Assembly (NCBI RefSeq): GCF_900403705.1
Contig: NZ_OUNR01000001.1
Location: 930,001 to 994,000 of the forward strand
Direction of reading: 5' to 3'
DNA length: 64,000 nt
DNA from: Nitrospira lenta
GTDB taxonomy: Bacteria; Nitrospirota; Nitrospiria; Nitrospirales; Nitrospiraceae
Shown here: positions 1 through 64,000 of the stretch, piece by piece
Layout: the number at the start of each line of letters is the position of its first letter
Numbering within the stretch: position 1 is the first letter of the stretch
Position numbers and translations under genes: made by a program
Notes under the pieces: generated by a model
Databases searched by the model: none
Told to the model about the DNA's origin: nothing
The model's input: the letters and a program-made list of their open reading frames with translations, nothing else

Positions 1-1035
1 CGCGCGCTCCTGACGCGAGAAGAAGAAATCGCCTTGGCGAAGCGCTTGGATGAAGGCTCGCACCGTATTCGAGTGGCCTTGAAGGACGCGCTGAAAGTCA
101 TGGCGCGCGCGAAACGCACTCCCGTTCTGCTGGAATCGACAAAGGCCCTTCAACTCGCACGCGGGCTCAGCGGATTCTCCGCCACCGCACTCGATACCGT
201 CGAGCGGGCCATGTTGAATATTCTGAAACCTGCGATCCGGGAGATGAAGCCGGCCGCGACCGTCGCGAAACAGCTCAAGGCCTTGCTCGATGAGATTCGA
301 GCCGCACGGCTCGTCTTGGAGCGAGGGAAAGACGAGATGGTCCGGTGCAATCTCCGCCTGGTGGTGGATGTCGCAAAGCACTACACCCATCGAGGTCTGA
401 CCTTGTTGGACTTGGTGCAGGAAGGGAACATTGGATTGATGAAGGCCGCCGAGCGGTATCAACATCGGAAAGGCTTTAAGTTCAGCACCTATGCGACCTG
501 GTGGATCCGTCAAGGGATCACGCGGGCCCTGGCGGATCAGTCTCGGACGATCCGAATCCCCGTGCACCAGACGGAGGCGTCCAGCCGGATTCTCCGGGTC
601 ACGCGTCGCCTGGGGCAACAGTTCGGCCGTCCGGCTAAACTGGAGGAGATTGCCAACGTACTGCACATGAGGCCTGAGCGGTTGCATGAAACCGTTCAGG
701 CATTTCAGGAACCGATCGCCCTCGAGCGGCCGGTCGGGGATGGGGATACGGAGTTCGGGGAGATGATTCCCGATCACCAAGTACCGCCACCCGATGCCCA
801 TGTGCATCGTACCGAGATGACCCAACAGCTGGATCGTATCTTGGGGACCTTGACCCCGAGAGAACAGACGGTGATCCGGCTCAGGTTCGGAATCGGGTAT
901 GACGAGCCCTGCACCCTTGAGCAAGTCGGCCACAACCTGTCGGTGACCCGTGAACGAATCCGGCAAATCGAGGCCAAGGCGCTGAAGAAGCTCAAGACTC
1001 CGGAAATTAAAGAGCTGTTTGCGGCAATCAAGTAG
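1..1035 (+). CDS. RNA polymerase sigma-70 factor, RpoD/RpoS-like (5' end outside window)
   Basis: Primary-type sigma factor that directs RNA polymerase to promoters. The frame is open to base 1 and reads LLTREEEIALAKRLDEG just inside the window, the usual region 1.2, so the start lies upstream. Region 2 follows (NLRLVVDVAKHY, DLVQEGNIGLMKAAERY, FSTYATWWIRQ), then region 3 (RIPVHQTE onward) and region 4 with a C-terminal helix-turn-helix (LTPREQTVIRLRFG, SVTRERIRQIEAKAL). The spacer between regions 1.2 and 2 is only about 85 residues, so this is more like a group 2 (RpoS-like) factor than the main RpoD. Which promoters it serves cannot be read from the sequence. Confidence 0.93.
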   Translation, partial: RALLTREEEIALAKRLDEGSHRIRVALKDALKVMARAKRTPVLLESTKALQLARGLSGFSATALDTVERAMLNILKPAIREMKPAATVAKQLKALLDEIRAARLVLERGKDEMVRCNLRLVVDVAKHYTHRGLTLLDLVQEGNIGLMKAAERYQHRKGFKFSTYATWWIRQGITRALADQSRTIRIPVHQTEASSRILRVTRRLGQQFGRPAKLEEIANVLHMRPERLHETVQAFQEPIALERPVGDGDTEFGEMIPDHQVPPPDAHVHRTEMTQQLDRILGTLTPREQTVIRLRFGIGYDEPCTLEQVGHNLSVTRERIRQIEAKALKKLKTPEIKELFAAIK

Positions 1036-1053
1036 CCCGACTCTCTCCATCAA

Positions 1054-1090
1054 CAGGCGCATGTGCTCTCAAGTACGTGCGCCTGTTCCG
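1054..1090 (+). terminator. Rho-independent-type terminator after the sigma factor gene
   Basis: Inverted repeat with arms CAGGCGCATGT (1054-1064) and ACGTGCGCCTG (1075-1085), one mismatch, loop of about 10 bases, followed by a pyrimidine-rich tract (TTCCGTCTTTCCCC). It sits 19 bases after the sigma stop codon. Confidence 0.6.
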
Positions 1091-1166
1091 TCTTTCCCCG
1101 CCCTCTCAGGTGTGAGAGAATGCGATCCACAGAGGATTCGTATCTCCAGCTTGTTGAAGGACACCG

Positions 1167-2213
1167 ATGAAACTGCCCCAGCCAATCCTCCGCTCTCTCT
1201 TGCCACGGACTGCGATGATCCTCGCGATCATGGCTCTTGGAACCTTCGCATGGAACACGCACGCGATCGCTGACGAAAAGCCTCTGTCGGTGCCGGCCGT
1301 CGTAGCCGCGGTACGCCCGTCGGTCGTGACGATTTTGACGCGCGGCATGCCCTCAGCTCCATCCCTCCATGGAACACAATCAGGTTCCGGATCGGGCATT
1401 GTGATCGATCCGACCGGCTACATCCTGACGAACAATCACCTGGTGGAAGGGGTCACAAGTCTCGTCGTGGGATTGCCGACCGGGCGATTGACCCCTGGAC
1501 GCGTAGTTGCCCGTGATTTCTTGCTGGATCTCGCGTTGGTCAAGATCAATGCGACGGATCTCGTCCCTGCCATACTGAACGCATCAGCCACCTTGGAAAT
1601 TGGAGAAACCGTGATCGCGATCGGCAACCCCCTGGCTCTCAAGGGCGGATCGACGGTCACCGTAGGAGTCGTCAGCGCACTGGACCGGTCGGTTCTCACC
1701 CCGAACGGCGAAACATTGTACGATCTGATCCAAACGGATGCGGCTATCAATCCCGGCAATAGCGGTGGCCCGCTTGTGGATTTATCCGGCCAGGTCGTCG
1801 GCATCAATGTCGCGATTGCGCCATCGGCTCAGGCAATCAGTTATGCGATTGCCATTGAAACCGTCTATCCTCACATCCACTCCATGATGCTTCGTGGAAC
1901 TATCACGCGGCCGGATTTCGGGTTTACGCCGGTGACAGTCACTCCCAGTATCGCCGCCAGCTTCGGGTTAGAGGCAGAGCGCGGGATTCTCGCCCTCAAT
2001 GTTGATCCGGCCAAAGTCGCCGGCGCAGCGGGCTTGCAAACAGGGGATGTCATCACCGCCTTGGATCAACGCCAGCTCTACAACATGGGAGACTTCTGGC
2101 ATGGCGCGATGCAGGAGAGTGAACAACAATCCCTTCACATGACCATTCAGGGACGTGCCGGCCAGACCACGTTAACCATGCCACGGCCGCCCATACAGAA
2201 ATTCGTGCCATGA
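1167..2213 (+). CDS. HtrA/DegP-like serine endoprotease with one PDZ domain
   Basis: Periplasmic or membrane-anchored trypsin-like protease for protein quality control. A hydrophobic N-terminal segment (about residues 10-33, AMILAIMALGTFAW) is a signal peptide or anchor. The triad is visible: His in LTNNHLVEG, Asp in LLDLALVKI, and the nucleophile Ser in NPGNSGGPL. A single PDZ domain follows (RGILALNVDPAKVAGAAGLQTGDVI). At 348 residues it matches one-PDZ DegS/HhoA-type members. The stop overlaps the lipB start (ATGA), so the two are probably translated together. Confidence 0.92.
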   Translation: MKLPQPILRSLLPRTAMILAIMALGTFAWNTHAIADEKPLSVPAVVAAVRPSVVTILTRGMPSAPSLHGTQSGSGSGIVIDPTGYILTNNHLVEGVTSLVVGLPTGRLTPGRVVARDFLLDLALVKINATDLVPAILNASATLEIGETVIAIGNPLALKGGSTVTVGVVSALDRSVLTPNGETLYDLIQTDAAINPGNSGGPLVDLSGQVVGINVAIAPSAQAISYAIAIETVYPHIHSMMLRGTITRPDFGFTPVTVTPSIAASFGLEAERGILALNVDPAKVAGAAGLQTGDVITALDQRQLYNMGDFWHGAMQESEQQSLHMTIQGRAGQTTLTMPRPPIQKFVP

Positions 2214-2965
2214 CAACACCGCTGACTCTCCACACGCCTATCGCCGCTGCTCCGTCCGACATGCCCGGGTTCCACGCTCCGACGGAACTGATCTGGTTCT
2301 CTTCGCCTGTCGGCTACGCGGCTGCCTGGGACCTTCAAAGGCGCCTGCATCATGAGAGGGTCATGAATTCAAGACCCGACACCATCCTCATCCTCGAACA
2401 CCAACCGGTCTATACCGTCGGCCGGCGAACCCTGCTATCTGATTGGGGCGGCGACCCCACGGCGGCCCATGTGGACGGAATCGAGATCCACCACGTCAAC
2501 CGGGGCGGCTCTGTGACCTATCACGGCCCTGGGCAACTGGTGGTGTACCCCATCCTTCGCCTGACAGATCATGTCAGAGGCGTACGGGCTTACGTGGAGC
2601 AACTAGAAGAAGCGGTCATTCGCTGTCTGCGGCAGAATGGGATTGTCGGCCAGCGGCAAGCGAAGGCCCCGGGCGTCTGGGTGACCGATCCCCGAGATGC
2701 CAAGATCGCATCGGTCGGGATTCGTGTGGATCGAGGCGTGACCATGCACGGGCTGGCTCTCAATGTGGACATGAATCTCTCACCGTTTCAAGGGATCACG
2801 CCCTGCGGTCTGCAAGGCAGCCGCGCGACGTCGATGGCTGAGGTCATCGGCCGTCCGGTTTCCTTAGCGGCCGTGACGCACACGCTCCTGGACCAACTGC
2901 AACAGACCTTGGCGCTCAGGTGGACCGAGACACCGGCCCCTATCGAATTCCAGACGGTAGCATGA
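2210..2965 (+). CDS. lipB: Octanoyl-[acyl-carrier-protein]:protein octanoyltransferase (LipB)
   Basis: Transfers octanoate from ACP to lipoyl domains, the first step of lipoate attachment to 2-oxoacid dehydrogenases and glycine cleavage H protein. The family signature RGGSVTYHGPGQLVVYP is present, with the catalytic Lys in DAKIASVGIRV and Cys in GITPCGLQ. Length of 251 residues is slightly longer than usual because of an N-terminal extension of about 25 residues. The ATG overlaps the htrA stop. lipA is not in the window. Confidence 0.95.
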   Translation: MTTPLTLHTPIAAAPSDMPGFHAPTELIWFSSPVGYAAAWDLQRRLHHERVMNSRPDTILILEHQPVYTVGRRTLLSDWGGDPTAAHVDGIEIHHVNRGGSVTYHGPGQLVVYPILRLTDHVRGVRAYVEQLEEAVIRCLRQNGIVGQRQAKAPGVWVTDPRDAKIASVGIRVDRGVTMHGLALNVDMNLSPFQGITPCGLQGSRATSMAEVIGRPVSLAAVTHTLLDQLQQTLALRWTETPAPIEFQTVA

Positions 2966-3007
2966 GCATGAACTCGCCAGTCTCTCCAGATACAGAGTGA
3001 GGTCGCC

Positions 3008-4264
3008 ATGAACGAATTCGACACTCCGACCTTTCGATTGGCCGTCTCCCAGTTTGACCAGGCAGCGGAAGCGATGCACTTGGACCACAACCTGCGTGAG
3101 CGCCTCAAACAACCCCAGCGGTCGCTCGTCGTCAGCATTCCCGTCCGGATGGATGATGATCACGTCGAGGTCTTCACCGGATACCGCGTCCAGCACGACT
3201 CTTCTCGCGGCCCTTCCAAAGGCGGTGTCCGCTATCATCCCAACGTCAACCTCGGTGAAGTCGCCGCGCTCGCCATGTGGATGACCTGGAAATGTGCTGT
3301 GGCCGGGTTGCCCTACGGCGGCGCCAAGGGAGGCGTGGCCGTCGCGCCCAAACAATTGTCCCACGCGGAACTTCAACGGCTGACCAGACGCTACGCCGCG
3401 GAGATTTTCCCGTTGATCGGCCCCGATAAAGATGTGCCCGCACCCGACGTCGGGACGGACGCACAAGTCATGGCCTGGATGATGGACACCTACAGCCAGC
3501 AAGTCGGCTACGCCGTCCCCGGCGTGGTGACCGGGAAGCCTCTTTCGATCGGCGGGAGCTTAGGACGGGAAGAAGCGACTGGCCGAGGAGTCGTGTATGT
3601 CACATTGGAAGCGCTACAGCATCTCCAGCTCTCTATCGATCGCGCCACCGTCGTGGTGCAGGGGTTCGGAAACGTCGGGATGCACACCGCCCTCATCATG
3701 GAACAAGAAGGAGCCCGCGTCGTTGCTGTAAGCGATGTCACAGGTGGTCTCTACAATGAAAAGGGACTCAACATCCGGGAGCTCTTAGAGCGCTACAAGA
3801 CCAAGGGCCAGACGCTCAAGGACACCAAGATGGGCGATTGGATCACGAATGAAGAGCTGCTCCGGCTTCCATGCACCGTGTTGGTCCCAGCCGCGTTGTC
3901 GGAGCAGATCACCGTGCACAACGCCGCCGCCATTCGGTGCCGCATCCTCGCGGAAGGCGCCAATGGCCCGACCACACTCGAGGCCGATCGGATCCTTGAG
4001 GACAACGGCGTTTTTATTATCCCCGACATCCTGGCGAATTCAGGGGGCGTCATTGTGTCCTATTTCGAGTGGGTCCAGGACCTGCAGCGGTTCTTCTGGA
4101 ATGAGGCGGATATCCGAAACCGACTCCACGACATTATCACTTCGGCCTTTCATCAGACCAAGCTGTTCGCCACTGAAAAACGGGTCTCAATGCGAATGGC
4201 CGCGCTGATGAACGGAATCGACAAGGTCGCCCAAGCACATTTGCAACGCGGTCTGTACCCGTGA
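3008..4264 (+). CDS. gdhA: Glutamate dehydrogenase (Glu/Leu/Phe/Val dehydrogenase family)
   Basis: Interconverts glutamate and 2-oxoglutarate plus ammonium, joining ammonium assimilation to carbon metabolism. The 418-residue length fits the hexameric class. Motifs: substrate pocket PYGGAKGGVAV with the catalytic Lys, GPDKDVPAPDVGTD, and dinucleotide fold VVVQGFGNVGMH. AEGANGPTT and NSGGVIVSYFEW are also typical. Cofactor preference (NAD or NADP) cannot be decided by eye. It is preceded by its own short leader (42 bases after lipB) and may be read with the membrane gene that follows after 31 bases. Confidence 0.94.
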   Translation: MNEFDTPTFRLAVSQFDQAAEAMHLDHNLRERLKQPQRSLVVSIPVRMDDDHVEVFTGYRVQHDSSRGPSKGGVRYHPNVNLGEVAALAMWMTWKCAVAGLPYGGAKGGVAVAPKQLSHAELQRLTRRYAAEIFPLIGPDKDVPAPDVGTDAQVMAWMMDTYSQQVGYAVPGVVTGKPLSIGGSLGREEATGRGVVYVTLEALQHLQLSIDRATVVVQGFGNVGMHTALIMEQEGARVVAVSDVTGGLYNEKGLNIRELLERYKTKGQTLKDTKMGDWITNEELLRLPCTVLVPAALSEQITVHNAAAIRCRILAEGANGPTTLEADRILEDNGVFIIPDILANSGGVIVSYFEWVQDLQRFFWNEADIRNRLHDIITSAFHQTKLFATEKRVSMRMAALMNGIDKVAQAHLQRGLYP

Positions 4265-4295
4265 GCCAGTCCTTCCTGACAGATGCCGGTTCATC

Positions 4296-4685
4296 ATGAG
4301 GGACTATGCCTTGGCCGCCATCGCGGGAATCTGGCTCGCCGATGGGTGCTCTCTACTGTTGGCACCCCGCTTCATGGTTGAACGTCTGCGGGAGGTGATC
4401 CGCCACCAACCAGCGATCTGGACCTGGCAGTGGGTGTCGGTCCTGGCGGGAGCCGTTCTGCTGATCGCAGCGTGGCCACTCACCTACCAGCCTCTGTGGA
4501 TTATCACCGCCTTAGTCATGCTCCTCAAGGGGGTGCTTCTCGCTCTGGGACCGGAAGCGTGGCGGTCGCGTGTGGTTGAGTGGTGCCTGAACCGCGACGA
4601 TGTGGATTACCGGTTTGTCGGGATCGGCCTATGCACGCTTGCCGCACTCCTTCTCCATGCGCTAGGGTGGATGGGATCGTCATAA
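4296..4685 (+). CDS. Small integral membrane protein, unknown function
   Basis: 129 residues with about four hydrophobic segments: around 5-25, WTWQWVSVLAGAVLLIAAWP, LWIITALVMLLKGVLLALG and the C-terminal IGLCTLAALLLHALGWM. No catalytic motif is visible and I do not recognise the family. It starts 31 bases after gdhA and the next small gene follows after 17 bases, so the three may share a transcript. Confidence 0.7.
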   Translation: MRDYALAAIAGIWLADGCSLLLAPRFMVERLREVIRHQPAIWTWQWVSVLAGAVLLIAAWPLTYQPLWIITALVMLLKGVLLALGPEAWRSRVVEWCLNRDDVDYRFVGIGLCTLAALLLHALGWMGSS

Positions 4686-4702
4686 CTGGAAGGGTGAAGA
4701 CC

Positions 4703-5002
4703 ATGACTGTGAATCGTGACGCCATCACATCGGCCTGGGAAACACATTGCAACGAAGGCTGGCCAACCTTTGCCAGCCCGAATCAGGGACAGCTGATGAC
4801 GCTCGATACCGTCATTAGCGGCTGCGTCGTGTTTTTCTTAGACAGTTCGGAAGGGTTGGACCATCAGCGAGTCGAGATTCTGAAAGACTGCCTCGCAGAT
4901 CTTGAAGCGGTGACGTCGGAGTTGGAAACTGAGCACCAGCACTACTTCATACGCCTCCATCACCTCGGCGAACTGCTGCTAGCCACCACGGTATCCGCCT
5001 AA
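4703..5002 (+). CDS. Small acidic hypothetical protein
   Basis: 99 residues beginning MTVNRDAITSAWE. An in-frame upstream extension to 4580 exists but overlaps the preceding gene and looks non-coding. The ATG at 4703 has an AGGGTGAAG ribosome site just before it. The protein is soluble, with a helical C-terminal half rich in Glu, Leu and His (LADLEAVTSELETEHQHY). I do not recognise the family. Confidence 0.7.
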   Translation: MTVNRDAITSAWETHCNEGWPTFASPNQGQLMTLDTVISGCVVFFLDSSEGLDHQRVEILKDCLADLEAVTSELETEHQHYFIRLHHLGELLLATTVSA

Positions 5003-5183
5003 GACACGTCTTGTGTTATCGAATTCCCTGCTGCGGTCCTTGCCACTCCGAGTTGGACCTTTCTTGCAAGTTCATCGCCCCTTGGATAGAATGTTCGAAG
5101 CTGAATCAACCCTGCCTATCCTTGAAATGATCAGAACAATCGGTACGATCAACTACTATCTTTGATCTGCGAAAGGGGAGACG

Positions 5184-5717
5184 ATGAGGAAGAAATCTGG
5201 ATTGTCCGCGCTAGCCGTAATGCTCGTGGCGATCCTTACCAGTGCAACCTCATCGCTGCACGCAGAGCCCTACGAGCTGAGCAAAAATGATGTGATGGAA
5301 TCGAAGGAGATTTCCAGCGCGACCGTATCGCTGTTCGGAGTGAAGCTAGGCGACACGGAAGCGAAGGCGCTGGATGTCCTGGTCAATGAAAAGATCGCCG
5401 GGATCAAAGCGGAACAGGAAGCCGCCTTTATATTCCTGATCGACCAACGGAAGCCCACCGGCCCAATGGCTGGCGTCCGTGTCCAGGATGGGAAAGTCGA
5501 CCTTATTTTCATCAACAACCGCTTTACCCACAAGGCTCGAGGCATCTTTAGAAATGTATTGAACAGCGAAAGCCCTGAGGACATCCGGAAATTGTTGGGA
5601 AAAGAAGAGTACGGAGATGAAAATGTGATGGGCGCCGTCATGGCCTACGACAAGCAAGGCTTTCAGGTCAATTATCTCGGGAAGGACGTCAACATCGAAT
5701 TTTCTGCCCCCCACTAA
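5184..5717 (+). CDS. Secreted hypothetical protein
   Basis: 177 residues with a clear Sec signal peptide (MRKKSGLSALAVMLVAILTS, predicted cleavage after LHA near residue 27). The mature part is mixed alpha/beta with no cysteines and no motif I recognise. The ribosome site AAAGGGGAG lies just before the ATG. It stands alone, with about 180 bases upstream and about 290 bases downstream where I see no gene. Confidence 0.75.
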   Translation: MRKKSGLSALAVMLVAILTSATSSLHAEPYELSKNDVMESKEISSATVSLFGVKLGDTEAKALDVLVNEKIAGIKAEQEAAFIFLIDQRKPTGPMAGVRVQDGKVDLIFINNRFTHKARGIFRNVLNSESPEDIRKLLGKEEYGDENVMGAVMAYDKQGFQVNYLGKDVNIEFSAPH

Positions 5718-6008
5718 ACCGCTGACCGCTGTTCTTTAGGCAAGACCTTCCTCGCGATCCGTCGCAAACCGACTATTCCCCCCTCGATATCTACCGCCGC
5801 ACGAGCTCATAGTTTTTCTGCTGCATGGAATCCGCATAAAATTTCGATCGTATAAGAGCCCTATCGATCACGCTTGAAATGGAGATACCAGCGCCAGCTG
5901 ACTTGCAGAGGCCGCTGCGCGGGGAACTGGTGTGAAAAATGAGTCTGAGGAAATCGAATATTGCGCGCGGGGATAATTCTACAGGTAAGGAAAGACTGAT
6001 ACAGGGAC

Positions 6009-6899
6009 TTACTGCACGGTAGCCGTAGATTTGAGCCCGAAATCGATGAGGCTCATGGCGGTGTTCCAGCGTCGATTGGAGTTTAAAATCACGACCAATA
6101 AATCGCTGCCGTTCTGTGAAACTTTGGCAATGAGGCATCGTCCCGCTTTTGAGGTGAACCCGGTTTTGACGCCCTCCACGCCGGGGATGCGCCCCAACAG
6201 CCGATTCGTGCTGTGCAACACATACGCACGGTGGCCGCTGATCGGAGTGATAATCTCACGTTCCTCGCGCACGAGCGCGCGGAAGATAGGATTTTGCAGA
6301 GCGACCTCACTGAGCTTTGCCAGATCCTCGGCCGTGGAATAATGCTCAGGACCATCAAAGCCACACCCGTTGCTGAAGTGGGTATCGGTCAACCCCAGCG
6401 CCGCGGCCTTCGCGTTCATCAGCATGACAAACTGCTCTTCATCACCGCCGACATGTTCTACGGCAGCCAGACACGCGTCGTTGGCAGACACGATCAGCAT
6501 CGCTTTAAGCAAGTCTTCGAGTTTGAACACTTCTCCCGGACGAAGCCGAAGATGCGTTTTAGGCGCCCGCGCGGCATTGCGACTGATGGTCGCCTGATCA
6601 TCCAGCTTCCCCTTTTCTAAAATGACCAGCGCGGACATGATTTTCGTGAGGCTTGCGGGCGAGAGTCGCTTGAGAGAGTCGTGCTGGTAGAGCACCCGGC
6701 CAGATCGAAGCTCTTTCATGAAAATGCTATGAGCGGGAGCCACTCGCCACGGAAGGCGGTCCCCCGAAGTACTCGCGGCCCGAACATGGCGCTTCTGTTT
6801 ATGGCTATACTCGGCCTGGGCGTCGAGCGGGATTCCCAAGACCGCGATGCCAAATACCGCTGCCAGGATCGTTGACGTGAGGACAGAGGTCTTAGCCAA
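6009..6899 (-). CDS. dacA: D-alanyl-D-alanine carboxypeptidase (penicillin-binding protein, peptidase S11)
   Basis: Removes the terminal D-Ala from peptidoglycan pentapeptides in the periplasm. An N-terminal signal peptide (about 29 residues, ending AQA) is followed by the three active-site motifs in order: SPASLTKIMSAL (SxxK), SANDA (SxN) and GVKTGFTSKAG (KTG). At 296 residues it ends soon after the catalytic domain and seems to lack the C-terminal beta domain and membrane-anchoring helix of E. coli DacA, closer to DacF-like short forms. Confidence 0.92.
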   Translation of the reverse strand: MAKTSVLTSTILAAVFGIAVLGIPLDAQAEYSHKQKRHVRAASTSGDRLPWRVAPAHSIFMKELRSGRVLYQHDSLKRLSPASLTKIMSALVILEKGKLDDQATISRNAARAPKTHLRLRPGEVFKLEDLLKAMLIVSANDACLAAVEHVGGDEEQFVMLMNAKAAALGLTDTHFSNGCGFDGPEHYSTAEDLAKLSEVALQNPIFRALVREEREIITPISGHRAYVLHSTNRLLGRIPGVEGVKTGFTSKAGRCLIAKVSQNGSDLLVVILNSNRRWNTAMSLIDFGLKSTATVQ

Positions 6900-6941
6900 A
6901 GAGAGGCTCCTTACCCAGGAGGGTGAGCTACAGGGACATAC

Positions 6942-7130
6942 TTACAGCGGGTAGGATTCTCGGACTTTCCCGCCACGAACTCCACTATCGATTACCTTAT
7001 GAAAAAACCGGAGGACATCCGCGAGATCAATCCAAAACCCGCAGTTCAAACAGCGCGCAAAGAGCCGGCGGTTCATGAGCGTATAGTGCCGCTCGACCAT
7101 CATAAACCCTTTGCATTTCAAGCAACGCAT
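6942..7130 (-). CDS. Small zinc-ribbon-like protein
   Basis: 62 residues with two Cys pairs, RCLKCKG at the N-terminus and ARCLNCGFW in the middle, which fits a single zinc ribbon. The rest is basic and aromatic. It may bind nucleic acid or protein; no function is known. It lies upstream of dacA on the same strand with a 42-base gap, so a shared transcript is possible. Confidence 0.6.
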   Translation of the reverse strand: MRCLKCKGFMMVERHYTLMNRRLFARCLNCGFWIDLADVLRFFHKVIDSGVRGGKVRESYPL

Positions 7131-7151
7131 ACCATCGCGTCTACAATGTCA

Positions 7152-7394
7152 TTACCGAAGTCGATTGAGCACAACCGCTAAGCATCCGGCCAGGAGGCCT
7201 CCACCAAGAATCGTGGTGCCGAATGAGACCACTGCGGAGGTGCCTGCAGCCGGCTGGGTCCCTTCCAAGAGATCGCGTATCCCCCCTTGTACCATGAGAA
7301 CCGCAAGGGTCAAGACTGAACCCATTGCAAACCACCAGGTAAATGTTCTCAGGGGCATTACGCTCACACGGACAATAATATGTCGCTGACTCAC
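7152..7394 (-). CDS. Small two-pass membrane protein
   Basis: 80 residues with two hydrophobic segments (WWFAMGSVLTLAVLMV and TTILGGGLLAGCLAVVL) joined by a short polar loop. Probably begins at GTG 7394; an ATG 36 bases further in (MPLRTFTWW) is an alternative. No family recognised. It sits 21 bases before the zinc-ribbon gene. Confidence 0.55.
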   Translation of the reverse strand: MSQRHIIVRVSVMPLRTFTWWFAMGSVLTLAVLMVQGGIRDLLEGTQPAAGTSAVVSFGTTILGGGLLAGCLAVVLNRLR

Positions 7395-7467
7395 ACCTGT
7401 CGGTCACTCTAACGGAGGGTCCAAGACCTGTCAAGAAGTGCCGATATTGCGCGTCGTAATAGAGGAG

Positions 7468-8670
7468 TCACTGCTCAGCTGAGGCAAGTGGCAATGGTTT
7501 AACGGCTTTCAGTCCGCGATGAAGAAAAATGGAAACCGTGCCATTTCCATTGTCAGCCGTCACGAGTCCTGGCTCTTCGACGGCTTTTGTGGTCACCCAG
7601 AATGTCGCCAGCGCAAACGGGCCCGATTTGGCCGGATAGTTTCTCGGTGGATAATGAAAGGTGCCGTCCCCCTTGCCGAAGAGAATCGATAGATCGTTGG
7701 ACTGCAAATTCGCAATGGCGACATCAAGAATCCGATCGCCGTCGAAATCGCGCGTGACGCCTGAGATAGGCCCGGCATCGGCGCCTGAATCTTTTCCCGG
7801 CAGAAATGTGCCATTACCATTACCGAGGTACGTGGTGAAACTATCTCGTTCGCCGTTGATCACGAGCAGATCGCGGTGGCGATCATTGTTGAAATCAGCA
7901 AATGTGGCTGAGAGCGGGCGCTTGCCTGTCCGATAGTCTTTCGGATCGCGAAACGTCCCGTCCCCATTTCCCAGCCAGATTGAAACGGCATTCGACATGG
8001 GACCGCCGTTGGTGACGACCATGTCGATCTTCTCATCGCCATTGAGATCCGACAGCGCCACAGATGTGGGCGTATCGCCATAGGTATATTGCGCCCCGTG
8101 ACGAAACTCTGAGGTTCCGGTTCCAAGAAATATTTGGATTTTATCGTTTCGCAGCGCAACTACCACGTCGGAGTGTCCGTCTCCATTCAGATCCGCGACG
8201 GCCAAGGCGACCGGTGTTCGATGGACCGGGTAGTGCGGCCCCTCTTCAAACTTGCCGTTTCCTCGCCCCATCAAGAACGCGACTTCATCACCGCCTGAGC
8301 AGGCCAGCACGATATCCGCATGGGTATCGTGATTGAAGTCAGCCATAACCAAAGTCCGTGGCTCCTGACACACTTTGACCTGGATTTGGTCGCTAAAACT
8401 TCCGTCCCCATTGCCCAGTAAGATTGAGAGAGTATTGCTGGAAATATTCGTCGTAATGAGATCCGTAAATGTATCGTGATTGAAATCCCCCGTCGTAATG
8501 GTCGTCGGATTTTTTCCGACCTTGTAACTCGTGTAGTAATAGAACAGATCGGGGGGCGTGTAGGGATCCGTCTTGGAACAAGACAGCAGGCTGATTCCCG
8601 CGAAGAGAGATAAAATGGGAATCAACAGCCGTATCCCCCTGCGGTTCATACGGCGGCAGATTGGCTTCAC
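7468..8670 (-). CDS. FG-GAP/VCBS-repeat lipoprotein
   Basis: 400 residues. A lipoprotein signal (hydrophobic IPILSLFAGISLLSC with a lipobox Cys near residue 31) is followed by a run of Asp/Gly-rich repeats such as TGDFNHDTFTDLITTN, ADFNHDTHADIVLA and ADLNGDGHSDVVVA. These are calcium-binding FG-GAP/VCBS blades that fold as a beta-propeller. About seven repeats fill the protein. Such proteins are typically on the cell surface and bind ligands or partners, but the role here is unknown. Confidence 0.88.
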   Translation of the reverse strand: MKPICRRMNRRGIRLLIPILSLFAGISLLSCSKTDPYTPPDLFYYYTSYKVGKNPTTITTGDFNHDTFTDLITTNISSNTLSILLGNGDGSFSDQIQVKVCQEPRTLVMADFNHDTHADIVLACSGGDEVAFLMGRGNGKFEEGPHYPVHRTPVALAVADLNGDGHSDVVVALRNDKIQIFLGTGTSEFRHGAQYTYGDTPTSVALSDLNGDEKIDMVVTNGGPMSNAVSIWLGNGDGTFRDPKDYRTGKRPLSATFADFNNDRHRDLLVINGERDSFTTYLGNGNGTFLPGKDSGADAGPISGVTRDFDGDRILDVAIANLQSNDLSILFGKGDGTFHYPPRNYPAKSGPFALATFWVTTKAVEEPGLVTADNGNGTVSIFLHRGLKAVKPLPLASAEQ

Positions 8671-8875
8671 AGCTCACACCTTTCTCAACTTGGGCCAATG
8701 GGCCTATTCATGGACGTGCGCTCGACCTATGCGTCACCCAATCGAGCGCTCGCGGAGTATACAGACCCCTGGTTTCACCATGCAATCTGCCGGATTCTTC
8801 AGAGAATAGGGATTTGAGCCTTGTCGATTCAACCGGATTTGCGCTAGAATACGAGCTCATTTTGAGGAGGAACCA

Positions 8876-9196
8876 ATGAGCAATCGAGTCAAGGTAGACA
8901 TTACAATGTACGGCATTGCTGAAGTCCTCAGCTGGTGCCACGATCGAAACAAAGGCCGGATCGCTGGGGTCGATACCGAAGGGTTCCAGAAGATGACCGC
9001 GTTAATGGCGGAAAAGCCGCAATCGGGTGATTACTTCACCCTCGACCAATTTTGGAAAAAGAAAGTGTCCTTGGATCTGACGGAAGACGAAGTGGCGACC
9101 ATTGACCGCTGTCTCTACGATATCCCGAATTTCGATAACGAACCGCTTCCTCAAATCCGCCACAAGTTCTGGCCGCAAGCTGTCGGCACTCACTAA
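8876..9196 (+). CDS. Hypothetical soluble protein
   Basis: 106 residues, starting MSNRVKVDITMYGIAEVL, with a strong GAGGAG ribosome site. No membrane segment or signal. Aromatic residues and charged helices are present, but no motif I know. A long perfect hairpin follows the stop, so it is probably a monocistronic gene. Confidence 0.72.
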   Translation: MSNRVKVDITMYGIAEVLSWCHDRNKGRIAGVDTEGFQKMTALMAEKPQSGDYFTLDQFWKKKVSLDLTEDEVATIDRCLYDIPNFDNEPLPQIRHKFWPQAVGTH

Positions 9197-9201
9197 GAAA
9201 G

Positions 9202-9240
9202 TTCTCCCGGCATCGCGCATGCGATGCCGGGAGAATTGTT
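9202..9240. terminator. Bidirectional terminator hairpin
   Basis: Perfect 15-base-pair stem with a GCAT loop: left arm TTCTCCCGGCATCGC (9202-9216), right arm 9221-9235, followed by TTGTT on the plus strand and CTTTCTT on the minus strand. It lies between two convergent genes and probably serves both. Confidence 0.85.
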
Positions 9241-9344
9241 CCTGCATCATCCCCCACTCAAGCAACCCACGTTAAACATCAACATGGTGGGATCGACTCG
9301 CCCTAATACGATGAGATCGGCGGAGATGCGCTCTGCACCGGACG

Positions 9345-10346
9345 CTATAACGCGCCTTCCCCCTTGAGATACTTTCTGAATCGGCCCATGAGATCGGCCC
9401 CAAGCGTGCCCCCCTCTGGCTTTTTCACGTTGGGATCGGAAAAATGCCCGCGGATTTCCTGCAAGCGCTTCTCTGCCTGATCGTTTCCCTGAAGCCGCTT
9501 CGTCTTGGTCAATGCCGTATCAAATGCGTCAAACGTCAACTCGTTGTACCCGAACGACCGAATCCGTTTGACCGCTTTCATCATCGCCTGATTGCGAAAC
9601 GTCGTCAAAGAGTCCGAGTCGATCTCGGACAAGCCCAGTTTCCTGGCGCGGCGTTCTGCCGCCTTTCGGATACCACTCCGGACGAAATCAGGCGAGGTCT
9701 GGAGTCGCTTCCACGCCTCATCCGCCCAGGCGACTTTCTGTTGCGGAGCCTCCCACAATTGTATGACATTCACTTCATCGATGGCCGTAAACCCTTTTTC
9801 ACGGGCCGCCTCTTCCGTGTCGTGCCGAATCATGTCACTGACAAATTCGAGCGCGATCGGTGGCGAGTCTTTGATCTTCTGCTGAAGAAGCGCCAACGCA
9901 CCTTCGCTCCATCTCAACGGAGGCAACTCCCGCTCCCGCGCATCGGCCAGCGATTCGACTCGATCGAGTAAGTCGATATTGACTTCCATATGCCCGCCTT
10001 CGCGAGCCATCTCTTCCGCAATCTGCTTGATCATCCCGCGCATGAACTCGGGCACCGCATCGAGCCGCGCCTTCGCCGCCGCAGTCCACGGCAGCTGCCC
10101 CTTTTCCATCGCCTCGGCCGCGGACGCCATACCGGTCGCGCCACCCATCGAGCCCATCATCTGACCCTTGAATTGGTCCAACTTGATTTCGTCGATCTCT
10201 TCGTAGCCGAGTTCTCGCGCTTTTTTTTCAGCTAACCGCCGGACCATGCCTCGCAGAAAGACCGGAGCACGCTCCATGCGCTTCAGCGCACCATCGGTCC
10301 AGCGAATTTCCGCGCCGGGAGACTCAGCAGAATCTGAGGATGACAT
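9345..10346 (-). CDS. Protein with four PCP_red (protochlorophyllide reductase 57-kDa C-terminal type) domains
   Basis: 333 residues from ATG 10346, chosen because AAGGAG lies six bases upstream. Four copies of a ~45-residue helical module occur around residues 14-60 (IRWTDGALKRMERAPVFLRG), 83-130 (LPWTAAAKARLDAVPEFMRG), 143-200 (LRWSEGALALLQQ, most divergent) and 204-255 (VAWADEAWKRLQTSPDFVRS). The pattern W(T/S)xxAxxRLxxxPxFxRxMxxxxxExxAxExG is that of the BchB C-terminal PCP_red domain. The catalytic part of BchB is absent, so this is not a pigment enzyme. It is the last gene of the long minus-strand run that includes rpsA and an HU/IHF gene. A second PCP_red protein is encoded at 24476-25231. 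Confidence 0.75.
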   Translation of the reverse strand: MSSSDSAESPGAEIRWTDGALKRMERAPVFLRGMVRRLAEKKARELGYEEIDEIKLDQFKGQMMGSMGGATGMASAAEAMEKGQLPWTAAAKARLDAVPEFMRGMIKQIAEEMAREGGHMEVNIDLLDRVESLADARERELPPLRWSEGALALLQQKIKDSPPIALEFVSDMIRHDTEEAAREKGFTAIDEVNVIQLWEAPQQKVAWADEAWKRLQTSPDFVRSGIRKAAERRARKLGLSEIDSDSLTTFRNQAMMKAVKRIRSFGYNELTFDAFDTALTKTKRLQGNDQAEKRLQEIRGHFSDPNVKKPEGGTLGADLMGRFRKYLKGEGAL

Positions 10347-10365
10347 GGGCACTCCTTCTCACGCG

Positions 10366-10644
10366 CTATTGGTTCAGTAACTCTTTGAGTTCTTTGCCGG
10401 CCTTAAAGAACGGCACACGTTTCGCCGGCACGGCGACAGTCGCTCCGGTCTTCGGATTCCGCCCTTCTTTCATCCGCCGCGCCCGCAAGCGAAAACTTCC
10501 GAACCCACGAATTTCTGTCTTATCGCCATTTTTCAAGGAATCTCGAATACAGTCAAAAATGGTATTCACGACGACTTCGGCCTGTCGCTTGGTCAACGTG
10601 GTGACTTTCTCCGACATCTGTTCGATGATCTGCGCTTTCGTCAT
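10366..10644 (-). CDS. HU/IHF-family nucleoid DNA-binding protein
   Basis: 92 residues, starting MTKAQIIEQMSEKVTTLTKR; a longer frame to 10692 is open but GGGGGCGGAC directly before ATG 10644 marks the true start. The DNA-bending arm is clear (GFGSFRLRARRMKEGRNPKTGATVAVPAKRVPFFKAG). The position downstream of rpsA matches that of ihfB in the aroA-cmk-rpsA-ihfB order of enterobacteria, so an IHF-like role is likely, though HU and IHF subunits are hard to separate by eye. Confidence 0.9.
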   Translation of the reverse strand: MTKAQIIEQMSEKVTTLTKRQAEVVVNTIFDCIRDSLKNGDKTEIRGFGSFRLRARRMKEGRNPKTGATVAVPAKRVPFFKAGKELKELLNQ

Positions 10645-10702
10645 GTCCGCCCCCCTTTCGTCCCACTGATGGACACGTGCGGCCATACGCATGGCCGCAC
10701 GA

Positions 10703-11602
10703 TTAATAGGCCATGAGATACTTCAGATTCACCCCTGGATGGAAATCGAATTTTGGCAAGACCGATGAGAGCTTCGACTCCAGCAGCTCGCGAATTGAAA
10801 ACCGGCGGCGCTGTTCAATGATTCTCGGCTCGCCCTCGATTCCCGCGACATCGGCCGCCAGTTGAATCGCATCATCCAGGTTGCCAAGCTCATCGACCAG
10901 TTTCGCGGCTTTCGCCTGCCGACCGGTAAAAATCCGTCCGTCGGCCAGTGCCTGCACTTCCGGCACTTCGAGCGCGCGACCTTCGGCGACCGCTTCAATA
11001 AACTGCTTATGGACGTCGTCCATAACCGTTTGCAGCAACCCGCGCTCTTCCTCACTCATTTTTCTCAGCGGAGAGCCGACATCTTTATACTTCCCGCTTT
11101 TTATAACGACCCCCTCGACCCCGATCTTCTGGAGAAGGCCCTCGAAATTCGCCATCTCCATGATCACGCCGATACTCCCGGTTAAGGTCCCGGGATTCGC
11201 CACGATACGATCGGTCGCGGCGGCAATGTAGTAACCGCCCGAGGCCGCGACGCTCCCCATGGAAGCAATCACGGCCTTGTTGCTCTTCGTCCGCACCCGG
11301 CGCACGGCATCGTAAATCTCTTGCGAGGGGACCACCCCTCCGCCAGGGCTATCGATCCGAAGGACGATCGCTTTGACGGAGGGATTCTCACTGAATTTCT
11401 TCAGTTCGCCGAGCGTTTCCTGGGCATCAACGATGACCCCCTCGATGCGGATCAGCGCGATGCGATCCTCACCCGAGAGGTCGAGATCAGGCATCAATAG
11501 ATTGACCAAGAACAGCAACCCCAAACCACCCCCCACGACCCAAAGAATCTTGCGCAGCAGGGAGCGCTTGGGACTGCGTTCTATCGGTTGATCGTCAGCC
11601 AT
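10703..11602 (-). CDS. sppA: Signal peptide peptidase SppA (S49 family)
   Basis: Membrane-bound serine protease that degrades cleaved signal peptides. 299 residues, the short single-domain form. One N-terminal membrane helix (ILWVVGGGLGLLFLVNLLM). The catalytic Ser is in MGSVAASGGYYIA and the Lys general base in GVVIKSGKYKDVGSP. SPGGGV and GSIGVIMEM are also family hallmarks. Lies between rpsA and the HU/IHF gene on the same strand with short gaps. Confidence 0.93.
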   Translation of the reverse strand: MADDQPIERSPKRSLLRKILWVVGGGLGLLFLVNLLMPDLDLSGEDRIALIRIEGVIVDAQETLGELKKFSENPSVKAIVLRIDSPGGGVVPSQEIYDAVRRVRTKSNKAVIASMGSVAASGGYYIAAATDRIVANPGTLTGSIGVIMEMANFEGLLQKIGVEGVVIKSGKYKDVGSPLRKMSEEERGLLQTVMDDVHKQFIEAVAEGRALEVPEVQALADGRIFTGRQAKAAKLVDELGNLDDAIQLAADVAGIEGEPRIIEQRRRFSIRELLESKLSSVLPKFDFHPGVNLKYLMAY

Positions 11603-11641
11603 GATGCCTCATGTATGTGTGAGACAACCAGCGGCCTCGCA

Positions 11642-13351
11642 TTAGTCTTCCGCCTGCGACTTCTTACGGCTCTGCTTCGCGGCGCGTCCGAGACTTTGAT
11701 CGAGCGCACCCTGCGTGGAATGATATTCATCGACCTGCCGGCGATCGGAGTCGGATTGATGTTCGCGCAAGCTGAGCGCAATCTTCCGCTCTTCGCGATC
11801 GACCTTGATGATCTTCGCTGTCACGTCATCTAACAGCTTAAACTTCTCTTCGAGCTTCGCCGCACCGTCCAATCCGGCTTCGCTGATGTGAATCAACCCT
11901 TCGACCCCACCTTCCAACTCGATGAAAATTCCAAAGTCGGCCACCTTGCTGACCTTCCCCGTCACCGAATCGCTGACATGGTAGCGCGCCGGGATTTCAT
12001 CGTCCCACGGATCGCGTGAGAGCTGCTTGAATCCGAGCGACAACCGCTCTTTTTCTTTGTCGATCCGCAACACCACCGCATCGACCTTCTGCGCCTTCTT
12101 GAACAGCTCCGACGGATGCTTGATATGCTTGGTCCACGACATATCGGAAATGTGGATCAAACCATCAATGCCCTCTTCCAGTCCGATGAAGGCTCCGAAA
12201 TCGGTGAGGCTCTTCACTTTTCCTTCGATCTTCGTGCCGATCGGGTACTTGCTCTCAATCATATCCCAGGGATTGGGAGCGGTCTGCTTCATGCCCAACG
12301 AAATCTTCCGGCTGGCCGGATCCACGTTCAACACGGCAGCTTCAACCTGATCGCCCACGGTCACCACGCGCGACGGATGGCGCACTTCATGCGTCCAGGA
12401 CATTTCCGACACATGGACTAATCCTTCGACGCCCGGCTCGAGCTCGATAAACGCTCCGTAATCCGTCAAGCTCACCACCCGCCCACGCACGCGCGTGCCG
12501 ATCGGATACTTCCCAGCCACATTCGTCCAGGGATCGGCGGACTTCTGCTTGAGACCGAGCGAGATACGGCCGGTCTCCCGATCGTACTTCAACACGTTGA
12601 CTTCCACCCGATCGCCGACGGTGAACATTTCCGACGGATGGCCGACACGGCCCCATGACATATCCGTGATATGGAGCAAGCCGTCAATGCCGCCGAGGTC
12701 GATGAACGCCCCGTAATCGGTGATGTTCTTGACCATGCCCTGAATCAGCTGGCCTTCCTTCAAATTCGCCAGCGTCGTCTGACGCTTCTTGTCACGCGTC
12801 TCCTCAAGAAGGACTCGACGGGACACCACCACATTGCCGCGGCGATGGTTGATCTTAATGATCTTCAGCGGGAAGGTCTTGCCGACGAGGCCATCCAAAT
12901 CACGCACCGGATGCAGATCGATCTGTGAGCCCGGCAAGAACGCCTTGACGCCGATATCGACCATCATGCCGCCCTTGATCCGCGAAATGATTTTCCCGTC
13001 GATGCTCTTTTCTTCATTGAAGAGCTTTTCGAGCTCTTCCCAGATCTTCATCTTGTCGGCTTTTTCCTTGGACAAAACCAAGTTGCCGTCGTCATCTTCA
13101 CATTCTTCGATGTAGACTTGGAGGCTGTCCCCAACCTTGAGGGCCTGGAGATCATCCGGCGAGAATTGATCACTCGGAATCATCCCCTCGGACTTGTAGC
13201 CGATATCAACGACAACTTTGTCCTTCGTCAATGCCACCACGCGGCCTTCGGTAATTGTGCCTTCCTCGAGATTGCGGAAAGTCTCCTCGTAGAGGGCGGC
13301 CAGCGCGGCGCGGTCTAACTTCGGTTCATTCCCTGTCGATGCGGTACTCAT
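11642..13351 (-). CDS. rpsA: 30S ribosomal protein S1
   Basis: RNA-binding ribosomal protein needed to load structured mRNAs. 569 residues with six S1 OB-fold repeats; the repeats are recognisable by phrases such as LTDYGAFIELEPGVEGLVHVSEMSW and their spacing of about 85 residues. The first two repeats are divergent, as usual for the ribosome-docking half. Full-length compared with E. coli S1 (557). It follows plsC and precedes sppA. Confidence 0.97.
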   Translation of the reverse strand: MSTASTGNEPKLDRAALAALYEETFRNLEEGTITEGRVVALTKDKVVVDIGYKSEGMIPSDQFSPDDLQALKVGDSLQVYIEECEDDDGNLVLSKEKADKMKIWEELEKLFNEEKSIDGKIISRIKGGMMVDIGVKAFLPGSQIDLHPVRDLDGLVGKTFPLKIIKINHRRGNVVVSRRVLLEETRDKKRQTTLANLKEGQLIQGMVKNITDYGAFIDLGGIDGLLHITDMSWGRVGHPSEMFTVGDRVEVNVLKYDRETGRISLGLKQKSADPWTNVAGKYPIGTRVRGRVVSLTDYGAFIELEPGVEGLVHVSEMSWTHEVRHPSRVVTVGDQVEAAVLNVDPASRKISLGMKQTAPNPWDMIESKYPIGTKIEGKVKSLTDFGAFIGLEEGIDGLIHISDMSWTKHIKHPSELFKKAQKVDAVVLRIDKEKERLSLGFKQLSRDPWDDEIPARYHVSDSVTGKVSKVADFGIFIELEGGVEGLIHISEAGLDGAAKLEEKFKLLDDVTAKIIKVDREERKIALSLREHQSDSDRRQVDEYHSTQGALDQSLGRAAKQSRKKSQAED

Positions 13352-13406
13352 GGAGAGATCCTAATCCTCCGGCATGGGCCGGGTGCTGATGGTGAAAAAG
13401 CCGGGC

Positions 13407-14105
13407 TCACTCAGCGTTGCGAGCTCCGGTAGTCTGCTGCTCCGGTGACACTCGCTCACCCTCATGTCCCGCCATGGGAGGCGGAACGTTTCCGAGAGCG
13501 GCGATTTGCGTGATCACCGTGCGGCTGACCTGTTGGTAAAAACGTTTGGCATCGGCCTTATCGTGTTCTTTGGGATGCCCGCTCTCGAAGGTCAGCGGGT
13601 CTCCCAGCTTCACCGTCACCTGCCGAAACCTCGGCCACTTGGCACCGGTCGGCAAGACATCGAACGTCCCTTTCAGATAGGCCGGCACTACCGGACAACC
13701 GGTCTGCGAGACGATCACCCCGATGCCCGATTTCGGCTGCCGTAAATGGCCATCGTGACTGCGCCCGCCTTCCGGAAAAATCACCACGACCTTGCCGGCC
13801 TGAATCAGACTGATCGCTTTCCCGAACGCCTCTCGATCCAATCGGCCGGGCCGAAGAGGAATCCAGCCAAGCCGCTGCAAAATCCCGTTCAACACCGGCA
13901 CAGGAAACAAATCATTGCGCCCGAGATACCAGGCCCGCCGCGTCATCCCGCAACCCAGCAGCGGAATATCGACATAGCTGGCGTGATTGGCCGCCACCAG
14001 CACTCCCCCCGTCCGCGGCAACGCCCCTTCCACTTTAAACCGAAACAAGACCGCTGCAGAAGCTCGCACCAGGACCCAGAGGATCCCGTAAATCAATCCG
14101 CTCAC
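13407..14105 (-). CDS. plsC: 1-acyl-sn-glycerol-3-phosphate acyltransferase (PlsC family)
   Basis: Adds the second acyl chain to lysophosphatidate in phospholipid synthesis, at the membrane. 232 residues; N-terminal hydrophobic helix; acyltransferase motif NHASYVD (HX4D), then the glycerophosphate-binding FPEGGRSHDG. GTG start overlaps the cmk stop, so translation is probably coupled. The C-terminal tail (about 30 residues, MAGHEGERVSPEQQ) is polar and not conserved. Confidence 0.9.
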   Translation of the reverse strand: MSGLIYGILWVLVRASAAVLFRFKVEGALPRTGGVLVAANHASYVDIPLLGCGMTRRAWYLGRNDLFPVPVLNGILQRLGWIPLRPGRLDREAFGKAISLIQAGKVVVIFPEGGRSHDGHLRQPKSGIGVIVSQTGCPVVPAYLKGTFDVLPTGAKWPRFRQVTVKLGDPLTFESGHPKEHDKADAKRFYQQVSRTVITQIAALGNVPPPMAGHEGERVSPEQQTTGARNAE

Positions 14106-14761
14106 GAGACCGCCGCAACCGCCGCTAACATCTGTTCCACCACGTCTTCAATCCGCAACGACGAGGTATCGATCAACCGGGCATCGGCTGCGGGCACCAG
14201 CGGAGCGACGGCGCGGGTACGATCCCGCTCGTCCCGACCGGATAGATCCTGATAGGTCTTTTCCATCGAAGCGTGATGCCCAGCCGCCACCAATTCGCGA
14301 TGGCGACGCTCGGCCCGCACGGTCGCGTCCGCTTCAAGGAAGAATTTTATCGGCGCCGAAGGAAATATCTTGGTTCCGATGTCACGCCCTTCCGCCACCA
14401 CCGACCCGCGTTGTCCGATTTGCCGTTGCACCGGCAAGAGCCATTCGCGAACGGCGGGAATCGCCGAGACGATCGAGGCCGCTGCCGTCACGTCGGGCGT
14501 ACGCAGTTCATTCGTAACATCCACATCGTTGACCAATACCAGCATCGCGCCGTTTTGAAACAACATCTGAATCGAGAGGGCTGGAAGCAACGCCGAGATT
14601 TGCTTGCTATCGGTCGGATCGATGCCGCTCCGCAGCGTCCTCCAGGCCACCGCCCGATAGAGCGCTCCCGTATCGAGATAGAGGTAGCCCAGCCTCGACG
14701 CCAGCTGTCGAGCCACCGTACTTTTCCCCACGCCAGCTGGTCCATCAATCGCGATGATCAC
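14102..14761 (-). CDS. cmk: Cytidylate kinase
   Basis: Phosphorylates CMP/dCMP to the diphosphates. P-loop IIAIDGPAGVGKSTVARQL at the N-terminus, VVAEGRDIGTKIFP (nucleotide-binding) and a LID-type segment near the C-terminus (DLSGRDERDRTRAVAPL). The start is taken as GTG 14761, directly before the conserved IIAIDGPAG; AGGAGG and AGGTAG lie upstream. A TTG at 14782 would add seven residues. Adjacent to plsC and aroA, as in many bacteria. Confidence 0.93.
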   Translation of the reverse strand: MIIAIDGPAGVGKSTVARQLASRLGYLYLDTGALYRAVAWRTLRSGIDPTDSKQISALLPALSIQMLFQNGAMLVLVNDVDVTNELRTPDVTAAASIVSAIPAVREWLLPVQRQIGQRGSVVAEGRDIGTKIFPSAPIKFFLEADATVRAERRHRELVAAGHHASMEKTYQDLSGRDERDRTRAVAPLVPAADARLIDTSSLRIEDVVEQMLAAVAAVS

Positions 14762-14812
14762 TGCCGCTACCTGCCTCCTCAAGCCAAAAGAGCCGTATTA
14801 TAGCCCCCGGGC

Positions 14813-16129
14813 CTATGCCGTCAACAAGCTCGCTAGGGTGCGCTCGAAATTCGGGAACGAGGTATCCACGCAGCCTGTATCCGCCACGGCTGTAGAGGTG
14901 TTCGCCGTTAACCCGCCGATAGCCAGCGACATCGCCACGCGATGGTCGCCATGGCTTTGCCCCGCCAGTGTCCCGAGCAACCGGCCATTCTTTCCCGCCT
15001 GCCCCAGCCCACGAATCACCATACCGTCTGGCAGTTCCGTGATCTGGGCTCCCATGGCTTTCAGCTCGGCACTCATCGTGGCAATGCGGTCGCTTTCCTT
15101 CACACGAAGCTCTTCAGCCCCGGAGATCGTGGTCTCACCTTCCGCAACGGCCGCCGCCACACAGAGGATCGGGAACTCGTCGATTGTTTGTGGGATCAGT
15201 TCAGGACCAACCGTCACGCCCTTCAGTGCGGCCGACCGGACCCGAAGATCTGCCACCGGTTCCCCGGCTTCATCCCGCCGATTGAGCACATCGATCTTGG
15301 CTCCCATCGCCGTCAACACATCGATCAGCCCGGTTCTGGTCGGATTGATCCCGACATTCTGAATCGTCACGTCAGAGCCCGGGATAATACTCGCGCCCAC
15401 CAGAAAGAATGCCGCAGCGGAAAAATCTCCGGGGATCACGATTGCACGCCCGGTCCAGCCGGACGATGGCCGCCCTTGCAGCACCAAGGTCCCGCCATCC
15501 TGCCGCAACGGAATGCCGAACGACTGAAACATCCGCTCCGTATGATCGCGTGACAAGCGCGGCTCGCGAAACCGCATAATGCCTTCGGCGAAGAGCCCTG
15601 CGAACAGGAGCGACGACTTGATCTGCGCACTGGCCACCGGGGAAGTGTAATCAATCCCGTGGAGCCGCGTGCCAGTAATGGCCAACGGAGCCAGCTCCCC
15701 GCCTTTACGCCCGGCAATCACCGCGCCCATCTCCCGCAGAGGCTTCACCACACGCCCCATCGGCCTCCGGCGAATCGACTCGTCTCCGGTCAAAATCGTG
15801 AAGAAATCCTGACCGGCCAACAACCCGGTCAATAAACGAGTCCCGGTCCCGGAATTGCCGCAATCGATCGGACCATCGGCTTCCCGCAAGCCCCACATCC
15901 CTTTGCCATGCACGCGAAGCGCGTCCGGCTGTTCATCAATGCGAATGCCCAGCGCCTGAAACGCGCGCATCGTATTCAAGCAATCTTCCCCGCGGCAATA
16001 GCTGGACAATCGGCTTTCACCCTCGGCCAGCGACGTGAGGATGATCGCGCGGTGCGTCACAGACTTATCGCCGGGTACCGTAAGAGTTCCGGTGAGCGCG
16101 CGGCCAGGGGTGATCGTCAAGGAAGCCAT
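14813..16129 (-). CDS. aroA: 3-phosphoshikimate 1-carboxyvinyltransferase (EPSP synthase)
   Basis: Condenses shikimate 3-phosphate with PEP, the sixth step of the shikimate pathway. 438 residues. Motifs: PGDKSVTHRAIILTSLA at the N-terminus, IDCGNSGTGTRLL, and LTGDESIRRRPMGRVV, all at expected positions of the two-domain fold. Located between tyrA and cmk on the same strand. Confidence 0.97.
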   Translation of the reverse strand: MASLTITPGRALTGTLTVPGDKSVTHRAIILTSLAEGESRLSSYCRGEDCLNTMRAFQALGIRIDEQPDALRVHGKGMWGLREADGPIDCGNSGTGTRLLTGLLAGQDFFTILTGDESIRRRPMGRVVKPLREMGAVIAGRKGGELAPLAITGTRLHGIDYTSPVASAQIKSSLLFAGLFAEGIMRFREPRLSRDHTERMFQSFGIPLRQDGGTLVLQGRPSSGWTGRAIVIPGDFSAAAFFLVGASIIPGSDVTIQNVGINPTRTGLIDVLTAMGAKIDVLNRRDEAGEPVADLRVRSAALKGVTVGPELIPQTIDEFPILCVAAAVAEGETTISGAEELRVKESDRIATMSAELKAMGAQITELPDGMVIRGLGQAGKNGRLLGTLAGQSHGDHRVAMSLAIGGLTANTSTAVADTGCVDTSFPNFERTLASLLTA

Positions 16130-16136
16130 AGTTCAG

Positions 16137-17030
16137 TTACACCGTCACAGCAGGACGTACGTTCAATTTCTCGCGCTCGGATTTGGCACACTCAATCGCC
16201 TTTTCGATCCCAGCTCCGTCGCCCGCATGGACCAGCCGCCGAAACTCCTGGAGCGATTCCTGATAGGCATCGATGAAATGCACCACGTTCTCGCGATTCC
16301 AGAGGAAAATATCCCGCCACATCTCAGGAGAACTCGCCGCAATCCTGGTCGTATCCCGCAACCCGCCTCCGGAGTGCGCCCCCAGGTCGAGCGATGGAAT
16401 TTCACGGTCACGAAGATTCGCCAACGCGGCAATCAGCGCGAAGGCCGCAACATGCGGCAAATGACTCACGGCGCCCAGAATCTGATCGTGCACATGCGGA
16501 TCCATCGTCAGCACAATCGAGCCCGTCTCCTGCCACAACGCCCGCACTCGCTCCAGCGCTTGCGCATCGGTCTTGGGCGTAGGCGTCACGATGCAGCGCG
16601 CGCCCTGAAACAGCTGATCGGTTCCCGCTGCCACACCGGTTTTTTCTTTTCCGGCAATCGGGTGCGCGCCAACGAAATGTACGCCGGCCGGCATGCTGGC
16701 TTCGGACTGTTCCACCAACAGGCCCTTCACACTCCCGACATCGCTCACGATGGCCCCGGGTGAGAGGCACGAGCCCCAGTCCTTCAGATGTCGGTCATAG
16801 GTATCGACCGGTGTAGCCAGAATGACGAGGTCCGCACCACGCACACCGTCCTTAGGGTCAGCCACATATCGATCGATCGCACCCAGCTCGACGGCCGTCT
16901 GGAGATTTTCCACCCGCCGGCCGATGCCGACCACCTGATCGGCCAACCCCTTGCGGCGCAAGATCATCCCGAGCGACCCACCGATTAGGCCCACTCCGAT
17001 AATTGCGACCTGTTTGAAATGAACTGCCAT
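16137..17030 (-). CDS. tyrA: Prephenate dehydrogenase
   Basis: Oxidatively decarboxylates prephenate (or arogenate) toward tyrosine. 297 residues; N-terminal Rossmann motif AIIGVGLIGGSLGMIL, then VGAHPIAGKEKTGV around the active site and SHLPHVAAFALIAAL in the helical domain. A monofunctional form without chorismate mutase or ACT domain. The gap to aroA is only 7 bases. Confidence 0.94.
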   Translation of the reverse strand: MAVHFKQVAIIGVGLIGGSLGMILRRKGLADQVVGIGRRVENLQTAVELGAIDRYVADPKDGVRGADLVILATPVDTYDRHLKDWGSCLSPGAIVSDVGSVKGLLVEQSEASMPAGVHFVGAHPIAGKEKTGVAAGTDQLFQGARCIVTPTPKTDAQALERVRALWQETGSIVLTMDPHVHDQILGAVSHLPHVAAFALIAALANLRDREIPSLDLGAHSGGGLRDTTRIAASSPEMWRDIFLWNRENVVHFIDAYQESLQEFRRLVHAGDGAGIEKAIECAKSEREKLNVRPAVTV

Positions 17031-17071
17031 ACGCTATCGCGGCCTATTCCCCTGAGAGAAGGTGTGGCAGA

Positions 17072-18085
17072 CTAAATGTCCCGCCCGACCGCTCGTCCAA
17101 TATTCCCAAGATCGCGCATCAACTCTTTGAACTTTGACGGCTTGATCGATTCCTCTCCGTCACACAAGGCACATTCAGGATTGGAATGAACTTCGATCAA
17201 CAACCCGTCGGCGCCCGCCGCAATTGCCGCCTTGGACATGGGCGCCACCAGCTGCCATTTCCCCGTGGCATGGCTCGGATCGACGATGACGGGAAGATGC
17301 GACAGCTCTTTCAGCGTCGGAATCGCCGCCAGATCCAGTGTATTCCGATACTGAGTTTCAAACGTCCGGATACCCCGCTCGCAGAGCATGACGTTACGAT
17401 TGCCCCGCGACATAATGTACTCCGCCGACAGGAGAAACTCCTTGATAGTCGCCGACAATCCGCGCTTCAACAGCACCGGCTTGTCATAGGCCCCGACTTC
17501 CTTCAAGAGTTCGAAATTCTGCATATTGCGGGCGCCGATCTGAATGATGTCGGCCTTCTCCAGAAACAACTCAATGTCTCGCGTGTCCAAAATCTCGCTG
17601 ACGACCGGCAATCCCGTTTGCTTCTTGGCCTCAAGCAGATAGTCCAGTCCTTCTCGCCCCAACCCCTGGAACGAATAGGGTGACGTTCGTGGCTTGTAGG
17701 CTCCTCCGCGCAATACCGACGCGCCGGCGGCCTTCACTTCATGAGCAATTCCAACCGTGAGTTCAAGGCGCTCCACCGCACAGGGTCCGGCCATGATGGC
17801 CAGCTTCTTCCCGCCGATTTTTACCCCGCCCACATCAATAATCGTCGATTCTTTCTTGAATTCCCGGCTCACCAGCTTCCAAGGCGCGAGAATCGGCAAG
17901 ACGCTTTCCACACCGGGCAGCGCGGTCAGGGGCTGATTGTGCAAAATCCGATCGTCGCCGATCACCCCGATGATGGTGCGCTCCTGACCGGTTGAAATTT
18001 GTGACTTCAATCCCAACTCGCGCAGGCGATCGATAATATGATCGACTTCGCGTTCAGATGCGTCAGGTCTTAAGACGATGATCAT
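17072..18085 (-). CDS. aroF: 3-deoxy-7-phosphoheptulonate (DAHP) synthase
   Basis: First enzyme of the shikimate pathway, joining PEP and erythrose 4-phosphate. 337 residues of the Thermotoga/Bacillus (type I-beta) form: an N-terminal ferredoxin-like regulatory domain ([18 protein letters not shown]) followed by the barrel with [27 protein letters not shown] and [10 protein letters not shown]. The N-terminal domain suggests feedback control by an aromatic amino acid. Confidence 0.95.
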
Positions 18086-18103
18086 GATGCCCTCTCTATT
18101 ACG

Positions 18104-19186
18104 TCACGTCGACTGCAAGACGTTCTTCAACGAGGCCAGGAACGCGTCATTCTCGTCCGGCTGACCGATCGTCACGCGCAGCATCGTGCCCTCAATGTGC
18201 CGCACAATCACGCCCTCGCGCAGTAAGGCATCGAACACCCGCCGGCCATCGCGCTTGACGTCGAAATACACAAAATTCGCCTGGCTGGGAATCGCGGCAA
18301 ATCCCAGCGCGCGCAAACCGCGTTCGAGCTGCTGCATGCCCGCCGCGTTCACGGCTCGACTCTTCGTCACATGTTCGTCGTCACCCAGCGCGGCCAGAGC
18401 CGCACGCTGCGCCAGCGTATTGGCATTGAACGGCGGCCGCACGCGATTCAGGCAGTTCGTGATCTCCGGAGTCGTAATCCCGTACCCGATCCGCAACCCT
18501 GCCAGACCGTAAATTTTCGAGAACGTTCTCAGCACAATCGCGTTCCGCCCCTGCGTCACATACTGCAAGCTGTCCGGGAAATGCGGATCGCACACATATT
18601 CAAGATAGGCTTCATCAAAAACCACGACCACATCGTCCGGAACCTTCGCCATGAACCGGGCGACGGCATCGGCAGCAACCATGGTCCCGGTGGGATTGTT
18701 GGGGTTGCAGAGAAAGACGAGCCTGGTCTTGGCCGTAATGGCGTTGGCCATTCCGTCGAGATCGTGCGTCCAATTGACCAACGGAACGATCACCGCTTTC
18801 CCGTGGGCCGCCGTGACTTCCATCTTGTAGATCACAAAGGTCTGATCGGCCATCACCGCTTCATCGCCCGGCGCCAGGAACGTCCGAGCCAGCAGGCCGA
18901 GGACTTCGTCTGATCCATTGCCGAGAATAATGTGATCGAGGCTGACCTTCCATCGATCGGCCAATGCCTGACGCAAGCGATAGGCGCCGCCATCCGGATA
19001 CCGATGCAGACTATCATGCCCCCCGACGAGCGCAGCCAGCGCTTTCGGCGATGGTCCAAGCGGATTCTCATTCGAGGCGAGCTTGATCACGCGCGCCAGA
19101 CCCAGCTCACGCTGCAATTCCTCAATCGGCTTCCCCGGGACATAGGGACTGAGCGAAGCAATATCTGGATGAATACGCAGTGCCAT
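18104..19186 (-). CDS. hisC: Histidinol-phosphate/aromatic aminotransferase
   Basis: PLP-dependent class I/II aminotransferase, 360 residues. NENPLGPSPKAL at the N-terminus, NPNNPTGTM, and the PLP Lys in RTFSKIYGLAGLRIGYG. By sequence it is HisC; the location between pheA and aroF/tyrA suggests it also or mainly transaminates phenylpyruvate or prephenate. Which substrate dominates cannot be decided here. Confidence 0.92.
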   Translation of the reverse strand: MALRIHPDIASLSPYVPGKPIEELQRELGLARVIKLASNENPLGPSPKALAALVGGHDSLHRYPDGGAYRLRQALADRWKVSLDHIILGNGSDEVLGLLARTFLAPGDEAVMADQTFVIYKMEVTAAHGKAVIVPLVNWTHDLDGMANAITAKTRLVFLCNPNNPTGTMVAADAVARFMAKVPDDVVVVFDEAYLEYVCDPHFPDSLQYVTQGRNAIVLRTFSKIYGLAGLRIGYGITTPEITNCLNRVRPPFNANTLAQRAALAALGDDEHVTKSRAVNAAGMQQLERGLRALGFAAIPSQANFVYFDVKRDGRRVFDALLREGVIVRHIEGTMLRVTIGQPDENDAFLASLKNVLQST

Positions 19187-19190
19187 AGAT

Positions 19191-20267
19191 CTAATTGTGG
19201 GCCGGATAGGAACCCAGAATCTTCATAAAGAGACAGCGGCCTTTAATCTCTTCGATCGCCCGATTCACGCGTTCTTCTTCCATGTGGCCTTCCACATCGA
19301 CAAAGAAAATATACTCCCACGCCTTCCGCCTGGAGGGACGCGACTCGATCTTCGTCATGCTGATGCCATTTGACGCAAACGGCCTGAGGAGATCATACAG
19401 CGCGCCGACTTTGTCTTTAATCGACAGCATCAACGAGGTCTTATCTTTCCCGGTGCGCTGCGGCGGCTTCTGCGACAGGACCAGGAAACGGGTGAAATTG
19501 TTCAGATTGTCTTCGATTCGCGCCTTCATCACTTTGAGCCCGTAGAGCTGAGCCGCCAGTTCCGATGCGATGGCGGCTATGGTGACGTCTTCCTGACATA
19601 TCTCCGCGGCGCGGGCCGTGCTGGCGACTTCCGACACCAACACATGCGGCATATGCGTTTCGATCCAGTTGCGGCATTGTGCAATCGCCTGCGGATGCGA
19701 GCAAATCTTTTTGACCTCTTCCATCACGCCGGACTTCGACATCAGATGGTGTGAGACCTCTTGGAGCACTTCTCCGTAGATCAGGAGGTTCGAATCGATG
19801 AACATATCGAGCGTGTGATTCACAACACCTTCGGTCGTATTCTCGATCGGCACAACACCAAAATTCGCGCGGCCCCGTTCCACTTCGTTGAATACTTCCT
19901 TGATACTGTGGACCGGAATGTATTGAGCCGACGAGCCGAATTTCTGCATGCAGGCCATGTGTGTGAACGTCGCGCGTGGGCCCAGATAGGCCACCTTCTG
20001 CGGACCTTCCAGCGAAAGAGACGCCGACATGATTTCCCGATAGACGGGACGGATGGCTTCTGAGGGAAAAGGACCGGGATTTTGACCGACTAATCGCTCG
20101 ATAATGGCGGCTTCGCGAGCCGGGGTATGCAGATTAGCGGCCGCATCCTGAGCTTTCTTGATATGACCGATCTCGATGACGCTCTTCGACCGCTCATTGA
20201 GCAGACGAAGAATCTCATCGTCGATACGATCAATCTCCTTCCGATAACCGGAAAGGTCACCAGGCAT
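19191..20267 (-). CDS. pheA: Bifunctional chorismate mutase/prephenate dehydratase
   Basis: Makes phenylpyruvate from chorismate. 358 residues in three parts: AroQ chorismate mutase (residues 1-85, YRKEIDRIDDEILRLLNERS), prephenate dehydratase (about 90-270, with VPIENTTEGVVNHTLDMF) and a C-terminal ACT domain (SLMLSIKDKVGALYDLLRPF and ESRPSRRKAWEY), the phenylalanine-sensing site. GGAGGGG precedes the ATG. It is the first gene of the aromatic run. Confidence 0.96.
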   Translation of the reverse strand: MPGDLSGYRKEIDRIDDEILRLLNERSKSVIEIGHIKKAQDAAANLHTPAREAAIIERLVGQNPGPFPSEAIRPVYREIMSASLSLEGPQKVAYLGPRATFTHMACMQKFGSSAQYIPVHSIKEVFNEVERGRANFGVVPIENTTEGVVNHTLDMFIDSNLLIYGEVLQEVSHHLMSKSGVMEEVKKICSHPQAIAQCRNWIETHMPHVLVSEVASTARAAEICQEDVTIAAIASELAAQLYGLKVMKARIEDNLNNFTRFLVLSQKPPQRTGKDKTSLMLSIKDKVGALYDLLRPFASNGISMTKIESRPSRRKAWEYIFFVDVEGHMEEERVNRAIEEIKGRCLFMKILGSYPAHN

Positions 20268-20561
20268 GCGCGAACCCCCTCCACCCGTGCCTCATGAGTT
20301 GGACGACTGTCCAGAGGCAGATCGAGTGCAAGTAAGCAAAGGATGATACAGGATTCGAATCGCCTATTGCAAGGAGACTCCCCAGTCTTTCAAGAGCTTG
20401 CGACTACCATGGGGAGATCAATGATTGACGGGCAATCGGGAGGAATCAGTTGCGAAAGGAGACTAGCGGCGGCCTGGATGAGCCGAGGCCTCGATGATCG
20501 AGCGCCAGCTCCAACTTGAGCGGGGCCCTCGTGTACTGTGTGATTCTCAACCACTCGGTCG

Positions 20562-21566
20562 CTAGAATAGCTGATCCGTCGGCTTGCTAAAGTGATCGAA
20601 GGCGAGCTTTGTCGCTTGGCGGCCGCGGCCGGTGCGGTCGAGGTAGCCGGCTTGAATGAGGTAGGGCTCGTACACATCCTCCAGAGTCCCCTTCTCTTCT
20701 TGCACCGCTGCAGCCAGGGATTCTACTCCGACCGGTCCACCGTTGAACTTTTCGATGATGGTCATCAAGATCTTCCGATCCATATCGTCAAACCCCGCAC
20801 TGTCGACTCCCAGCCAGACCAGGGCCTCCTGAGCAACCTGCCTGGAGATATGCCCTTCGGCCTTAATCTGCGCATAGTCCCGGACGCGCCGGATCAAGCG
20901 ATTCACAATACGAGGCGTGCCTCGGGCTCTTCTCGCAATCTCTGCGGCACCGGCATGATCGATCGATGTGCCTAACACACCGGCCGACCGCGTCACGATC
21001 CGCTCCAGATCGGTCGGTGAGTAGAAGTCGAGGCGATACACGAGTCCGAACCGGTCGCGGAGCGGAGACGTCAGCGCCCCCGCTTTTGTCGTGGCTCCGA
21101 CCAACGTGAATGGAGGAAGGTCCAACTTGACCGTTCTGGCTGCAGGCCCCTGCCCGACGACCAGATCGAGTTGATAGTCCTCCATCGCCGGATAGAGCGC
21201 CTCTTCGACGGACGCCGGCAGCCGGTGAATTTCATCGATGAACAGTACGTCATGCGCCTGGAGATTCGTGAGGATCGCCGCCAGATCGCCGGCATGCGCC
21301 AACACGAGCCCGGAGGTTGAGCGGAGCGACGCCCCCATTTCCTTGGCGATGATGTGCGCGATTGTCGTCTTCCCAAGGCCGGGAGGTCCGTAAAAGATAG
21401 TGTGATCGAGCGCCTCGCTCCGTTGCAAAGCCGCATCGATACAGATGCGCAGGGACTCTTTCATCCGCTCTTGCCCGACGTAGTCGTGGAAGGACTGCGG
21501 CCGCAGCACGTTTTCCATGCTACGGTCATCGTCGGTGGTCCGCTGTGCGAGGAGCCGTTCAGTCAT
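20562..21566 (-). CDS. ruvB: Holliday junction branch-migration ATPase RuvB
   Basis: Hexameric AAA+ motor that drives branch migration with RuvA. 334 residues: [19 protein letters not shown], Walker [16 protein letters not shown], Walker [11 protein letters not shown], sensor and arginine-finger regions, and the C-terminal winged helix ([21 protein letters not shown]). Separated from ruvA by one small gene. Confidence 0.97.
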
Positions 21567-21581
21567 ACAATCTCGCGACGG

Positions 21582-22061
21582 CTACTTGTGGTCCGGAGCC
21601 TGCTGAAAACGCGGGACCGGCGGCAAAGCACCCTGGCCTGGTTGAGCAGCGCTCCCGCAGTAAGGAGGACAGGTCTTGACGCCTTGCGTCGGGTCGGGCA
21701 GATTCTGCTCCATCTTCTGCAACTGGCATTGCGACAACCGCCCCCCATCCTTGTTCCCGCAGCGGGAGGGAACCGACGAACTGCCGATCTCCGCATAGCC
21801 CTCGGGACAGGATCCGCACACGGGAAGCATGTTAGCCCCAAGAGGCACACACTGGACCAGCGTCGGATCTCCATCTTTACAGACTGACGGAGCCTGCGTG
21901 GTGCCAGTGGTGGCGTACCCCTCGGGACACGTTCCGCAGGTCATGCGAATACTCTTTTGCTCGCCGGCATCCTGTGCCCACCCAGCAAACGGAAGTCCCA
22001 AGAGAGAGCCCACCACTAAGCTACACCGGACCAGCACTCGTGCGCGCGTAGATAGACTCAT
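21582..22061 (-). CDS. Cys-rich secreted protein with two repeats
   Basis: 159 residues with a signal peptide (cleavage near GWAQ, residue 30). The mature part has two copies of the repeat CGxCPEGYAxxGxxxxPSxCxxxD (MTCGTCPEGYATTGTTQAPS and PVCGSCPEGYAEIGSSSVPS) plus a Pro-rich tail containing CPPYC. Ten cysteines suggest disulfides or metal binding outside the cytoplasm. No family recognised. It is inserted between ruvA and ruvB, 4 bases from ruvA and 15 from ruvB. Confidence 0.75.
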   Translation of the reverse strand: MSLSTRARVLVRCSLVVGSLLGLPFAGWAQDAGEQKSIRMTCGTCPEGYATTGTTQAPSVCKDGDPTLVQCVPLGANMLPVCGSCPEGYAEIGSSSVPSRCGNKDGGRLSQCQLQKMEQNLPDPTQGVKTCPPYCGSAAQPGQGALPPVPRFQQAPDHK

Positions 22062-22064
22062 CGT

Positions 22065-22673
22065 TTACCCCCTCGCAAGTTCTTTCAAACCCTCACGAAT
22101 CAATTCTTTGAGACCCGTCTGAGGCTCGACCGTCTTGGAAACTCGCTTCAACGCATCTTTGACATCTTGAGGGCGATACCCGAGATTGACAAGAGCCGAC
22201 AGCGCGTCATCGTAGGGACCTGCCGAAACCGTTGGCTCCTCGATCGTTGCGGAAGGCAGGCCGGAATGAATCTTCACGATCTTCTCTTTGAGCTCAAGGG
22301 CGATACGAGCCGCCGTCTTCTTTCCGATCCCCGGAATCGTGGCGAGCTTCTCGACATCCTCGGATTGAATGGCACGGACGAGCTCGACAAGCGGCAACCC
22401 AGACAACACACCGAGCGCGAGTTTCGGACCAATACCGGAGACCGTCGTCAACAGCAAAAAGGCCTCTTTCTCACTCTGCGAAAGAAAGCCGAATAGCTGA
22501 ATCGCGTCTTCGCGCAGATGGGTATGAATATTAAGCGCGGCGACTTCGTCGAGATTGGGCAGGGCGTAGTAGGTACTCAGCGGAATATGGACTTCGTAGC
22601 CCACACCCTGCACATCCAACGTGAGGTGGGTTGGCGCCTTAAATGCCAGCCGCCCCGTGAGAAAGGCGATCAT
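22065..22673 (-). CDS. ruvA: Holliday junction DNA-binding protein RuvA
   Basis: Tetrameric protein that binds four-way junctions and loads RuvB. 202 residues: OB-fold domain (MIAFLTGRLAFKAPTHLTLD), two helix-hairpin-helix motifs (VSGIGPKLALGVLSGL and IPGIGKKTAARIALEL), and a C-terminal RuvB-contact domain (ALVNLGYRPQDVKDALK). Normal length. Confidence 0.96.
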   Translation of the reverse strand: MIAFLTGRLAFKAPTHLTLDVQGVGYEVHIPLSTYYALPNLDEVAALNIHTHLREDAIQLFGFLSQSEKEAFLLLTTVSGIGPKLALGVLSGLPLVELVRAIQSEDVEKLATIPGIGKKTAARIALELKEKIVKIHSGLPSATIEEPTVSAGPYDDALSALVNLGYRPQDVKDALKRVSKTVEPQTGLKELIREGLKELARG

Positions 22674-22720
22674 CGTGACTCACGTCTCGTGTGGCAGAAA
22701 ACGACTGAACAAGTCGGCAC

Positions 22721-23479
22721 TTATCCCGCCGCCGCCGCGGCCACCTTCTCCATCACTTCCTCTGAGATGTCGAAATTCGCATGGACCTTTTGGACGTCAT
22801 CATGTTCGTCCATGGCTTCCATCAGCTTCAGCATCTGTTCGGCAGCTTTTTCTTCGAGGCGGATTGTATTCTGGGGAATAAAGGTCACTTCGGCGAGCGT
22901 CGTCTCGATCTTGGCGTCAGCCAGAGCCTTTTTCACGGCTTCGAATTCGTGAGTGCCGCAAATCACTTCGAAAGTTTTGTCGCTCACCTTCACATCCTCT
23001 GCGCCAGCTTCAAGTGCCAGCGTGAGCAACTGGTCTTCGTCGGCTTTTCCTTTGTCGATCGTCAGGAGGCCCTTCTTGTGGAACTGCCAGGCCACCGCCC
23101 CTGCTTCCGCCATATTTCCATGGTTCTTCGTGAAAAGATTGCGGATCTCCGCCACGGTTCGGTTGCGGTTGTCGCTGGTGATTTCAAGCAAGACCGCGGT
23201 GCCACCGGGCCCGTAGCCTTCCAACGCATACTCCTCATACGCCACGCCGGGAAGCTCTCCCGTGCCGCGCTGGATGGCTTTTTTAATCGTGTCGCCGGGC
23301 ATGTTGGCTTCTTTAGCCTTGGCGATCGACAGGCGCAGACGCGGATTGCTGTCAGGATCACCGCCGGTGCGCGCAGCGATGGCGATTTCGCGAATAATTC
23401 TAGTAAAAACCTTTCCGCGCTTGACGTCCTGCGCACCCTTATACCGCTTGATTGTCGCCCAATGGCTATGTCCACCCAT
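22721..23479 (-). CDS. yebC: YebC/PmpR family regulatory protein
   Basis: Conserved protein implicated in transcription regulation and, in recent work on the family, in translation of proline-rich stretches. 252 residues from ATG 23479 (MGGHSHWATIKRYKGAQD, the usual start); the frame is open to 23584 but that extension is not family-like. Typical blocks: RIIREIAIAARTGGDPDSNPRLR, NMPGDTIKKAIQRGTGE and YEGYGPGGTAVLLEI-type text. Lies upstream of ruvA as in many genomes, although no ruvC is between them. Confidence 0.95.
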   Translation of the reverse strand: MGGHSHWATIKRYKGAQDVKRGKVFTRIIREIAIAARTGGDPDSNPRLRLSIAKAKEANMPGDTIKKAIQRGTGELPGVAYEEYALEGYGPGGTAVLLEITSDNRNRTVAEIRNLFTKNHGNMAEAGAVAWQFHKKGLLTIDKGKADEDQLLTLALEAGAEDVKVSDKTFEVICGTHEFEAVKKALADAKIETTLAEVTFIPQNTIRLEEKAAEQMLKLMEAMDEHDDVQKVHANFDISEEVMEKVAAAAAG

Positions 23480-23615
23480 ATGTCCCTCGTCTACGTCTTT
23501 GAAACGCGTAACCGGTGTGAAGCCGCTGCCAACGGCTGATCCCTCACCATCGTAGACGTAGCATAGGCCTTTGAAAGGAGTCAATCAATCGGGCGGCGTA
23601 CAGACATGACACGGG

Positions 23616-24368
23616 TTATTCGGAATAAAAAAGAAGCTGGAATCCGATGAGCAGAATGAGACCCGCCCAGACCTTCTCCCAACGGGAACGAGACCACCCC
23701 ATGAAGACGCCTTTCCATGCTGAAGCCAGCCTGCTGGAACCAGCCGACACCGCCAAGGTGCCCATCACGGCATGGTGCATGGCAATCTTCTGGGCGGCAG
23801 GATGAGCGCCATGGGAATGCGCGAACAGCATGATCCCGCCGATCATGGCGAATAACGGGAGCGGGACGAGCCAACCGACGTGATCCAACCGATCAAGACG
23901 CCGATACAGCTCAATGAGTCCGACGGCCAAGGCAAGGAGACCATAGGCTTTATGCTGGAGGATTTCATGATCGTTACCGAAGAATGTTTCCGCGAAACTC
24001 AGTGGGCCGATGGGCCAGGCTTCGTGATCGCTCCAGATCAAGAGAAACGCCGCCATGCCCAGCAAGGCGGCAGGCAGGAGCATTCTCGCCCAGCTAAGGG
24101 AGGAAGATCGCAGCGCCTGCGCCATCTCAGAAAATCCGATCAGGAGTACAAAAAGTCCGGCGAGATGATGATTGAACTCCGAATAGGCCATACCGGCATT
24201 CGATCCTTCCCAGCTATCCGGTGAAAGAGTGAGTCCGTGATGATCGTGGCCATGCTCCGAGGAACCCACGGCAGCCGCTTCGTGACCAGGCTCACCATGC
24301 TGAGCGAAGAGGAGACCGCCGTCCAGGCCTACCAGCAGGGCGACGAGCGAGCAACAGAGCACCCACAT
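23616..24368 (-). CDS. Polytopic membrane protein with His-rich loops
   Basis: About 250 residues with six or seven hydrophobic helices. The first (MWVLCCSLVALLVGLDGGLLF) may be a cleaved signal. Histidine-rich segments (GEPGHEAAAVGSSEHGHDHHG, and FAHSHGAHPAAQKIAMHHAV) could bind metal, reminiscent of copper-handling membrane proteins, but I cannot place it in a family. The frame is open upstream to 24464; that part contains a terminator hairpin, so I start at ATG 24368. Confidence 0.65.
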   Translation of the reverse strand: MWVLCCSLVALLVGLDGGLLFAQHGEPGHEAAAVGSSEHGHDHHGLTLSPDSWEGSNAGMAYSEFNHHLAGLFVLLIGFSEMAQALRSSSLSWARMLLPAALLGMAAFLLIWSDHEAWPIGPLSFAETFFGNDHEILQHKAYGLLALAVGLIELYRRLDRLDHVGWLVPLPLFAMIGGIMLFAHSHGAHPAAQKIAMHHAVMGTLAVSAGSSRLASAWKGVFMGWSRSRWEKVWAGLILLIGFQLLFYSE

Positions 24369-24411
24369 CCGGACAGGGTTTGACCGGATGGAGGTGCCTA
24401 ACACTGAGGCT

Positions 24412-24445
24412 AAAGGAAAGGCCCATCCGGGAATCCGGATGGGCC
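24412..24445 (-). terminator. Terminator after the PCP_red gene
   Basis: Read on the minus strand: GGCCCATCCGG, a four-base loop, CCGGATGGGCC, then TTTCCTTT. The perfect 11-bp stem (24420-24445) lies 31 bases after the stop of the gene at 24476-25231. It overlaps the open 5' extension of the next membrane-protein frame and so argues for the downstream start of that gene. Confidence 0.75.
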
Positions 24446-24475
24446 TAGGTGAACCCTGCGACATGAAACTCCTAC

Positions 24476-25231
24476 TTACATAAACTTCATAAACTTGTCT
24501 TTGGTCTCGTCCATGACTTGTGCGGTGATTGTCACCAAGCCACGCTCTTTGGCCACGCGTTCAATCTCTTTTCTCGCCATGGGCCGAATGAAGTCCGGGA
24601 TGTTCTCCAGCCGCTGCTCGGCCTCGCGCGACCAGGTCATCCCGTTCGGCGAGTCGGTCTTGGAATCGTCCATGACTTGGAGCGTAATGGATTTGAACCC
24701 ATTCTTCCTGGCATAGGCTTCGACGCTGCTCTGCACCATCGGCTTCACGAATGCCGGCAACCGATCGAGCTTTTCTTTGGCATCGGCCGTCCACGTAAAA
24801 TCTGAGGGTGCGGGGGCGGTTCCGTTACCGGGCTTTCCGGTACCCGTCAATCCCATTTCCGCGACCATCGCGGAGAAGGGACACCCGCCGCTCGCTTTTT
24901 CTCCGGCTTTGTCCGGAGTCGCCGTCGATGTCGCCACCGGCTGCCCGCCCTGAATTCTTTCATTCAAATACGCGCCCATCTGCCCGGCACCGGCTTGGGC
25001 TTCATCCTTGAGCGTGCCGCGCGTCATTTCAAACGGCTCAGCCGCCACCGTGCGACCGCCAAATTTGACGCCGAGTGAACTGACCATCTGCGTTTCGCCT
25101 GGATTGGTCACCATCGAGAACTTGGCGTTGCACGATGGACAGCCGAAAAAGACGCCGAGCGCGCCCTCGCCAGGCTTTTCAACCTTTTCGAAATTCATAT
25201 AAGTTTCGCAATTGAGACAAACAAATTTCAT
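24476..25231 (-). CDS. Zinc-ribbon protein with two PCP_red domains
   Basis: 251 residues. N-terminal zinc ribbon with CLNC (residues 5-8) and FGCPSC (about 29-34), then a linker of about 110 residues, then two PCP_red modules near the C-terminus: FTWTADAKEKLDRLPAFVKP and MTWSREAEQRLENIPDFIRP, each ending in a VMDDSK/VMDETK strand. No BchB catalytic part. AGGAG precedes the ATG. Directly downstream of an Mrp-type ATPase (16 bases), so the two probably work in the same process, perhaps Fe-S or cofactor handling; that is inference. Confidence 0.72.
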   Translation of the reverse strand: MKFVCLNCETYMNFEKVEKPGEGALGVFFGCPSCNAKFSMVTNPGETQMVSSLGVKFGGRTVAAEPFEMTRGTLKDEAQAGAGQMGAYLNERIQGGQPVATSTATPDKAGEKASGGCPFSAMVAEMGLTGTGKPGNGTAPAPSDFTWTADAKEKLDRLPAFVKPMVQSSVEAYARKNGFKSITLQVMDDSKTDSPNGMTWSREAEQRLENIPDFIRPMARKEIERVAKERGLVTITAQVMDETKDKFMKFM

Positions 25232-25247
25232 AGGAACTCCTCTCGCA

Positions 25248-26168
25248 TCACAGCTTATCCGCCAACACCTTTTTGTAATCGAGCAGCGTGCGGATCCGCC
25301 CGGCTATCTCCTGGTACCGCTGAATGGTCGGGTACGTTTCGTCAAGCAGCGGCTGGCCCTTATCGAACGTGCGGGCTAGTTTTCGGTCAAACGGGACCCG
25401 CCCAAGAAGCGGAAGATCAAGCGCTTCACACATCGCTTCGGTGTTGCCTTCAAACAGTTCATTGACTTCACCGCAGGACGGACACCGGTACTCGCTCATA
25501 TTTTCGACGATGCCCAAAACCTTGATGCCCATGTCGCGCGCATAGGTGACCGATTTCTGCACCACATCGGAGGCCACTTCTGATGGTGTCGTCACCACGA
25601 TGGCTCCGGCTAGGTCCGGGATAAACCCGGCAATGACCGGCGGCTTATCGGCGGCCGCCCCGGGAGGCAGATCGGCGAGCAAGTAATCCAGTTCGCCCCA
25701 CATCACGTCGGCGAGAAACTCCCGGATCACATTCATTTCCATCAACCCGAGCCAGACCGGGCTCACATCCATCGGCCCCTTCCACCGGACCGGCGAGGCA
25801 TCGCCGAGGAAAAAATCCATCGACGCTACTTTCACACCGAGCGGACCGACCGGAGGAATCGCCCCTGCCGGGGTCATCTTCAACACTTGCCCATGCAGCC
25901 CGAGCATGCGCGGCACGCAGGGCCCGTTCAAATCGACATCCAGCAGCCCGACTTTCGCACCCTGGCGGGCAAATGCCAGCGCCAAGTTGACCGTCGTCAT
26001 ACTCTTGCCGACACCACCCTTCCCGCTCATGACAGCCAGCTTGTACTTGATGCCGGCTAAGCGGGCATGGACCTGTTTGGTCTGCTCGGTTATCTGTTCG
26101 ACGACCTTGGCATCATCGGAATACTTTAGCTTGCCAAGAATGGTCTTGAGGTCTTTGTCGGCTGCCAT
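25248..26168 (-). CDS. Mrp/NBP35 family Fe-S carrier ATPase
   Basis: P-loop ATPase that carries Fe-S clusters to apoproteins. About 306 residues: deviant Walker A VMSGKGGVGKSMTTVNLALA, switch region DVDLNGPCVPRMLG, DYLLADLPPGAAAD, and the cluster-binding CxxC in YRCPSCGEVNELF. ATG 26168 has an AGAAAG site upstream; an in-frame start at 26186 would add six residues. It lacks the N-terminal DUF59 domain of some Mrp proteins. Confidence 0.9.
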   Translation of the reverse strand: MAADKDLKTILGKLKYSDDAKVVEQITEQTKQVHARLAGIKYKLAVMSGKGGVGKSMTTVNLALAFARQGAKVGLLDVDLNGPCVPRMLGLHGQVLKMTPAGAIPPVGPLGVKVASMDFFLGDASPVRWKGPMDVSPVWLGLMEMNVIREFLADVMWGELDYLLADLPPGAAADKPPVIAGFIPDLAGAIVVTTPSEVASDVVQKSVTYARDMGIKVLGIVENMSEYRCPSCGEVNELFEGNTEAMCEALDLPLLGRVPFDRKLARTFDKGQPLLDETYPTIQRYQEIAGRIRTLLDYKKVLADKL

Positions 26169-26307
26169 ACAAGTCTTTCTATTCACAGGTCAAACGATGC
26201 AGGGCGGTACGGTAACACAGGGGTTTCTGGGGAGTCAAACCACGCAAACGGTGGGGGTGCGGAAGAAAAATGATCTCCGCAATCCCCTCACGATTCAGCG
26301 CGCTCGA

Positions 26308-28152
26308 CTAAATCGAATATTGGAAAGTCGGCTTAGCTCCGATGGCTTCGGCCAGCACGCCCCGCTTCTTGAGCTCCTCCATAATTTGTTTGGTGGCTTT
26401 GTCGAGATCCGTCGGTCCACTCAAAACAATGTCAGTATTCTGTGGCGGCTCTTCGCTGGTCTTGCTCATGTGCACCGCAATGACGGGAGCCGGATGGACG
26501 AGCGTTCTGATCGCCTGCACGGCTTCCTTATAGTGCGCCCCGAATGGATTCGTAGTGGAGACCACAATCAAACCGGTATCCATCAGCAGACGGGCGACTT
26601 CACCATACCGCCTGGCCATTTCATCGGTCTGCCCTCGCTCCTCATCCGTCAAATCTGCGTCGAGCCCGCGGCGAAGATTCTCTCCATCCAGCAGATAGGC
26701 ATGCCGCCCGTCGCCCACCAGCCGTCCTTCCAACTGCCTGGCAAGCAAGGACTTGCCCGTATGTCGCCCGCCGGTAAACAATACGATAGCGGCGCGATGC
26801 CCATACTGCCGCGCACGGTCCTCGATGCCGACTTCGCCCTTGACCCACGCGAAATCTCGACGGCGGGCCTCCTCCCGCAGAAACTCCTGATCATCGTGAA
26901 TCAGTTCCGTGACGATCCCGCCGCCGGCGATATCATATTCATCGACTAAGACAAACCGCCCGGTCGCTTCAAACGAAGCAGACAAGTCGAAGGCCACCGG
27001 CGTCTTCGTCCGCAGCGTCAATTCAGCGACCTGATTCTTATTCACGGTCGTGCTGCCTTGTTGCTGCGCCAGATCCATCGTATCGATAATCCGGTGAATG
27101 GTGGCTACTTCGCAGTCGACTTCCTTGTTGGCGACGCGCAACTGATATTTACGGCCGCGCTCCAGCGGGCGCTTCCCCAACCAGAACAGATTGGCCCTGA
27201 AGGCCGTCGAGACGGACGGCAACTGGTCCTGATGCGTCGCGATTTCACCGCGCTCCACAAAGATCTGCTCATCGAGCGTAATGCCGATCGACTGACCGGC
27301 ATAGCCCTCCGTCGGCGGCGGATCGATATTAAAGGCTTCGACGGACCGTATATTGGCCCGCTTGTTCGACGGGGAGAACACCAGATGATCGCCGACTTTT
27401 AGCTTCCCGGCGGTAATGCGGCCAGCAATGATCCGACGTGCGTCGAATTTGTACACGTCCTGGACGGGGAACCGCAGCGGCTGCTCCGATTGTGCCGCTT
27501 CCTTCTTGAAACGACTTAGCTGGTCCAGGACCGTCGGGCCGGTGTACCACGCCATATTGGCGCTGCGATTCGCGATGTTGTCGCCAAGCTTGGCGCTCAC
27601 CGGAATAATACATTCCGGCACGGCTTTGAACTGACCAAGAAACTCCCGATATTCTTTCTCGATACCGTCAAACACATCCTGCCGATAACCGACCAAGTCC
27701 ATCTTGTTGACGACCACGGCGAACTGCCGGACGCCCAGCAGCGACAGCAGATAGCCATGCTTCTTGGATTGCTCCTTCACTCCCTCCAGCGCATCGATCA
27801 GCAGCAACGCCGCTTCCGCCCGCGCTGCGCCCGAGATCATGTTCTTGAGAAACTCTTTGTGGCCCGGTGCGTCAATGATGATGTACTGGCGCCCCTTCCA
27901 GTTGAAGAAGGTCCGCGCCGTATCGATCGTAATTCCTTGTTCCTGTTCTTCGAGGAAAGCATCGAACAGGAAGGCATACTCAAACTCTTTGCCTTGCTGG
28001 CGACAAATCGCCTGCACCTTCTCGAGCTTGCCATCAGGCAATGACCCGGTGTCGGCATAGAGCCGCCCCAACAAGGTAGACTTACCGTGATCGACGTGTC
28101 CGACAATGACGATGTTCAGACTTTCCGAGGGCTTCTGTGTTTGATTGTCCAT
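26308..28152 (-). CDS. cysNC: Sulfate adenylyltransferase subunit 1 fused to an APS-kinase-like domain (CysN/CysC)
   Basis: GTPase subunit that drives ATP sulfurylase (with CysD) to make APS from sulfate. 614 residues. GTPase domain: [14 protein letters not shown] (18-30), [18 protein letters not shown]; two beta-barrel domains follow to about 425. The C-terminal ~165 residues are an APS-kinase fold with P-loop GGRHTGKS (461-468) and [11 protein letters not shown]. The FISP motif that holds the phosphorylated Ser of APS kinases is replaced by STTNP (532-536), so kinase activity is doubtful. Its neighbour 155 bases upstream is cysD. Confidence 0.93.
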
Positions 28153-28181
28153 GGTTACCTTAATCCATCTTAAGTCTTAGA

Positions 28182-28306
28182 GAGGATGATCAAAAAAGCC
28201 ATCCAACAAGGCCCGAGGCGAGTCGAAACCGGAAACGTACACTCTGCGGTACGTTGAGGATTTCGATGAGCCGAGAACGAAGTTGGGGGCCTTTTTCATC
28301 ATCCTC
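28182..28306. repeat. Long imperfect palindrome between cysD and cysNC
   Basis: 125-base inverted repeat. Outer arms 28182-28200 and 28288-28306 match over 19 bases with two mismatches. An inner arm pair AACGTAC (28234-28240) / GTACGTT (28249-28255) and a partly matching middle arm (GGCGAGTCGAAA / TTTCGATGAGCC) extend it. It could fold as one long stem-loop in the transcript. It looks like a REP-type intergenic repeat, but no second copy was seen in this window. Confidence 0.6.
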
Positions 28307-28307
28307 G

Positions 28308-29105
28308 TTACATGTACCCGTCTTTTCGTAGCAACTCCATGCCACGCCCTTCATCCTGCGCGCGGCCGGCCCGTTCGGCGACTGTCGTGTGACGCAATTC
28401 GTTGATGATCTCGTCGACCGTCTTCGCGGTCGACTTGATGGGCGTGGTGCAGGGTGCGCAACCGAGGCTCCGGTAGCGAGTGCCATCGCCCTTGTCGAGA
28501 TACAAGTCCATGAAGGGAATATTTTCGTACTTGATGTACTCCCAGATATTAATCTCAGTCCAATCCAGCAACGGATGGATGCGAATATGGGTACCAGGCG
28601 GGAAGGTTGTCTTGAACTGATTCCAGAGTTCGGGCGGCTGATCGCGGAAGTCCCAGTCGCCATGCTTATCGCGGGGCGAAAAATACCGCTCCTTCGCTCT
28701 CGTTCCCTCTTCGTCCGCTCGCACACCAAGAATGATACCGGTGTACCCCTTCTGCTCGATCAGTTGTTTCAGTCCGTTCGTCTTGAGGGCGGTACAACAG
28801 GCGACCCGGCCCATCGTATGATTCATGCCCGCCGCCAAGGCTTCCTTGTTTTGGCCCACCACCAAATCCAGACGCCATTCCCGCGCAATCCGATCGCGGT
28901 ATTCGATCATGGCCGGAATTTTGTAGCTCGTATCGACGTGGAGTAACGGAAAGGGCACCTGTCCGAAGAAGGCTTTGCGGGCAAGCCAGAGCAGCACCGT
29001 CGAATCTTTACCCATCGACCAGAGCATGCCCAGGTTGTCGAAACTCTTGTAGGCCTCGCGAAGAATGTAGACGCTTTGATCTTCTAACTGACGAAGATGG
29101 TTCAC
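28308..29105 (-). CDS. cysD: Sulfate adenylyltransferase subunit 2 (CysD)
   Basis: Catalytic subunit of ATP sulfurylase. 265 residues, shorter than the ~300 of E. coli CysD. The PP-loop is [36 protein letters not shown] and [13 protein letters not shown] are family blocks. GTG start. Read together with cysNC downstream, separated by the palindrome at 28182-28306. Confidence 0.95.
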
Positions 29106-29126
29106 GACCGGCGACCTTTCTCTTTA

Positions 29127-30179
29127 TTATCCCCGTTTACTTCCTGCCAGAGGCGCCTGCACCAACTCGTCCAGCTTGCGCCCGGCGGCGCCGCTTTCAA
29201 GCGCGACGCGTGCGATCGGCAAACAGGCCGGCAGCGTAGCCCCTTTGCCTGCGGCATACAGCAGCAACGCCGCATTCATCAGAACCCAATCTTTCGGACC
29301 GCCCGAAATCTGATTCTGAATGATCCGCCGCAGCAACTCTGCTTCCTTATCCTGCTGCCCCGGGGGAAACCCGGCCATGTCGCGAGAGGTGCCCAGCGCC
29401 ACACCGCAATCCTTCGGCGAAATCCCCAACGGCGTGATCCGCTCATCCCGCAACTCCAGCACCCGGGTCGCTGCCGTGACGGACAATTCCGGATCGCCTT
29501 CCACGCCACGAATGACTAAGGCGCGCGGGCAGCCCAACATCCGCAACACTTCCGCCGTTTTTTCAAAATGAGGCGGATGCGATAAGCCGACCACTTGTGC
29601 GGCCGCCCGCGACGGATTTAGCAAGCGGGCGATCGGATGAAAAAGATTGCGCACCCCAATTTCCTGGCGCATCTCCAGGAACCGATAGAGCGGCGGATGA
29701 TACATTCCGATATCGAGATAGACGAATCCCTTTTTTGTGACGTGCTCACCGGCCATCTTCGGATCCAGGTCGATTGGAATCCCGAGCGCTTTCAAAACAC
29801 CCGCGGCGCCAGGGCGACCGGGAATGCCGTCATAGCCGTGCATCACGATCGCCGCACCCGCCGCCGCCGCTACGATCGCGCCGGCAATCAACCCGTGAAA
29901 GGTCTCTGATTTTCCCGCATAGCTCGGCACATCCACCACGGCCAGCTCTTTGGGAATCGACAGCGGAGCAACGTACGCACGCGCCGCTGCCGTAAAGGCC
30001 GCCAACTCGGAGACCGATTCCATCTTAAAGCGCATCGCCATGAGAAAGGCGCCGATCTGCGCCTGCGTGGCCTGGCCTTCGATCAACAGTTTCATCACCT
30101 GCTTGGATTCATCCCAGGTCAGATCTTTGGAGGCTTTGGGCCCCTTGGCGATTTTCGCAATAAAGTCTTGAATAGGCAT
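29127..30179 (-). CDS. Anthranilate phosphoribosyltransferase-like protein (TrpD2/YbiB type)
   Basis: 350 residues from ATG 30179 (MPIQDFIAKIAKGPKASKDL), two bases after the cysH stop. Glycosyltransferase family 3 fold: helical N-terminal domain (WDESKQVMKLLIEGQATQAQIGAFLMAMR) and PRPP-type domain with YAGKSETFHGL, GYDGIPGR and VRNLFHPIARLLNPSRA. It resembles TrpD2/YbiB, proteins related to TrpD that bind nucleic acid and lack clear anthranilate activity. No other trp genes are near. Its place in a sulfur operon is unexplained. An in-frame extension to 30305 overlaps cysH and is rejected. Confidence 0.82.
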   Translation of the reverse strand: MPIQDFIAKIAKGPKASKDLTWDESKQVMKLLIEGQATQAQIGAFLMAMRFKMESVSELAAFTAAARAYVAPLSIPKELAVVDVPSYAGKSETFHGLIAGAIVAAAAGAAIVMHGYDGIPGRPGAAGVLKALGIPIDLDPKMAGEHVTKKGFVYLDIGMYHPPLYRFLEMRQEIGVRNLFHPIARLLNPSRAAAQVVGLSHPPHFEKTAEVLRMLGCPRALVIRGVEGDPELSVTAATRVLELRDERITPLGISPKDCGVALGTSRDMAGFPPGQQDKEAELLRRIIQNQISGGPKDWVLMNAALLLYAAGKGATLPACLPIARVALESGAAGRKLDELVQAPLAGSKRG

Positions 30180-30180
30180 A

Positions 30181-30897
30181 TTAGGTTTTGTGGAGCCCAC
30201 ACTCGGTCTTGGTAAAAGTTTTCCAACGTCCGGCACGCGGATCTTCACCCGGCGCCACCGGAGCGGTGCAATGGGTGCACCCGATACTCGGATAATTCTG
30301 ATCATGCAACGGATTGTAGGGAACTTCGTAGACCTTGATGTAGGTCCAGACGTCCGCCCAGGTCCAGCGCGCCAACGGATTCACTTTGACCAGTTGGAAC
30401 TTGCTGTCCCATTCGATCAACCCCGCGTTGGCTCTCGTCGGCGACTGATCCCGGCGGATGCCGGTAATCCAGGCGTCGTACCCTTTCAAAACACGCGTCA
30501 GCGGTTCCACCTTCCGCAACTGGCAGCAGCGATCCGGCTCGGTCGACCAGAGCGCCGGCCCATGTTGCGCCACCTGCTGATCCGGCGTCAGCAGCGACTG
30601 CACCTGAATGACCTGTGCCGGCTTCAGCGCATACTGCTGAATGATGCGATCACGGGTCTCATAGGTTTCTGGAAACAGAAAATCCGTATCCAAATAGAAC
30701 AGCGGAATCGAGGGATCGATGCGATGCACCATGTCGACCAACACCACATCTTCCGCACCGAAACTGCAGGCGACGACAATCTTCGGAGCGAACCGCTTGA
30801 TCGCGTCCTTCAACACCTCTTGCGGCTGCTGAGATTCGAACGCGTCGCTCGCACGCTTCAGTTCCGCCACCATCTCTGGACTTCCGCCGCTGGCCAT
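30181..30897 (-). CDS. cysH: Adenylyl-sulfate (APS/PAPS) reductase
   Basis: Reduces APS (or PAPS) to sulfite. 238 residues. PP-loop-like VVACSFGAEDVVLVDMV, substrate block GIRRDQSPTRA, and the two Cys pairs CCQLRKVEPL and GCTHCTAP that bind a [4Fe-4S] cluster in the APS-reductase subgroup. This agrees with the damaged APS-kinase domain in CysNC, since APS reductases do not need PAPS. The usual C-terminal catalytic Cys is in KTECGLH. Lies between the sulfite reductase and the TrpD2-like gene. Confidence 0.94.
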   Translation of the reverse strand: MASGGSPEMVAELKRASDAFESQQPQEVLKDAIKRFAPKIVVACSFGAEDVVLVDMVHRIDPSIPLFYLDTDFLFPETYETRDRIIQQYALKPAQVIQVQSLLTPDQQVAQHGPALWSTEPDRCCQLRKVEPLTRVLKGYDAWITGIRRDQSPTRANAGLIEWDSKFQLVKVNPLARWTWADVWTYIKVYEVPYNPLHDQNYPSIGCTHCTAPVAPGEDPRAGRWKTFTKTECGLHKT

Positions 30898-30915
30898 GAT
30901 CGTACCCTGACTCCC

Positions 30916-33408
30916 TTAGCCTTCGACCTTTTCCACGAGGACGCGATAATGCGCGGCCTCCGGCTCCAGCGCTTCCTGAAGCAGCACGAGATGTCCGTCG
31001 TTCTTCAAGCTCATCGGAACATTCTTGATCGGCTCACCGGCGTCCAGCCAGACTTCCAGCTTTTCACCCGCATCCATCATTTCGAGTTTGAGCTTCGTCT
31101 TGACATAATTCAGCGGGCACGCGACACCCCGGAGATCGTAGACCGGCGCCCCCGTTGGTGCAGGAGCGGCTGGCGCAACCGGTGCCGCTGCCGCCACTTC
31201 CTTCACAGGAGCCGCCGCCTCTTGGGTCGGCGCAAGCTTGAGGTCTTTCCCCATCTGCTCTGTCGCAGCACGGCAGGCATCCACAAATCCCTTCGCGAAA
31301 GCCATTTTTTCACGCGCCGACTCCGCCGTCGTATCTTTGGGGCCGAGATCGCCGACCTTCTTATTGAGCTCGCGATACTGCGCCGGGATGATCCCCTTCT
31401 GCGCAATCCGGCTATCGAACTCAATGAACGTTTCCGAGTCGGTCGACGGCTCAAGCCCCTCTGTGACCAACATCGCTTTGGCCGCCGCCAGGACCGCACG
31501 ATACGACTTATTCACCGACACGGAATACTGATGGTTCTCGACCAGCAGTTTGGCCTGATACAGCTCCTGGTCTGCTTCGAGGATACCGTTCTCAATCATT
31601 TCCAGCGCGCCGCCTGCGCACTCGCCGGGCCCCAAGTCCTCAAGAATGAATTCCGCTTCACCTTCCCAGTCATAGTAGAAGGTTGGATCGTCCTTGTAGG
31701 CCGGGACGATGGTGTAGGGAATCAGCTCGTCCTTGAGTTTATTTTTTCCGGCGCGCGCAACGAACGCGGACAGGTTTTCCTTCGGCAGGCGATCCCGCCG
31801 ATACACGGTGACAAGATGCGACAGGGCGGCCGGCACAGCCTTCGCCGGCAGCTTAACCGTCATCTGCCCGATCTTCGGAGTGCCATCCACTTGCCCCCCC
31901 AGATGCAATTCATAATGAGGCGCGACATGTTCCCCCAACCGCTTCCCGACACCATGTAGCCCGATTGTCGAGATGTGATGTTGTGCGCAGGAGTTGTGGC
32001 ATCCGCTAATTTTGACACTCACATCGGACAGGTCTTCAGGAACACGCCCGGCCGGAAAGACTTCGGCCAGCGCCCGCGCCAACCCCTTTGATGAGGTAAT
32101 CCCCAGACCACAGGTATCGGTCCCTGGGCAAGCGATGATGTCTTCCACCAACTCTGCGCCTGGATCGGAAAGCCCTTGAGTAGAGAGCTCGCCGTACAGC
32201 GATTCGATCTGCGACTCCGGGATCCACCGAATCACCATGTTCTGGTTGATGGTGGTCCGAATATTTCCATTGGCGTACCGCTCGGCGAGGTCAGCGACAC
32301 ACAACATCTGCTCGGATGTCAGATCGCCCATAAAAAGCTTGATTGCCGCTGTGACGTACCCGGGCTGCTTCTGCTTGACGACGTTCGTCCGCTTCCACAT
32401 TTCAAACGGAGTTTCATGACCGATGCCATGACCGGCTCCATTGCCATTCAACGACGACGGACCTGACCCATTGCGCGTCGGCATGATGAGTGGCGTGGGC
32501 TCGTCCGCATGGGTGAGCAACGCGATGGGCTCGTGTGATGGACGGGCATATCCCATCGATTCGTAGGCGGCTTCCCATCGTCGCTTGAATTCATCGAAAC
32601 CCAGCTTCTCGATGACAAATTTCATACGGGCTTTGTTGCGGTTCTTGCGGTTCCCGAGCGTATCGAACACCTTAATGACGGCTTCAATGCTCGGCAACAA
32701 TTCTTCCATCGGGGTAAATTCACGCAGCACTTGTGCCATACGCGGAGCCGACCCCAACCCGCCGCCTGCTACCATGCGGAACCCGATCGTCCCGTCGGCT
32801 CGCTTGGCTGCCAGCAACCCGACGTCATGGATCGGGGTCAGGGCGCAGTCCTGCTTGCAACCTGAAAGCGCGATCTTGAATTTTCTCGGCAGACTTTGAT
32901 TCAAGGGATTGCGCAACAGGTGATACGCGATGGTCTTCGCGTAAGGCGTCACATCGAAGACTTCCCCCTGGCAGACCCCGGCCAGATGGCAGGCCGTCAC
33001 GTTGCGGACGGTATTGGCGCAGGCCTCACGCGTCGTCAGCCCGACTTCAGCCAGGCCGCGCATAATTGTGGGGACATCTTTCAATTCCACGAAGTGCAGC
33101 TGAATGTCCTGGCGCGTCGTGACATGCCCGACGGCGGTAGCGTGGCGATCAGCCAGTTCTGCCACTCGCCGAAGCTGATTGGCCGAGATGCCTCCGAACG
33201 GGATCTTGATACGGACCATCTGCACACCCGGCTGACGCTGCCCGTAGATTCCATATTGCAATCGGAATGGCTTGAAGAGATCGATCGATACTTCCCCAGC
33301 CATGGTACGAAGCGCTTCCGCTTCAAACGTTTCGATTTCCTCGAGCAAGGCAGGAGGAATCGGAGAGGTTTTGATCTCCGGTATGGTCAGCTGATCTTGG
33401 GGACTCAT
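30916..33408 (-). CDS. Siroheme sulfite/nitrite reductase fused to a TusA-like domain
   Basis: 830 residues. Reduces sulfite to sulfide (sulfite rather than nitrite is inferred from the neighbours). Two ferredoxin-like/siroheme half repeats: residues 40-300 with C140-x5-C146 and C184-x3-C188, and 345-550 with C427-x5-C433 (CPGTDTCGLG) and C470-x3-C474 (GCHNSC). Both halves therefore carry a complete cluster motif, unusual for CysI/Sir. Residues about 590-720 are helical and HEPN-like (ALEMIENGILEADQELYQ). After an Ala/Pro linker, 755-830 form a TusA/SirA sulfur-carrier fold with CPLNYVKTKLKL. Confidence 0.9.
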   Translation of the reverse strand: MSPQDQLTIPEIKTSPIPPALLEEIETFEAEALRTMAGEVSIDLFKPFRLQYGIYGQRQPGVQMVRIKIPFGGISANQLRRVAELADRHATAVGHVTTRQDIQLHFVELKDVPTIMRGLAEVGLTTREACANTVRNVTACHLAGVCQGEVFDVTPYAKTIAYHLLRNPLNQSLPRKFKIALSGCKQDCALTPIHDVGLLAAKRADGTIGFRMVAGGGLGSAPRMAQVLREFTPMEELLPSIEAVIKVFDTLGNRKNRNKARMKFVIEKLGFDEFKRRWEAAYESMGYARPSHEPIALLTHADEPTPLIMPTRNGSGPSSLNGNGAGHGIGHETPFEMWKRTNVVKQKQPGYVTAAIKLFMGDLTSEQMLCVADLAERYANGNIRTTINQNMVIRWIPESQIESLYGELSTQGLSDPGAELVEDIIACPGTDTCGLGITSSKGLARALAEVFPAGRVPEDLSDVSVKISGCHNSCAQHHISTIGLHGVGKRLGEHVAPHYELHLGGQVDGTPKIGQMTVKLPAKAVPAALSHLVTVYRRDRLPKENLSAFVARAGKNKLKDELIPYTIVPAYKDDPTFYYDWEGEAEFILEDLGPGECAGGALEMIENGILEADQELYQAKLLVENHQYSVSVNKSYRAVLAAAKAMLVTEGLEPSTDSETFIEFDSRIAQKGIIPAQYRELNKKVGDLGPKDTTAESAREKMAFAKGFVDACRAATEQMGKDLKLAPTQEAAAPVKEVAAAAPVAPAAPAPTGAPVYDLRGVACPLNYVKTKLKLEMMDAGEKLEVWLDAGEPIKNVPMSLKNDGHLVLLQEALEPEAAHYRVLVEKVEG

Positions 33409-33468
33409 ATATATTCCTCCCTTGCCGCGACAGAGATACCACCCTGCCGCCGAAACCGCTCCGTCAGT

Positions 33469-33918
33469 TTAGATGTGATACATGGGATTCTGTTGCTGAT
33501 CGAGCTCCCTTTGGCGATCGACTAATTGATCAATCGTGATCGCAGAGAGGACACTTCGTTCGGCTTGATGCACTTTTTCCCACACCGCCCCGAGCAAGAG
33601 CTGCTCTCTCGTATCGCGCCGATTCTGCCCGGCCCCATTTTGTGAGGCGTCATGAAACACCGGTCCATCAAGCGCTTCGAGCAAATCGGCCACCGATAGT
33701 TCGGATGGAGCACGCAGGAGGAGATAGCCCCCCTGTGCACCCCGCGTGCTATCGACAAGACCGGCCTTTTTCATGGCATGCAGCACTTGCTCGAGAAATC
33801 GCACTGGAATAGATTGCCGTCTGGCGATGGTTCGCGCCTGGATAGGGACTTCCTTCCCATTCATGGCGAGGTCGACAGCAGCCAATATTCCGTATGTTGC
33901 ACGATGCGACACTTTCAT
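33469..33918 (-). CDS. Rrf2-family transcription regulator
   Basis: 149 residues, N-terminal winged helix (MKVSHRATYGILAAVDLA, IPVRFLEQVLHAMKKAGLV, RGAQGGYLLLRAPSELSVADLLEAL). The three Cys that bind Fe-S in IscR/NsrR are absent, so it is more like CymR, the cysteine-metabolism repressor. It is the most upstream gene of the sulfur cluster, 60 bases before the sulfite reductase, and probably controls it. Confidence 0.88.
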   Translation of the reverse strand: MKVSHRATYGILAAVDLAMNGKEVPIQARTIARRQSIPVRFLEQVLHAMKKAGLVDSTRGAQGGYLLLRAPSELSVADLLEALDGPVFHDASQNGAGQNRRDTREQLLLGAVWEKVHQAERSVLSAITIDQLVDRQRELDQQQNPMYHI

Positions 33919-33921
33919 TCT

Positions 33922-33946
33922 TGATAATTCCGGTAGGAATTGATCA
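33922..33946. promoter_or_regulatory. Palindromic operator in front of the Rrf2 gene
   Basis: AATTCC-GGTA-GGAATT (33926-33941), extended on both sides to TGAT...ATCA with a one-base offset. It ends 3 bases before the Rrf2 start codon, so bound protein would block initiation or transcription. The ATTCC/GGAAT half-sites resemble sites bound by CymR-type Rrf2 proteins. Autoregulation is inference. Confidence 0.55.
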
Positions 33947-34218
33947 TTCAGACATATACCGCTCTCAACTCCCGCCTGTCAAGCAGCCGTCTTTGCTCTT
34001 GCGAAAAACTCGATGTTTGCATAAAGGACTCGCGTCCAACTCAGTCTGGGAGACTCTTACTCTGAAAATTATGCACAGCGCTTTTCCGTGACGCAGTGAA
34101 AACCGCGCGCGACGCTCACCCCAATTTACTCATGACCGCCTCACGCAGGGGAAATATCCAATTGACATCATGCCGGCCCTGGGCAATAATTCCGCCCTCT
34201 TCTTCGCATGGTGCCCGC

Positions 34219-34809
34219 ATGTCGGTTCCCACATCGGCTTTTTCCATTCTGTTACTGACGGCGGATGCCGATGTCCACGCTCACTTCAAAGCCGTTTTCG
34301 GGAATGCCTCCGTCACAATGGTTCAGGATGCCGACTCGCTCCCTAAAGATCTCCCGAAACTCCCCTATGATGCTGTAGTGGTGGAAGCTCACACTGGGCA
34401 GGGCCTCTCCGAAGTACTTCCCGTTCAGATTGATCCCGCACAAACTTTGGTCATCGTGGGATCACGGACGGTGCTGAAGCGGGCTCCGGCTATGATCCAA
34501 ATGATGAGCCAGCGCCACGAGGAATCCCAGAAGGGCAAAGGACACGACCTCTCATTGGAAGACTTCCTCGACCAGAAAATGGGTGATTTCGTGAAGGGGA
34601 TGCATAACGGCGCGGCCAAGAATCTTCATCCGATGCTGATTTCCGCCGTCGAGCGCCCCCTGATCTCCTCTGCGCTACGCGAAACTCAAGGCAATCAAAT
34701 TCAAGCGGCTGAATTACTGGGCCTCAATCGAAATACGTTGAGAAAGAAAATTACGAATCTCCATATTCCATTGAAGCGGAGTCGCGTAAAAACCACCGGC
34801 TCCTCCTAG
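34219..34809 (+). CDS. Fis-type DNA-binding protein with a pseudo-receiver domain
   Basis: About 196 residues from ATG 34219 (MSVPTSAFSILLLTADADV); upstream in-frame ATGs at 34096 and 34132 would add residues that look non-coding. N-terminal response-regulator-like fold in which the phosphoacceptor position reads YDAVVVEAH, with Glu in place of Asp. C-terminal Fis helix-turn-helix: LISSALRETQGNQIQAAELL and GLNRNTLRKKI, as at the end of NtrC, but no AAA+ domain. Located 102 bases before an HU gene. Confidence 0.8.
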   Translation: MSVPTSAFSILLLTADADVHAHFKAVFGNASVTMVQDADSLPKDLPKLPYDAVVVEAHTGQGLSEVLPVQIDPAQTLVIVGSRTVLKRAPAMIQMMSQRHEESQKGKGHDLSLEDFLDQKMGDFVKGMHNGAAKNLHPMLISAVERPLISSALRETQGNQIQAAELLGLNRNTLRKKITNLHIPLKRSRVKTTGSS

Positions 34810-34911
34810 TGCGGCAGTGCAACAGAAGATTCGCCCGGACATTCGCCCGGACAATGGAAACAGCTTCAGGCGTTCGGCATCCTCATTCATTCATAACCAA
34901 GGAGGGGACTG

Positions 34912-35184
34912 ATGACCAAGGAAGAGCTGATTGCGAAGATGGCAGCCTCCGCAGGAATCACCAAAGTCGCAGCGGGTACTGCACTGCAAGCCTTTACCGG
35001 CGCCGTTACCACGTCGCTAAAAAAAGGGCAGCGCGTTTCTCTGGTGAACTTCGGTACCTTTACGATTTCCAAGCGGAAGGCACGGATGGGCAGGAACCCG
35101 CGCACAGGAGAATCACTCAAAATTCCTGCCGCCAAGGTCCCGAAGTTCTCTGCAGGGAAGGAACTGCGTTCGGCAGTCAAGTAA
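34912..35184 (+). CDS. HU-family DNA-binding protein
   Basis: 90 residues, normal HU length. MTKEELIAKMAASAGITKV, VSLVNFGTFTISKRKARMGRNPRTGESLKIPAAKVPKF covers the body and the DNA arm. Strong ribosome site AAGGAGGGG. A second HU/IHF-type gene is at 10366-10644; this one is more HU-like. Ends in a strong terminator. Confidence 0.95.
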   Translation: MTKEELIAKMAASAGITKVAAGTALQAFTGAVTTSLKKGQRVSLVNFGTFTISKRKARMGRNPRTGESLKIPAAKVPKFSAGKELRSAVK

Positions 35185-35210
35185 CGACTTCGTTGCGTAT
35201 TCGGTAACAT

Positions 35211-35265
35211 AAAGAGAAGGCGGGGCCTTCCAGAAGCAGCGGAAGGAGTCCGCCTTCTCTTTTGC
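35211..35265 (+). terminator. Rho-independent terminator after HU
   Basis: 13-bp stem AAAGAGAAGGCGG (35211-35223) with CCGCCTTCTCTTT (35250-35262), an inner stem CCTTCC/GGAAGG (35226-35231/35241-35246), then TTTGCATTTCTT. Confidence 0.9.
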
Positions 35266-35270
35266 ATTTC

Positions 35271-35300
35271 TTGACAGTGTGGGCAGGCCTATATTAGCAT
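35271..35300 (+). promoter_or_regulatory. Promoter of the tRNA-Val gene
   Basis: Consensus -35 TTGACA at 35271-35276 and -10-like TAGCAT at 35295-35300, 18 bases apart. Start of transcription would fall about 9 bases before the tRNA. Confidence 0.55.
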
Positions 35301-35315
35301 GCCCACCCGGACAAT

Positions 35316-35390
35316 AGGCGCGTAGCTCAGGGGGAGAGCGTTACCTTGACACGGTAAAGGTCGACGGTTCAAGACCGTCCGCGCCTACCA
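35316..35390 (+). tRNA. tRNA-Val (anticodon GAC), CCA encoded
   Basis: Cloverleaf folds by eye: acceptor AGGCGCG (35316-35322) with CGCGCCT (35380-35386), D arm TAGCTCAGGGGGAGAGC, anticodon arm TTACC-TTGACAC-GGTAA with anticodon GAC, T arm GACGG-TTCAAGA-CCGTC, and CCA at 35388-35390. Confidence 0.95.
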
Positions 35391-35472
35391 TTTCGGCTAG
35401 GGGCATCCGTTTGCCTTGAGGCGGCGGAATGCCTTTGTTGTTTTTGTTTGGATAAGAAAAGCACTCGGACGT

Positions 35473-37404
35473 ATGAAGATCACTCTCAAAGGCGGGAATA
35501 GCCAGGTCCTGGAAAAAGGACAGACCGTGGGAGCGGCCTTGAAGGCCTGCGGCCTATCGGTCGGATCCGATGTCCTCGCCGCCAAAGTCAATGGAATCGT
35601 TGTTGATCTGTCACGGCCGCTGACTGAAGACGCTGTCATAGAGCCAGTCCGGTTCGATTCGGCTGAAGGGCGAGAGGTTTACCGCCATAGCAGCACCCAC
35701 ATCATGGCGCAGGCCGTGAAAGAAGTATTTCCCACGGCACAGGTCACCATCGGTCCGGCGCTTGAAGATAGTTTCTTTTACGACTTCGCCTTTGAGCGGC
35801 CTTTTACGCCGGAAGATCTCGAGAAAATCGAGGCTCGCGTCCGCGAGATCATCAAACGGAACCTGCCGGTCACCAGGAAAGAACTGTCGAAACAAGAAGC
35901 CATTCAGTTTTTCCAATCCCGCGGCGAAGCTTACAAAGTCGAATTGATCCAAGGATTCCCTGAGCATGAGCCGATCACGGCCTATAGCCAGGGCGAGTTT
36001 GTTGATCTCTGTCGCGGACCTCACCTCCCCGCCACCGGTCACGTCGGCGCATTTAAGCTCCTGACGACCGCCGGCGCCTACTGGCGCGGAGATGAGCGCA
36101 ACCCGATGTTGCAACGGATCTACGGAACGTCCTTCCCGACCCAGGCCGAACTCGACGCCTATTTAGCGCGCCTGGAAGAGATCAAACGCCGCGATCATCG
36201 CAAGGTCGGAAAAGAACTCGATCTGATTACCATCCAAGATGAAATCGGTCCAGGCTTAGTTCTCTGGCATCCGAAGGGCGCTCTCGTACGGCTCTTGATC
36301 GAGAATTTCTGGCGCGAACAGCACATCAAAGACGGCTACGATTTGGTCTACTCGCCCCACATTGCGCGGCTCGATTTGTGGAAGACAAGCGGTCACGTGG
36401 ACTACTATCGGGAAAATATGTTTGCCCCGATGAAGCTGGAAGGCAGCGAGTACCAGCTCAAGCCGATGAACTGCCCCTACCACATCATGATTTACAAGTC
36501 GCACTTGCGGAGCTATCGGGATCTCCCTATCCGCTACGGCGAGCTTGGTACGGTGTATCGGTATGAACGCACGGGGGTCCTGCATGGCCTGTTGCGCGTC
36601 CGCGGCTTCACGCAAGATGATGCGCACCTCTTTTGCCGGCCCGATCAGATTCAAGATGAAGTCAGCCGAGTACTGGACTTCACCTTTTTTGTCTTAAAAT
36701 CGTTCGGCTTCGCCGACTTTGAGATTTTCCTGTCAACCAGACCCGAAAAGTCAGTCGGCTCGGATGACAAATGGATTCTCGCGACAGATTCACTGGAGGG
36801 GGCGCTCAAGAGCCGAGGGATCGCCTTCCATTTGGATGAGGGTGGCGGCGCCTTCTACGGACCCAAAATCGACATTAAGATCAAGGACGCCCTTGGCCGA
36901 TCCTGGCAATGCTCGACCATTCAGGTAGACTTCAACAATCCTGAACGGTTTGAGCTCAGCTATATCGGCGAGGATGGAAAATCTCACCAGCCCATCATGA
37001 TCCATCGGGCCTTGATGGGATCCATCGAACGCTTTTTCGGCATTCTCGTCGAGCACTATGGCGGGGCCTTCCCGACCTGGCTGGCACCAGTCCAAGTCGT
37101 GGTCATGGCCATCACTGACAACCAGCGCGAATATGTGAACACCGTCGTCGCTCAGTTGAAAGCCGCAGGGTTTCGGGCTGATGCCGATCTGCGCAACGAA
37201 AAAATCGGCTTTAAGATTCGCGAAGCGGAGAAAGCCAAGGTCCCCTACATGCTCGTGGCGGGGGATCGGGAAGTCCAGAGCGGCACGCTCTCCGTCAGGG
37301 GACGGAGCGGGGCAAATCTCGGCAATATGACAGGGGCTGCAGTGATCGATCTTCTCAGGAACGACGTCACGCGCGCGCAGCCGGAGCTACAACCAACACA
37401 CTAA
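35473..37404 (+). CDS. thrS: Threonyl-tRNA synthetase
   Basis: 643 residues from ATG 35473 (MKITLKGGNSQVLEKGQTV), TGS domain first, then the editing domain with the HSSTHIMAQAVKEVFP and FVDLCRGPHLPATG metal sites, the class II core (MNCPYHIMIYKSHLRSYRDLPIR, VRGFTQDDAHLFC, EGGGAFYGPKID-type text) and the anticodon-binding domain (PVQVVVMAITDNQREYV). The frame is open from 35416, but the TGS domain starts at 35473. First gene of the thrS-infC-rpmI-rplT operon. Confidence 0.97.
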   Translation: MKITLKGGNSQVLEKGQTVGAALKACGLSVGSDVLAAKVNGIVVDLSRPLTEDAVIEPVRFDSAEGREVYRHSSTHIMAQAVKEVFPTAQVTIGPALEDSFFYDFAFERPFTPEDLEKIEARVREIIKRNLPVTRKELSKQEAIQFFQSRGEAYKVELIQGFPEHEPITAYSQGEFVDLCRGPHLPATGHVGAFKLLTTAGAYWRGDERNPMLQRIYGTSFPTQAELDAYLARLEEIKRRDHRKVGKELDLITIQDEIGPGLVLWHPKGALVRLLIENFWREQHIKDGYDLVYSPHIARLDLWKTSGHVDYYRENMFAPMKLEGSEYQLKPMNCPYHIMIYKSHLRSYRDLPIRYGELGTVYRYERTGVLHGLLRVRGFTQDDAHLFCRPDQIQDEVSRVLDFTFFVLKSFGFADFEIFLSTRPEKSVGSDDKWILATDSLEGALKSRGIAFHLDEGGGAFYGPKIDIKIKDALGRSWQCSTIQVDFNNPERFELSYIGEDGKSHQPIMIHRALMGSIERFFGILVEHYGGAFPTWLAPVQVVVMAITDNQREYVNTVVAQLKAAGFRADADLRNEKIGFKIREAEKAKVPYMLVAGDREVQSGTLSVRGRSGANLGNMTGAAVIDLLRNDVTRAQPELQPTH

Positions 37405-37414
37405 GAGGTGGGTT

Positions 37415-37924
37415 ATCGTCCCCAAACTGCGCGTGAACCGCGAAATTCGAGTGCGAGAGGTTCGAGTCATCGGTCCCGAAGGAGAGCAACTGGGGATCCT
37501 CCCCACGCCAGACGCGTTGCGCCAGGCCCAGGAGGGCGGCTACGACCTCGTGGAAGTTGCTCCGACGGCAGCGCCGCCGGTTTGCCGGATCATGGATTAC
37601 GGCAAATACAAATTCGAGCTCAGCAAGAAGGACCATCAGAATCGACGTCACCAAAAGTCGACCCAGGTCAAAGAAATCAAGCTTCGGCCGCGCACCGATA
37701 AGCACGACTTAGGCATCAAGATCCGTCAGATCAAGGAATTTTTGGCTGACGGGAACAAGACCAAGGTCACATTGACGTTTCGTGGCCGTGAAATGGCCAA
37801 TCAAGAGATGGGCCGGTCACTGATGAATATGGTGATCGCCGAAATGACTGAAACCGGAACCATTGAGTATGCCCCACGCATGGAAGGCCGCAGCCTCATC
37901 ATGATCGTGGCACCAAAAAATTAG
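37415..37924 (+). CDS. infC: Translation initiation factor IF-3, apparently starting at AUC
   Basis: 169 residues if translation begins at ATC 37415 (reading IVPKLRVNREIRVREVRVIG). AGAGGTG lies 4 bases upstream, whereas the first conventional codon, GTG 37433, would be 22 bases from it and would cut into the N-terminal domain. N-domain has YDLVEVAPTAAPPVCRIMDYGKYKFE; C-domain EIKLRPRTDKHDLGIKIRQI. infC of E. coli starts at AUU and IF-3 represses its own start, so an AUC here fits the same control. Confidence 0.93.
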   Translation: MVPKLRVNREIRVREVRVIGPEGEQLGILPTPDALRQAQEGGYDLVEVAPTAAPPVCRIMDYGKYKFELSKKDHQNRRHQKSTQVKEIKLRPRTDKHDLGIKIRQIKEFLADGNKTKVTLTFRGREMANQEMGRSLMNMVIAEMTETGTIEYAPRMEGRSLIMIVAPKN

Positions 37925-37963
37925 GGATATGCTTGCAGCTTACAAACGGAGAGGATGGATTCG

Positions 37964-38164
37964 ATGAAAACCAAAGCCAAGACACACAAAGGGGCCAAAA
38001 AGCGATTTTCCCGCACTGGAAGTGGGAAAATTGTCCGACGGAAAGCCGGAAAGCGGCATTTGTTAAGCCATAAGAAAAGCGATCAAAAGCGCCGGTTAAG
38101 CAGAACCGCCGTGGTGGATGCTACTTCCACCTTGTCTTTGAACCGCCTCTTGCCGTATAACTAA
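37964..38164 (+). CDS. rpmI: 50S ribosomal protein L35
   Basis: 66 residues, MKTKAKTHKGAKKRFSRTGSG, very basic. Of two in-frame ATGs (37955, 37964) the second has the proper spacing to GGAGAGG. Between infC and rplT in the classic order. Confidence 0.96.
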   Translation: MKTKAKTHKGAKKRFSRTGSGKIVRRKAGKRHLLSHKKSDQKRRLSRTAVVDATSTLSLNRLLPYN

Positions 38165-38207
38165 GCTCTTAAAAAGCGACCCTCACGGATAAAAGGAGTA
38201 TTGAGTC

Positions 38208-38576
38208 ATGCCCCGCGCAAAAGGTGGACCGAAAACTAGAGCGAGACGGAAGAAGCGGCTGAAACTAGCAAAGGGACAGTACGGCGCAAAAAGCCGGTTG
38301 TTCCGATCAGCGACTGAATCAGTTGATAAGGGACAGCAATACGCGTATGACGGACGAAAGAATCGGAAGCGTGACTTCCGGCGTTTGTGGATTGCACGCA
38401 TCAGCGCAGCCGTCCGGGCACAGGGACTGACCTACGGTCGGTTTATCAATGCCCTCAAGAAAGCAGAAATCCTGCTGGATCGCAAAGTCCTCTCCGACAT
38501 GGCGATCAAGGATGCCGCTGGCTTTGAGAAGTTGGTCGGACTGGCCAAGCAACACCTGACTCCGATCGCGGCGTAA
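38208..38576 (+). CDS. rplT: 50S ribosomal protein L20
   Basis: 122 residues, [21 protein letters not shown]; conserved [17 protein letters not shown]-type block in the N-terminal half. Early 23S rRNA-binding assembly protein and, in many bacteria, repressor of its own operon. Followed by a strong terminator instead of the pheST genes often found here. Confidence 0.97.
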
Positions 38577-38623
38577 TTCAGCCGTTCCTCGGCACTACGA
38601 ATTCAAGCAGTTTCTCTGATCTC

Positions 38624-38655
38624 GGAGGGCGACACACTGTCGCCCTCCTTCAACT
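38624..38655 (+). terminator. Terminator of the thrS-rplT operon
   Basis: Perfect stem GGAGGGCGACA (38624-38634), 3-base loop, TGTCGCCCTCC (38638-38648), then TTCAACTT. Confidence 0.85.
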
Positions 38656-38948
38656 TATCAGCGTCAGCAATCCCTCCCCCCAAAGCCTTCGATCGGATGC
38701 TTGTCGGCTACATTTTTTTGATTTGTCCGGTCGCCTACATTCATATCTCAGCCATGAGAAAATGTCGGCGATCATTTACCACGAATTCAAATCGCGGACA
38801 GCCGCGAGACGAATAGTCGCAGGGGATAATCGAACACTAGCTCAAAGGCTATCGCTTGCGCCAAGTCGATACCCTTACGTCTCAGGATGTGACCGCCTTT
38901 AGCGGGAATTCAAAGGAAGCAAAATGAGAGGGCCGGGCTACAAAACAA
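38656..38948. other. Gene-free stretch with short spaced repeats, possible IS21-type end
   Basis: No gene seen. Three related units recur: TTGTCGGCTACATT (38701-38714), GTCGCCTACATT (38730-38741) and ATGTCGGCGATCATT (38762-38776). Spaced copies of TGTCGGC-like text are what the ends of IS21-family elements look like, so this may be a relic of such an element. No transposase frame is present. Confidence 0.3.
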
Positions 38949-40676
38949 TTAGCTCAGATCAGCCAATTGCGACAGGTTCACATCGAAGGAAACGGCCGGC
39001 ACGGTGATCTGCCAGCGTTCAAGGACTTCGGGATGGACTTCGCCGATAACGCCGATGGGTTTGCCTGCGACGACGATGCGCCCTGCGCGGCCTTCTAGGA
39101 AGGACGGATGCTGGACCGGCTCCAAGCTGTACTCTTTACCCAAATGGTAGAACAGGATATCGAGGCATGAATGGATTTCCGAGAAGTGGGCAGTTGCATG
39201 AGCGATGACCGCACCCAACACCGTCTCCGTGCGCGAGCCTAGCTCATGCGTGGGATCAGGGATCGCCACATCGCCGGCTTCGAACAGACGGTGCGGATAG
39301 AAGGCTCGATTAGAGGCCGCTTCGACCCGCAGGAGAGAGGGCAACATCCATTGGCGCAGGCAGGAGAAGGTGAGAGTCATGGCATTCTCCACTTCGACCA
39401 TCCGTCCCCACTCTGTCTCAGCCAGACGCATCGTATCGCGATAGCTTTCCGGTGATCCCATAATGTTGGAGATGATTTCCTGGAATCCCAACCCAACCAT
39501 GAGCTCACGCGCCCGATCGGAAGTCTGCTCGATCCGCGAGAGCCCTCCCACGGTGAATTGCGCCGGCATGACCGGGGCGAATTCTCCATAGCCACGGCTG
39601 ATCGCGACATCTTCGACCACATCCATCGCGTGCATCAGATCCTGCCGATAGGGCGGCAACTTCGCCTTAACCGCTCCCTTTCCCGCTGAGACCTCATAGC
39701 CATAGACTTCGAGCGCCTGCTTCACCACCTTCACACCGAGCTTCTGACCCAGTGCCTGCTCGATGGTCTTGAGCTGAATCGTTTTGGAATTTCCGAGATC
39801 CTGTGGCGTGACAACCCGTTTACCCAACGGGGTCGTTTTGGGATACTGCACTTCAATCGGTTCTATCGTGGCGCCGCGATCGGCAAGGTTGGCGGCAAAG
39901 ATATTCAACGTGAGAACGACCATCAACTGATCGGTCCCGGTCACTTCGACAAACAATTCATCATCCCCCACCCGCACTTCCCCCACCTCCCGGCTGTTGA
40001 TAATCGGCGGGAACGACAAGGGTTGATTCTTCGCGTCGCGGAGAATCGGCAAACGGCTTTGCCCGGCTAAGATATGCCCATGCTCCAATCCTTTTGGATG
40101 AACCATAAGGATTTCCGCCAGGGTCATCACGGTCTCCATCCCCAGCGGGGTGAACTTCGCCTGATCCGGCTTGACCAACTCATAGGTGACCGGGAACACA
40201 ATCTTCGATAGTTGGTAGATCCCGATCGAGACGGTCTTTCGCTTGTGCCCGAAGATATCCGCCAGCTTCTCCTGCGTCTGAATGAGCTGGGCCAATCCTT
40301 CTTCGGTAACCCGGTACCCCCTGGCTGTGCACGCAGCGACATAGGGACGCACCTGTTCAAGTCCTGGTGCGACAATGAGAGCGTGCCCCTTCTTCGCCTT
40401 CTTAGAAAAGAAAGGATAGGGCTTGAGCTTCCCCTGTTGCTTGATACGGATTTGCCGGGCGATGCCCTCGCAACACCAGAGATCAGGCCGATTGCTGTCT
40501 TGCAATTCAATGCGCAACTCGCCGGTTTCCTGGTTATGCCCCTTGAGCTCACCCTTCACCAGCATCAGCCAGTCTTCCAATTGCTCGATCGAAACTGGCG
40601 AGACCGAGCCCTTGGCACGGCCGCCGAGGGCCAGCAGGGTTTCGAGATCGTCTTTGAAAATAGAAATCGTCGGCAT
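38949..40676 (-). CDS. pheT: Phenylalanyl-tRNA synthetase beta subunit, archaeal/eukaryotic type
   Basis: 575 residues, against ~800 for normal bacterial PheT. Begins MPTISIFKDDLETLLALGG and has the ELQDSNRPDLWCCEGIARQI block typical of archaeal and cytosolic PheRS. It contains B1, B3/4-type, B5-type and catalytic-like domains and lacks the N-terminal tRNA-binding (EMAP-like) domain and C-terminal FDX-ACB domain of bacterial PheT. Lies 8 bases downstream of pheS on the same strand. Confidence 0.9.
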   Translation of the reverse strand: MPTISIFKDDLETLLALGGRAKGSVSPVSIEQLEDWLMLVKGELKGHNQETGELRIELQDSNRPDLWCCEGIARQIRIKQQGKLKPYPFFSKKAKKGHALIVAPGLEQVRPYVAACTARGYRVTEEGLAQLIQTQEKLADIFGHKRKTVSIGIYQLSKIVFPVTYELVKPDQAKFTPLGMETVMTLAEILMVHPKGLEHGHILAGQSRLPILRDAKNQPLSFPPIINSREVGEVRVGDDELFVEVTGTDQLMVVLTLNIFAANLADRGATIEPIEVQYPKTTPLGKRVVTPQDLGNSKTIQLKTIEQALGQKLGVKVVKQALEVYGYEVSAGKGAVKAKLPPYRQDLMHAMDVVEDVAISRGYGEFAPVMPAQFTVGGLSRIEQTSDRARELMVGLGFQEIISNIMGSPESYRDTMRLAETEWGRMVEVENAMTLTFSCLRQWMLPSLLRVEAASNRAFYPHRLFEAGDVAIPDPTHELGSRTETVLGAVIAHATAHFSEIHSCLDILFYHLGKEYSLEPVQHPSFLEGRAGRIVVAGKPIGVIGEVHPEVLERWQITVPAVSFDVNLSQLADLS

Positions 40677-40684
40677 GGCGTGCG

Positions 40685-42250
40685 CTAGAAGATGCCTCTT
40701 GTGGTCCGGATCAAGTCCAGATTGTCAGTGAATAATTCACGAATATCGTGAATGCCGAGCGCCACCATCGCCATGCGATCCAGCCCCAGCCCCCAGGCAA
40801 TAACCGGCACGGTCACGCCCAACGGCAAGGTGACTTCAGCCCGAAACAACCCCGCTCCGCCCAGCTCCATCCACCCCAAGCGCGAATGCCGCACGTGCAT
40901 CTCGACCGACGGTTCGGTAAAGGGGAAATAGGCCGGCAGGAATTTCACTTCCTTGGCCTGAGCCACTTCACGCGCAAAGAGATTCAGCAAGCCAAGCAGG
41001 GTACGGAAGTTAATGTCCTCGCCCAGCACAATGCCTTCGACCTGAAAAAAGTCGGTGGCATGCGTGGCATCGACTTGATCGTAGCGAAAGCAGCGGGCAA
41101 TCGAAAAATATTTCCCTGGCACAGCCGGCACCGACGCCAGCGTCCTTGCCGAGACCGCGGTCCCCTGACTCCGCAAGACAAGCCGCTTTGCCCGTTCGGC
41201 ATTGAACGCATACTTCCATCCGGTGGAGCCGGTCTTGCCGCCATCCTGATGAGCCTGCATCACGCGCGACAGAAACGGCTCCGCGATCTTCGCGGCATGC
41301 GTCGGATGCTTCACAAAGTACACGTCGTGAACATCGCGGGCCGGATGGAACTGCGGCATGAAGAGCGCGTCCATGTTCCAGAATTCCGTTTCCACCAACG
41401 AGCCGCGCATTTCCTGAAAGCCCATGCTCACGAGCTTCGTCTTCACGGTATCGAGAAATTCACGATAGGGATGCTTCTTCCCGGTCCCGATGCGGGGGGC
41501 GCGTAGACTGATGGTATATTTGCGGAACCGCTTATTCCGCCAGCTGCCGTCTTTCAACAGCTCAGGCGTCAACTGCGAAACTTCTTCCGCCACCCCCTCC
41601 TTGGCGAGGTGCTCCGCCGCTGCTACTCCGGCAGGAGAGAGCCTGAACGATCGAGTGACCCGATCATCCACACGGAATGGTTCTTTGGCGTTTCCACGCT
41701 TGACGGCATAATCTTCGATCACCTGGCGGTGCGCCTCGGGAAAACTCTTCAGCTCACGAGAGGCCTCGTTCACCTGTTGCAGTAACACACGGATCGCCTC
41801 AACCGTAGGGCTGGGGCGGCCAGTCGATTCAATACAGCCGCCCTGGACGATTAATAACACCCCTTCTTTTTTCAACCGTCCAACCGCTTTGCTGACATCG
41901 GACGGATCTAATCCATCCTGCGCTTGGAGATCGGGAATGGTCAGCCGCTTCCCTGTACTGGTCACCTCGCGCGCGGCCGAGAAGACTCGCTCAATCGGTG
42001 ACGCGCCACTGACATATTGTTCGCCCACCTTCGTCAGGGACACGATCGGCGTCACGGTTTCAGCGTGGACCACGAGCAGGGACTTTGCGAGCAACCACTC
42101 GATCGCCATGCTCAGCTGAGACGGCTCTAATTCAGCGGCGGCGGCCAACGATTCAGTTTCCAGAACCGTGTCGGCGGGACGGGACCCGAGCGCGATGATG
42201 ACTCTGATTTCAAGAGGATGCAGGCTGTCGATGAGTGCGGAAGTATTCAC
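40685..42250 (-). CDS. pheS: Phenylalanyl-tRNA synthetase alpha subunit, archaeal/eukaryotic type
   Basis: About 521 residues from GTG 42250 (NTSALIDSLHPLEIRVIIAL), with AGGG seven bases upstream; the frame is open to 42415 but that part is Arg/Pro-rich and not family-like. Several winged-helix domains fill the N-terminal half (residues 1-200), as in archaeal PheS. The class II core is at the C-terminus: DVHDVYFVKHPTHA, SIARCFRYDQVDATHATDFFQ and GWMELGGAGLFRAEV. Bacterial PheS is only ~340 residues and starts with a coiled coil. Confidence 0.9.
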   Translation of the reverse strand: MNTSALIDSLHPLEIRVIIALGSRPADTVLETESLAAAAELEPSQLSMAIEWLLAKSLLVVHAETVTPIVSLTKVGEQYVSGASPIERVFSAAREVTSTGKRLTIPDLQAQDGLDPSDVSKAVGRLKKEGVLLIVQGGCIESTGRPSPTVEAIRVLLQQVNEASRELKSFPEAHRQVIEDYAVKRGNAKEPFRVDDRVTRSFRLSPAGVAAAEHLAKEGVAEEVSQLTPELLKDGSWRNKRFRKYTISLRAPRIGTGKKHPYREFLDTVKTKLVSMGFQEMRGSLVETEFWNMDALFMPQFHPARDVHDVYFVKHPTHAAKIAEPFLSRVMQAHQDGGKTGSTGWKYAFNAERAKRLVLRSQGTAVSARTLASVPAVPGKYFSIARCFRYDQVDATHATDFFQVEGIVLGEDINFRTLLGLLNLFAREVAQAKEVKFLPAYFPFTEPSVEMHVRHSRLGWMELGGAGLFRAEVTLPLGVTVPVIAWGLGLDRMAMVALGIHDIRELFTDNLDLIRTTRGIF

Positions 42251-42260
42251 CCTGAATACC

Positions 42261-42965
42261 CTATCGAAGGGAAGCGGCGCGAGAGGTGGTGGTTGAGGCG
42301 GCCGGCTGCCCCGCGGTCCGCAGCGCCGCAATGGTGCCGGCATAGTCCCGGCTCGCAAAAATCGCCGAGCCTGCGACCAGAACAGTGGCTCCCGCCGCAA
42401 TGATCTGCGCGGCATTGTCGGGTTTCACCCCGCCGTCGACTTCGAGTAACGCCCGGCTTTGGAGACGATCCAACATCTCCCGAATCGCGACGATCTTTTT
42501 CAAGACAGACGGAATAAACTTCTGCCCGCCGAATCCTGGATTCACCGACATGACTAAGACCAGATCGACGTCGGCTAAAATCTCCTGCAATACACTGACC
42601 GGCGTCGCAGGATTGAGCGTCACGCCCGCCTTGACGCCGCGCTCCTTGATCGATTGAATCGTCCGATGGAGATGGGGACAGGCTTCGACATGCACCGTGA
42701 TGTAGTTAGCCCCGGCAGCCACAAATTCAGGAATAAACGTATCGGCATTGGTGATCATCAGGTGCACATCGAGCGGCAGCTTAGTGACCTTCTTGATCGA
42801 CTCGATGACCGGAGGGCCAATGGTGAGGTTCGGCACGAAATGCCCGTCCATCACATCGATGTGAAGCAGATCCGCTCCGGCTTGTTCCACAGCCGCAATT
42901 TCATCAGCCAGACGCACAAAATCGGCGGCGAGGATCGAGGGGGAAATTAATACCGAACTGCTCAT
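42261..42965 (-). CDS. rpe: Ribulose-phosphate 3-epimerase
   Basis: Interconverts ribulose 5-phosphate and xylulose 5-phosphate in the pentose phosphate and Calvin-type routes. 234 residues from ATG 42965 (MSSSVLISPSILAADFVRLA); the frame is open further upstream but overlaps rsmB. LLHIDVMDGHFVPNLTIGP, MSVNPGFGGQKFIP and LEVDGGVKPDNA hold the metal-binding His and Asp residues. Start overlaps the rsmB stop. Confidence 0.95.
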   Translation of the reverse strand: MSSSVLISPSILAADFVRLADEIAAVEQAGADLLHIDVMDGHFVPNLTIGPPVIESIKKVTKLPLDVHLMITNADTFIPEFVAAGANYITVHVEACPHLHRTIQSIKERGVKAGVTLNPATPVSVLQEILADVDLVLVMSVNPGFGGQKFIPSVLKKIVAIREMLDRLQSRALLEVDGGVKPDNAAQIIAAGATVLVAGSAIFASRDYAGTIAALRTAGQPAASTTTSRAASLR

Positions 42966-44404
42966 AGAGAACCTTGTATCTTTCTCAGCCGGACGGCATA
43001 GAACCCGTCCATACCGAGAGCATTTCCCATCGTGGACAGCGCACCCTGCTCCGTAACAAAGGGAAAAGCGGAAGCGGGAAGCCACGGCATGATGGACTCG
43101 CGAACACAATCTGAATGGTCCTGACAAAACCGGGCGATGACGGCTTCAGTCTCTTCCGGTTCCGTCGAGCAGGTACTATAGACCAGCACCCCGCCGGGCC
43201 GCAAGACAGAGGAAGCCCGTTCGAGGATCTCTCTCTGTAAAGTGTGATGACGGACAAACATCTCGGTATCTTTTTGACCCTTCGCATCAGGGTGGCGCCG
43301 CAATACCCCCATGCCGCTACACGGCGCATCAACCAGGATACGATCAAATACACCCGGCGACGGAATTTGTAGATCTGTTGCCTGGCGAGAGACCACCATC
43401 CCCAACTCTCTCGCATCTGCCACAAGTGGGGCAATAATCGTCGCACCAAGCCGCTGGCAGTTCTCCTTCAAGACCTGTAGTCGCGCGGCATGACGATCCA
43501 TGGCCACGATCTGACCACGATTGGACATCAGCTCGGCCAGGTGAGTGGTCTTTCCTCCAGGGGCCGCACAGACATCGAGAATGTGTTCGTCAGGCTGTGG
43601 ATCCAGTATGAGTGGAATAAGTTGCGCCGCTTCGTCTTCGACATAGAACAATCCGTCTTGAAATCCCGGGATCGTCGTGACGGCCCGCCCTTCTTCGAGA
43701 ATCACCCCAACGGGGCTGACGGTTGTCTGTCGGGCGGCAATCCCCGCGCCGACGAGCTGTTCAAGAAATGCGTCACGGCCCACTCGCTGACGATTGACGC
43801 GCAGCGTCAAGGCCGGAACGGTGCTCACTGTTTGACAAGCGGCCTCCGCCCGCTCAACTCCCATCTGTTCGACCCAGCGGGCACAGAGCCACTGCGGCAC
43901 CGCATAACGGATCGAGAGCGCTCCGGCCGGATCCGGTTGGAGCTCTGGGAACGGACGTTCCGGCAGACGCGTCACACTCCGTAACACAGCATTGACCAAC
44001 CCGCTCCAATCTCGCCCGAGCTGGGCCTTGTTGGCCTTTGCCAGATTCACGGATTCGTTTACCGCCGCAGAAGCCGGGACACGATCCATATAAGCCAACT
44101 GATACATCCCCATCCGCAGTAGCATCTGCACCATCAGCGGGAGCCGGGGCAAGGGTTTCTTCAGTGCCGGCTCCAAACGCCAATCAAGCGTCTCCTGACG
44201 CCGCAACACTCCATAGACTAATTCCATGGCAAAGGCCCGATCACGGCTATCCATTGCCTGGCGATCCCACAAACGAGTGCACACTTCATCGAGTGGATCG
44301 CCTGATTTGTGCTGAGTCAACAGGACGGCCAGCGCGCGGGCCCTGGCAGAAGGGGGGAGAGATGGTTTTGAGGTGGGAGGAGAAGACATGATGCGGCCGA
44401 TCAC
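42962..44404 (-). CDS. rsmB: 16S rRNA (cytosine-967-C5)-methyltransferase RsmB
   Basis: 480 residues. NusB-like RNA-binding domain (residues 20-150, LDWRLEPALKKPLPRLPLMV) then the SAM methyltransferase: VCAAPGGKTTHLAELM, VDAPCSGMGVLRRHPD and the catalytic Cys in YSTCSTEPEE. GTG start overlaps the fmt stop; ATG 15 bases further in is possible. Adjacent to fmt, as in many bacteria. Confidence 0.94.
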   Translation of the reverse strand: MIGRIMSSPPTSKPSLPPSARARALAVLLTQHKSGDPLDEVCTRLWDRQAMDSRDRAFAMELVYGVLRRQETLDWRLEPALKKPLPRLPLMVQMLLRMGMYQLAYMDRVPASAAVNESVNLAKANKAQLGRDWSGLVNAVLRSVTRLPERPFPELQPDPAGALSIRYAVPQWLCARWVEQMGVERAEAACQTVSTVPALTLRVNRQRVGRDAFLEQLVGAGIAARQTTVSPVGVILEEGRAVTTIPGFQDGLFYVEDEAAQLIPLILDPQPDEHILDVCAAPGGKTTHLAELMSNRGQIVAMDRHAARLQVLKENCQRLGATIIAPLVADARELGMVVSRQATDLQIPSPGVFDRILVDAPCSGMGVLRRHPDAKGQKDTEMFVRHHTLQREILERASSVLRPGGVLVYSTCSTEPEETEAVIARFCQDHSDCVRESIMPWLPASAFPFVTEQGALSTMGNALGMDGFYAVRLRKIQGSL

Positions 44405-45360
44405 GCCGGCAATTCTGACAACGGCGGCTCTGCATCGAAATGCTGACCTACACTCACGCGGTGCCCCGCCAGATACTGCGCCACAGTAAGCCGCTTACTA
44501 TTGGACGGTTGAATCTCTTCCAGCGCCAACACCCCGTCTCCCGTCGCAACCAGGATAGACTGCTTCGTCACCTCGATGATGGTGCCAGGCACGACATCCG
44601 GCTTGCCCGGGCTCTGAGTTGCGCTCCACACCATCCATCGCTCACGGCCGAGATAGCTATAGGCACCGGGCCAGGGAGAAAGACCACGGACGCGATTGGC
44701 AATGCTACTCGCACTCGCTGTCCAGTCAATCACTCCATCTTCTTTCTTCAAGGGCGGGGCCAGAGTGGCTAACGCATGATTCTGAACATGTGGGGTGATC
44801 GTTCCCGCCTTGAGTCGCGCGATGGTCTCGACCAACAACCTTCCTCCAAGTGCGGCCAGACGTGGCGCCAGCGATCCGGCGGTGTCTTGAGGAAAGATCG
44901 TCAGCGATTCCTGCAGGAGCATGGCGCCCGTATCCATCCCCTCATCCATCATCATGGTCGTGATGCCAGTCTCAGCCTCTCCGTTGATCACTGCCCATTG
45001 GACTGGTGCCGCTCCACGATACTTCGGCAGCAGCGAACCATGCACATTCACGCAGCCCATCGGTGGAAGCGTGAGAATCGGGCTATGGAGGATTCGTCCA
45101 TAGGCCGTTACCGCGATCAAATCTGGCTTCCACGCTGCGAGGGCCGCGAGAAACTCAGGCACTCTGATTTTGGTGGGCTGGAGGAAGGGGATGCCCTCCC
45201 GCTGGGCCACAAGCTTGATCGGAGGTGGCGTCAAAACGTTGCCGCGACCTTTAGGCCGATCCGGTTGAGTGACGATGCCCACAACGTGGTCGTCAGATTT
45301 CAGCAGCGCCTCCAGTGAGGGGACGGCAAATTCCGGCGTGCCCATGAACACAATACGCAT
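44401..45360 (-). CDS. fmt: Methionyl-tRNA formyltransferase
   Basis: Formylates initiator Met-tRNA. 319 residues: MRIVFMGTPEFAVPSLEALL, the formyl-THF site with VNVHGSLLPKYRGAAPVQWA and the C-terminal tRNA-binding barrel (ALEEIQPSNSKRLTVAQYLA). The initiator tRNA gene it acts on lies 86 bases away, in the opposite orientation. Confidence 0.96.
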   Translation of the reverse strand: MRIVFMGTPEFAVPSLEALLKSDDHVVGIVTQPDRPKGRGNVLTPPPIKLVAQREGIPFLQPTKIRVPEFLAALAAWKPDLIAVTAYGRILHSPILTLPPMGCVNVHGSLLPKYRGAAPVQWAVINGEAETGITTMMMDEGMDTGAMLLQESLTIFPQDTAGSLAPRLAALGGRLLVETIARLKAGTITPHVQNHALATLAPPLKKEDGVIDWTASASSIANRVRGLSPWPGAYSYLGRERWMVWSATQSPGKPDVVPGTIIEVTKQSILVATGDGVLALEEIQPSNSKRLTVAQYLAGHRVSVGQHFDAEPPLSELPA

Positions 45361-45411
45361 GCTATGGCTTTAACATCGCCCTGCACTGAATGCAACGGGG
45401 CGCAACTCAGC

Positions 45412-45439
45412 TTGACTTGCCGTTCAACGCTTTGTTAGT
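45412..45439 (+). promoter_or_regulatory. Probable promoter of the initiator tRNA gene
   Basis: -35 TTGACT at 45412-45417; a weak -10 (GTTAGT, 45434-45439) 16 bases later, a few bases before the tRNA. Confidence 0.4.
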
Positions 45440-45446
45440 CTCCGTC

Positions 45447-47188
<1,742 letters not shown>

Positions 47189-47192
<4 letters not shown>

Positions 47193-47416
47193 GATTGCCC
47201 CTTTCCATCACCAATTATCGTCACGGTGCACACGCGTCGCTGGCCCACTTGTCGAGTCTGCCGCTGAAACTTCTCTGGATGAGCAGCGACGTATAAGCGG
47301 AGACATTGTATCAGAGCCGGAATCCCCCTCGGAACAGCAGTTATTCGGGCAGATCCCATTGAATGGGGCGTTGTCATGTGGGTGTGGACTTTCTGTACTG
47401 CTCGACCTTTTCTCAT
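47189..47416 (-). CDS. Small ORF overlapping the recombinase start
   Basis: 75 codons, ending in an ATGA overlap with the recombinase start, and with AGGAAAG before its ATG. Basic protein (LRLYVAAHPEKFQRQTRQVG). It could be a translationally coupled leader or excision factor, but it has no recognisable domain and may be chance. Confidence 0.3.
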
Positions 47417-47477
47417 TTCTTTCCTATGACTGCGGCGATCTAGCCCACTTCCATCTCATGAATGTGCAGGTGCTGGC

Positions 47478-47939
47478 TCAGATGGCCCGCATGCGCTCCC
47501 GTTCCCCCGTAGGCAACTCTTGTCTTTTCACGGAGCGAAGAAAGAGCTCTTCGATGGTTCGCTCAACGAGTGATGCCAGTCGGGAGGGAGGCAGGGCGTG
47601 GTACGCCACGGTGTGGATCTGGCCATATTCTCCAGCACTCTGAACCGCCCACTGAATAGAATCAGGATCGGATGATGGCCAGAAGTAGATTCCCATCGCG
47701 TAGTCATCCAGGCTGATTGCGACATGTGGAAGATCCACATCCAACTCAATAATTGGCGAGGCTGACACACCTTCCAACAAGAGAACATTGGCCGCATGGC
47801 GGATCATCGGCCCGAGCACCGTCTCGGCCACTGCACGAAAGCGCGGTTTCGCGAGGGCCGACGCCGTCACCACGTGGCCTTGGGCACGAACCTCACGAAT
47901 ACAGGCACGAAGCGCGTCGAACGGGGGATAGGTTGTCAT
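47478..47939 (-). CDS. Hypothetical protein of the island
   Basis: 153 residues with GGAGGTG just before the ATG, a strong sign of real coding. Mixed alpha/beta (IIELDVDLPHVAISLDDYAMG), no cysteines or signal. Not recognised. First of three minus-strand island genes read toward the recombinase, with short gaps before the next (about 100 bases). Confidence 0.65.
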   Translation of the reverse strand: MTTYPPFDALRACIREVRAQGHVVTASALAKPRFRAVAETVLGPMIRHAANVLLLEGVSASPIIELDVDLPHVAISLDDYAMGIYFWPSSDPDSIQWAVQSAGEYGQIHTVAYHALPPSRLASLVERTIEELFLRSVKRQELPTGERERMRAI

Positions 47940-48042
47940 CGAACACCTCCAGATATAGGGTTCAAGAAGTCTTCAGTAGTGGCCCGGGCCTTCCTTGGCC
48001 CGAGCCGTAAGGGCACGGATGAAACGGAACGGACTGTCGAGG

Positions 48043-48414
48043 TCAGGCATGCAGCGCGAGTTCCTCGATGCGAATCGAGAGGACCACCCGTTCGGTAACC
48101 GTCGGGGCGTCGGCGCGGTATAAATAGTCCAGAGACCCGAGGATCCGCAGGCGGGTGCCGGCCCGCATCGTGGCCAGCCAGTCTGCGACAGGGCTCATGG
48201 CAAACGCGTGGACGAAGTAGGTGTGCCGGATCATCGTGCCGGAAGCGCTCGCTTGCAGTTTGCCTTCAATCGCGAGCACCACCACGGCTACTAATTCGCC
48301 CGTGGCTCCCACCAGTAAGTCAGGCTCCTGGACAAGCGTACCGGTCACTGAGAGCGCATTGAGATCGGTGAGGGGCCAGGTATTGGTGGGGTCAGAGCTC
48401 AGCTGTGTATCCAT
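48043..48414 (-). CDS. Putative single-stranded DNA-binding (OB-fold) protein
   Basis: 123 residues with AGGAGGTCC before the ATG. The N-terminal LNALSVTGTLVQEPDL, central TYFVHAFAMSPVADWLATM and C-terminal GTRLRILGSLDYLYRADAPT follow the strand pattern of SSB/PriB proteins, including the variant of N(V/A)LxGxLxxxP. No acidic SSB tail. Probably serves replication or transfer of the island. Confidence 0.55.
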   Translation of the reverse strand: MDTQLSSDPTNTWPLTDLNALSVTGTLVQEPDLLVGATGELVAVVVLAIEGKLQASASGTMIRHTYFVHAFAMSPVADWLATMRAGTRLRILGSLDYLYRADAPTVTERVVLSIRIEELALHA

Positions 48415-48487
48415 AAGGACCTCCTATGGGAAAGGGTTAATGATGACCAGCGAACCAGAGCTGGCCCGCGTTGGGGTGAGGAGCGGG

Positions 48488-49690
48488 TTATCGTTCTGAG
48501 GGAATTGCGTGATTCGGTAGGTGTCGAAGCAAATTCTGGAAACGTATGGCGAGGACATCCAAGGCGCCGGAGAATCCCTCCGGTCCGGCGGTCACATCAA
48601 GGCGCGCGAGCAGTTCGCGCGTCTGCACGTTGACGCAGGACACGCTCACGCCGGATTGGTTCGCGTCGGAGGAGCCAGTAGTGATGAGGACCAGTACCGT
48701 GGCCGCGCGCCAATGGCCCGGTCCGATGGCCAGGTCGTCTTCGACGAGGCCAGTGAGGTTCTGTTCAAGTTCTCGCAGGACGAGGGGTTGTTGGGCCTCC
48801 GAGGCCACGACGGTCAAACCCTGCTGCACGAGCAAATCTTGTATGGTGCTGACGGGATCGGGCCGCGCCGCAGGCAGAGATTCGGTCCCGATCTTGAACA
48901 CCAGTGAGCGGGGCCACCGGCTGCGAGGTGCCATGACGGGCGTCCCCATCTGTACCGCCGCCTCAAGCTGCTCGGCGGTGACCTCAACAGGCCATCGACG
49001 TAGCACCTGATCGCGATGCCACGCGACCAGTTCAATCCGGCCACGCGGCACCGTCGTGAACGAGACCTCGTGCTGCTGTAATGCCGTGGCCAGATGACTC
49101 ACCCGAACGATGGCTCGTCCGTCTGCCGTGACGGGATATGGCACGCTGACCTCACGTGTCCCCTGCCAGGAGAGGGTGACGCGCCCTTCTGTGAAAGGAC
49201 GCGAATCCGATTCCAGCTTGTGCTCGACGACCGTTTCGACATCCTTTACTTTTTGATCAGTGCGGACGATCGACAACGCCATCAGGCAACTCGTGAAGGT
49301 GAAGTCCACCAACGCCTTCCGTTGTTCAAATTGGCGCGTAGGATCTGGAATGCTGGCAACTGCGCTCCAGAACCAGCCCCACACGGAAGATGGGCAGGCG
49401 AACATCCCCGCTGGAATTGCGAAAGGATTCAGGTAGTACGAATGCTCCTCTTTCCGTTCGGTTCGCACGATCTCGACATGACGGAGCAAGGGCTCAGTCA
49501 GACTGACGGTCCATCCCTGATGGTCCGGATGAATCACGAGGTGACCACCAGGCACCCCCTGTGACGTGACGGCGGATTCCTGCCTGAGGGTCGGACCAGG
49601 GATCACCCGATCGGTGACCGTGAGGCAGGATGTCTGATTAAAGAGGAGCCAGATCAGGAAGAGATAGTACGGAGCGCGCGTGTGATGCAT
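48488..49690 (-). CDS. Predicted lipoprotein, unknown function
   Basis: 400 residues. Signal peptide with a lipobox (YLFLIWLLFNQTSC, Cys near residue 22). The mature protein is mixed beta-rich, with a short hydrophobic patch around 90-110 (MFACPSSVWGWFWSAVA). No catalytic motif recognised. The most upstream of the three minus-strand genes (lipoprotein, SSB-like, unknown), with about 70-100 bases between them, suggesting a joint transcript. Family unknown. Confidence 0.6.
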   Translation of the reverse strand: MHHTRAPYYLFLIWLLFNQTSCLTVTDRVIPGPTLRQESAVTSQGVPGGHLVIHPDHQGWTVSLTEPLLRHVEIVRTERKEEHSYYLNPFAIPAGMFACPSSVWGWFWSAVASIPDPTRQFEQRKALVDFTFTSCLMALSIVRTDQKVKDVETVVEHKLESDSRPFTEGRVTLSWQGTREVSVPYPVTADGRAIVRVSHLATALQQHEVSFTTVPRGRIELVAWHRDQVLRRWPVEVTAEQLEAAVQMGTPVMAPRSRWPRSLVFKIGTESLPAARPDPVSTIQDLLVQQGLTVVASEAQQPLVLRELEQNLTGLVEDDLAIGPGHWRAATVLVLITTGSSDANQSGVSVSCVNVQTRELLARLDVTAGPEGFSGALDVLAIRFQNLLRHLPNHAIPSER

Positions 49691-50354
49691 GAGAGGTTTC
49701 TCCCTGTGAGAATGATCGGATTATCGGAATCCATTGCAGAGATGCGGTTGGATCAACCTTCACTGTTGGCCGCGATGGCTCGCGGTGTTTGGAGTGCAGC
49801 TATCGACATGCTGTCGGGATGGTCGGTGAGGCCGTTCTCTGGGCTCGACCCGGTATCCGAATCAGGAGTAGGCGAGAAGCAGCACCGCTAGGAGGGTCGT
49901 CACTGCCCCTCCCACAGAATCCATTGCTGCTGGCTCGAGGCAAGAGATGGCACGGAGGCTCCTCGGGTGACCTATCACTTCGTGAGGAGACGGGTTTGAG
50001 AGAACGACAGTGGTGATCAGGAGGCGTGAACCAAGATCACAAGGTTATATATGTTTATGAACTAGCGAAGGGACATCCGCGGAATGTGACATTTTAGGGA
50101 AAAACTGACCGCCATGTCGGCGGCAGAACCCAGAAGAAGGCGGAGACCATGAGTTGGCTCCACCCTATAACAGTCCTACTCAGGTAAGAACTGCATAGCT
50201 TTATCGATATTAGAATGCGAAGGAGCCATCGACTGGGAAAGAAAGTCATGTATTGTTGCAGTAATTCCTATACTAGAGAAGTCGCATTTGCCTTGCCTGG
50301 CTCTAACTCAAAGTTCAGGCAATCAAAATAAGCCAGGTAATGATTTGGGGGCGG
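49691..50354. other. 664-base stretch without a supported gene
   Basis: Two short plus-strand frames (49682-49891 and 49789-50016) are open but have no ribosome site and no protein-like composition. The part from about 50040 on is clearly more AT-rich than the flanks. A weak inverted repeat TGCCTGGCT/AGCCAGG lies near 50295-50335. I see nothing else. Confidence 0.5.
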
Positions 50355-51362
50355 TTAACGGAGGGTGATGATCGCACTCACCTGATCACTAAGTTTCCGT
50401 GCTTCGATGCGAACAGGCAAGTCTGAAAGACTTGAGCCATTTGAAGCCGTCCATATCCCCAGTCGCTCATCAGCATTTTGATCCATGCTTCCCAGTACTG
50501 AGTGAAAGGTGTGATGGATAACCGACGACGAGGGGATACGATAATTCCATGGAATAAAAAGTCCAGCGTTTTTTGCGGCCCGATTCCATCTAGGATTGGC
50601 TCGCAATGCCCAGCTGGTGGATCCTGGACCTGAAACCTGGCCGGCTTTTGAGGCATATCGTGCGGTGAGATATATGGCTGGAGATTCGTTCTGCTCCACC
50701 ATTGCGATCGCGGTTGCTGTCCAGCTTGCCTCTGTGCATACGTGCATCCGAAGATCATCGATCAGGTGAAAGCATGGTCGACCATACCTGCATTGGAGCC
50801 GTACGAGCCACGGGCTGAAGATCGGCGAGTAGAATGCCAATTCACCACTGATTCGATCAATCAGTTGTTCTTCCGCCACATTCTTTGATGCATGGGTACG
50901 TCTGAATACGAAGCTCAGCTGCCTGGGAGAGAGACAAAGTAGATGGGAGCCTTCGTGACGCTTGCCGAAGTAGATACGTGTTGCCCGGCTACCGCGACCG
51001 TCGATCACCGCAAGGTGTCGTTTCATGCCTACACCGGCATGTTTCAGCTTTATGGTGATCGCTTCGGTCCCTCTTGCGAATTCCTCCTTTAGGGTCGCGA
51101 AAATTGTTTCGCCGTGTCCGGTTTGTTCAGCTATGAGATTATCGAGTTCTGCGTCGTTTTGGACAACGATGTGTTGGACATCCAATTTATTGTCAATCAA
51201 TTGATGCAACCGCGGTAGATCTAGTTTTCCCTTGAAACTTTCGACCCACGACGCTACCCGTTCGCGACAGTGCGCTAGAATCGCTTCTGCTGGATCCTCA
51301 CTCGTAAGTCCAAGATCCTTGGCTAGCTTGATAACATCTGGGGCTTCTCTGAGCCGTCCCAT
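50355..51362 (-). CDS. capP: ImmA/IrrE-like metallopeptidase (CapP-type CBASS regulator)
   Basis: 335 residues. Zinc site H136-E-G-S-H140 with a downstream Glu helix (EEQLIDRISGELAFYSPIFS), the ImmA/IrrE pattern. The C-terminal 150 residues are beta-rich and of unknown fold. The upstream gene is an XRE-type repressor and both face away from a CBASS operon. In published CBASS loci, CapP peptidases are activated by ssDNA and cleave CapH, releasing the operon; that this pair does the same is inference. Confidence 0.72.
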   Translation of the reverse strand: MGRLREAPDVIKLAKDLGLTSEDPAEAILAHCRERVASWVESFKGKLDLPRLHQLIDNKLDVQHIVVQNDAELDNLIAEQTGHGETIFATLKEEFARGTEAITIKLKHAGVGMKRHLAVIDGRGSRATRIYFGKRHEGSHLLCLSPRQLSFVFRRTHASKNVAEEQLIDRISGELAFYSPIFSPWLVRLQCRYGRPCFHLIDDLRMHVCTEASWTATAIAMVEQNESPAIYLTARYASKAGQVSGPGSTSWALRANPRWNRAAKNAGLFIPWNYRIPSSSVIHHTFHSVLGSMDQNADERLGIWTASNGSSLSDLPVRIEARKLSDQVSAIITLR

Positions 51363-51375
51363 AGCATGTGTTCCA

Positions 51376-51822
51376 TTAGTCGAGATGTGCTCGTACCTTG
51401 TTATAGAAATCGATCCAGCTCTTTCGTGTCATCTGCGGCTTCCCCTCTGGATTTCGTCTGGCTATGAGCGAGTTCCATGCATCGAGAACAGCCACTACGT
51501 TGCGATAGGGCCAATGCATTTCTTCAGCTGCCTCGGCCAGTTCTCTGGGAATCGTGACGGGTGTCGGAGGGCCGTCAGAATTCTGTCCCTCGCCCTTCAT
51601 GATGAAATCAAGAGAAGCTCCGAGGACATCGGCAATCTCAAGCAGCTTTTCTGAACTCGGGTTACGTCGATCGTTCTCCACCTCGCTAATGAAACTCTTG
51701 CTGACACCTGCTTCCTGAGCCAAGCGATCTTGCGTCCAATCCCGCTTCTCCCGGAGATACTTAATTCTCGAACCGATTGTCCCCATCGCCGCACCTTCGT
51801 GATATGTGGTTGTCATACTCAC
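51376..51822 (-). CDS. capH: XRE-family HTH repressor (CapH-type)
   Basis: 148 residues from GTG 51822, with AGGAGG seven bases upstream; the frame is open to 51855. N-terminal helix-turn-helix (SRIKYLREKRDWTQDRLAQE, SKSFISEVENDRRNPSSEKL) followed by a linker and a C-terminal helical part (EMHWPYRNVVAVLDAWNSLI) where a CapP-type peptidase could cut. 13 bases before the peptidase gene, and divergent from the CBASS operon across an AT-rich promoter region. Confidence 0.78.
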   Translation of the reverse strand: MSMTTTYHEGAAMGTIGSRIKYLREKRDWTQDRLAQEAGVSKSFISEVENDRRNPSSEKLLEIADVLGASLDFIMKGEGQNSDGPPTPVTIPRELAEAAEEMHWPYRNVVAVLDAWNSLIARRNPEGKPQMTRKSWIDFYNKVRAHLD

Positions 51823-51915
51823 AGCTACGCCTCCTTTCAGGAGAATTTCATCCAAGAACTGCTAGTATGATCTAAGTAATTGAAATAATAGATAAACAAA
51901 ATAATATATGGGTAC

Positions 51916-51945
51916 TTGAATGTTCACTAATTCATATTATATACT
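51916..51945 (+). promoter_or_regulatory. Predicted CBASS operon promoter
   Basis: -35 TTGAAT (51916-51921) and -10 TATACT (51940-51945), 18-base spacer, in a very AT-rich divergent intergenic region (51856-52054). The transcript would have a leader of about 100 bases. Confidence 0.5.
51917..51926. promoter_or_regulatory. Candidate CapH operator
   Basis: Palindrome TGAATGTTCA overlapping the -35 box of the CBASS promoter; a bound HTH dimer would block RNA polymerase. Based on position and symmetry only. Confidence 0.35.
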
Positions 51946-52054
51946 GATCGAGTTAACTTTTACATGACGGTAGCTCTTCACTTTTTAACCCTGTCAGACA
52001 AAAGAGTCAAGCGGTCTCGGCTGAATGACCGTGAGGGAAGGAAGGTTCCATGCC

Positions 52055-53020
52055 ATGGCAAGAGAGCACGTTAATCATAGCGATCTCGTACGATTCGCAC
52101 AGGAGAAGGTAAATCTTCCCAAAGACAGGGCCGATGCATATCGCACTCAGGCACGCGGCTTACGAGACAAGCTCGAAAACTACCTGAACGAGCATCCCGA
52201 CTTCACACTCAAAAAGATGATGCTGTCCGGAAGCCTTGCCAAGGGCACGGCGTTGCGTTCCCTAAACGACATCGATGTTGCCTGCTACATCAGCGGCGCA
52301 GATGCGCCTAACGATGTCGCAGCCTTGCTTCAGTATCTCGCCGAACGTCTACGTAAGGCGTATCCGAATTTTTCTCCGGACCAAGTGAAAGCCCAAACAT
52401 ACAGTGTCACGGTATCCTTTCGGGGAACAGGGCTAGACGTTGATGTCGTGCCGATTCTCTATACTGGAGACCCCCAATGGCGTGGCAATCTTGTCAGCCA
52501 GGATGATGGCTCTTTCCTTGAGACCAGCATCCCGCTCCACCTTGATTTCACCCGCAAGCGCAAAGACGCACAGGAAACTCACTTTGCACAGACTGTGCGG
52601 CTGATTAAATTTTGGGCACAGAAGATGAAACGTGAGAACCAAGACTTCAGGCTTAAGTCCTTTATGATCGAAATGATTCTGGCCCATCTTTCCGACAAAG
52701 GTCTCAAGTTTTCCGATTACCCGGAAGCGCTGCAACACTTCTTCACTTATGTCGCGAAGACCAATCTCCATGAGCGCATCGTGTTTGAGGACTACTACAA
52801 ATCCTCGCAGGTGGGTTCATTCAAGGAGCCTGTACAGATAATCGATCCGGTCAATGCCAAGAACAATGTCAGCCGGCTCTACACCACTACACAGGTCACT
52901 GCAATCGTAGATGCGGCCCTGGATGCGGGCGATGCTGTTGAGGCAGCTCTGAGGGCCCCCACCAAACAAGAAACCGTCTACTACTGGCAGAAAGTCTTTG
53001 GCGCAACATTTCAGATATAA
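52055..53020 (+). CDS. cdnC: CD-NTase, CdnC-like cyclic oligonucleotide synthase
   Basis: CBASS cyclase that makes a cyclic nucleotide signal on phage infection. 321 residues from ATG 52055 (MAREHVNHSDLVRFAQEKVN); an earlier in-frame ATG at 52025 is less likely. Polymerase-beta-type motifs: G59-S60 in LSGSLAKGTALR, D72-x-D74 in NDIDVACYIS and third Asp D130 in LDVDVVPIL. The C-terminal half is an OAS/PAP-like helical core. N-terminal region strongly recalls E. coli CdnC, whose product is cyclic tri-AMP; the product here is unproven. 8 bases before the HORMA gene. Confidence 0.9.
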   Translation: MAREHVNHSDLVRFAQEKVNLPKDRADAYRTQARGLRDKLENYLNEHPDFTLKKMMLSGSLAKGTALRSLNDIDVACYISGADAPNDVAALLQYLAERLRKAYPNFSPDQVKAQTYSVTVSFRGTGLDVDVVPILYTGDPQWRGNLVSQDDGSFLETSIPLHLDFTRKRKDAQETHFAQTVRLIKFWAQKMKRENQDFRLKSFMIEMILAHLSDKGLKFSDYPEALQHFFTYVAKTNLHERIVFEDYYKSSQVGSFKEPVQIIDPVNAKNNVSRLYTTTQVTAIVDAALDAGDAVEAALRAPTKQETVYYWQKVFGATFQI

Positions 53021-53028
53021 GGAGAACT

Positions 53029-53544
53029 ATGAGTACCAGCTTTACCCTTTCCGAGACGACCAGCTTCACAGTCGCACATGCCAAACATATGGCAGCCAAA
53101 GTCGCAACTGACCTCAAGCGGTTGCAAGGGTTCTATGGCGATCCGCCTGATCTCCTTATTGATCAGTTCGAAAAAGAAGTCATCGAACTTCTCAAGGGGG
53201 GATACCTGGGAAAGGTCACGTACGGTTTTAAGCGCAACGGAAACTGGATCGAACCGACTCTTCAATACACTGCCCGCGATCTCTCAGGAGTCTTCGCAAA
53301 TGACGACGATCCGGGGCGTATTCGACCAGGCAAGGATATCTCCAACGCGACCTTTTACAGCTACCTTACTTATAGTAACGCCTGGAATAACCTGTCGCAG
53401 GCCGAAAGAGAGGTCTTCGAAAACCACCTTCCTTTCAAGAGGGGAGGTGCAGCCGAACCAGGAGTCACCGGGTATCTGAACAGCGATCGAACATATTCCT
53501 CGGGTGGCCGGGCACTTGATCGCGCCAGCGTCAGGAGCTTCTGA
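53029..53544 (+). CDS. cap7: Bacterial HORMA-domain protein (Cap7)
   Basis: Sensor of type III CBASS that binds a peptide, closes its safety belt and activates the cyclase. 171 residues: SFTVAHAKHMAAKVATDLKR, LKGGYLGKVTYGFKRNGNWI, DDDPGRIRPGKDISNATFYS and C-terminal RTYSSGGRALDRASVRSF match the CdnC-associated HORMA proteins. GGAGAA ribosome site. Stop overlaps the Cap6 start. Confidence 0.9.
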   Translation: MSTSFTLSETTSFTVAHAKHMAAKVATDLKRLQGFYGDPPDLLIDQFEKEVIELLKGGYLGKVTYGFKRNGNWIEPTLQYTARDLSGVFANDDDPGRIRPGKDISNATFYSYLTYSNAWNNLSQAEREVFENHLPFKRGGAAEPGVTGYLNSDRTYSSGGRALDRASVRSF

Positions 53545-54485
53545 TGACCACACGTCCTCCGCTCGATGAACTCTTTGAACGGCGCCTCACATACCCCGAT
53601 GTTGACGCGATGGATCGTCTTGCCCGCCTTGTCGGCCTTGACGACCACAAATCCCGTCTCACGAAAATTCTCGGCCTTCTCGTCAATCCCCACGGACTGG
53701 AAACATGGGCCAAGAAGCACCACCACGGAGCAACGGACCTCCTGAATACAGTTTTACGACGGCCGCCCCTCGTTGTTCTTGCAGGTGATGTAGGATCCGG
53801 AAAATCAGAACTGGCCGAAACCATCGGCGATGCTGTGGCACGACAGGAAAAAATCGAGATTACTCTTTTCCCGCTTAGCCTCTCTACCCGCGGACAAGGA
53901 CGGGTCGGGGAAATGACACAGCTCTTATCAGCCGCGTTCGATTACACAGTCGAAGAAGCCACCAAACTGAAAGGTACCTCTAACCGATCGCGAGGCGCTA
54001 TTCTACTTCTCGTCGATGAGGCAGACGCCATCGCGCAATCAAGAGAAGCCGCCCAGATGCATCACGAAGACCGCGCTGGCGTGAATGCATTCATTCGCGG
54101 CATCGACCGTATCGGCAACGGTCGCCTTCCCGCCGCCGTCATCATGTGTACTAACAGACTCGGAGCGCTCGACCCTGCCGTGAAACGGCGAGCGGCAGAC
54201 ATTCTCGCCTTTGACCGCCCCAATGAGTTGCAACGTCATGCAGTCCTGGACCGGCCACTCAAGCAGCTTGGCTTTTCACAAACGAGCATAACCGCAATCG
54301 TGACTGCCACGGGTGTTGTTAAGGGGCGTGCTCACGGCTTCACCTTTTCAGATCTGACTCAGCGCCTTCTCCCTGCCATTGTATTGGATGCATACCCTGA
54401 TCAAGCTGTCGTCCCTCAGCGCGCGCTAGCAATTGCAGAATCGATAATGCCAACACCTCCATTCCAAGAAAAGGTCATAGAATGA
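53544..54485 (+). CDS. cap6: TRIP13/Pch2-like AAA+ ATPase (Cap6)
   Basis: Unfolds the closed HORMA protein and switches the cyclase off. 313 residues: Walker A GDVGSGKS (81-88), Walker B LLLVDEAD (D158, E159), substrate loop around FRGRG-like LSLSTRGQGRVGEM, and sensor region IMCTNRLGALDPAVKRRA. Length and order match Cap6. About 140 bases before the effector gene, so the first three genes may be one unit and the last two a second. Confidence 0.92.
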   Translation: MTTRPPLDELFERRLTYPDVDAMDRLARLVGLDDHKSRLTKILGLLVNPHGLETWAKKHHHGATDLLNTVLRRPPLVVLAGDVGSGKSELAETIGDAVARQEKIEITLFPLSLSTRGQGRVGEMTQLLSAAFDYTVEEATKLKGTSNRSRGAILLLVDEADAIAQSREAAQMHHEDRAGVNAFIRGIDRIGNGRLPAAVIMCTNRLGALDPAVKRRAADILAFDRPNELQRHAVLDRPLKQLGFSQTSITAIVTATGVVKGRAHGFTFSDLTQRLLPAIVLDAYPDQAVVPQRALAIAESIMPTPPFQEKVIE

Positions 54486-54625
54486 CGTGGCCATTTCACC
54501 GCTCATGCCGCTGATGGCAATGAGACGGTATCGAGTGAGCATCTCAATGTCCGGACTGTATAGCGCTGATATTTGCCATCGAGTTTCAAACATGCCTGAT
54601 CAACTGCAGATTCGTTTTTAGGAAA

Positions 54626-56389
54626 ATGAGCCTTATGGAGCACCCTACCCAAATCTTATTCATTCTAAACGTTGATGGAGATGTTTCCGAATCGGAGGTA
54701 CTCCCACTCCTCACTCCCAATCGATACGAGCTTCTTCCCTTTCGTCTCAGCGACTTTGGCGCCGTAGCTGTCCTGCGTGAAGGTGGAAAACGATTGCCGG
54801 TAGATTGGGATGGTCATGCCGATGCCATCGAGCGAATGATTTCGGTTGCGCGAGACAAGAATCGCGAACTCGGGCGACCTGCCGAATTCTATGCTACCGG
54901 GCTAGCACCCCTTCCTCTTTTCGCACATCTCGGGTGTGAGTTGTCTGCATGGGCAGCCCCCCTGGTGCTCCTCAATCGTCGAAAAGCGGAGCAGTGGGAT
55001 GTGTTGCCGCTCGTTGGGTCGGAAGTAGGAAAGAGCGGCCAGGTTTTTGATGTCATGGAAGGTCTTTCGACAGGTGGGCCTGCAGTAGGAACTGGACACG
55101 TCGCATTGTTTGTCTCGACGATCGGTCAGCCAGCACCACAGGACGCAATCAGAACTGCGTTACGTGAGGACGGAAAGGGTCTCGCTGGGGTGGTCGAGAT
55201 AAGAACCAGTAGCCTCCGATATCTTGATAGTACAAATTCTGCGAATGCCTCAGAGCAACTGACGATGTTCCTGTCACAAATCGCAGGAGCCTACCCGCAT
55301 GCTGCAGGAGTCGCTGTGTTTATTGCTGGTCCTGCTCCGCTCGCTCATATCGTCGGACGAGCAATAAACCCCAATCAATTTGCCGAGATCTTATTCGCTT
55401 ATTATGAGGCGCCTCGCTATGAGATTGTTCTGCGACGGCCACGGCCAGGGAGACGTGTTCGACCGATCAGTATGGAACAGAGCGATAAACTTGTGCGAAC
55501 GAGTGTCCTGGAAGAAATGAAGAAGGGAATTGAGGATATCCGTGTGACGGTCCAAGCAGAAGATCTTCCTGAGTTCATGGGGAGCGAAGGCAAGTCCCAG
55601 TTCCTGAATAATCTACAGAGAGTTGCCTTGCCGAGTTGTCCAGAGGGTGAGTCCTTTGAGCTCCACATGCTTCAGGGACGAATGATTCTGGGGCATGGTC
55701 TTCTCGAAGCCCTTCGAGACTGCAGTCTGGAAAGTGTCCGTCGTATTGCTGCGCTGTTCTTCCTCCATGAAGTCTATCATTTTGATCAAAACCTGCAGTC
55801 AACCAACTATCTCAATATTGGGCGGGCCGGTGTCGTGTTGGAAGAACTCGATTTTTGGGCTGACGCCGTCGCGGTTTGCGCCATGACCAGGCGAGACATT
55901 CGCCTTAGCCAACCCGACGATCGTGATGCAGCCAGTCGCTGCCTTTCTACAAATGTGGAGGGGGTGCTGAGTGGCATCGAGGCGTTCGATCGATTCGAGC
56001 ATGGAGATCGTATTGATCGGCTGGCAGAACGACGTCTTCGCCGGTACTTGATATGGCACCTTCAGCTAGCACGTGCACGAACGCGACTTGGAACTGGCGA
56101 AGAGGTTCAGCGCATGCTCACTGAACGTTTGATTGTGGAACTTGCTCCCCTCGTTGGTCCGGTTGATGTTCGTTCAGAAAAAATTGTCAGCCGACCGCTT
56201 CCCACAACTGAACTCTATGTCGTGTTAGGGAAAAGGCTCTTCCGTTTTCCGCCCAATGCCTACGTCGACCCTGGAGTCATCATCGAATCCGTTCGTAGTT
56301 TTGCTCGTGAAACTCTTGCGTCCACTATGGATTATGTTGTGGGCCAGCATGGTCAGGACTTTGCCCCCTGGGTTCTGAAAACGCGGTAG
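54626..56389 (+). CDS. SAVED-domain protein fused to an HExxH metallopeptidase-like domain; likely CBASS effector
   Basis: 587 residues. Residues about 60-275 form a SAVED cyclic-nucleotide sensor: YPHAAGVAVFIAGPAPLAHI, VGRAINPNQFAEILFAYYEA and the preceding VALFVSTIG strand match the second SAVED half. From about 280 the protein is helical and carries H381-E-V-Y-H385 followed at 406-413 by EELDFWAD, a typical third-ligand region (like ExxAD of ImmA/M48-type enzymes). No nuclease motif. It sits where NucC or Cap4 usually sits, so cyclic nucleotide binding would turn on proteolysis. Start ATG 54626; ATG 54635 is an alternative. Confidence 0.75.
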   Translation: MSLMEHPTQILFILNVDGDVSESEVLPLLTPNRYELLPFRLSDFGAVAVLREGGKRLPVDWDGHADAIERMISVARDKNRELGRPAEFYATGLAPLPLFAHLGCELSAWAAPLVLLNRRKAEQWDVLPLVGSEVGKSGQVFDVMEGLSTGGPAVGTGHVALFVSTIGQPAPQDAIRTALREDGKGLAGVVEIRTSSLRYLDSTNSANASEQLTMFLSQIAGAYPHAAGVAVFIAGPAPLAHIVGRAINPNQFAEILFAYYEAPRYEIVLRRPRPGRRVRPISMEQSDKLVRTSVLEEMKKGIEDIRVTVQAEDLPEFMGSEGKSQFLNNLQRVALPSCPEGESFELHMLQGRMILGHGLLEALRDCSLESVRRIAALFFLHEVYHFDQNLQSTNYLNIGRAGVVLEELDFWADAVAVCAMTRRDIRLSQPDDRDAASRCLSTNVEGVLSGIEAFDRFEHGDRIDRLAERRLRRYLIWHLQLARARTRLGTGEEVQRMLTERLIVELAPLVGPVDVRSEKIVSRPLPTTELYVVLGKRLFRFPPNAYVDPGVIIESVRSFARETLASTMDYVVGQHGQDFAPWVLKTR

Positions 56390-56441
56390 AAACATCGGAT
56401 CCTCCGCGAGCTTAGGAAATTATTTCAACTGAGGTTAGTAC

Positions 56442-57353
56442 ATGGCAGCAGAAGAATTCTTGTCGAATCTTGCCAGAAAGTGGGAGCCTACAGAGTTGCA
56501 AAAGCAAGAGGTGGCTGCTAGCCAGCGTCACCTTCGAGAACTCCTCCACGAGTCGAGACTCCCCGTACTGGATTCGTATCTCTCTGGATCATATTCCCGA
56601 GACACCGCACTGCGCCCTATCGACGATGTTGATATTGTGTTTATCGTAGAGCCCTCTCACTGGAGTCAGTGGCCGTCATTGTGGCGTCCTGAACCATATG
56701 AAGTACTCGACAGCTTTGCGAGGGCCATTCGTCATCGGTATACACTGTCGTCAGTGTATGGGCAGCGGCGGTCTGTAAACCTTCGTCTTTCAGATCTTGA
56801 CATAGATGTGGTTCCTGCGTTGAGTGCAAACGAACACTCATCAGCGATCTATGTCCCGGACCGTCAAGCAAGGACATGGATTTTAAGCAATCCCAAAGAA
56901 CATGCGCGACAAGCGACACAAGTAAATCGATCTCGAGATGGACAGCTAAAACCTTTAGTCAAACTGCTTAAGCTTTGGAATCGTCAATTGCCGTCGACGG
57001 CGCAGGTAAAGTCGTTTCTATTGGAAACTATGGCCCTTCGTATTTTTAGGCGGTATGGGATTCCGTCGCTTGAAGAGGGCCTTGTGAGGTTTTGGGACCA
57101 TATGGCCTATGCCGCAGGCGAGGATACGGTACTCCAGTGGGAGTCGGTAGGAATCGGCCTATCTGGGTGGTCAACATCTGTGCCTGATGTAGCGGAAACG
57201 GGAGGTGATGTTGCTGGAGGCCTTGATTCGGAGTGTCGTCAAAAGTTTGTACAACGAGCGATCAGCTCACGAGACAAAGCACTAGCGAGCCTACGGGCTA
57301 GAAACAACTCGTATGCTGTAGATCACTGGAAGCGTGCGTTTCATCTTCTTTGA
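56442..57353 (+). CDS. Second CD-NTase (SMODS-type cyclase)
   Basis: 303 residues. G49-S50 in YLSGSYSRDTALR, D62-x-D64 in DDVDIVFIV, third Asp D122 in DLDIDVVPAL: all three catalytic carboxylates are present. The C-terminal core (LKPLVKLLKLWNRQLPSTAQ, VKSFLLETMALRIF) is that of SMODS cyclases. It is clearly different from the CdnC-like protein at 52055 and lies 52 bases after the effector gene, with GAGG before its ATG. What it makes, and whether it or CdnC feeds the SAVED domain, is unknown. Confidence 0.85.
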   Translation: MAAEEFLSNLARKWEPTELQKQEVAASQRHLRELLHESRLPVLDSYLSGSYSRDTALRPIDDVDIVFIVEPSHWSQWPSLWRPEPYEVLDSFARAIRHRYTLSSVYGQRRSVNLRLSDLDIDVVPALSANEHSSAIYVPDRQARTWILSNPKEHARQATQVNRSRDGQLKPLVKLLKLWNRQLPSTAQVKSFLLETMALRIFRRYGIPSLEEGLVRFWDHMAYAAGEDTVLQWESVGIGLSGWSTSVPDVAETGGDVAGGLDSECRQKFVQRAISSRDKALASLRARNNSYAVDHWKRAFHLL

Positions 57354-57501
57354 TCAGTCGTCCCAACAAAGGAAGGACACGCCTGATCTATCTCGCTGCA
57401 CATGAACTACTGAAGGAGGGCTATTGGTTAAACAGGTACGTGAATCATCTTGGCAATCAAGAAACTTGTCACCATTTCTGCCTCGCGAGCCCTACTTCAA
57501 C

Positions 57502-58686
57502 TTAGTCCCAGGACTCTCCGCGTAGACCTTCAATGACCTTCACCATTTGTCTCAATTCACCGGTGATAAACTCTCCAAACCTGGCGCTAATGCGCTGTTT
57601 AAGATCCTCGATGTCGTTTTCATCGTACTCTTTCTTCGTCACCCAATTTTCACTATGGAATGACCACCAGCGCGGGTAATACTTTGTTCCAGCACGATTG
57701 AATACAGTTGGTTGCTTGGAAATAAAGGCATGAATGCGCTCACGGGTTTCCTGTCGACCAGGCCCGAGTAATAGTTTGAGTTTGATCCCGCCTCCTGACT
57801 GGTCAATCTCAATAAGAATCATGCGTTTGGACAGAGTCCACCCCTCTCCGTGTAGGGGAAGAAAGTCCAGAGACTTGGGTATGAAACGGATATAGGATTT
57901 GGAACTGTAGTCTGCCTGCAAATGCGCTACGTTTCCGATCAAGCCGATAAGATAGTCCTTAAGCTCAGACGCTCGGTCCGGTTGATATTCGAACAAGATC
58001 TCGAGAGCACGCCTGTGCGTCTTGTAGATCTTTTCACACAGCGTTTGAATTTCTGAAGCTTCCACGATATGCCTCCTCAGCATCTCAACATACGACTCCA
58101 TGAATGCGCTTACAGAAGGATGCATCTGATCCTGTCGTCTTTTGATCGTATCGCTCACTAGCCGTATGAGATCTGGGTATCCAAGGGCAATGAAAGCCCC
58201 ATCGGAGGCTATTTCGCTATCGACAGTCAGATACACCAAGAATTTGTGATGCTGTGGAAACTGCTTCTCTATAAGACTTCGGTATCGATTGAGCTGATCG
58301 CTGTGCTCACTGCTGTCTACTTTGTTTTCAATGAGCACTATAAGCTTGTGGGTATCGTCACGGATGAGGAGATCGATATTGTTCCACTCAGTCAATACCT
58401 GGGTGGTCATGTAAGACCAGCTGTCCAAATCTACAACAGACAAGCTGGCCGGCTGATTGGATATCGAGGCAATATATTTCACGAACTGGCGTAGAAAGTA
58501 GGGGCCCAGGCCATGTGTTTCTGAAGGATCTAAAAGCCATCGCAGAAAACAGGAGTGACGGGTTTCCTGTCGGGTCCACCTCATTGCGACGAAGGGGTTA
58601 AATTCGTCGAGAATTGCCTCAAGCCGCTCAAGGTCTGGGTTATCAAGAACGAACCGTTCCAGCAGAGCGACTTCTTCTGCTTTCAT
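57502..58686 (-). CDS. PD-(D/E)XK nuclease-family protein
   Basis: 394 residues. D105 in NNIDLLIRD and E120-x-K122 in VLIENKVDSSEH form the PD-(D/E)XK core, then EHSDQLNRY, as in the PDDEXK_4 family (PF14281). N-terminal part includes TRQETRHSCFLRWLLDP, the usual start of that family. The C-terminal half is beta-rich and may bind DNA or a partner. Convergent with the CBASS operon; possibly defence-related, target unknown. Confidence 0.78.
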   Translation of the reverse strand: MKAEEVALLERFVLDNPDLERLEAILDEFNPFVAMRWTRQETRHSCFLRWLLDPSETHGLGPYFLRQFVKYIASISNQPASLSVVDLDSWSYMTTQVLTEWNNIDLLIRDDTHKLIVLIENKVDSSEHSDQLNRYRSLIEKQFPQHHKFLVYLTVDSEIASDGAFIALGYPDLIRLVSDTIKRRQDQMHPSVSAFMESYVEMLRRHIVEASEIQTLCEKIYKTHRRALEILFEYQPDRASELKDYLIGLIGNVAHLQADYSSKSYIRFIPKSLDFLPLHGEGWTLSKRMILIEIDQSGGGIKLKLLLGPGRQETRERIHAFISKQPTVFNRAGTKYYPRWWSFHSENWVTKKEYDENDIEDLKQRISARFGEFITGELRQMVKVIEGLRGESWD

Positions 58687-58786
58687 AGCGCTCCGCCTAC
58701 GGTATCCGATAGATCAGCGTGGTCGCCGTCTGAGCCAATCATGTCTCTTCACCTTCATCCCAATACTGCGTGTGGCAGTGCTGATG

Positions 58787-58942
58787 TCACACCCGACGAA
58801 AGAGGAACGAGCTTCCGTCAACAGTCTGCCACTTTGGTTTAACCTCGACGTTCTCCTGTCCGTCTGATAACTCCACTCCGCAGTATGCACACGCTTGGGT
58901 CCAGCTCTTTGCGGAGACAGCCATGACAAAATCGAGATTCAT
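58787..58942 (-). CDS. Small ORF with one Cys pair, after res
   Basis: 51 residues starting MNLDFVMAVSAKSWTQ. CAYCG is half of a zinc ribbon; the rest (VELSDGQENVEVKPKWQTVD) is acidic and beta-like. The ATG is 7 bases after the res stop with GAGGG overlapping that stop, so it may be the last gene of the type III operon. May also be chance. Confidence 0.4.
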   Translation of the reverse strand: MNLDFVMAVSAKSWTQACAYCGVELSDGQENVEVKPKWQTVDGSSFLFRRV

Positions 58943-58948
58943 ATGCCC

Positions 58949-61621
58949 TCAGCTCACAGCAAACTGCGATGCCAATCCTGACAGGGTCATGTTCTGGTCG
59001 ACCATGTCGTGTGGGAGGAGTACATACTTCCAAGGCTTGCCGCCGTTGCTCAGGGCGTGAGTCGTGGCGCGGGTGCACCAGGTGACCGCGGCCTCCTTCT
59101 TGGCAAGCACATCCGGTGAGGTCATCTCGTTCTTTGCTTTGGGCTCGAGCATGTAAATGCAGTCCGATGTCTCGGCAACAAAATCAGGTTGGTAGTCGTG
59201 CTGCGAAACACCTTGCTTGTAGGAAATCTGAAATTGTCCTGAGGACGGACGGAACCACTTCTGTGAGTCTCGATCTAGGATAATGGCCAAACGTCGTTCG
59301 GTGTCGGAGTCAAACTTCTGGACGGAATAGAGGCCTCGCTGAAATCCACCAAAGAGCATCTGCGAAATCCGGCTCCGATCCTCGACGGTCTGACGAAAAT
59401 CCTGCACTGGTTCTCCATTTCTCGCTGTATAGGCACTGGGCTTCAGGTCAGTGAACCCCTTACTCACTACGACATCGTAACCCGTCGCCTTCTCCCAATG
59501 ATGTTCCTGCATCTGAGCATGAACGAAAGCGGCGAGCTGTTTCTGATGGTAGATGAGTACGTTTCTCGCATCCTCTTCTGAGAGATATGAGCGAAGGTGT
59601 CTGACCAATTGACCGGCGAGGTCATACAGCAAATCGGAGTGCTCGTCGTAGCTGATGTCATCGAAATCAACGAGTCCTCGGACTAGATAATCTTCAAGCC
59701 GCTGCTCTGGCTGCATCCGTCCGCCATAAGTCAAAGTCTCCTGCTCATGGGTACGAAGGTGCTGGATCAGCAGGTCCCGCTCGACCGGCTGGTAATGGAT
59801 GTTTGAACAGTCCAAGGTAAAGGCATGAAAGCCGGTGGTCGTTTCACCCCGTGGCACGACAAGAATCCTTGGAATATCGATCGATTGCCGCACTACCAGT
59901 TGCGCCGTTTTAGCGACAACCTCTGCAATGCTCGGGACCGCGGCCATGCCCGGTAGGGCCTGCTGACTTGGCGTGACGGATTGTTTCACCTCTTCAACAA
60001 TCTGTGCCTGAATCTCTGGCTTTAAGAGGTCATTCGAAGACGGCAGGTTCTCGTATTTCTGAATGACCTTATACACCGCCTGCGCGATCCCTCGCTCCAC
60101 CTCGCCTGAAAAAATAGGCGTGGCTTGCGGCGGCCCACCAGCAGGGCCAGTGAGGGAGGCCCCGTGCAACTGTTCCTCAATCTTTGATTGCGCGACCACT
60201 GTTCGCATCTTCTGCAAATCTGTCGCCGGATCGAGAATCACCTGCGTCAGGCGGATCATGGAGTCCGGCTTGTTGGCTTCATCGATGATTTCCTGGAACC
60301 GGTCGTGGGCCACGATGTTCAGGCGGTCCACGGTACTCACCCCAGTGCGCTTGCCATAGGGAAGCCGGAGACCGCGGCCAATAGATTGCTCGATAAGGGT
60401 TCTCGCGTTAGCGGCTCGCAGCGGGACAATCGTGTAGAGATTCGTGACATCCCACCCTTCCTTCAACATATTCACGTGAATCACGATCTCGGTCGGCTCG
60501 TCCGGACTTTCGACGGCGAGGAGGTGCTGAACCATCTCGTCTTCTTCTGCGCCGGTCTTGCTGGAGTCGACCTGAATGACCCTGTTCTTGTACCTGCCCT
60601 CAAAAAGCGATTGAAACTGTTGCATCAAGTGACCAGCGTGAGTTATGTCGCGGGCAATAATGAGCATAAAGGGCTTCACCACTCGCTGCCCCGTCTGTCT
60701 CGCGTAGGTTTCTAGTTCAACTTTTGTGTTCTCGTGAAGGCGCACGCCATCTTCCAGCTTGATCTGCTCCAGTTGAGCGGCATTGAACTGACTCGGGTTG
60801 AAATTCTTCTGCGTGACCACCGCCGGTTCTTTGACAAAGCCATCGGCCATCGCTTTGGCCAGCGAGTAGTCATAGATCACGTTCTTAAATGGCACCGGGC
60901 CTTTGGGGGACTCCACAAACGGAGTAGCGGTGAGCTCTAACCCAAGCACTGGCTTGAGTTCGTTAATGGCCCGCACACCAGCCGACGCCCGATAGCGGTG
61001 GGATTCGTCCATAAGGAGGACGAGATCGTCGAGACCCGCCAAATACTCGAAGTAACTCTGGCCAATGTACTCAGACAGGCGCTTAATCCGTGGCGCTTTC
61101 CCGCCTCGGACTTCCGAGTTGATCTTCGAGATATTGAAGATGTTGATGTGGACCTCTTGCCCAAACCCAGGCAAGGACGTAAGTCGAGCCGCGACACCGG
61201 ACTCGTAGTTGTCTCCCGTGATAATAGTCGGTGGCTCGGTCGCAAACTCAGCGATCCCGGTAAAAACATACTTCGGAGTGTTCGGAGTAAAGTCAGTAAT
61301 CAGCTTGTTGTAGATGGTCAGGTTCGGCGCCAGGACAAAGAAGTGGTTGATGCCATGCGCAAGATGCAGGTAGCTGATGAAGGCCCCCATGAGCCTTGTC
61401 TTGCCGACGCCAGTGGCAAGGGCAAAACAGAGAGATGGAAACTCGCGTTCAAAGTCGGTAACGGTTGGGAATTCGCTCTTGATTGCTGCCAGCGAGGCAG
61501 CAATGTCCGCTCCCTTCTTAGGAGGCACTATCTCTGTGAGGCGGTCGAGAATTTCCAGTGAGTGCCGTTGCGGATGGCGCAGGCTTAATCGTCCAGCAAT
61601 CGCGTTGACATGTCGATTCAT
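58949..61621 (-). CDS. res: Type III restriction enzyme, Res subunit
   Basis: 890 residues; SF2 helicase/translocase plus nuclease. Walker A ALATGVGKTRLMG (71-75), DESH box LLMDESHRYRAS (about 220), motif VI SIGRGLRLPYG. The C-terminal endonuclease motif is QPDFVAETSDCIYMLEPKA (PD...ExK, about 825-845). Needs Mod for recognition and cuts unmodified DNA. ATGA overlap with mod. Confidence 0.95.
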   Translation of the reverse strand: MNRHVNAIAGRLSLRHPQRHSLEILDRLTEIVPPKKGADIAASLAAIKSEFPTVTDFEREFPSLCFALATGVGKTRLMGAFISYLHLAHGINHFFVLAPNLTIYNKLITDFTPNTPKYVFTGIAEFATEPPTIITGDNYESGVAARLTSLPGFGQEVHINIFNISKINSEVRGGKAPRIKRLSEYIGQSYFEYLAGLDDLVLLMDESHRYRASAGVRAINELKPVLGLELTATPFVESPKGPVPFKNVIYDYSLAKAMADGFVKEPAVVTQKNFNPSQFNAAQLEQIKLEDGVRLHENTKVELETYARQTGQRVVKPFMLIIARDITHAGHLMQQFQSLFEGRYKNRVIQVDSSKTGAEEDEMVQHLLAVESPDEPTEIVIHVNMLKEGWDVTNLYTIVPLRAANARTLIEQSIGRGLRLPYGKRTGVSTVDRLNIVAHDRFQEIIDEANKPDSMIRLTQVILDPATDLQKMRTVVAQSKIEEQLHGASLTGPAGGPPQATPIFSGEVERGIAQAVYKVIQKYENLPSSNDLLKPEIQAQIVEEVKQSVTPSQQALPGMAAVPSIAEVVAKTAQLVVRQSIDIPRILVVPRGETTTGFHAFTLDCSNIHYQPVERDLLIQHLRTHEQETLTYGGRMQPEQRLEDYLVRGLVDFDDISYDEHSDLLYDLAGQLVRHLRSYLSEEDARNVLIYHQKQLAAFVHAQMQEHHWEKATGYDVVVSKGFTDLKPSAYTARNGEPVQDFRQTVEDRSRISQMLFGGFQRGLYSVQKFDSDTERRLAIILDRDSQKWFRPSSGQFQISYKQGVSQHDYQPDFVAETSDCIYMLEPKAKNEMTSPDVLAKKEAAVTWCTRATTHALSNGGKPWKYVLLPHDMVDQNMTLSGLASQFAVS

Positions 61622-63246
61622 GATTTCGCCTCTTCGCCAAGCATTTCCATTTGGCCAGGCGGAATCGGAGCTTTGGGCAAGTTCTCAATCTTCAGACTGT
61701 AATCGTCATGGCCCCATTCACAGCGGGTGAGCACGGTCTTGGGAATCTTCTTAATCGTAAGATTGGGATATTTATCGGGCTTGCCTCGGAAAGCAGGACA
61801 TAGCACGAGGAGCGACCGCTCTTCGCCAACTTCATCGCTCAATGCCTGCAACTGATCATGGCTCAGGTTCTGAGTCGTGACGTAGATGAAATCCCGCTCA
61901 GTGGAATGTCCCTGCTGCCAATAGATGGCATCACTTGGCGCGTAGATGAAACCTTCCAGCTTACAAACCGCCTGAGCCAGCATGGCCGGATTGTAGGCTT
62001 TGTTGACAACCCAGTTACCCCACTTGTCTTTCTCAAGTAACGATGGTGCCAGATGGTAGTATCGGAATCCGCCACCGCCGTTCCACCCAACAGCCTCGGT
62101 AATACCGCCCTTGTCCTCACCATCAATGACCTTCTTGATCCGAGGAATAATGTGCGTCTGGCAGTGCTCGCCTAATTCAACCATAATCCAGCGCCGCCCC
62201 ATCTTATGAGCCACCGCGCCCGTGGTGCCGGAGCCGGCGAAAGAGTCGAGAACCAAATCTTCTGGATCAGTCGCCAATGTTAAAATTCGGCGGAGTAGTT
62301 TTTCAGGCTTCGGAGTTTGAAACACATCTGATTTGTCGCCGAACATTGCTTTTAGATCAATGCTTGCTTCCTTGTTGCTTCCTGTCTCCTCATGTGTCCA
62401 CCAGGTGTTTGCCGTGAGGCCGTCTTCCATTTCTGAGAGAAACTTTTTCAGCATGGGACGCCCTTCACCACTACGTCCAAAAGTAATTCGTTTGTCTGCA
62501 AGCCAAGTTAGATATTGAGCTTCATTGCACCGCCAATAGCGTCCCTTTGGCGGGAAAAACTCCTGACCTGTTGGGCCTTTTATGGCGAATTGGCCAGCTG
62601 AATAAAATTTCCCAGCTGATAAATTCTCAGCTTTCCAGGAACCTCGCGGATCATTGTCAGAATTGCTGAACTTTTGGATTTGCTCCTGTGTGCGTGGGAG
62701 CTTTCTTACAGTGAAGGTATCGATCTCCTTTGCGTAGACCAGGACATGATCATGCGTATTAGACAAATGCTTGGCGGTTTGGTTGGAAGTGTAGGCTTTT
62801 TGCCAAACGATATTCGCAACAAAGTTTCTCCTACCAAAGACTTCATCACATAGCACACGAAGGTAGTGGCACTCGTTGTCGTCGATCGTCATCCAAATTG
62901 AACCATCGCTTCTTAACAGATTGCGCAAAAGATCTAGTCGGTCATACATCAACGAAAGCCAAATAGAGTGCTCCAAACCATCGTCATAATGCTCGAATGC
63001 GCTGCCCGTGTTATAGGGCGGATCGATGTAAATGCACTTGACCTTGCCGGTGAACTCCTGTTCAAGGGCCTTCAAGGCAAGGAGGTTGTCGCCGAAGATG
63101 AGCCGGTTGTCGAATAGGTCGTGATCGGTGACCCGATGCGACGCGTGGTAGGACTTCTCGCGGTCCTCCAGCAGGATGCGCGGCTCCAGCTTCGGCCGGT
63201 TCTCTTTCCCAATCCAGGTGAGTTCGAGTTTTGGTTTTCTTGTCAT
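61618..63246 (-). CDS. mod: Type III DNA adenine methyltransferase, Mod subunit
   Basis: 542 residues. Beta-class order: DPPYNTGSAF (D75-Y78) first, SAM motif SFAGSGTTGAVAHKMGRRWI about residue 335. The stretch between (140-300) is the target-recognition region, and the C-terminal part is also variable. Methylates adenine in one strand of a short asymmetric site and guides Res. 16 bases after the upstream S8-like gene. Confidence 0.94.
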   Translation of the reverse strand: MTRKPKLELTWIGKENRPKLEPRILLEDREKSYHASHRVTDHDLFDNRLIFGDNLLALKALEQEFTGKVKCIYIDPPYNTGSAFEHYDDGLEHSIWLSLMYDRLDLLRNLLRSDGSIWMTIDDNECHYLRVLCDEVFGRRNFVANIVWQKAYTSNQTAKHLSNTHDHVLVYAKEIDTFTVRKLPRTQEQIQKFSNSDNDPRGSWKAENLSAGKFYSAGQFAIKGPTGQEFFPPKGRYWRCNEAQYLTWLADKRITFGRSGEGRPMLKKFLSEMEDGLTANTWWTHEETGSNKEASIDLKAMFGDKSDVFQTPKPEKLLRRILTLATDPEDLVLDSFAGSGTTGAVAHKMGRRWIMVELGEHCQTHIIPRIKKVIDGEDKGGITEAVGWNGGGGFRYYHLAPSLLEKDKWGNWVVNKAYNPAMLAQAVCKLEGFIYAPSDAIYWQQGHSTERDFIYVTTQNLSHDQLQALSDEVGEERSLLVLCPAFRGKPDKYPNLTIKKIPKTVLTRCEWGHDDYSLKIENLPKAPIPPGQMEMLGEEAKS

Positions 63247-63262
63247 TGTCTAATGAGACCAA

Positions 63263-64000
63263 TCACGTGCGTGTTCTCACTCGAACACGTTCTCTCTGGC
63301 GAACCTGGAGCATGGTATTAATTTGAGTATAAAGGCGGGCTTCCTGGTTCTCTCGGTCGCTCATTCGGATAGCCAATGCATACCGCTCATCGATAGAGTT
63401 GTCCCCTACCCAGCCATAATCGTTACGTGTCACTACTACAAAAAGCTGCCCAGACAGTCTTTTCCTAAGTGTCCACGTCGCCGATTGGACAGTGCCTTTT
63501 GAACGGATACTCGCCCCATACGCCCACTTATTGCTTCCCCATTCGCTCATCCGCTCATATTCATCTCGGGATGTGGCTCGATTGAACATTTTGACGACCG
63601 CAGCAAGCGATTCTGCCTTGACCACTCTAAAATCCATTCGGACAGCCTTATAATCCACTCGCGTCGTTTTCACTGGAGGGCAGTATGCGAGGGCAACAGT
63701 CAATTGGCGCCGCCTTGATCGCGGCGTCCCGTTTAGAAAGCCATCGGGTATTGGCAATTCATAGAAATGATGACGCTTGTCAGCAAGAGCCTCCTCGGCA
63801 ATCAGAATTAATTCCTCCTCCGTGGAACGGTAAAGACTTGAGGGATTGACCATGCCATAGCCAACAGTTCGGCTCAGGCGCTCCTCATCTTTATCGAAAA
63901 GCACCGCGGAGGCCGGAGGAATCTTGGCGTTGGCGACCAGCACTGCCCTGACTAAATTTATGCTACTGTTGGCCGGCAATTCTCCAAGTGTTCGAGCAGC
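63263..64000 (-). CDS. Probable S8-type serine protease, C-terminal part (5' end outside window)
   Basis: The minus-strand frame is open to base 64000 (ARTLGELPANSSINLVRAVL), so only the last ~245 residues are seen. NLVRAVLVANAKIP, GYGMVNPSSLYRS and ELPIPDGFLN followed by RRRQLTVALAYCPPVKTTRVDYKAVRMDF look like the post-catalytic part of the subtilisin-like proteases that travel with AAA ATPases in defence islands. The catalytic Ser region is not in the window, so the call is tentative. Confidence 0.5.
   Translation of the reverse strand, partial: AARTLGELPANSSINLVRAVLVANAKIPPASAVLFDKDEERLSRTVGYGMVNPSSLYRSTEEELILIAEEALADKRHHFYELPIPDGFLNGTPRSRRRQLTVALAYCPPVKTTRVDYKAVRMDFRVVKAESLAAVVKMFNRATSRDEYERMSEWGSNKWAYGASIRSKGTVQSATWTLRKRLSGQLFVVVTRNDYGWVGDNSIDERYALAIRMSDRENQEARLYTQINTMLQVRQRERVRVRTRT

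Follow-up and report, generated by a model that had tools for sequence, protein, structure and literature searches.

Cases in which phenylalanyl-tRNA synthetase (PheRS) has been exchanged between domains are rare but not without precedent. The closest bacterial case is that of the spirochaetes: Andam and Gogarten (2011; PMC3191353) describe an archaeal-form PheRS in Spirochaeta, Treponema and Borrelia, with alpha subunits of 513–528 amino acids and beta subunits of 514–573 amino acids, and a bacterial form kept in Leptospira and Brachyspira. For the archaeal and eukaryotic cytosolic enzymes (those of P. horikoshii and human), Klipcan et al. (2010; PMC3275996) set out an alpha subunit N-terminus made up of three DNA-binding-like domains, two of which are winged helices, and an editing-site asparagine that in P. 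horikoshii is N217. The bacterial enzyme, found in E. coli and in 14 families of the Nitrospirota, catalyses the same reaction with an alpha subunit of 334–363 amino acids and a beta subunit of approximately 680–810 amino acids, the latter built to the longer bacterial plan. In the canonical bacterial gene order pheST follows rplT, as in the E. coli locus (L202), which reads thrS–infC–rpmI–rplT–pheS–pheT.

Here we describe a pheS–pheT pair of archaeal/eukaryotic type in the bacterium Nitrospira lenta, lying within a 64,000-nucleotide stretch of one contig (the window; Table 1). The situation resembles that reported for spirochaetes (PMC3191353), in that both archaeal-type subunits are present in bacteria and are common to a branch of one phylum, but the phylum is a different one, and the Nitrospirota pair is reversed and adjoins rplT (six families), lying behind rpe in the Nitrospiraceae. 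The literature searched yielded no report of an archaeal-type PheRS in the Nitrospirota.

Table 1 Features of the pheS–pheT region, in coordinates of the window
Gene	Product	Position	Strand	Basis and remarks
thrS		35416..37404	+	PF00587, PF03129, PF07973, PF02824; longest ORF
infC		37433..37924	+	PF00707, PF05198
rplT		38208..38576	+	PF00453, TIGR01032; convergent with pheT
pheT	archaeal/eukaryotic-type PheRS beta subunit	38949..40676	-	575 aa; TIGR00471 match
pheS	archaeal/eukaryotic-type PheRS alpha subunit	40685..42250	-	521 aa, GTG start; NF003210 match
rpe		42261..42965	-	PF00834 (290 bits); directly upstream of pheS; start codon chosen by us
rsmB		42962..44404	-	PF01189, PF01029; 4-nt overlap with rpe
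fmt		44401..45360	-	PF00551, PF02911; 4-nt overlap with rsmB

An initial sequence-only reading had drawn attention to a PheT of 575 residues with an archaeal-like beginning, and both features hold: the protein starts MPTISIFKDDLETLL and scores 465 bits against the archaeal family model TIGR00471 (pheT_arch; cut-off 283), whereas its score against the bacterial model TIGR00472 (pheT_bact) is 112 bits, far below the cut-off of 403. A Pfam search recognises B5 and CLM domains only, with the protein ending 7 residues past CLM, and finds no C-terminal anticodon-binding domain (B8/FDX-ACB). The predicted structure matches that of P. horikoshii (2cxi) with a TM-score of 0.94 by target length, and fold-match ranks 1–4 are all archaeal/eukaryotic PheRS. 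Residue N227, which is invariant in 18 of the 18 PheT rows aligned, corresponds to N217 of P. horikoshii. The long alpha N-terminus, the short beta subunit without B8 and the editing domain with its archaeal asparagine make up a plan shared with the archaeal/eukaryotic enzymes (PMC3275996), and the Nitrospira enzyme is presumably an (alpha-beta)2 tetramer of the archaeal/eukaryotic form.

The longest open reading frame for pheS (40685–42415) would encode 576 amino acids, but an alignment of relatives begins at the GTG at 42250, 10 nt past the rpe stop codon, and gives the length of about 521 residues originally proposed. PheS scores 561 bits against the archaeal model NF003210 (cut-off 350) and also passes the general PheS model TIGR00468 (346 bits, cut-off 237). 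The multiple winged-helix domains ascribed to it on first reading find tentative support: the predicted N-terminus (approximately residues 10–220; block pLDDT 76–93) is helix-rich with beta hairpins and so lends model-based support to several such domains, while a Pfam search of PheS returned no DBD match and the core of the model has low pLDDT. Within that limit, the protein as a whole matches best the fold of the human cytosolic PheRS alpha subunit (3l4g_C, TM-score 0.40), and archaeal/eukaryotic PheRS fill ranks 1–9. The predicted phenylalanine pocket combines a bacterial-typical F-x-F pair (F442, F444) with F469, the phenylalanine of the eukaryotic site; in two eukaryotic rows the F-x-F positions read N-x-Y.

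The two genes stand at the end of a tightly packed string in which fmt is likely to be the first gene of an fmt–rsmB–rpe–pheS–pheT operon. This order recurs in relatives, although rpe was not found upstream of pheS in the loci examined from families f8 and f12. On the other side, pheT faces rplT, confirming the convergent arrangement first noted; the interval between them contains no promoter-like site and one terminator-like site, against 0.6 expected by chance. (The true start of thrS, further along, is probably further in than that of the longest open reading frame.) A large serine recombinase (45480–47192) was considered as the importer of pheST and rejected by inference, since the pair is common to eight families and the recombinase gene lies beyond fmt.

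That the window lacks a bacterial pheST was also part of the sequence-only reading, and none was found in the genome as a whole. There is one match to PF01409 (the PheS core) and one to archaeal pheT in the entire Nitrospira genome, with no bacterial pheT at E ≤ 1e-60, and apart from the archaeal-type pair no PheRS gene was found in this 99.98%-complete assembly. Nor was any remnant of a bacterial pheST found in the window using 23 bacterial PheS and PheT queries (E ≤ 0.01): 22 of these gave one match each, in every case inside the archaeal-type genes, and the other, a fragmentary PheT from family f16, gave none. The tRNA-Phe of archaeal-type genomes has kept its bacterial form. In a comparison of 16 genomes, 13 of which could be read (the search pattern missed G055, G065 and G021), tRNA-Phe was of the same kind in both genome sets, and two archaeal-type genomes shared an identical sequence with one of bacterial type.

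The archaeal-type PheRS is a trait at the level of the phylum, beyond a single bacterium. Among 118 Nitrospirota genomes from 22 families, pheT is of archaeal type in 76, of bacterial type in 37 and unassigned in five; the two types occur together in none of the 118, and no family is mixed, eight having the archaeal and 14 others the bacterial type. The complete chromosome of Nitrospira moscoviensis (NZ_CP011801) carries relatives of both genes. Viral contigs, scanned three times (once with the window PheT and twice with the Nitrospirota alignments), contained no relative, and a plasmid collection yielded 19 PheT-matching records, all bacterial, confined to the C-terminal half and none covering at least 80% of the query, with no archaeal or spirochaete sequence among them.

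Gene order differs between the two types. Where both genes lie on one contig, pheT is convergent with rplT in 46 of 49 archaeal-type genomes, and co-directional, in the usual order, in all 26 bacterial-type genomes. The remaining archaeal-type genomes have the genes on different contigs (25, including all four of family f4) or no rplT match (two); 36 of the 37 bacterial-type genomes entered the count (G101, with pheT split over two contigs, was omitted), and ten of these gave no orientation. The reversed orientation is conserved across six families and is seen in the single-contig genomes G055, G081, G110 and G019. This contrast suggests that the replacement is ancient and took place where pheST originally lay, or close by, the position being the ground for reading it as in place; the archaeal pair is reversed relative to the bacterial one, and no remnant of the latter was found.

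The phylogeny proposed at the outset was built in part, and it separates the pair firmly from the bacterial type: the split from the bacterial-type rows has 100/100 support in both the PheS core tree and the PheT tree, so neither subunit fell inside bacterial-type PheRS, and the archaeal-type identity first proposed is supported. Archaeal-type rows were chosen across families (28 for PheT and 27 for PheS, out of 76 genomes); the fragmentary f16 PheT and the human PDB rows were left out. As to a donor, none is named by these trees, in which the archaea are represented by one fragment, the P. horikoshii PheT, in the PheT trees and by no row in the PheS core tree. The first PheT tree, with eukaryotic rows as root and no bacterial rows, placed the Nitrospirota apparently close to P. 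horikoshii owing to that rooting; once 11 bacterial rows were added this closeness disappeared, and the order among P. horikoshii, the eukaryotic rows and the Nitrospirota is not resolved. An origin from the archaea thus rests mainly on the family models. All 28 Nitrospirota PheT rows form one group in either tree (99/99 with bacterial rows, 99/98 without).

Taken together, we think it probable that Nitrospira charges its tRNA-Phe with an archaeal-kind enzyme as its only PheRS, and that the common ancestor of seven Nitrospirota families gained the pheS–pheT pair from the archaeal side and lost its bacterial pheST. A ribosomal-protein tree unites these seven families (22 rows) in one clade with 98/99 support, and the exchange looks ancient because it is common to so large a branch of the phylum. 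The incoming pair would have settled downstream of rplT, facing it, where the bacterial genes normally lie, and in the Nitrospiraceae would have come to form the end of the present fmt-led string. As in other archaeal PheRS, the catalytic core of the alpha subunit would join phenylalanine to tRNA-Phe and the beta subunit B3/B4 site would remove tyrosine, while the alpha N-terminal domains would help to hold the tRNA, standing in for the absent beta C-terminal domain; no change in tRNA-Phe would be required.

The eighth family, f8, needs an explanation of its own. In the ribosomal-protein tree it sits among bacterial-type families, and a single clade of all 26 archaeal-type rows is rejected (AU p 0.018), so f8 is likely to have obtained its genes either in an acquisition of its own or by transfer from within the phylum. 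We incline slightly towards several acquisitions, the seven-family branch and f8 having gained pheST separately; the sources would be related archaea or, in the case of f8, another member of the Nitrospirota. This reading can hold alongside the ancestral gain proposed above. Of the 13 f8 genomes over the archaeal-type cut-off, ten have pheT and rplT on different contigs and one has no rplT match, but in the two that can be judged the genes are not convergent, and another gene follows rplT in five f8 rplT loci examined. (In f8 an amidase-like gene lies after rplT; it was tried as a link to those loci where a gap separates rplT from pheT, and dropped because neither the window nor 40 loci held a match at E ≤ 1e-5.) Against separate gains, the PheT trees and the tree of PheS and PheT joined place f8 inside the single Nitrospirota group, at an unresolved base; its join to f6 in the ribosomal-protein tree stands at 85/70, in a tree where some rows have an odd letter make-up and outgroup branches are long; and a single donor may lie behind both branches if the genes were passed on inside the phylum. 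The fuller account, of an in-place interdomain exchange in the seven-family ancestor that was then passed to f8, with two PheRS forms serving the same tRNA-Phe and a mixed phenylalanine pocket, is tentative, and we doubt it rather more than we believe it.

It seems rather unlikely that the immediate donor was itself a bacterium with an archaeal-type PheRS, such as a spirochaete, or that the genes passed from the Nitrospirota to the spirochaetes, bearing in mind that P. horikoshii is the only archaeon compared in the PheT trees. The spirochaetes were correctly cited in the sequence-only reading as a known case of such replacement, and the near relatives of their enzyme are placed in the Thermococcales (PMC3191353). 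A divergent but ordinary bacterial PheRS misread as archaeal is refuted, to near certainty, by the contrasting PheT model scores, the fully supported splits in both trees and the missing anticodon domain, notwithstanding weak homology of bacterial PheS and PheT to both genes (21–30% identity) and the pass against the general PheS model. Contamination of bacterial bins with archaeal genes is more improbable still: many relatives do come from metagenome bins, but the pair is flanked by bacterial rpe and rplT and recurs in the complete N. moscoviensis chromosome and, in convergent order, in four single-contig genomes.

As a rule, the case for interdomain exchange of an essential aminoacyl-tRNA synthetase rests solely on gene trees. 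In the Nitrospirota, families that are neighbours carry the two forms of PheRS, synteny is clear and the tRNA is of one kind, and the phylum thereby offers a natural experiment on such an exchange. PheRS type also provides a clean character for branching inside the phylum, and it calls for care wherever pheS or pheT is used in a phylogeny or marker set. Given the abundance of nitrifiers, the Nitrospirota form may be among the commoner archaeal-type PheRS in bacteria.

The pheS and pheT genes of the Nitrospira lenta window encode phenylalanyl-tRNA synthetase (PheRS) subunits of the archaeal type, as the sequence-only reading had proposed for a PheT of 575 and a PheS of about 521 residues. In profile searches both proteins score far above the cut-offs of the archaeal models (TIGR00471 for PheT, NF003210 for PheS), and PheT scores far under that of the bacterial model (TIGR00472). 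The GTG start adopted for PheS is preferred because relatives from other families begin near there. Pfam detects just B5 and catalytic-like domains in PheT, with seven residues beyond the latter, and the protein thus lacks the bacterial C-terminal anticodon domain. The editing-site asparagine of P. horikoshii, described in passages of PMC3275996, corresponds to N227 of the window PheT and is invariant in 18 of 18 aligned PheT rows.

Features of the pheST region
Feature	Coordinates	Strand	Description
pheT	38949-40676	minus	575 aa
pheS	40685-42415 (longest frame); GTG start at 42250	minus	upstream of pheT; 521 aa from GTG
tRNA-Met	45447-45523
large serine recombinase	45480-47192	minus	570 aa; Resolvase, Recombinase and zinc ribbon domains

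Structure prediction gave a PheT model (mean pLDDT 84.6) whose N-terminal part superposes on the P. horikoshii fragment 2cxi with a TM-score of 0.94 (target length), at 1.9 Å and 36% identity. Archaeal or eukaryotic entries occupy the first four ranks of its fold matches, the first bacterial entry being fifth. The PheS model is poorer (mean pLDDT 71.9, pTM 0.41), with a confident N-terminal part and a catalytic core partly below 50. Its fold matches at ranks 1-9 are all eukaryotic-type entries, the best of them, which extends over the full length, being human cytosolic PheRS alpha (3l4g_C), with a TM-score that is low (0.40) because the core is poorly modelled.

This is the only PheRS apparent in the genome (3.76 Mb, 99.98% complete): searches returned a single PheS core match and a single archaeal pheT match, and a search for bacterial pheT found none at E <= 1e-60. 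When 23 bacterial PheS/PheT queries were compared with the window, 22 matched solely within the archaeal-type pheS and pheT and the remaining one, a fragment, had no match there.

The nearest named relatives of the PheT protein are from Nitrospira bins (93-97% identity), with 84% identity to that encoded by the complete chromosome of Nitrospira moscoviensis; all 49 matched loci are Nitrospira or other Nitrospirota by name, in a single-sequence query that reaches close relatives only. The phylum sample comprises 118 genomes in 22 families (coded f1-f22). The archaeal pheT cut-off is passed by 76 genomes (families f1, f2, f3, f4, f5, f8, f11 and f12) and bacterial pheT is found at E <= 1e-60 in 37, with 35 above the cut-off (f6, f7, f9, f10 and f13 to f22). 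No genome has both types, and the five on neither list (G016, G035, G066, G084 and G086) include four that are less than 90% complete. Bacterial-type PheT frames are of ~800 residues in f6 and f9 and ~680-730 in f7, f10, f13-f15 and f17-f22; in the shorter frames the TIGR00472 match begins only at around position 152-160, as if the part bearing the B2 (EMAP-like) domain were missing.

Gene order was compared between the two types. In E. coli, thrS-infC-rpmI-rplT-pheM-pheS-pheT lie on one strand, and the 26 bacterial-type genomes with pheT and rplT on one contig all show this direction, the pheT match beginning 1.1-2.8 kb past that of rplT (10 more have the genes on separate contigs and one fragmentary genome was excluded). 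In archaeal-type genomes pheT is convergent to rplT, as claimed from the window, in 46 of the 49 with both genes on one contig, at distances of 94 to 9672 nt (25 have them on separate contigs and two have no rplT match). Convergence is seen in six families (f1, f2, f3, f5, f11 and f12). The exceptions are G105 (f1) and two f8 genomes, G048 and G033. In G105, of the window's genus, the thrS-infC-rplT block is reversed relative to pheST (locus L122, G105:C47), hence the loss of convergence. Five 3.3-kb f8 loci (L087, L083, L090, L098 and L099) show no pheST; in them the next gene after rplT, on the same strand, resembles from its sequence an N-acetylmuramoyl-alanine amidase with a TPR-like N-terminus.

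The gene rpe precedes pheS in f1, f2, f4 and f11 loci and was not found upstream of it in the f8 and f12 loci examined. Within the window, fmt overlaps rsmB and rsmB overlaps rpe, by 4 nt in each case, with gaps of 10 nt from rpe to pheS and 8 nt from pheS to pheT, and fmt-rsmB-rpe-pheS-pheT are therefore likely to form one transcript. The recombinase gene lies just beyond fmt and overlaps tRNA-Met with its 3′ end, an arrangement reminiscent of an element inserted at a tRNA gene.

Phylogeny places neither subunit within bacterial-type PheRS. In the PheS core tree (40 rows) the 11 bacterial-type rows separate at 100/100 from two eukaryotic and 27 Nitrospirota rows, the latter grouped at 93/92; one row (8s8b) is assumed to be eukaryotic by similarity. 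The PheT tree (42 rows) likewise separates 11 bacterial-type rows at 100/100 and unites 28 Nitrospirota rows at 99/99 (99/98 without the bacterial rows), with no supported order among P. horikoshii, two eukaryotic rows and Nitrospirota when bacterial rows are included. Joining PheS and PheT groups Nitrospirota at 97/98, with no supported order of families. With one archaeal fragment among the rows, these trees tell the type of PheRS, not its donor. Within the PheT tree f1, f2, f3, f4 and f12 cluster (97/95), in agreement with the ribosomal tree, and f5, f8 and f11 sit at a polytomy-like fork of unsupported order. Both subunits evolve fast in f12 (for example G019, G028 and G037), with stem branches of ~0.9 to 1.4 changes per column; f12 PheT scores ~313-393 bits against the archaeal model, other families mostly 445-531.

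How often was the archaeal type gained? A species tree that covers 40 genomes of Nitrospirota, together with five other bacteria, was built from 21 S10/spc/alpha proteins (20 ribosomal plus SecY; 3292 columns, some genomes lacking some of the 21), and has long outgroup branches and 15 rows of odd composition. Seven archaeal-type families (f1, f2, f3, f4, f5, f11 and f12) form one clade in it (22 rows, 98/99), which a single gain explains well. Family f8 adjoins bacterial-type f6 (85/70), then f9 and f16 (94/95), within a larger, mostly bacterial-type group (91/89), and the AU test rejects a tree constrained to unite the 26 archaeal-type rows (p 0.018). Family f8 thus needs a separate event or a different species tree, and its placement counts, with full weight, against the simplest reading of one gain.

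Of 16 genomes searched for tRNA-Phe, 13 gave a readable sequence, eight of them archaeal-type and five bacterial-type. All 13 share anticodon GAA, discriminator A and the D-loop GGTAGAGC, positions that we take to be the main Phe identity elements. The tRNA-Phe of two archaeal-type f8 genomes (G005 and G015) is identical over 76 nt to that of a bacterial-type f6 genome (G013), which may simply mirror kinship, since f6 adjoins f8 in the ribosomal tree. Our reading of these sequences is that PheRS would have been exchanged while tRNA-Phe stayed unchanged.

For the phenylalanine pocket, PMC3275996 names Phe258 and Phe260 of the Thermus alpha subunit as the pair found in bacteria, and Asn410, Tyr412 and Phe438 as residues of the human enzyme. 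The window PheS has F442, F444 and F469 at the aligned positions. Among 27 Nitrospirota archaeal-type rows, 26 have F-x-F (G117 has F-x-Y) and all have F469. Both eukaryotic rows combine N-x-Y with an F at the latter position, and the 11 bacterial rows combine F-x-F with V or I there. Such a pocket may be ordinary among archaeal PheS proteins.

For Spirochaeta, Treponema and Borrelia, archaeal PheRS was described by Andam and Gogarten (2011; PMC3191353). The main text of that paper does not mention Nitrospira, nor do passages of PMC4427996 and PMC5370408, and titles and opening abstract lines of the open-licence literature gave no description of archaeal PheRS in Nitrospirota among the matches listed. 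NCBI models already name such proteins, making the archaeal-type PheRS findable here even if unremarked. Taken as a whole, the sequence-only reading was right, and the Nitrospirota enzyme adds another example of an event type already known, one in which a single family, f8, breaks the simple story and the evidence from the locus is unusually clear.
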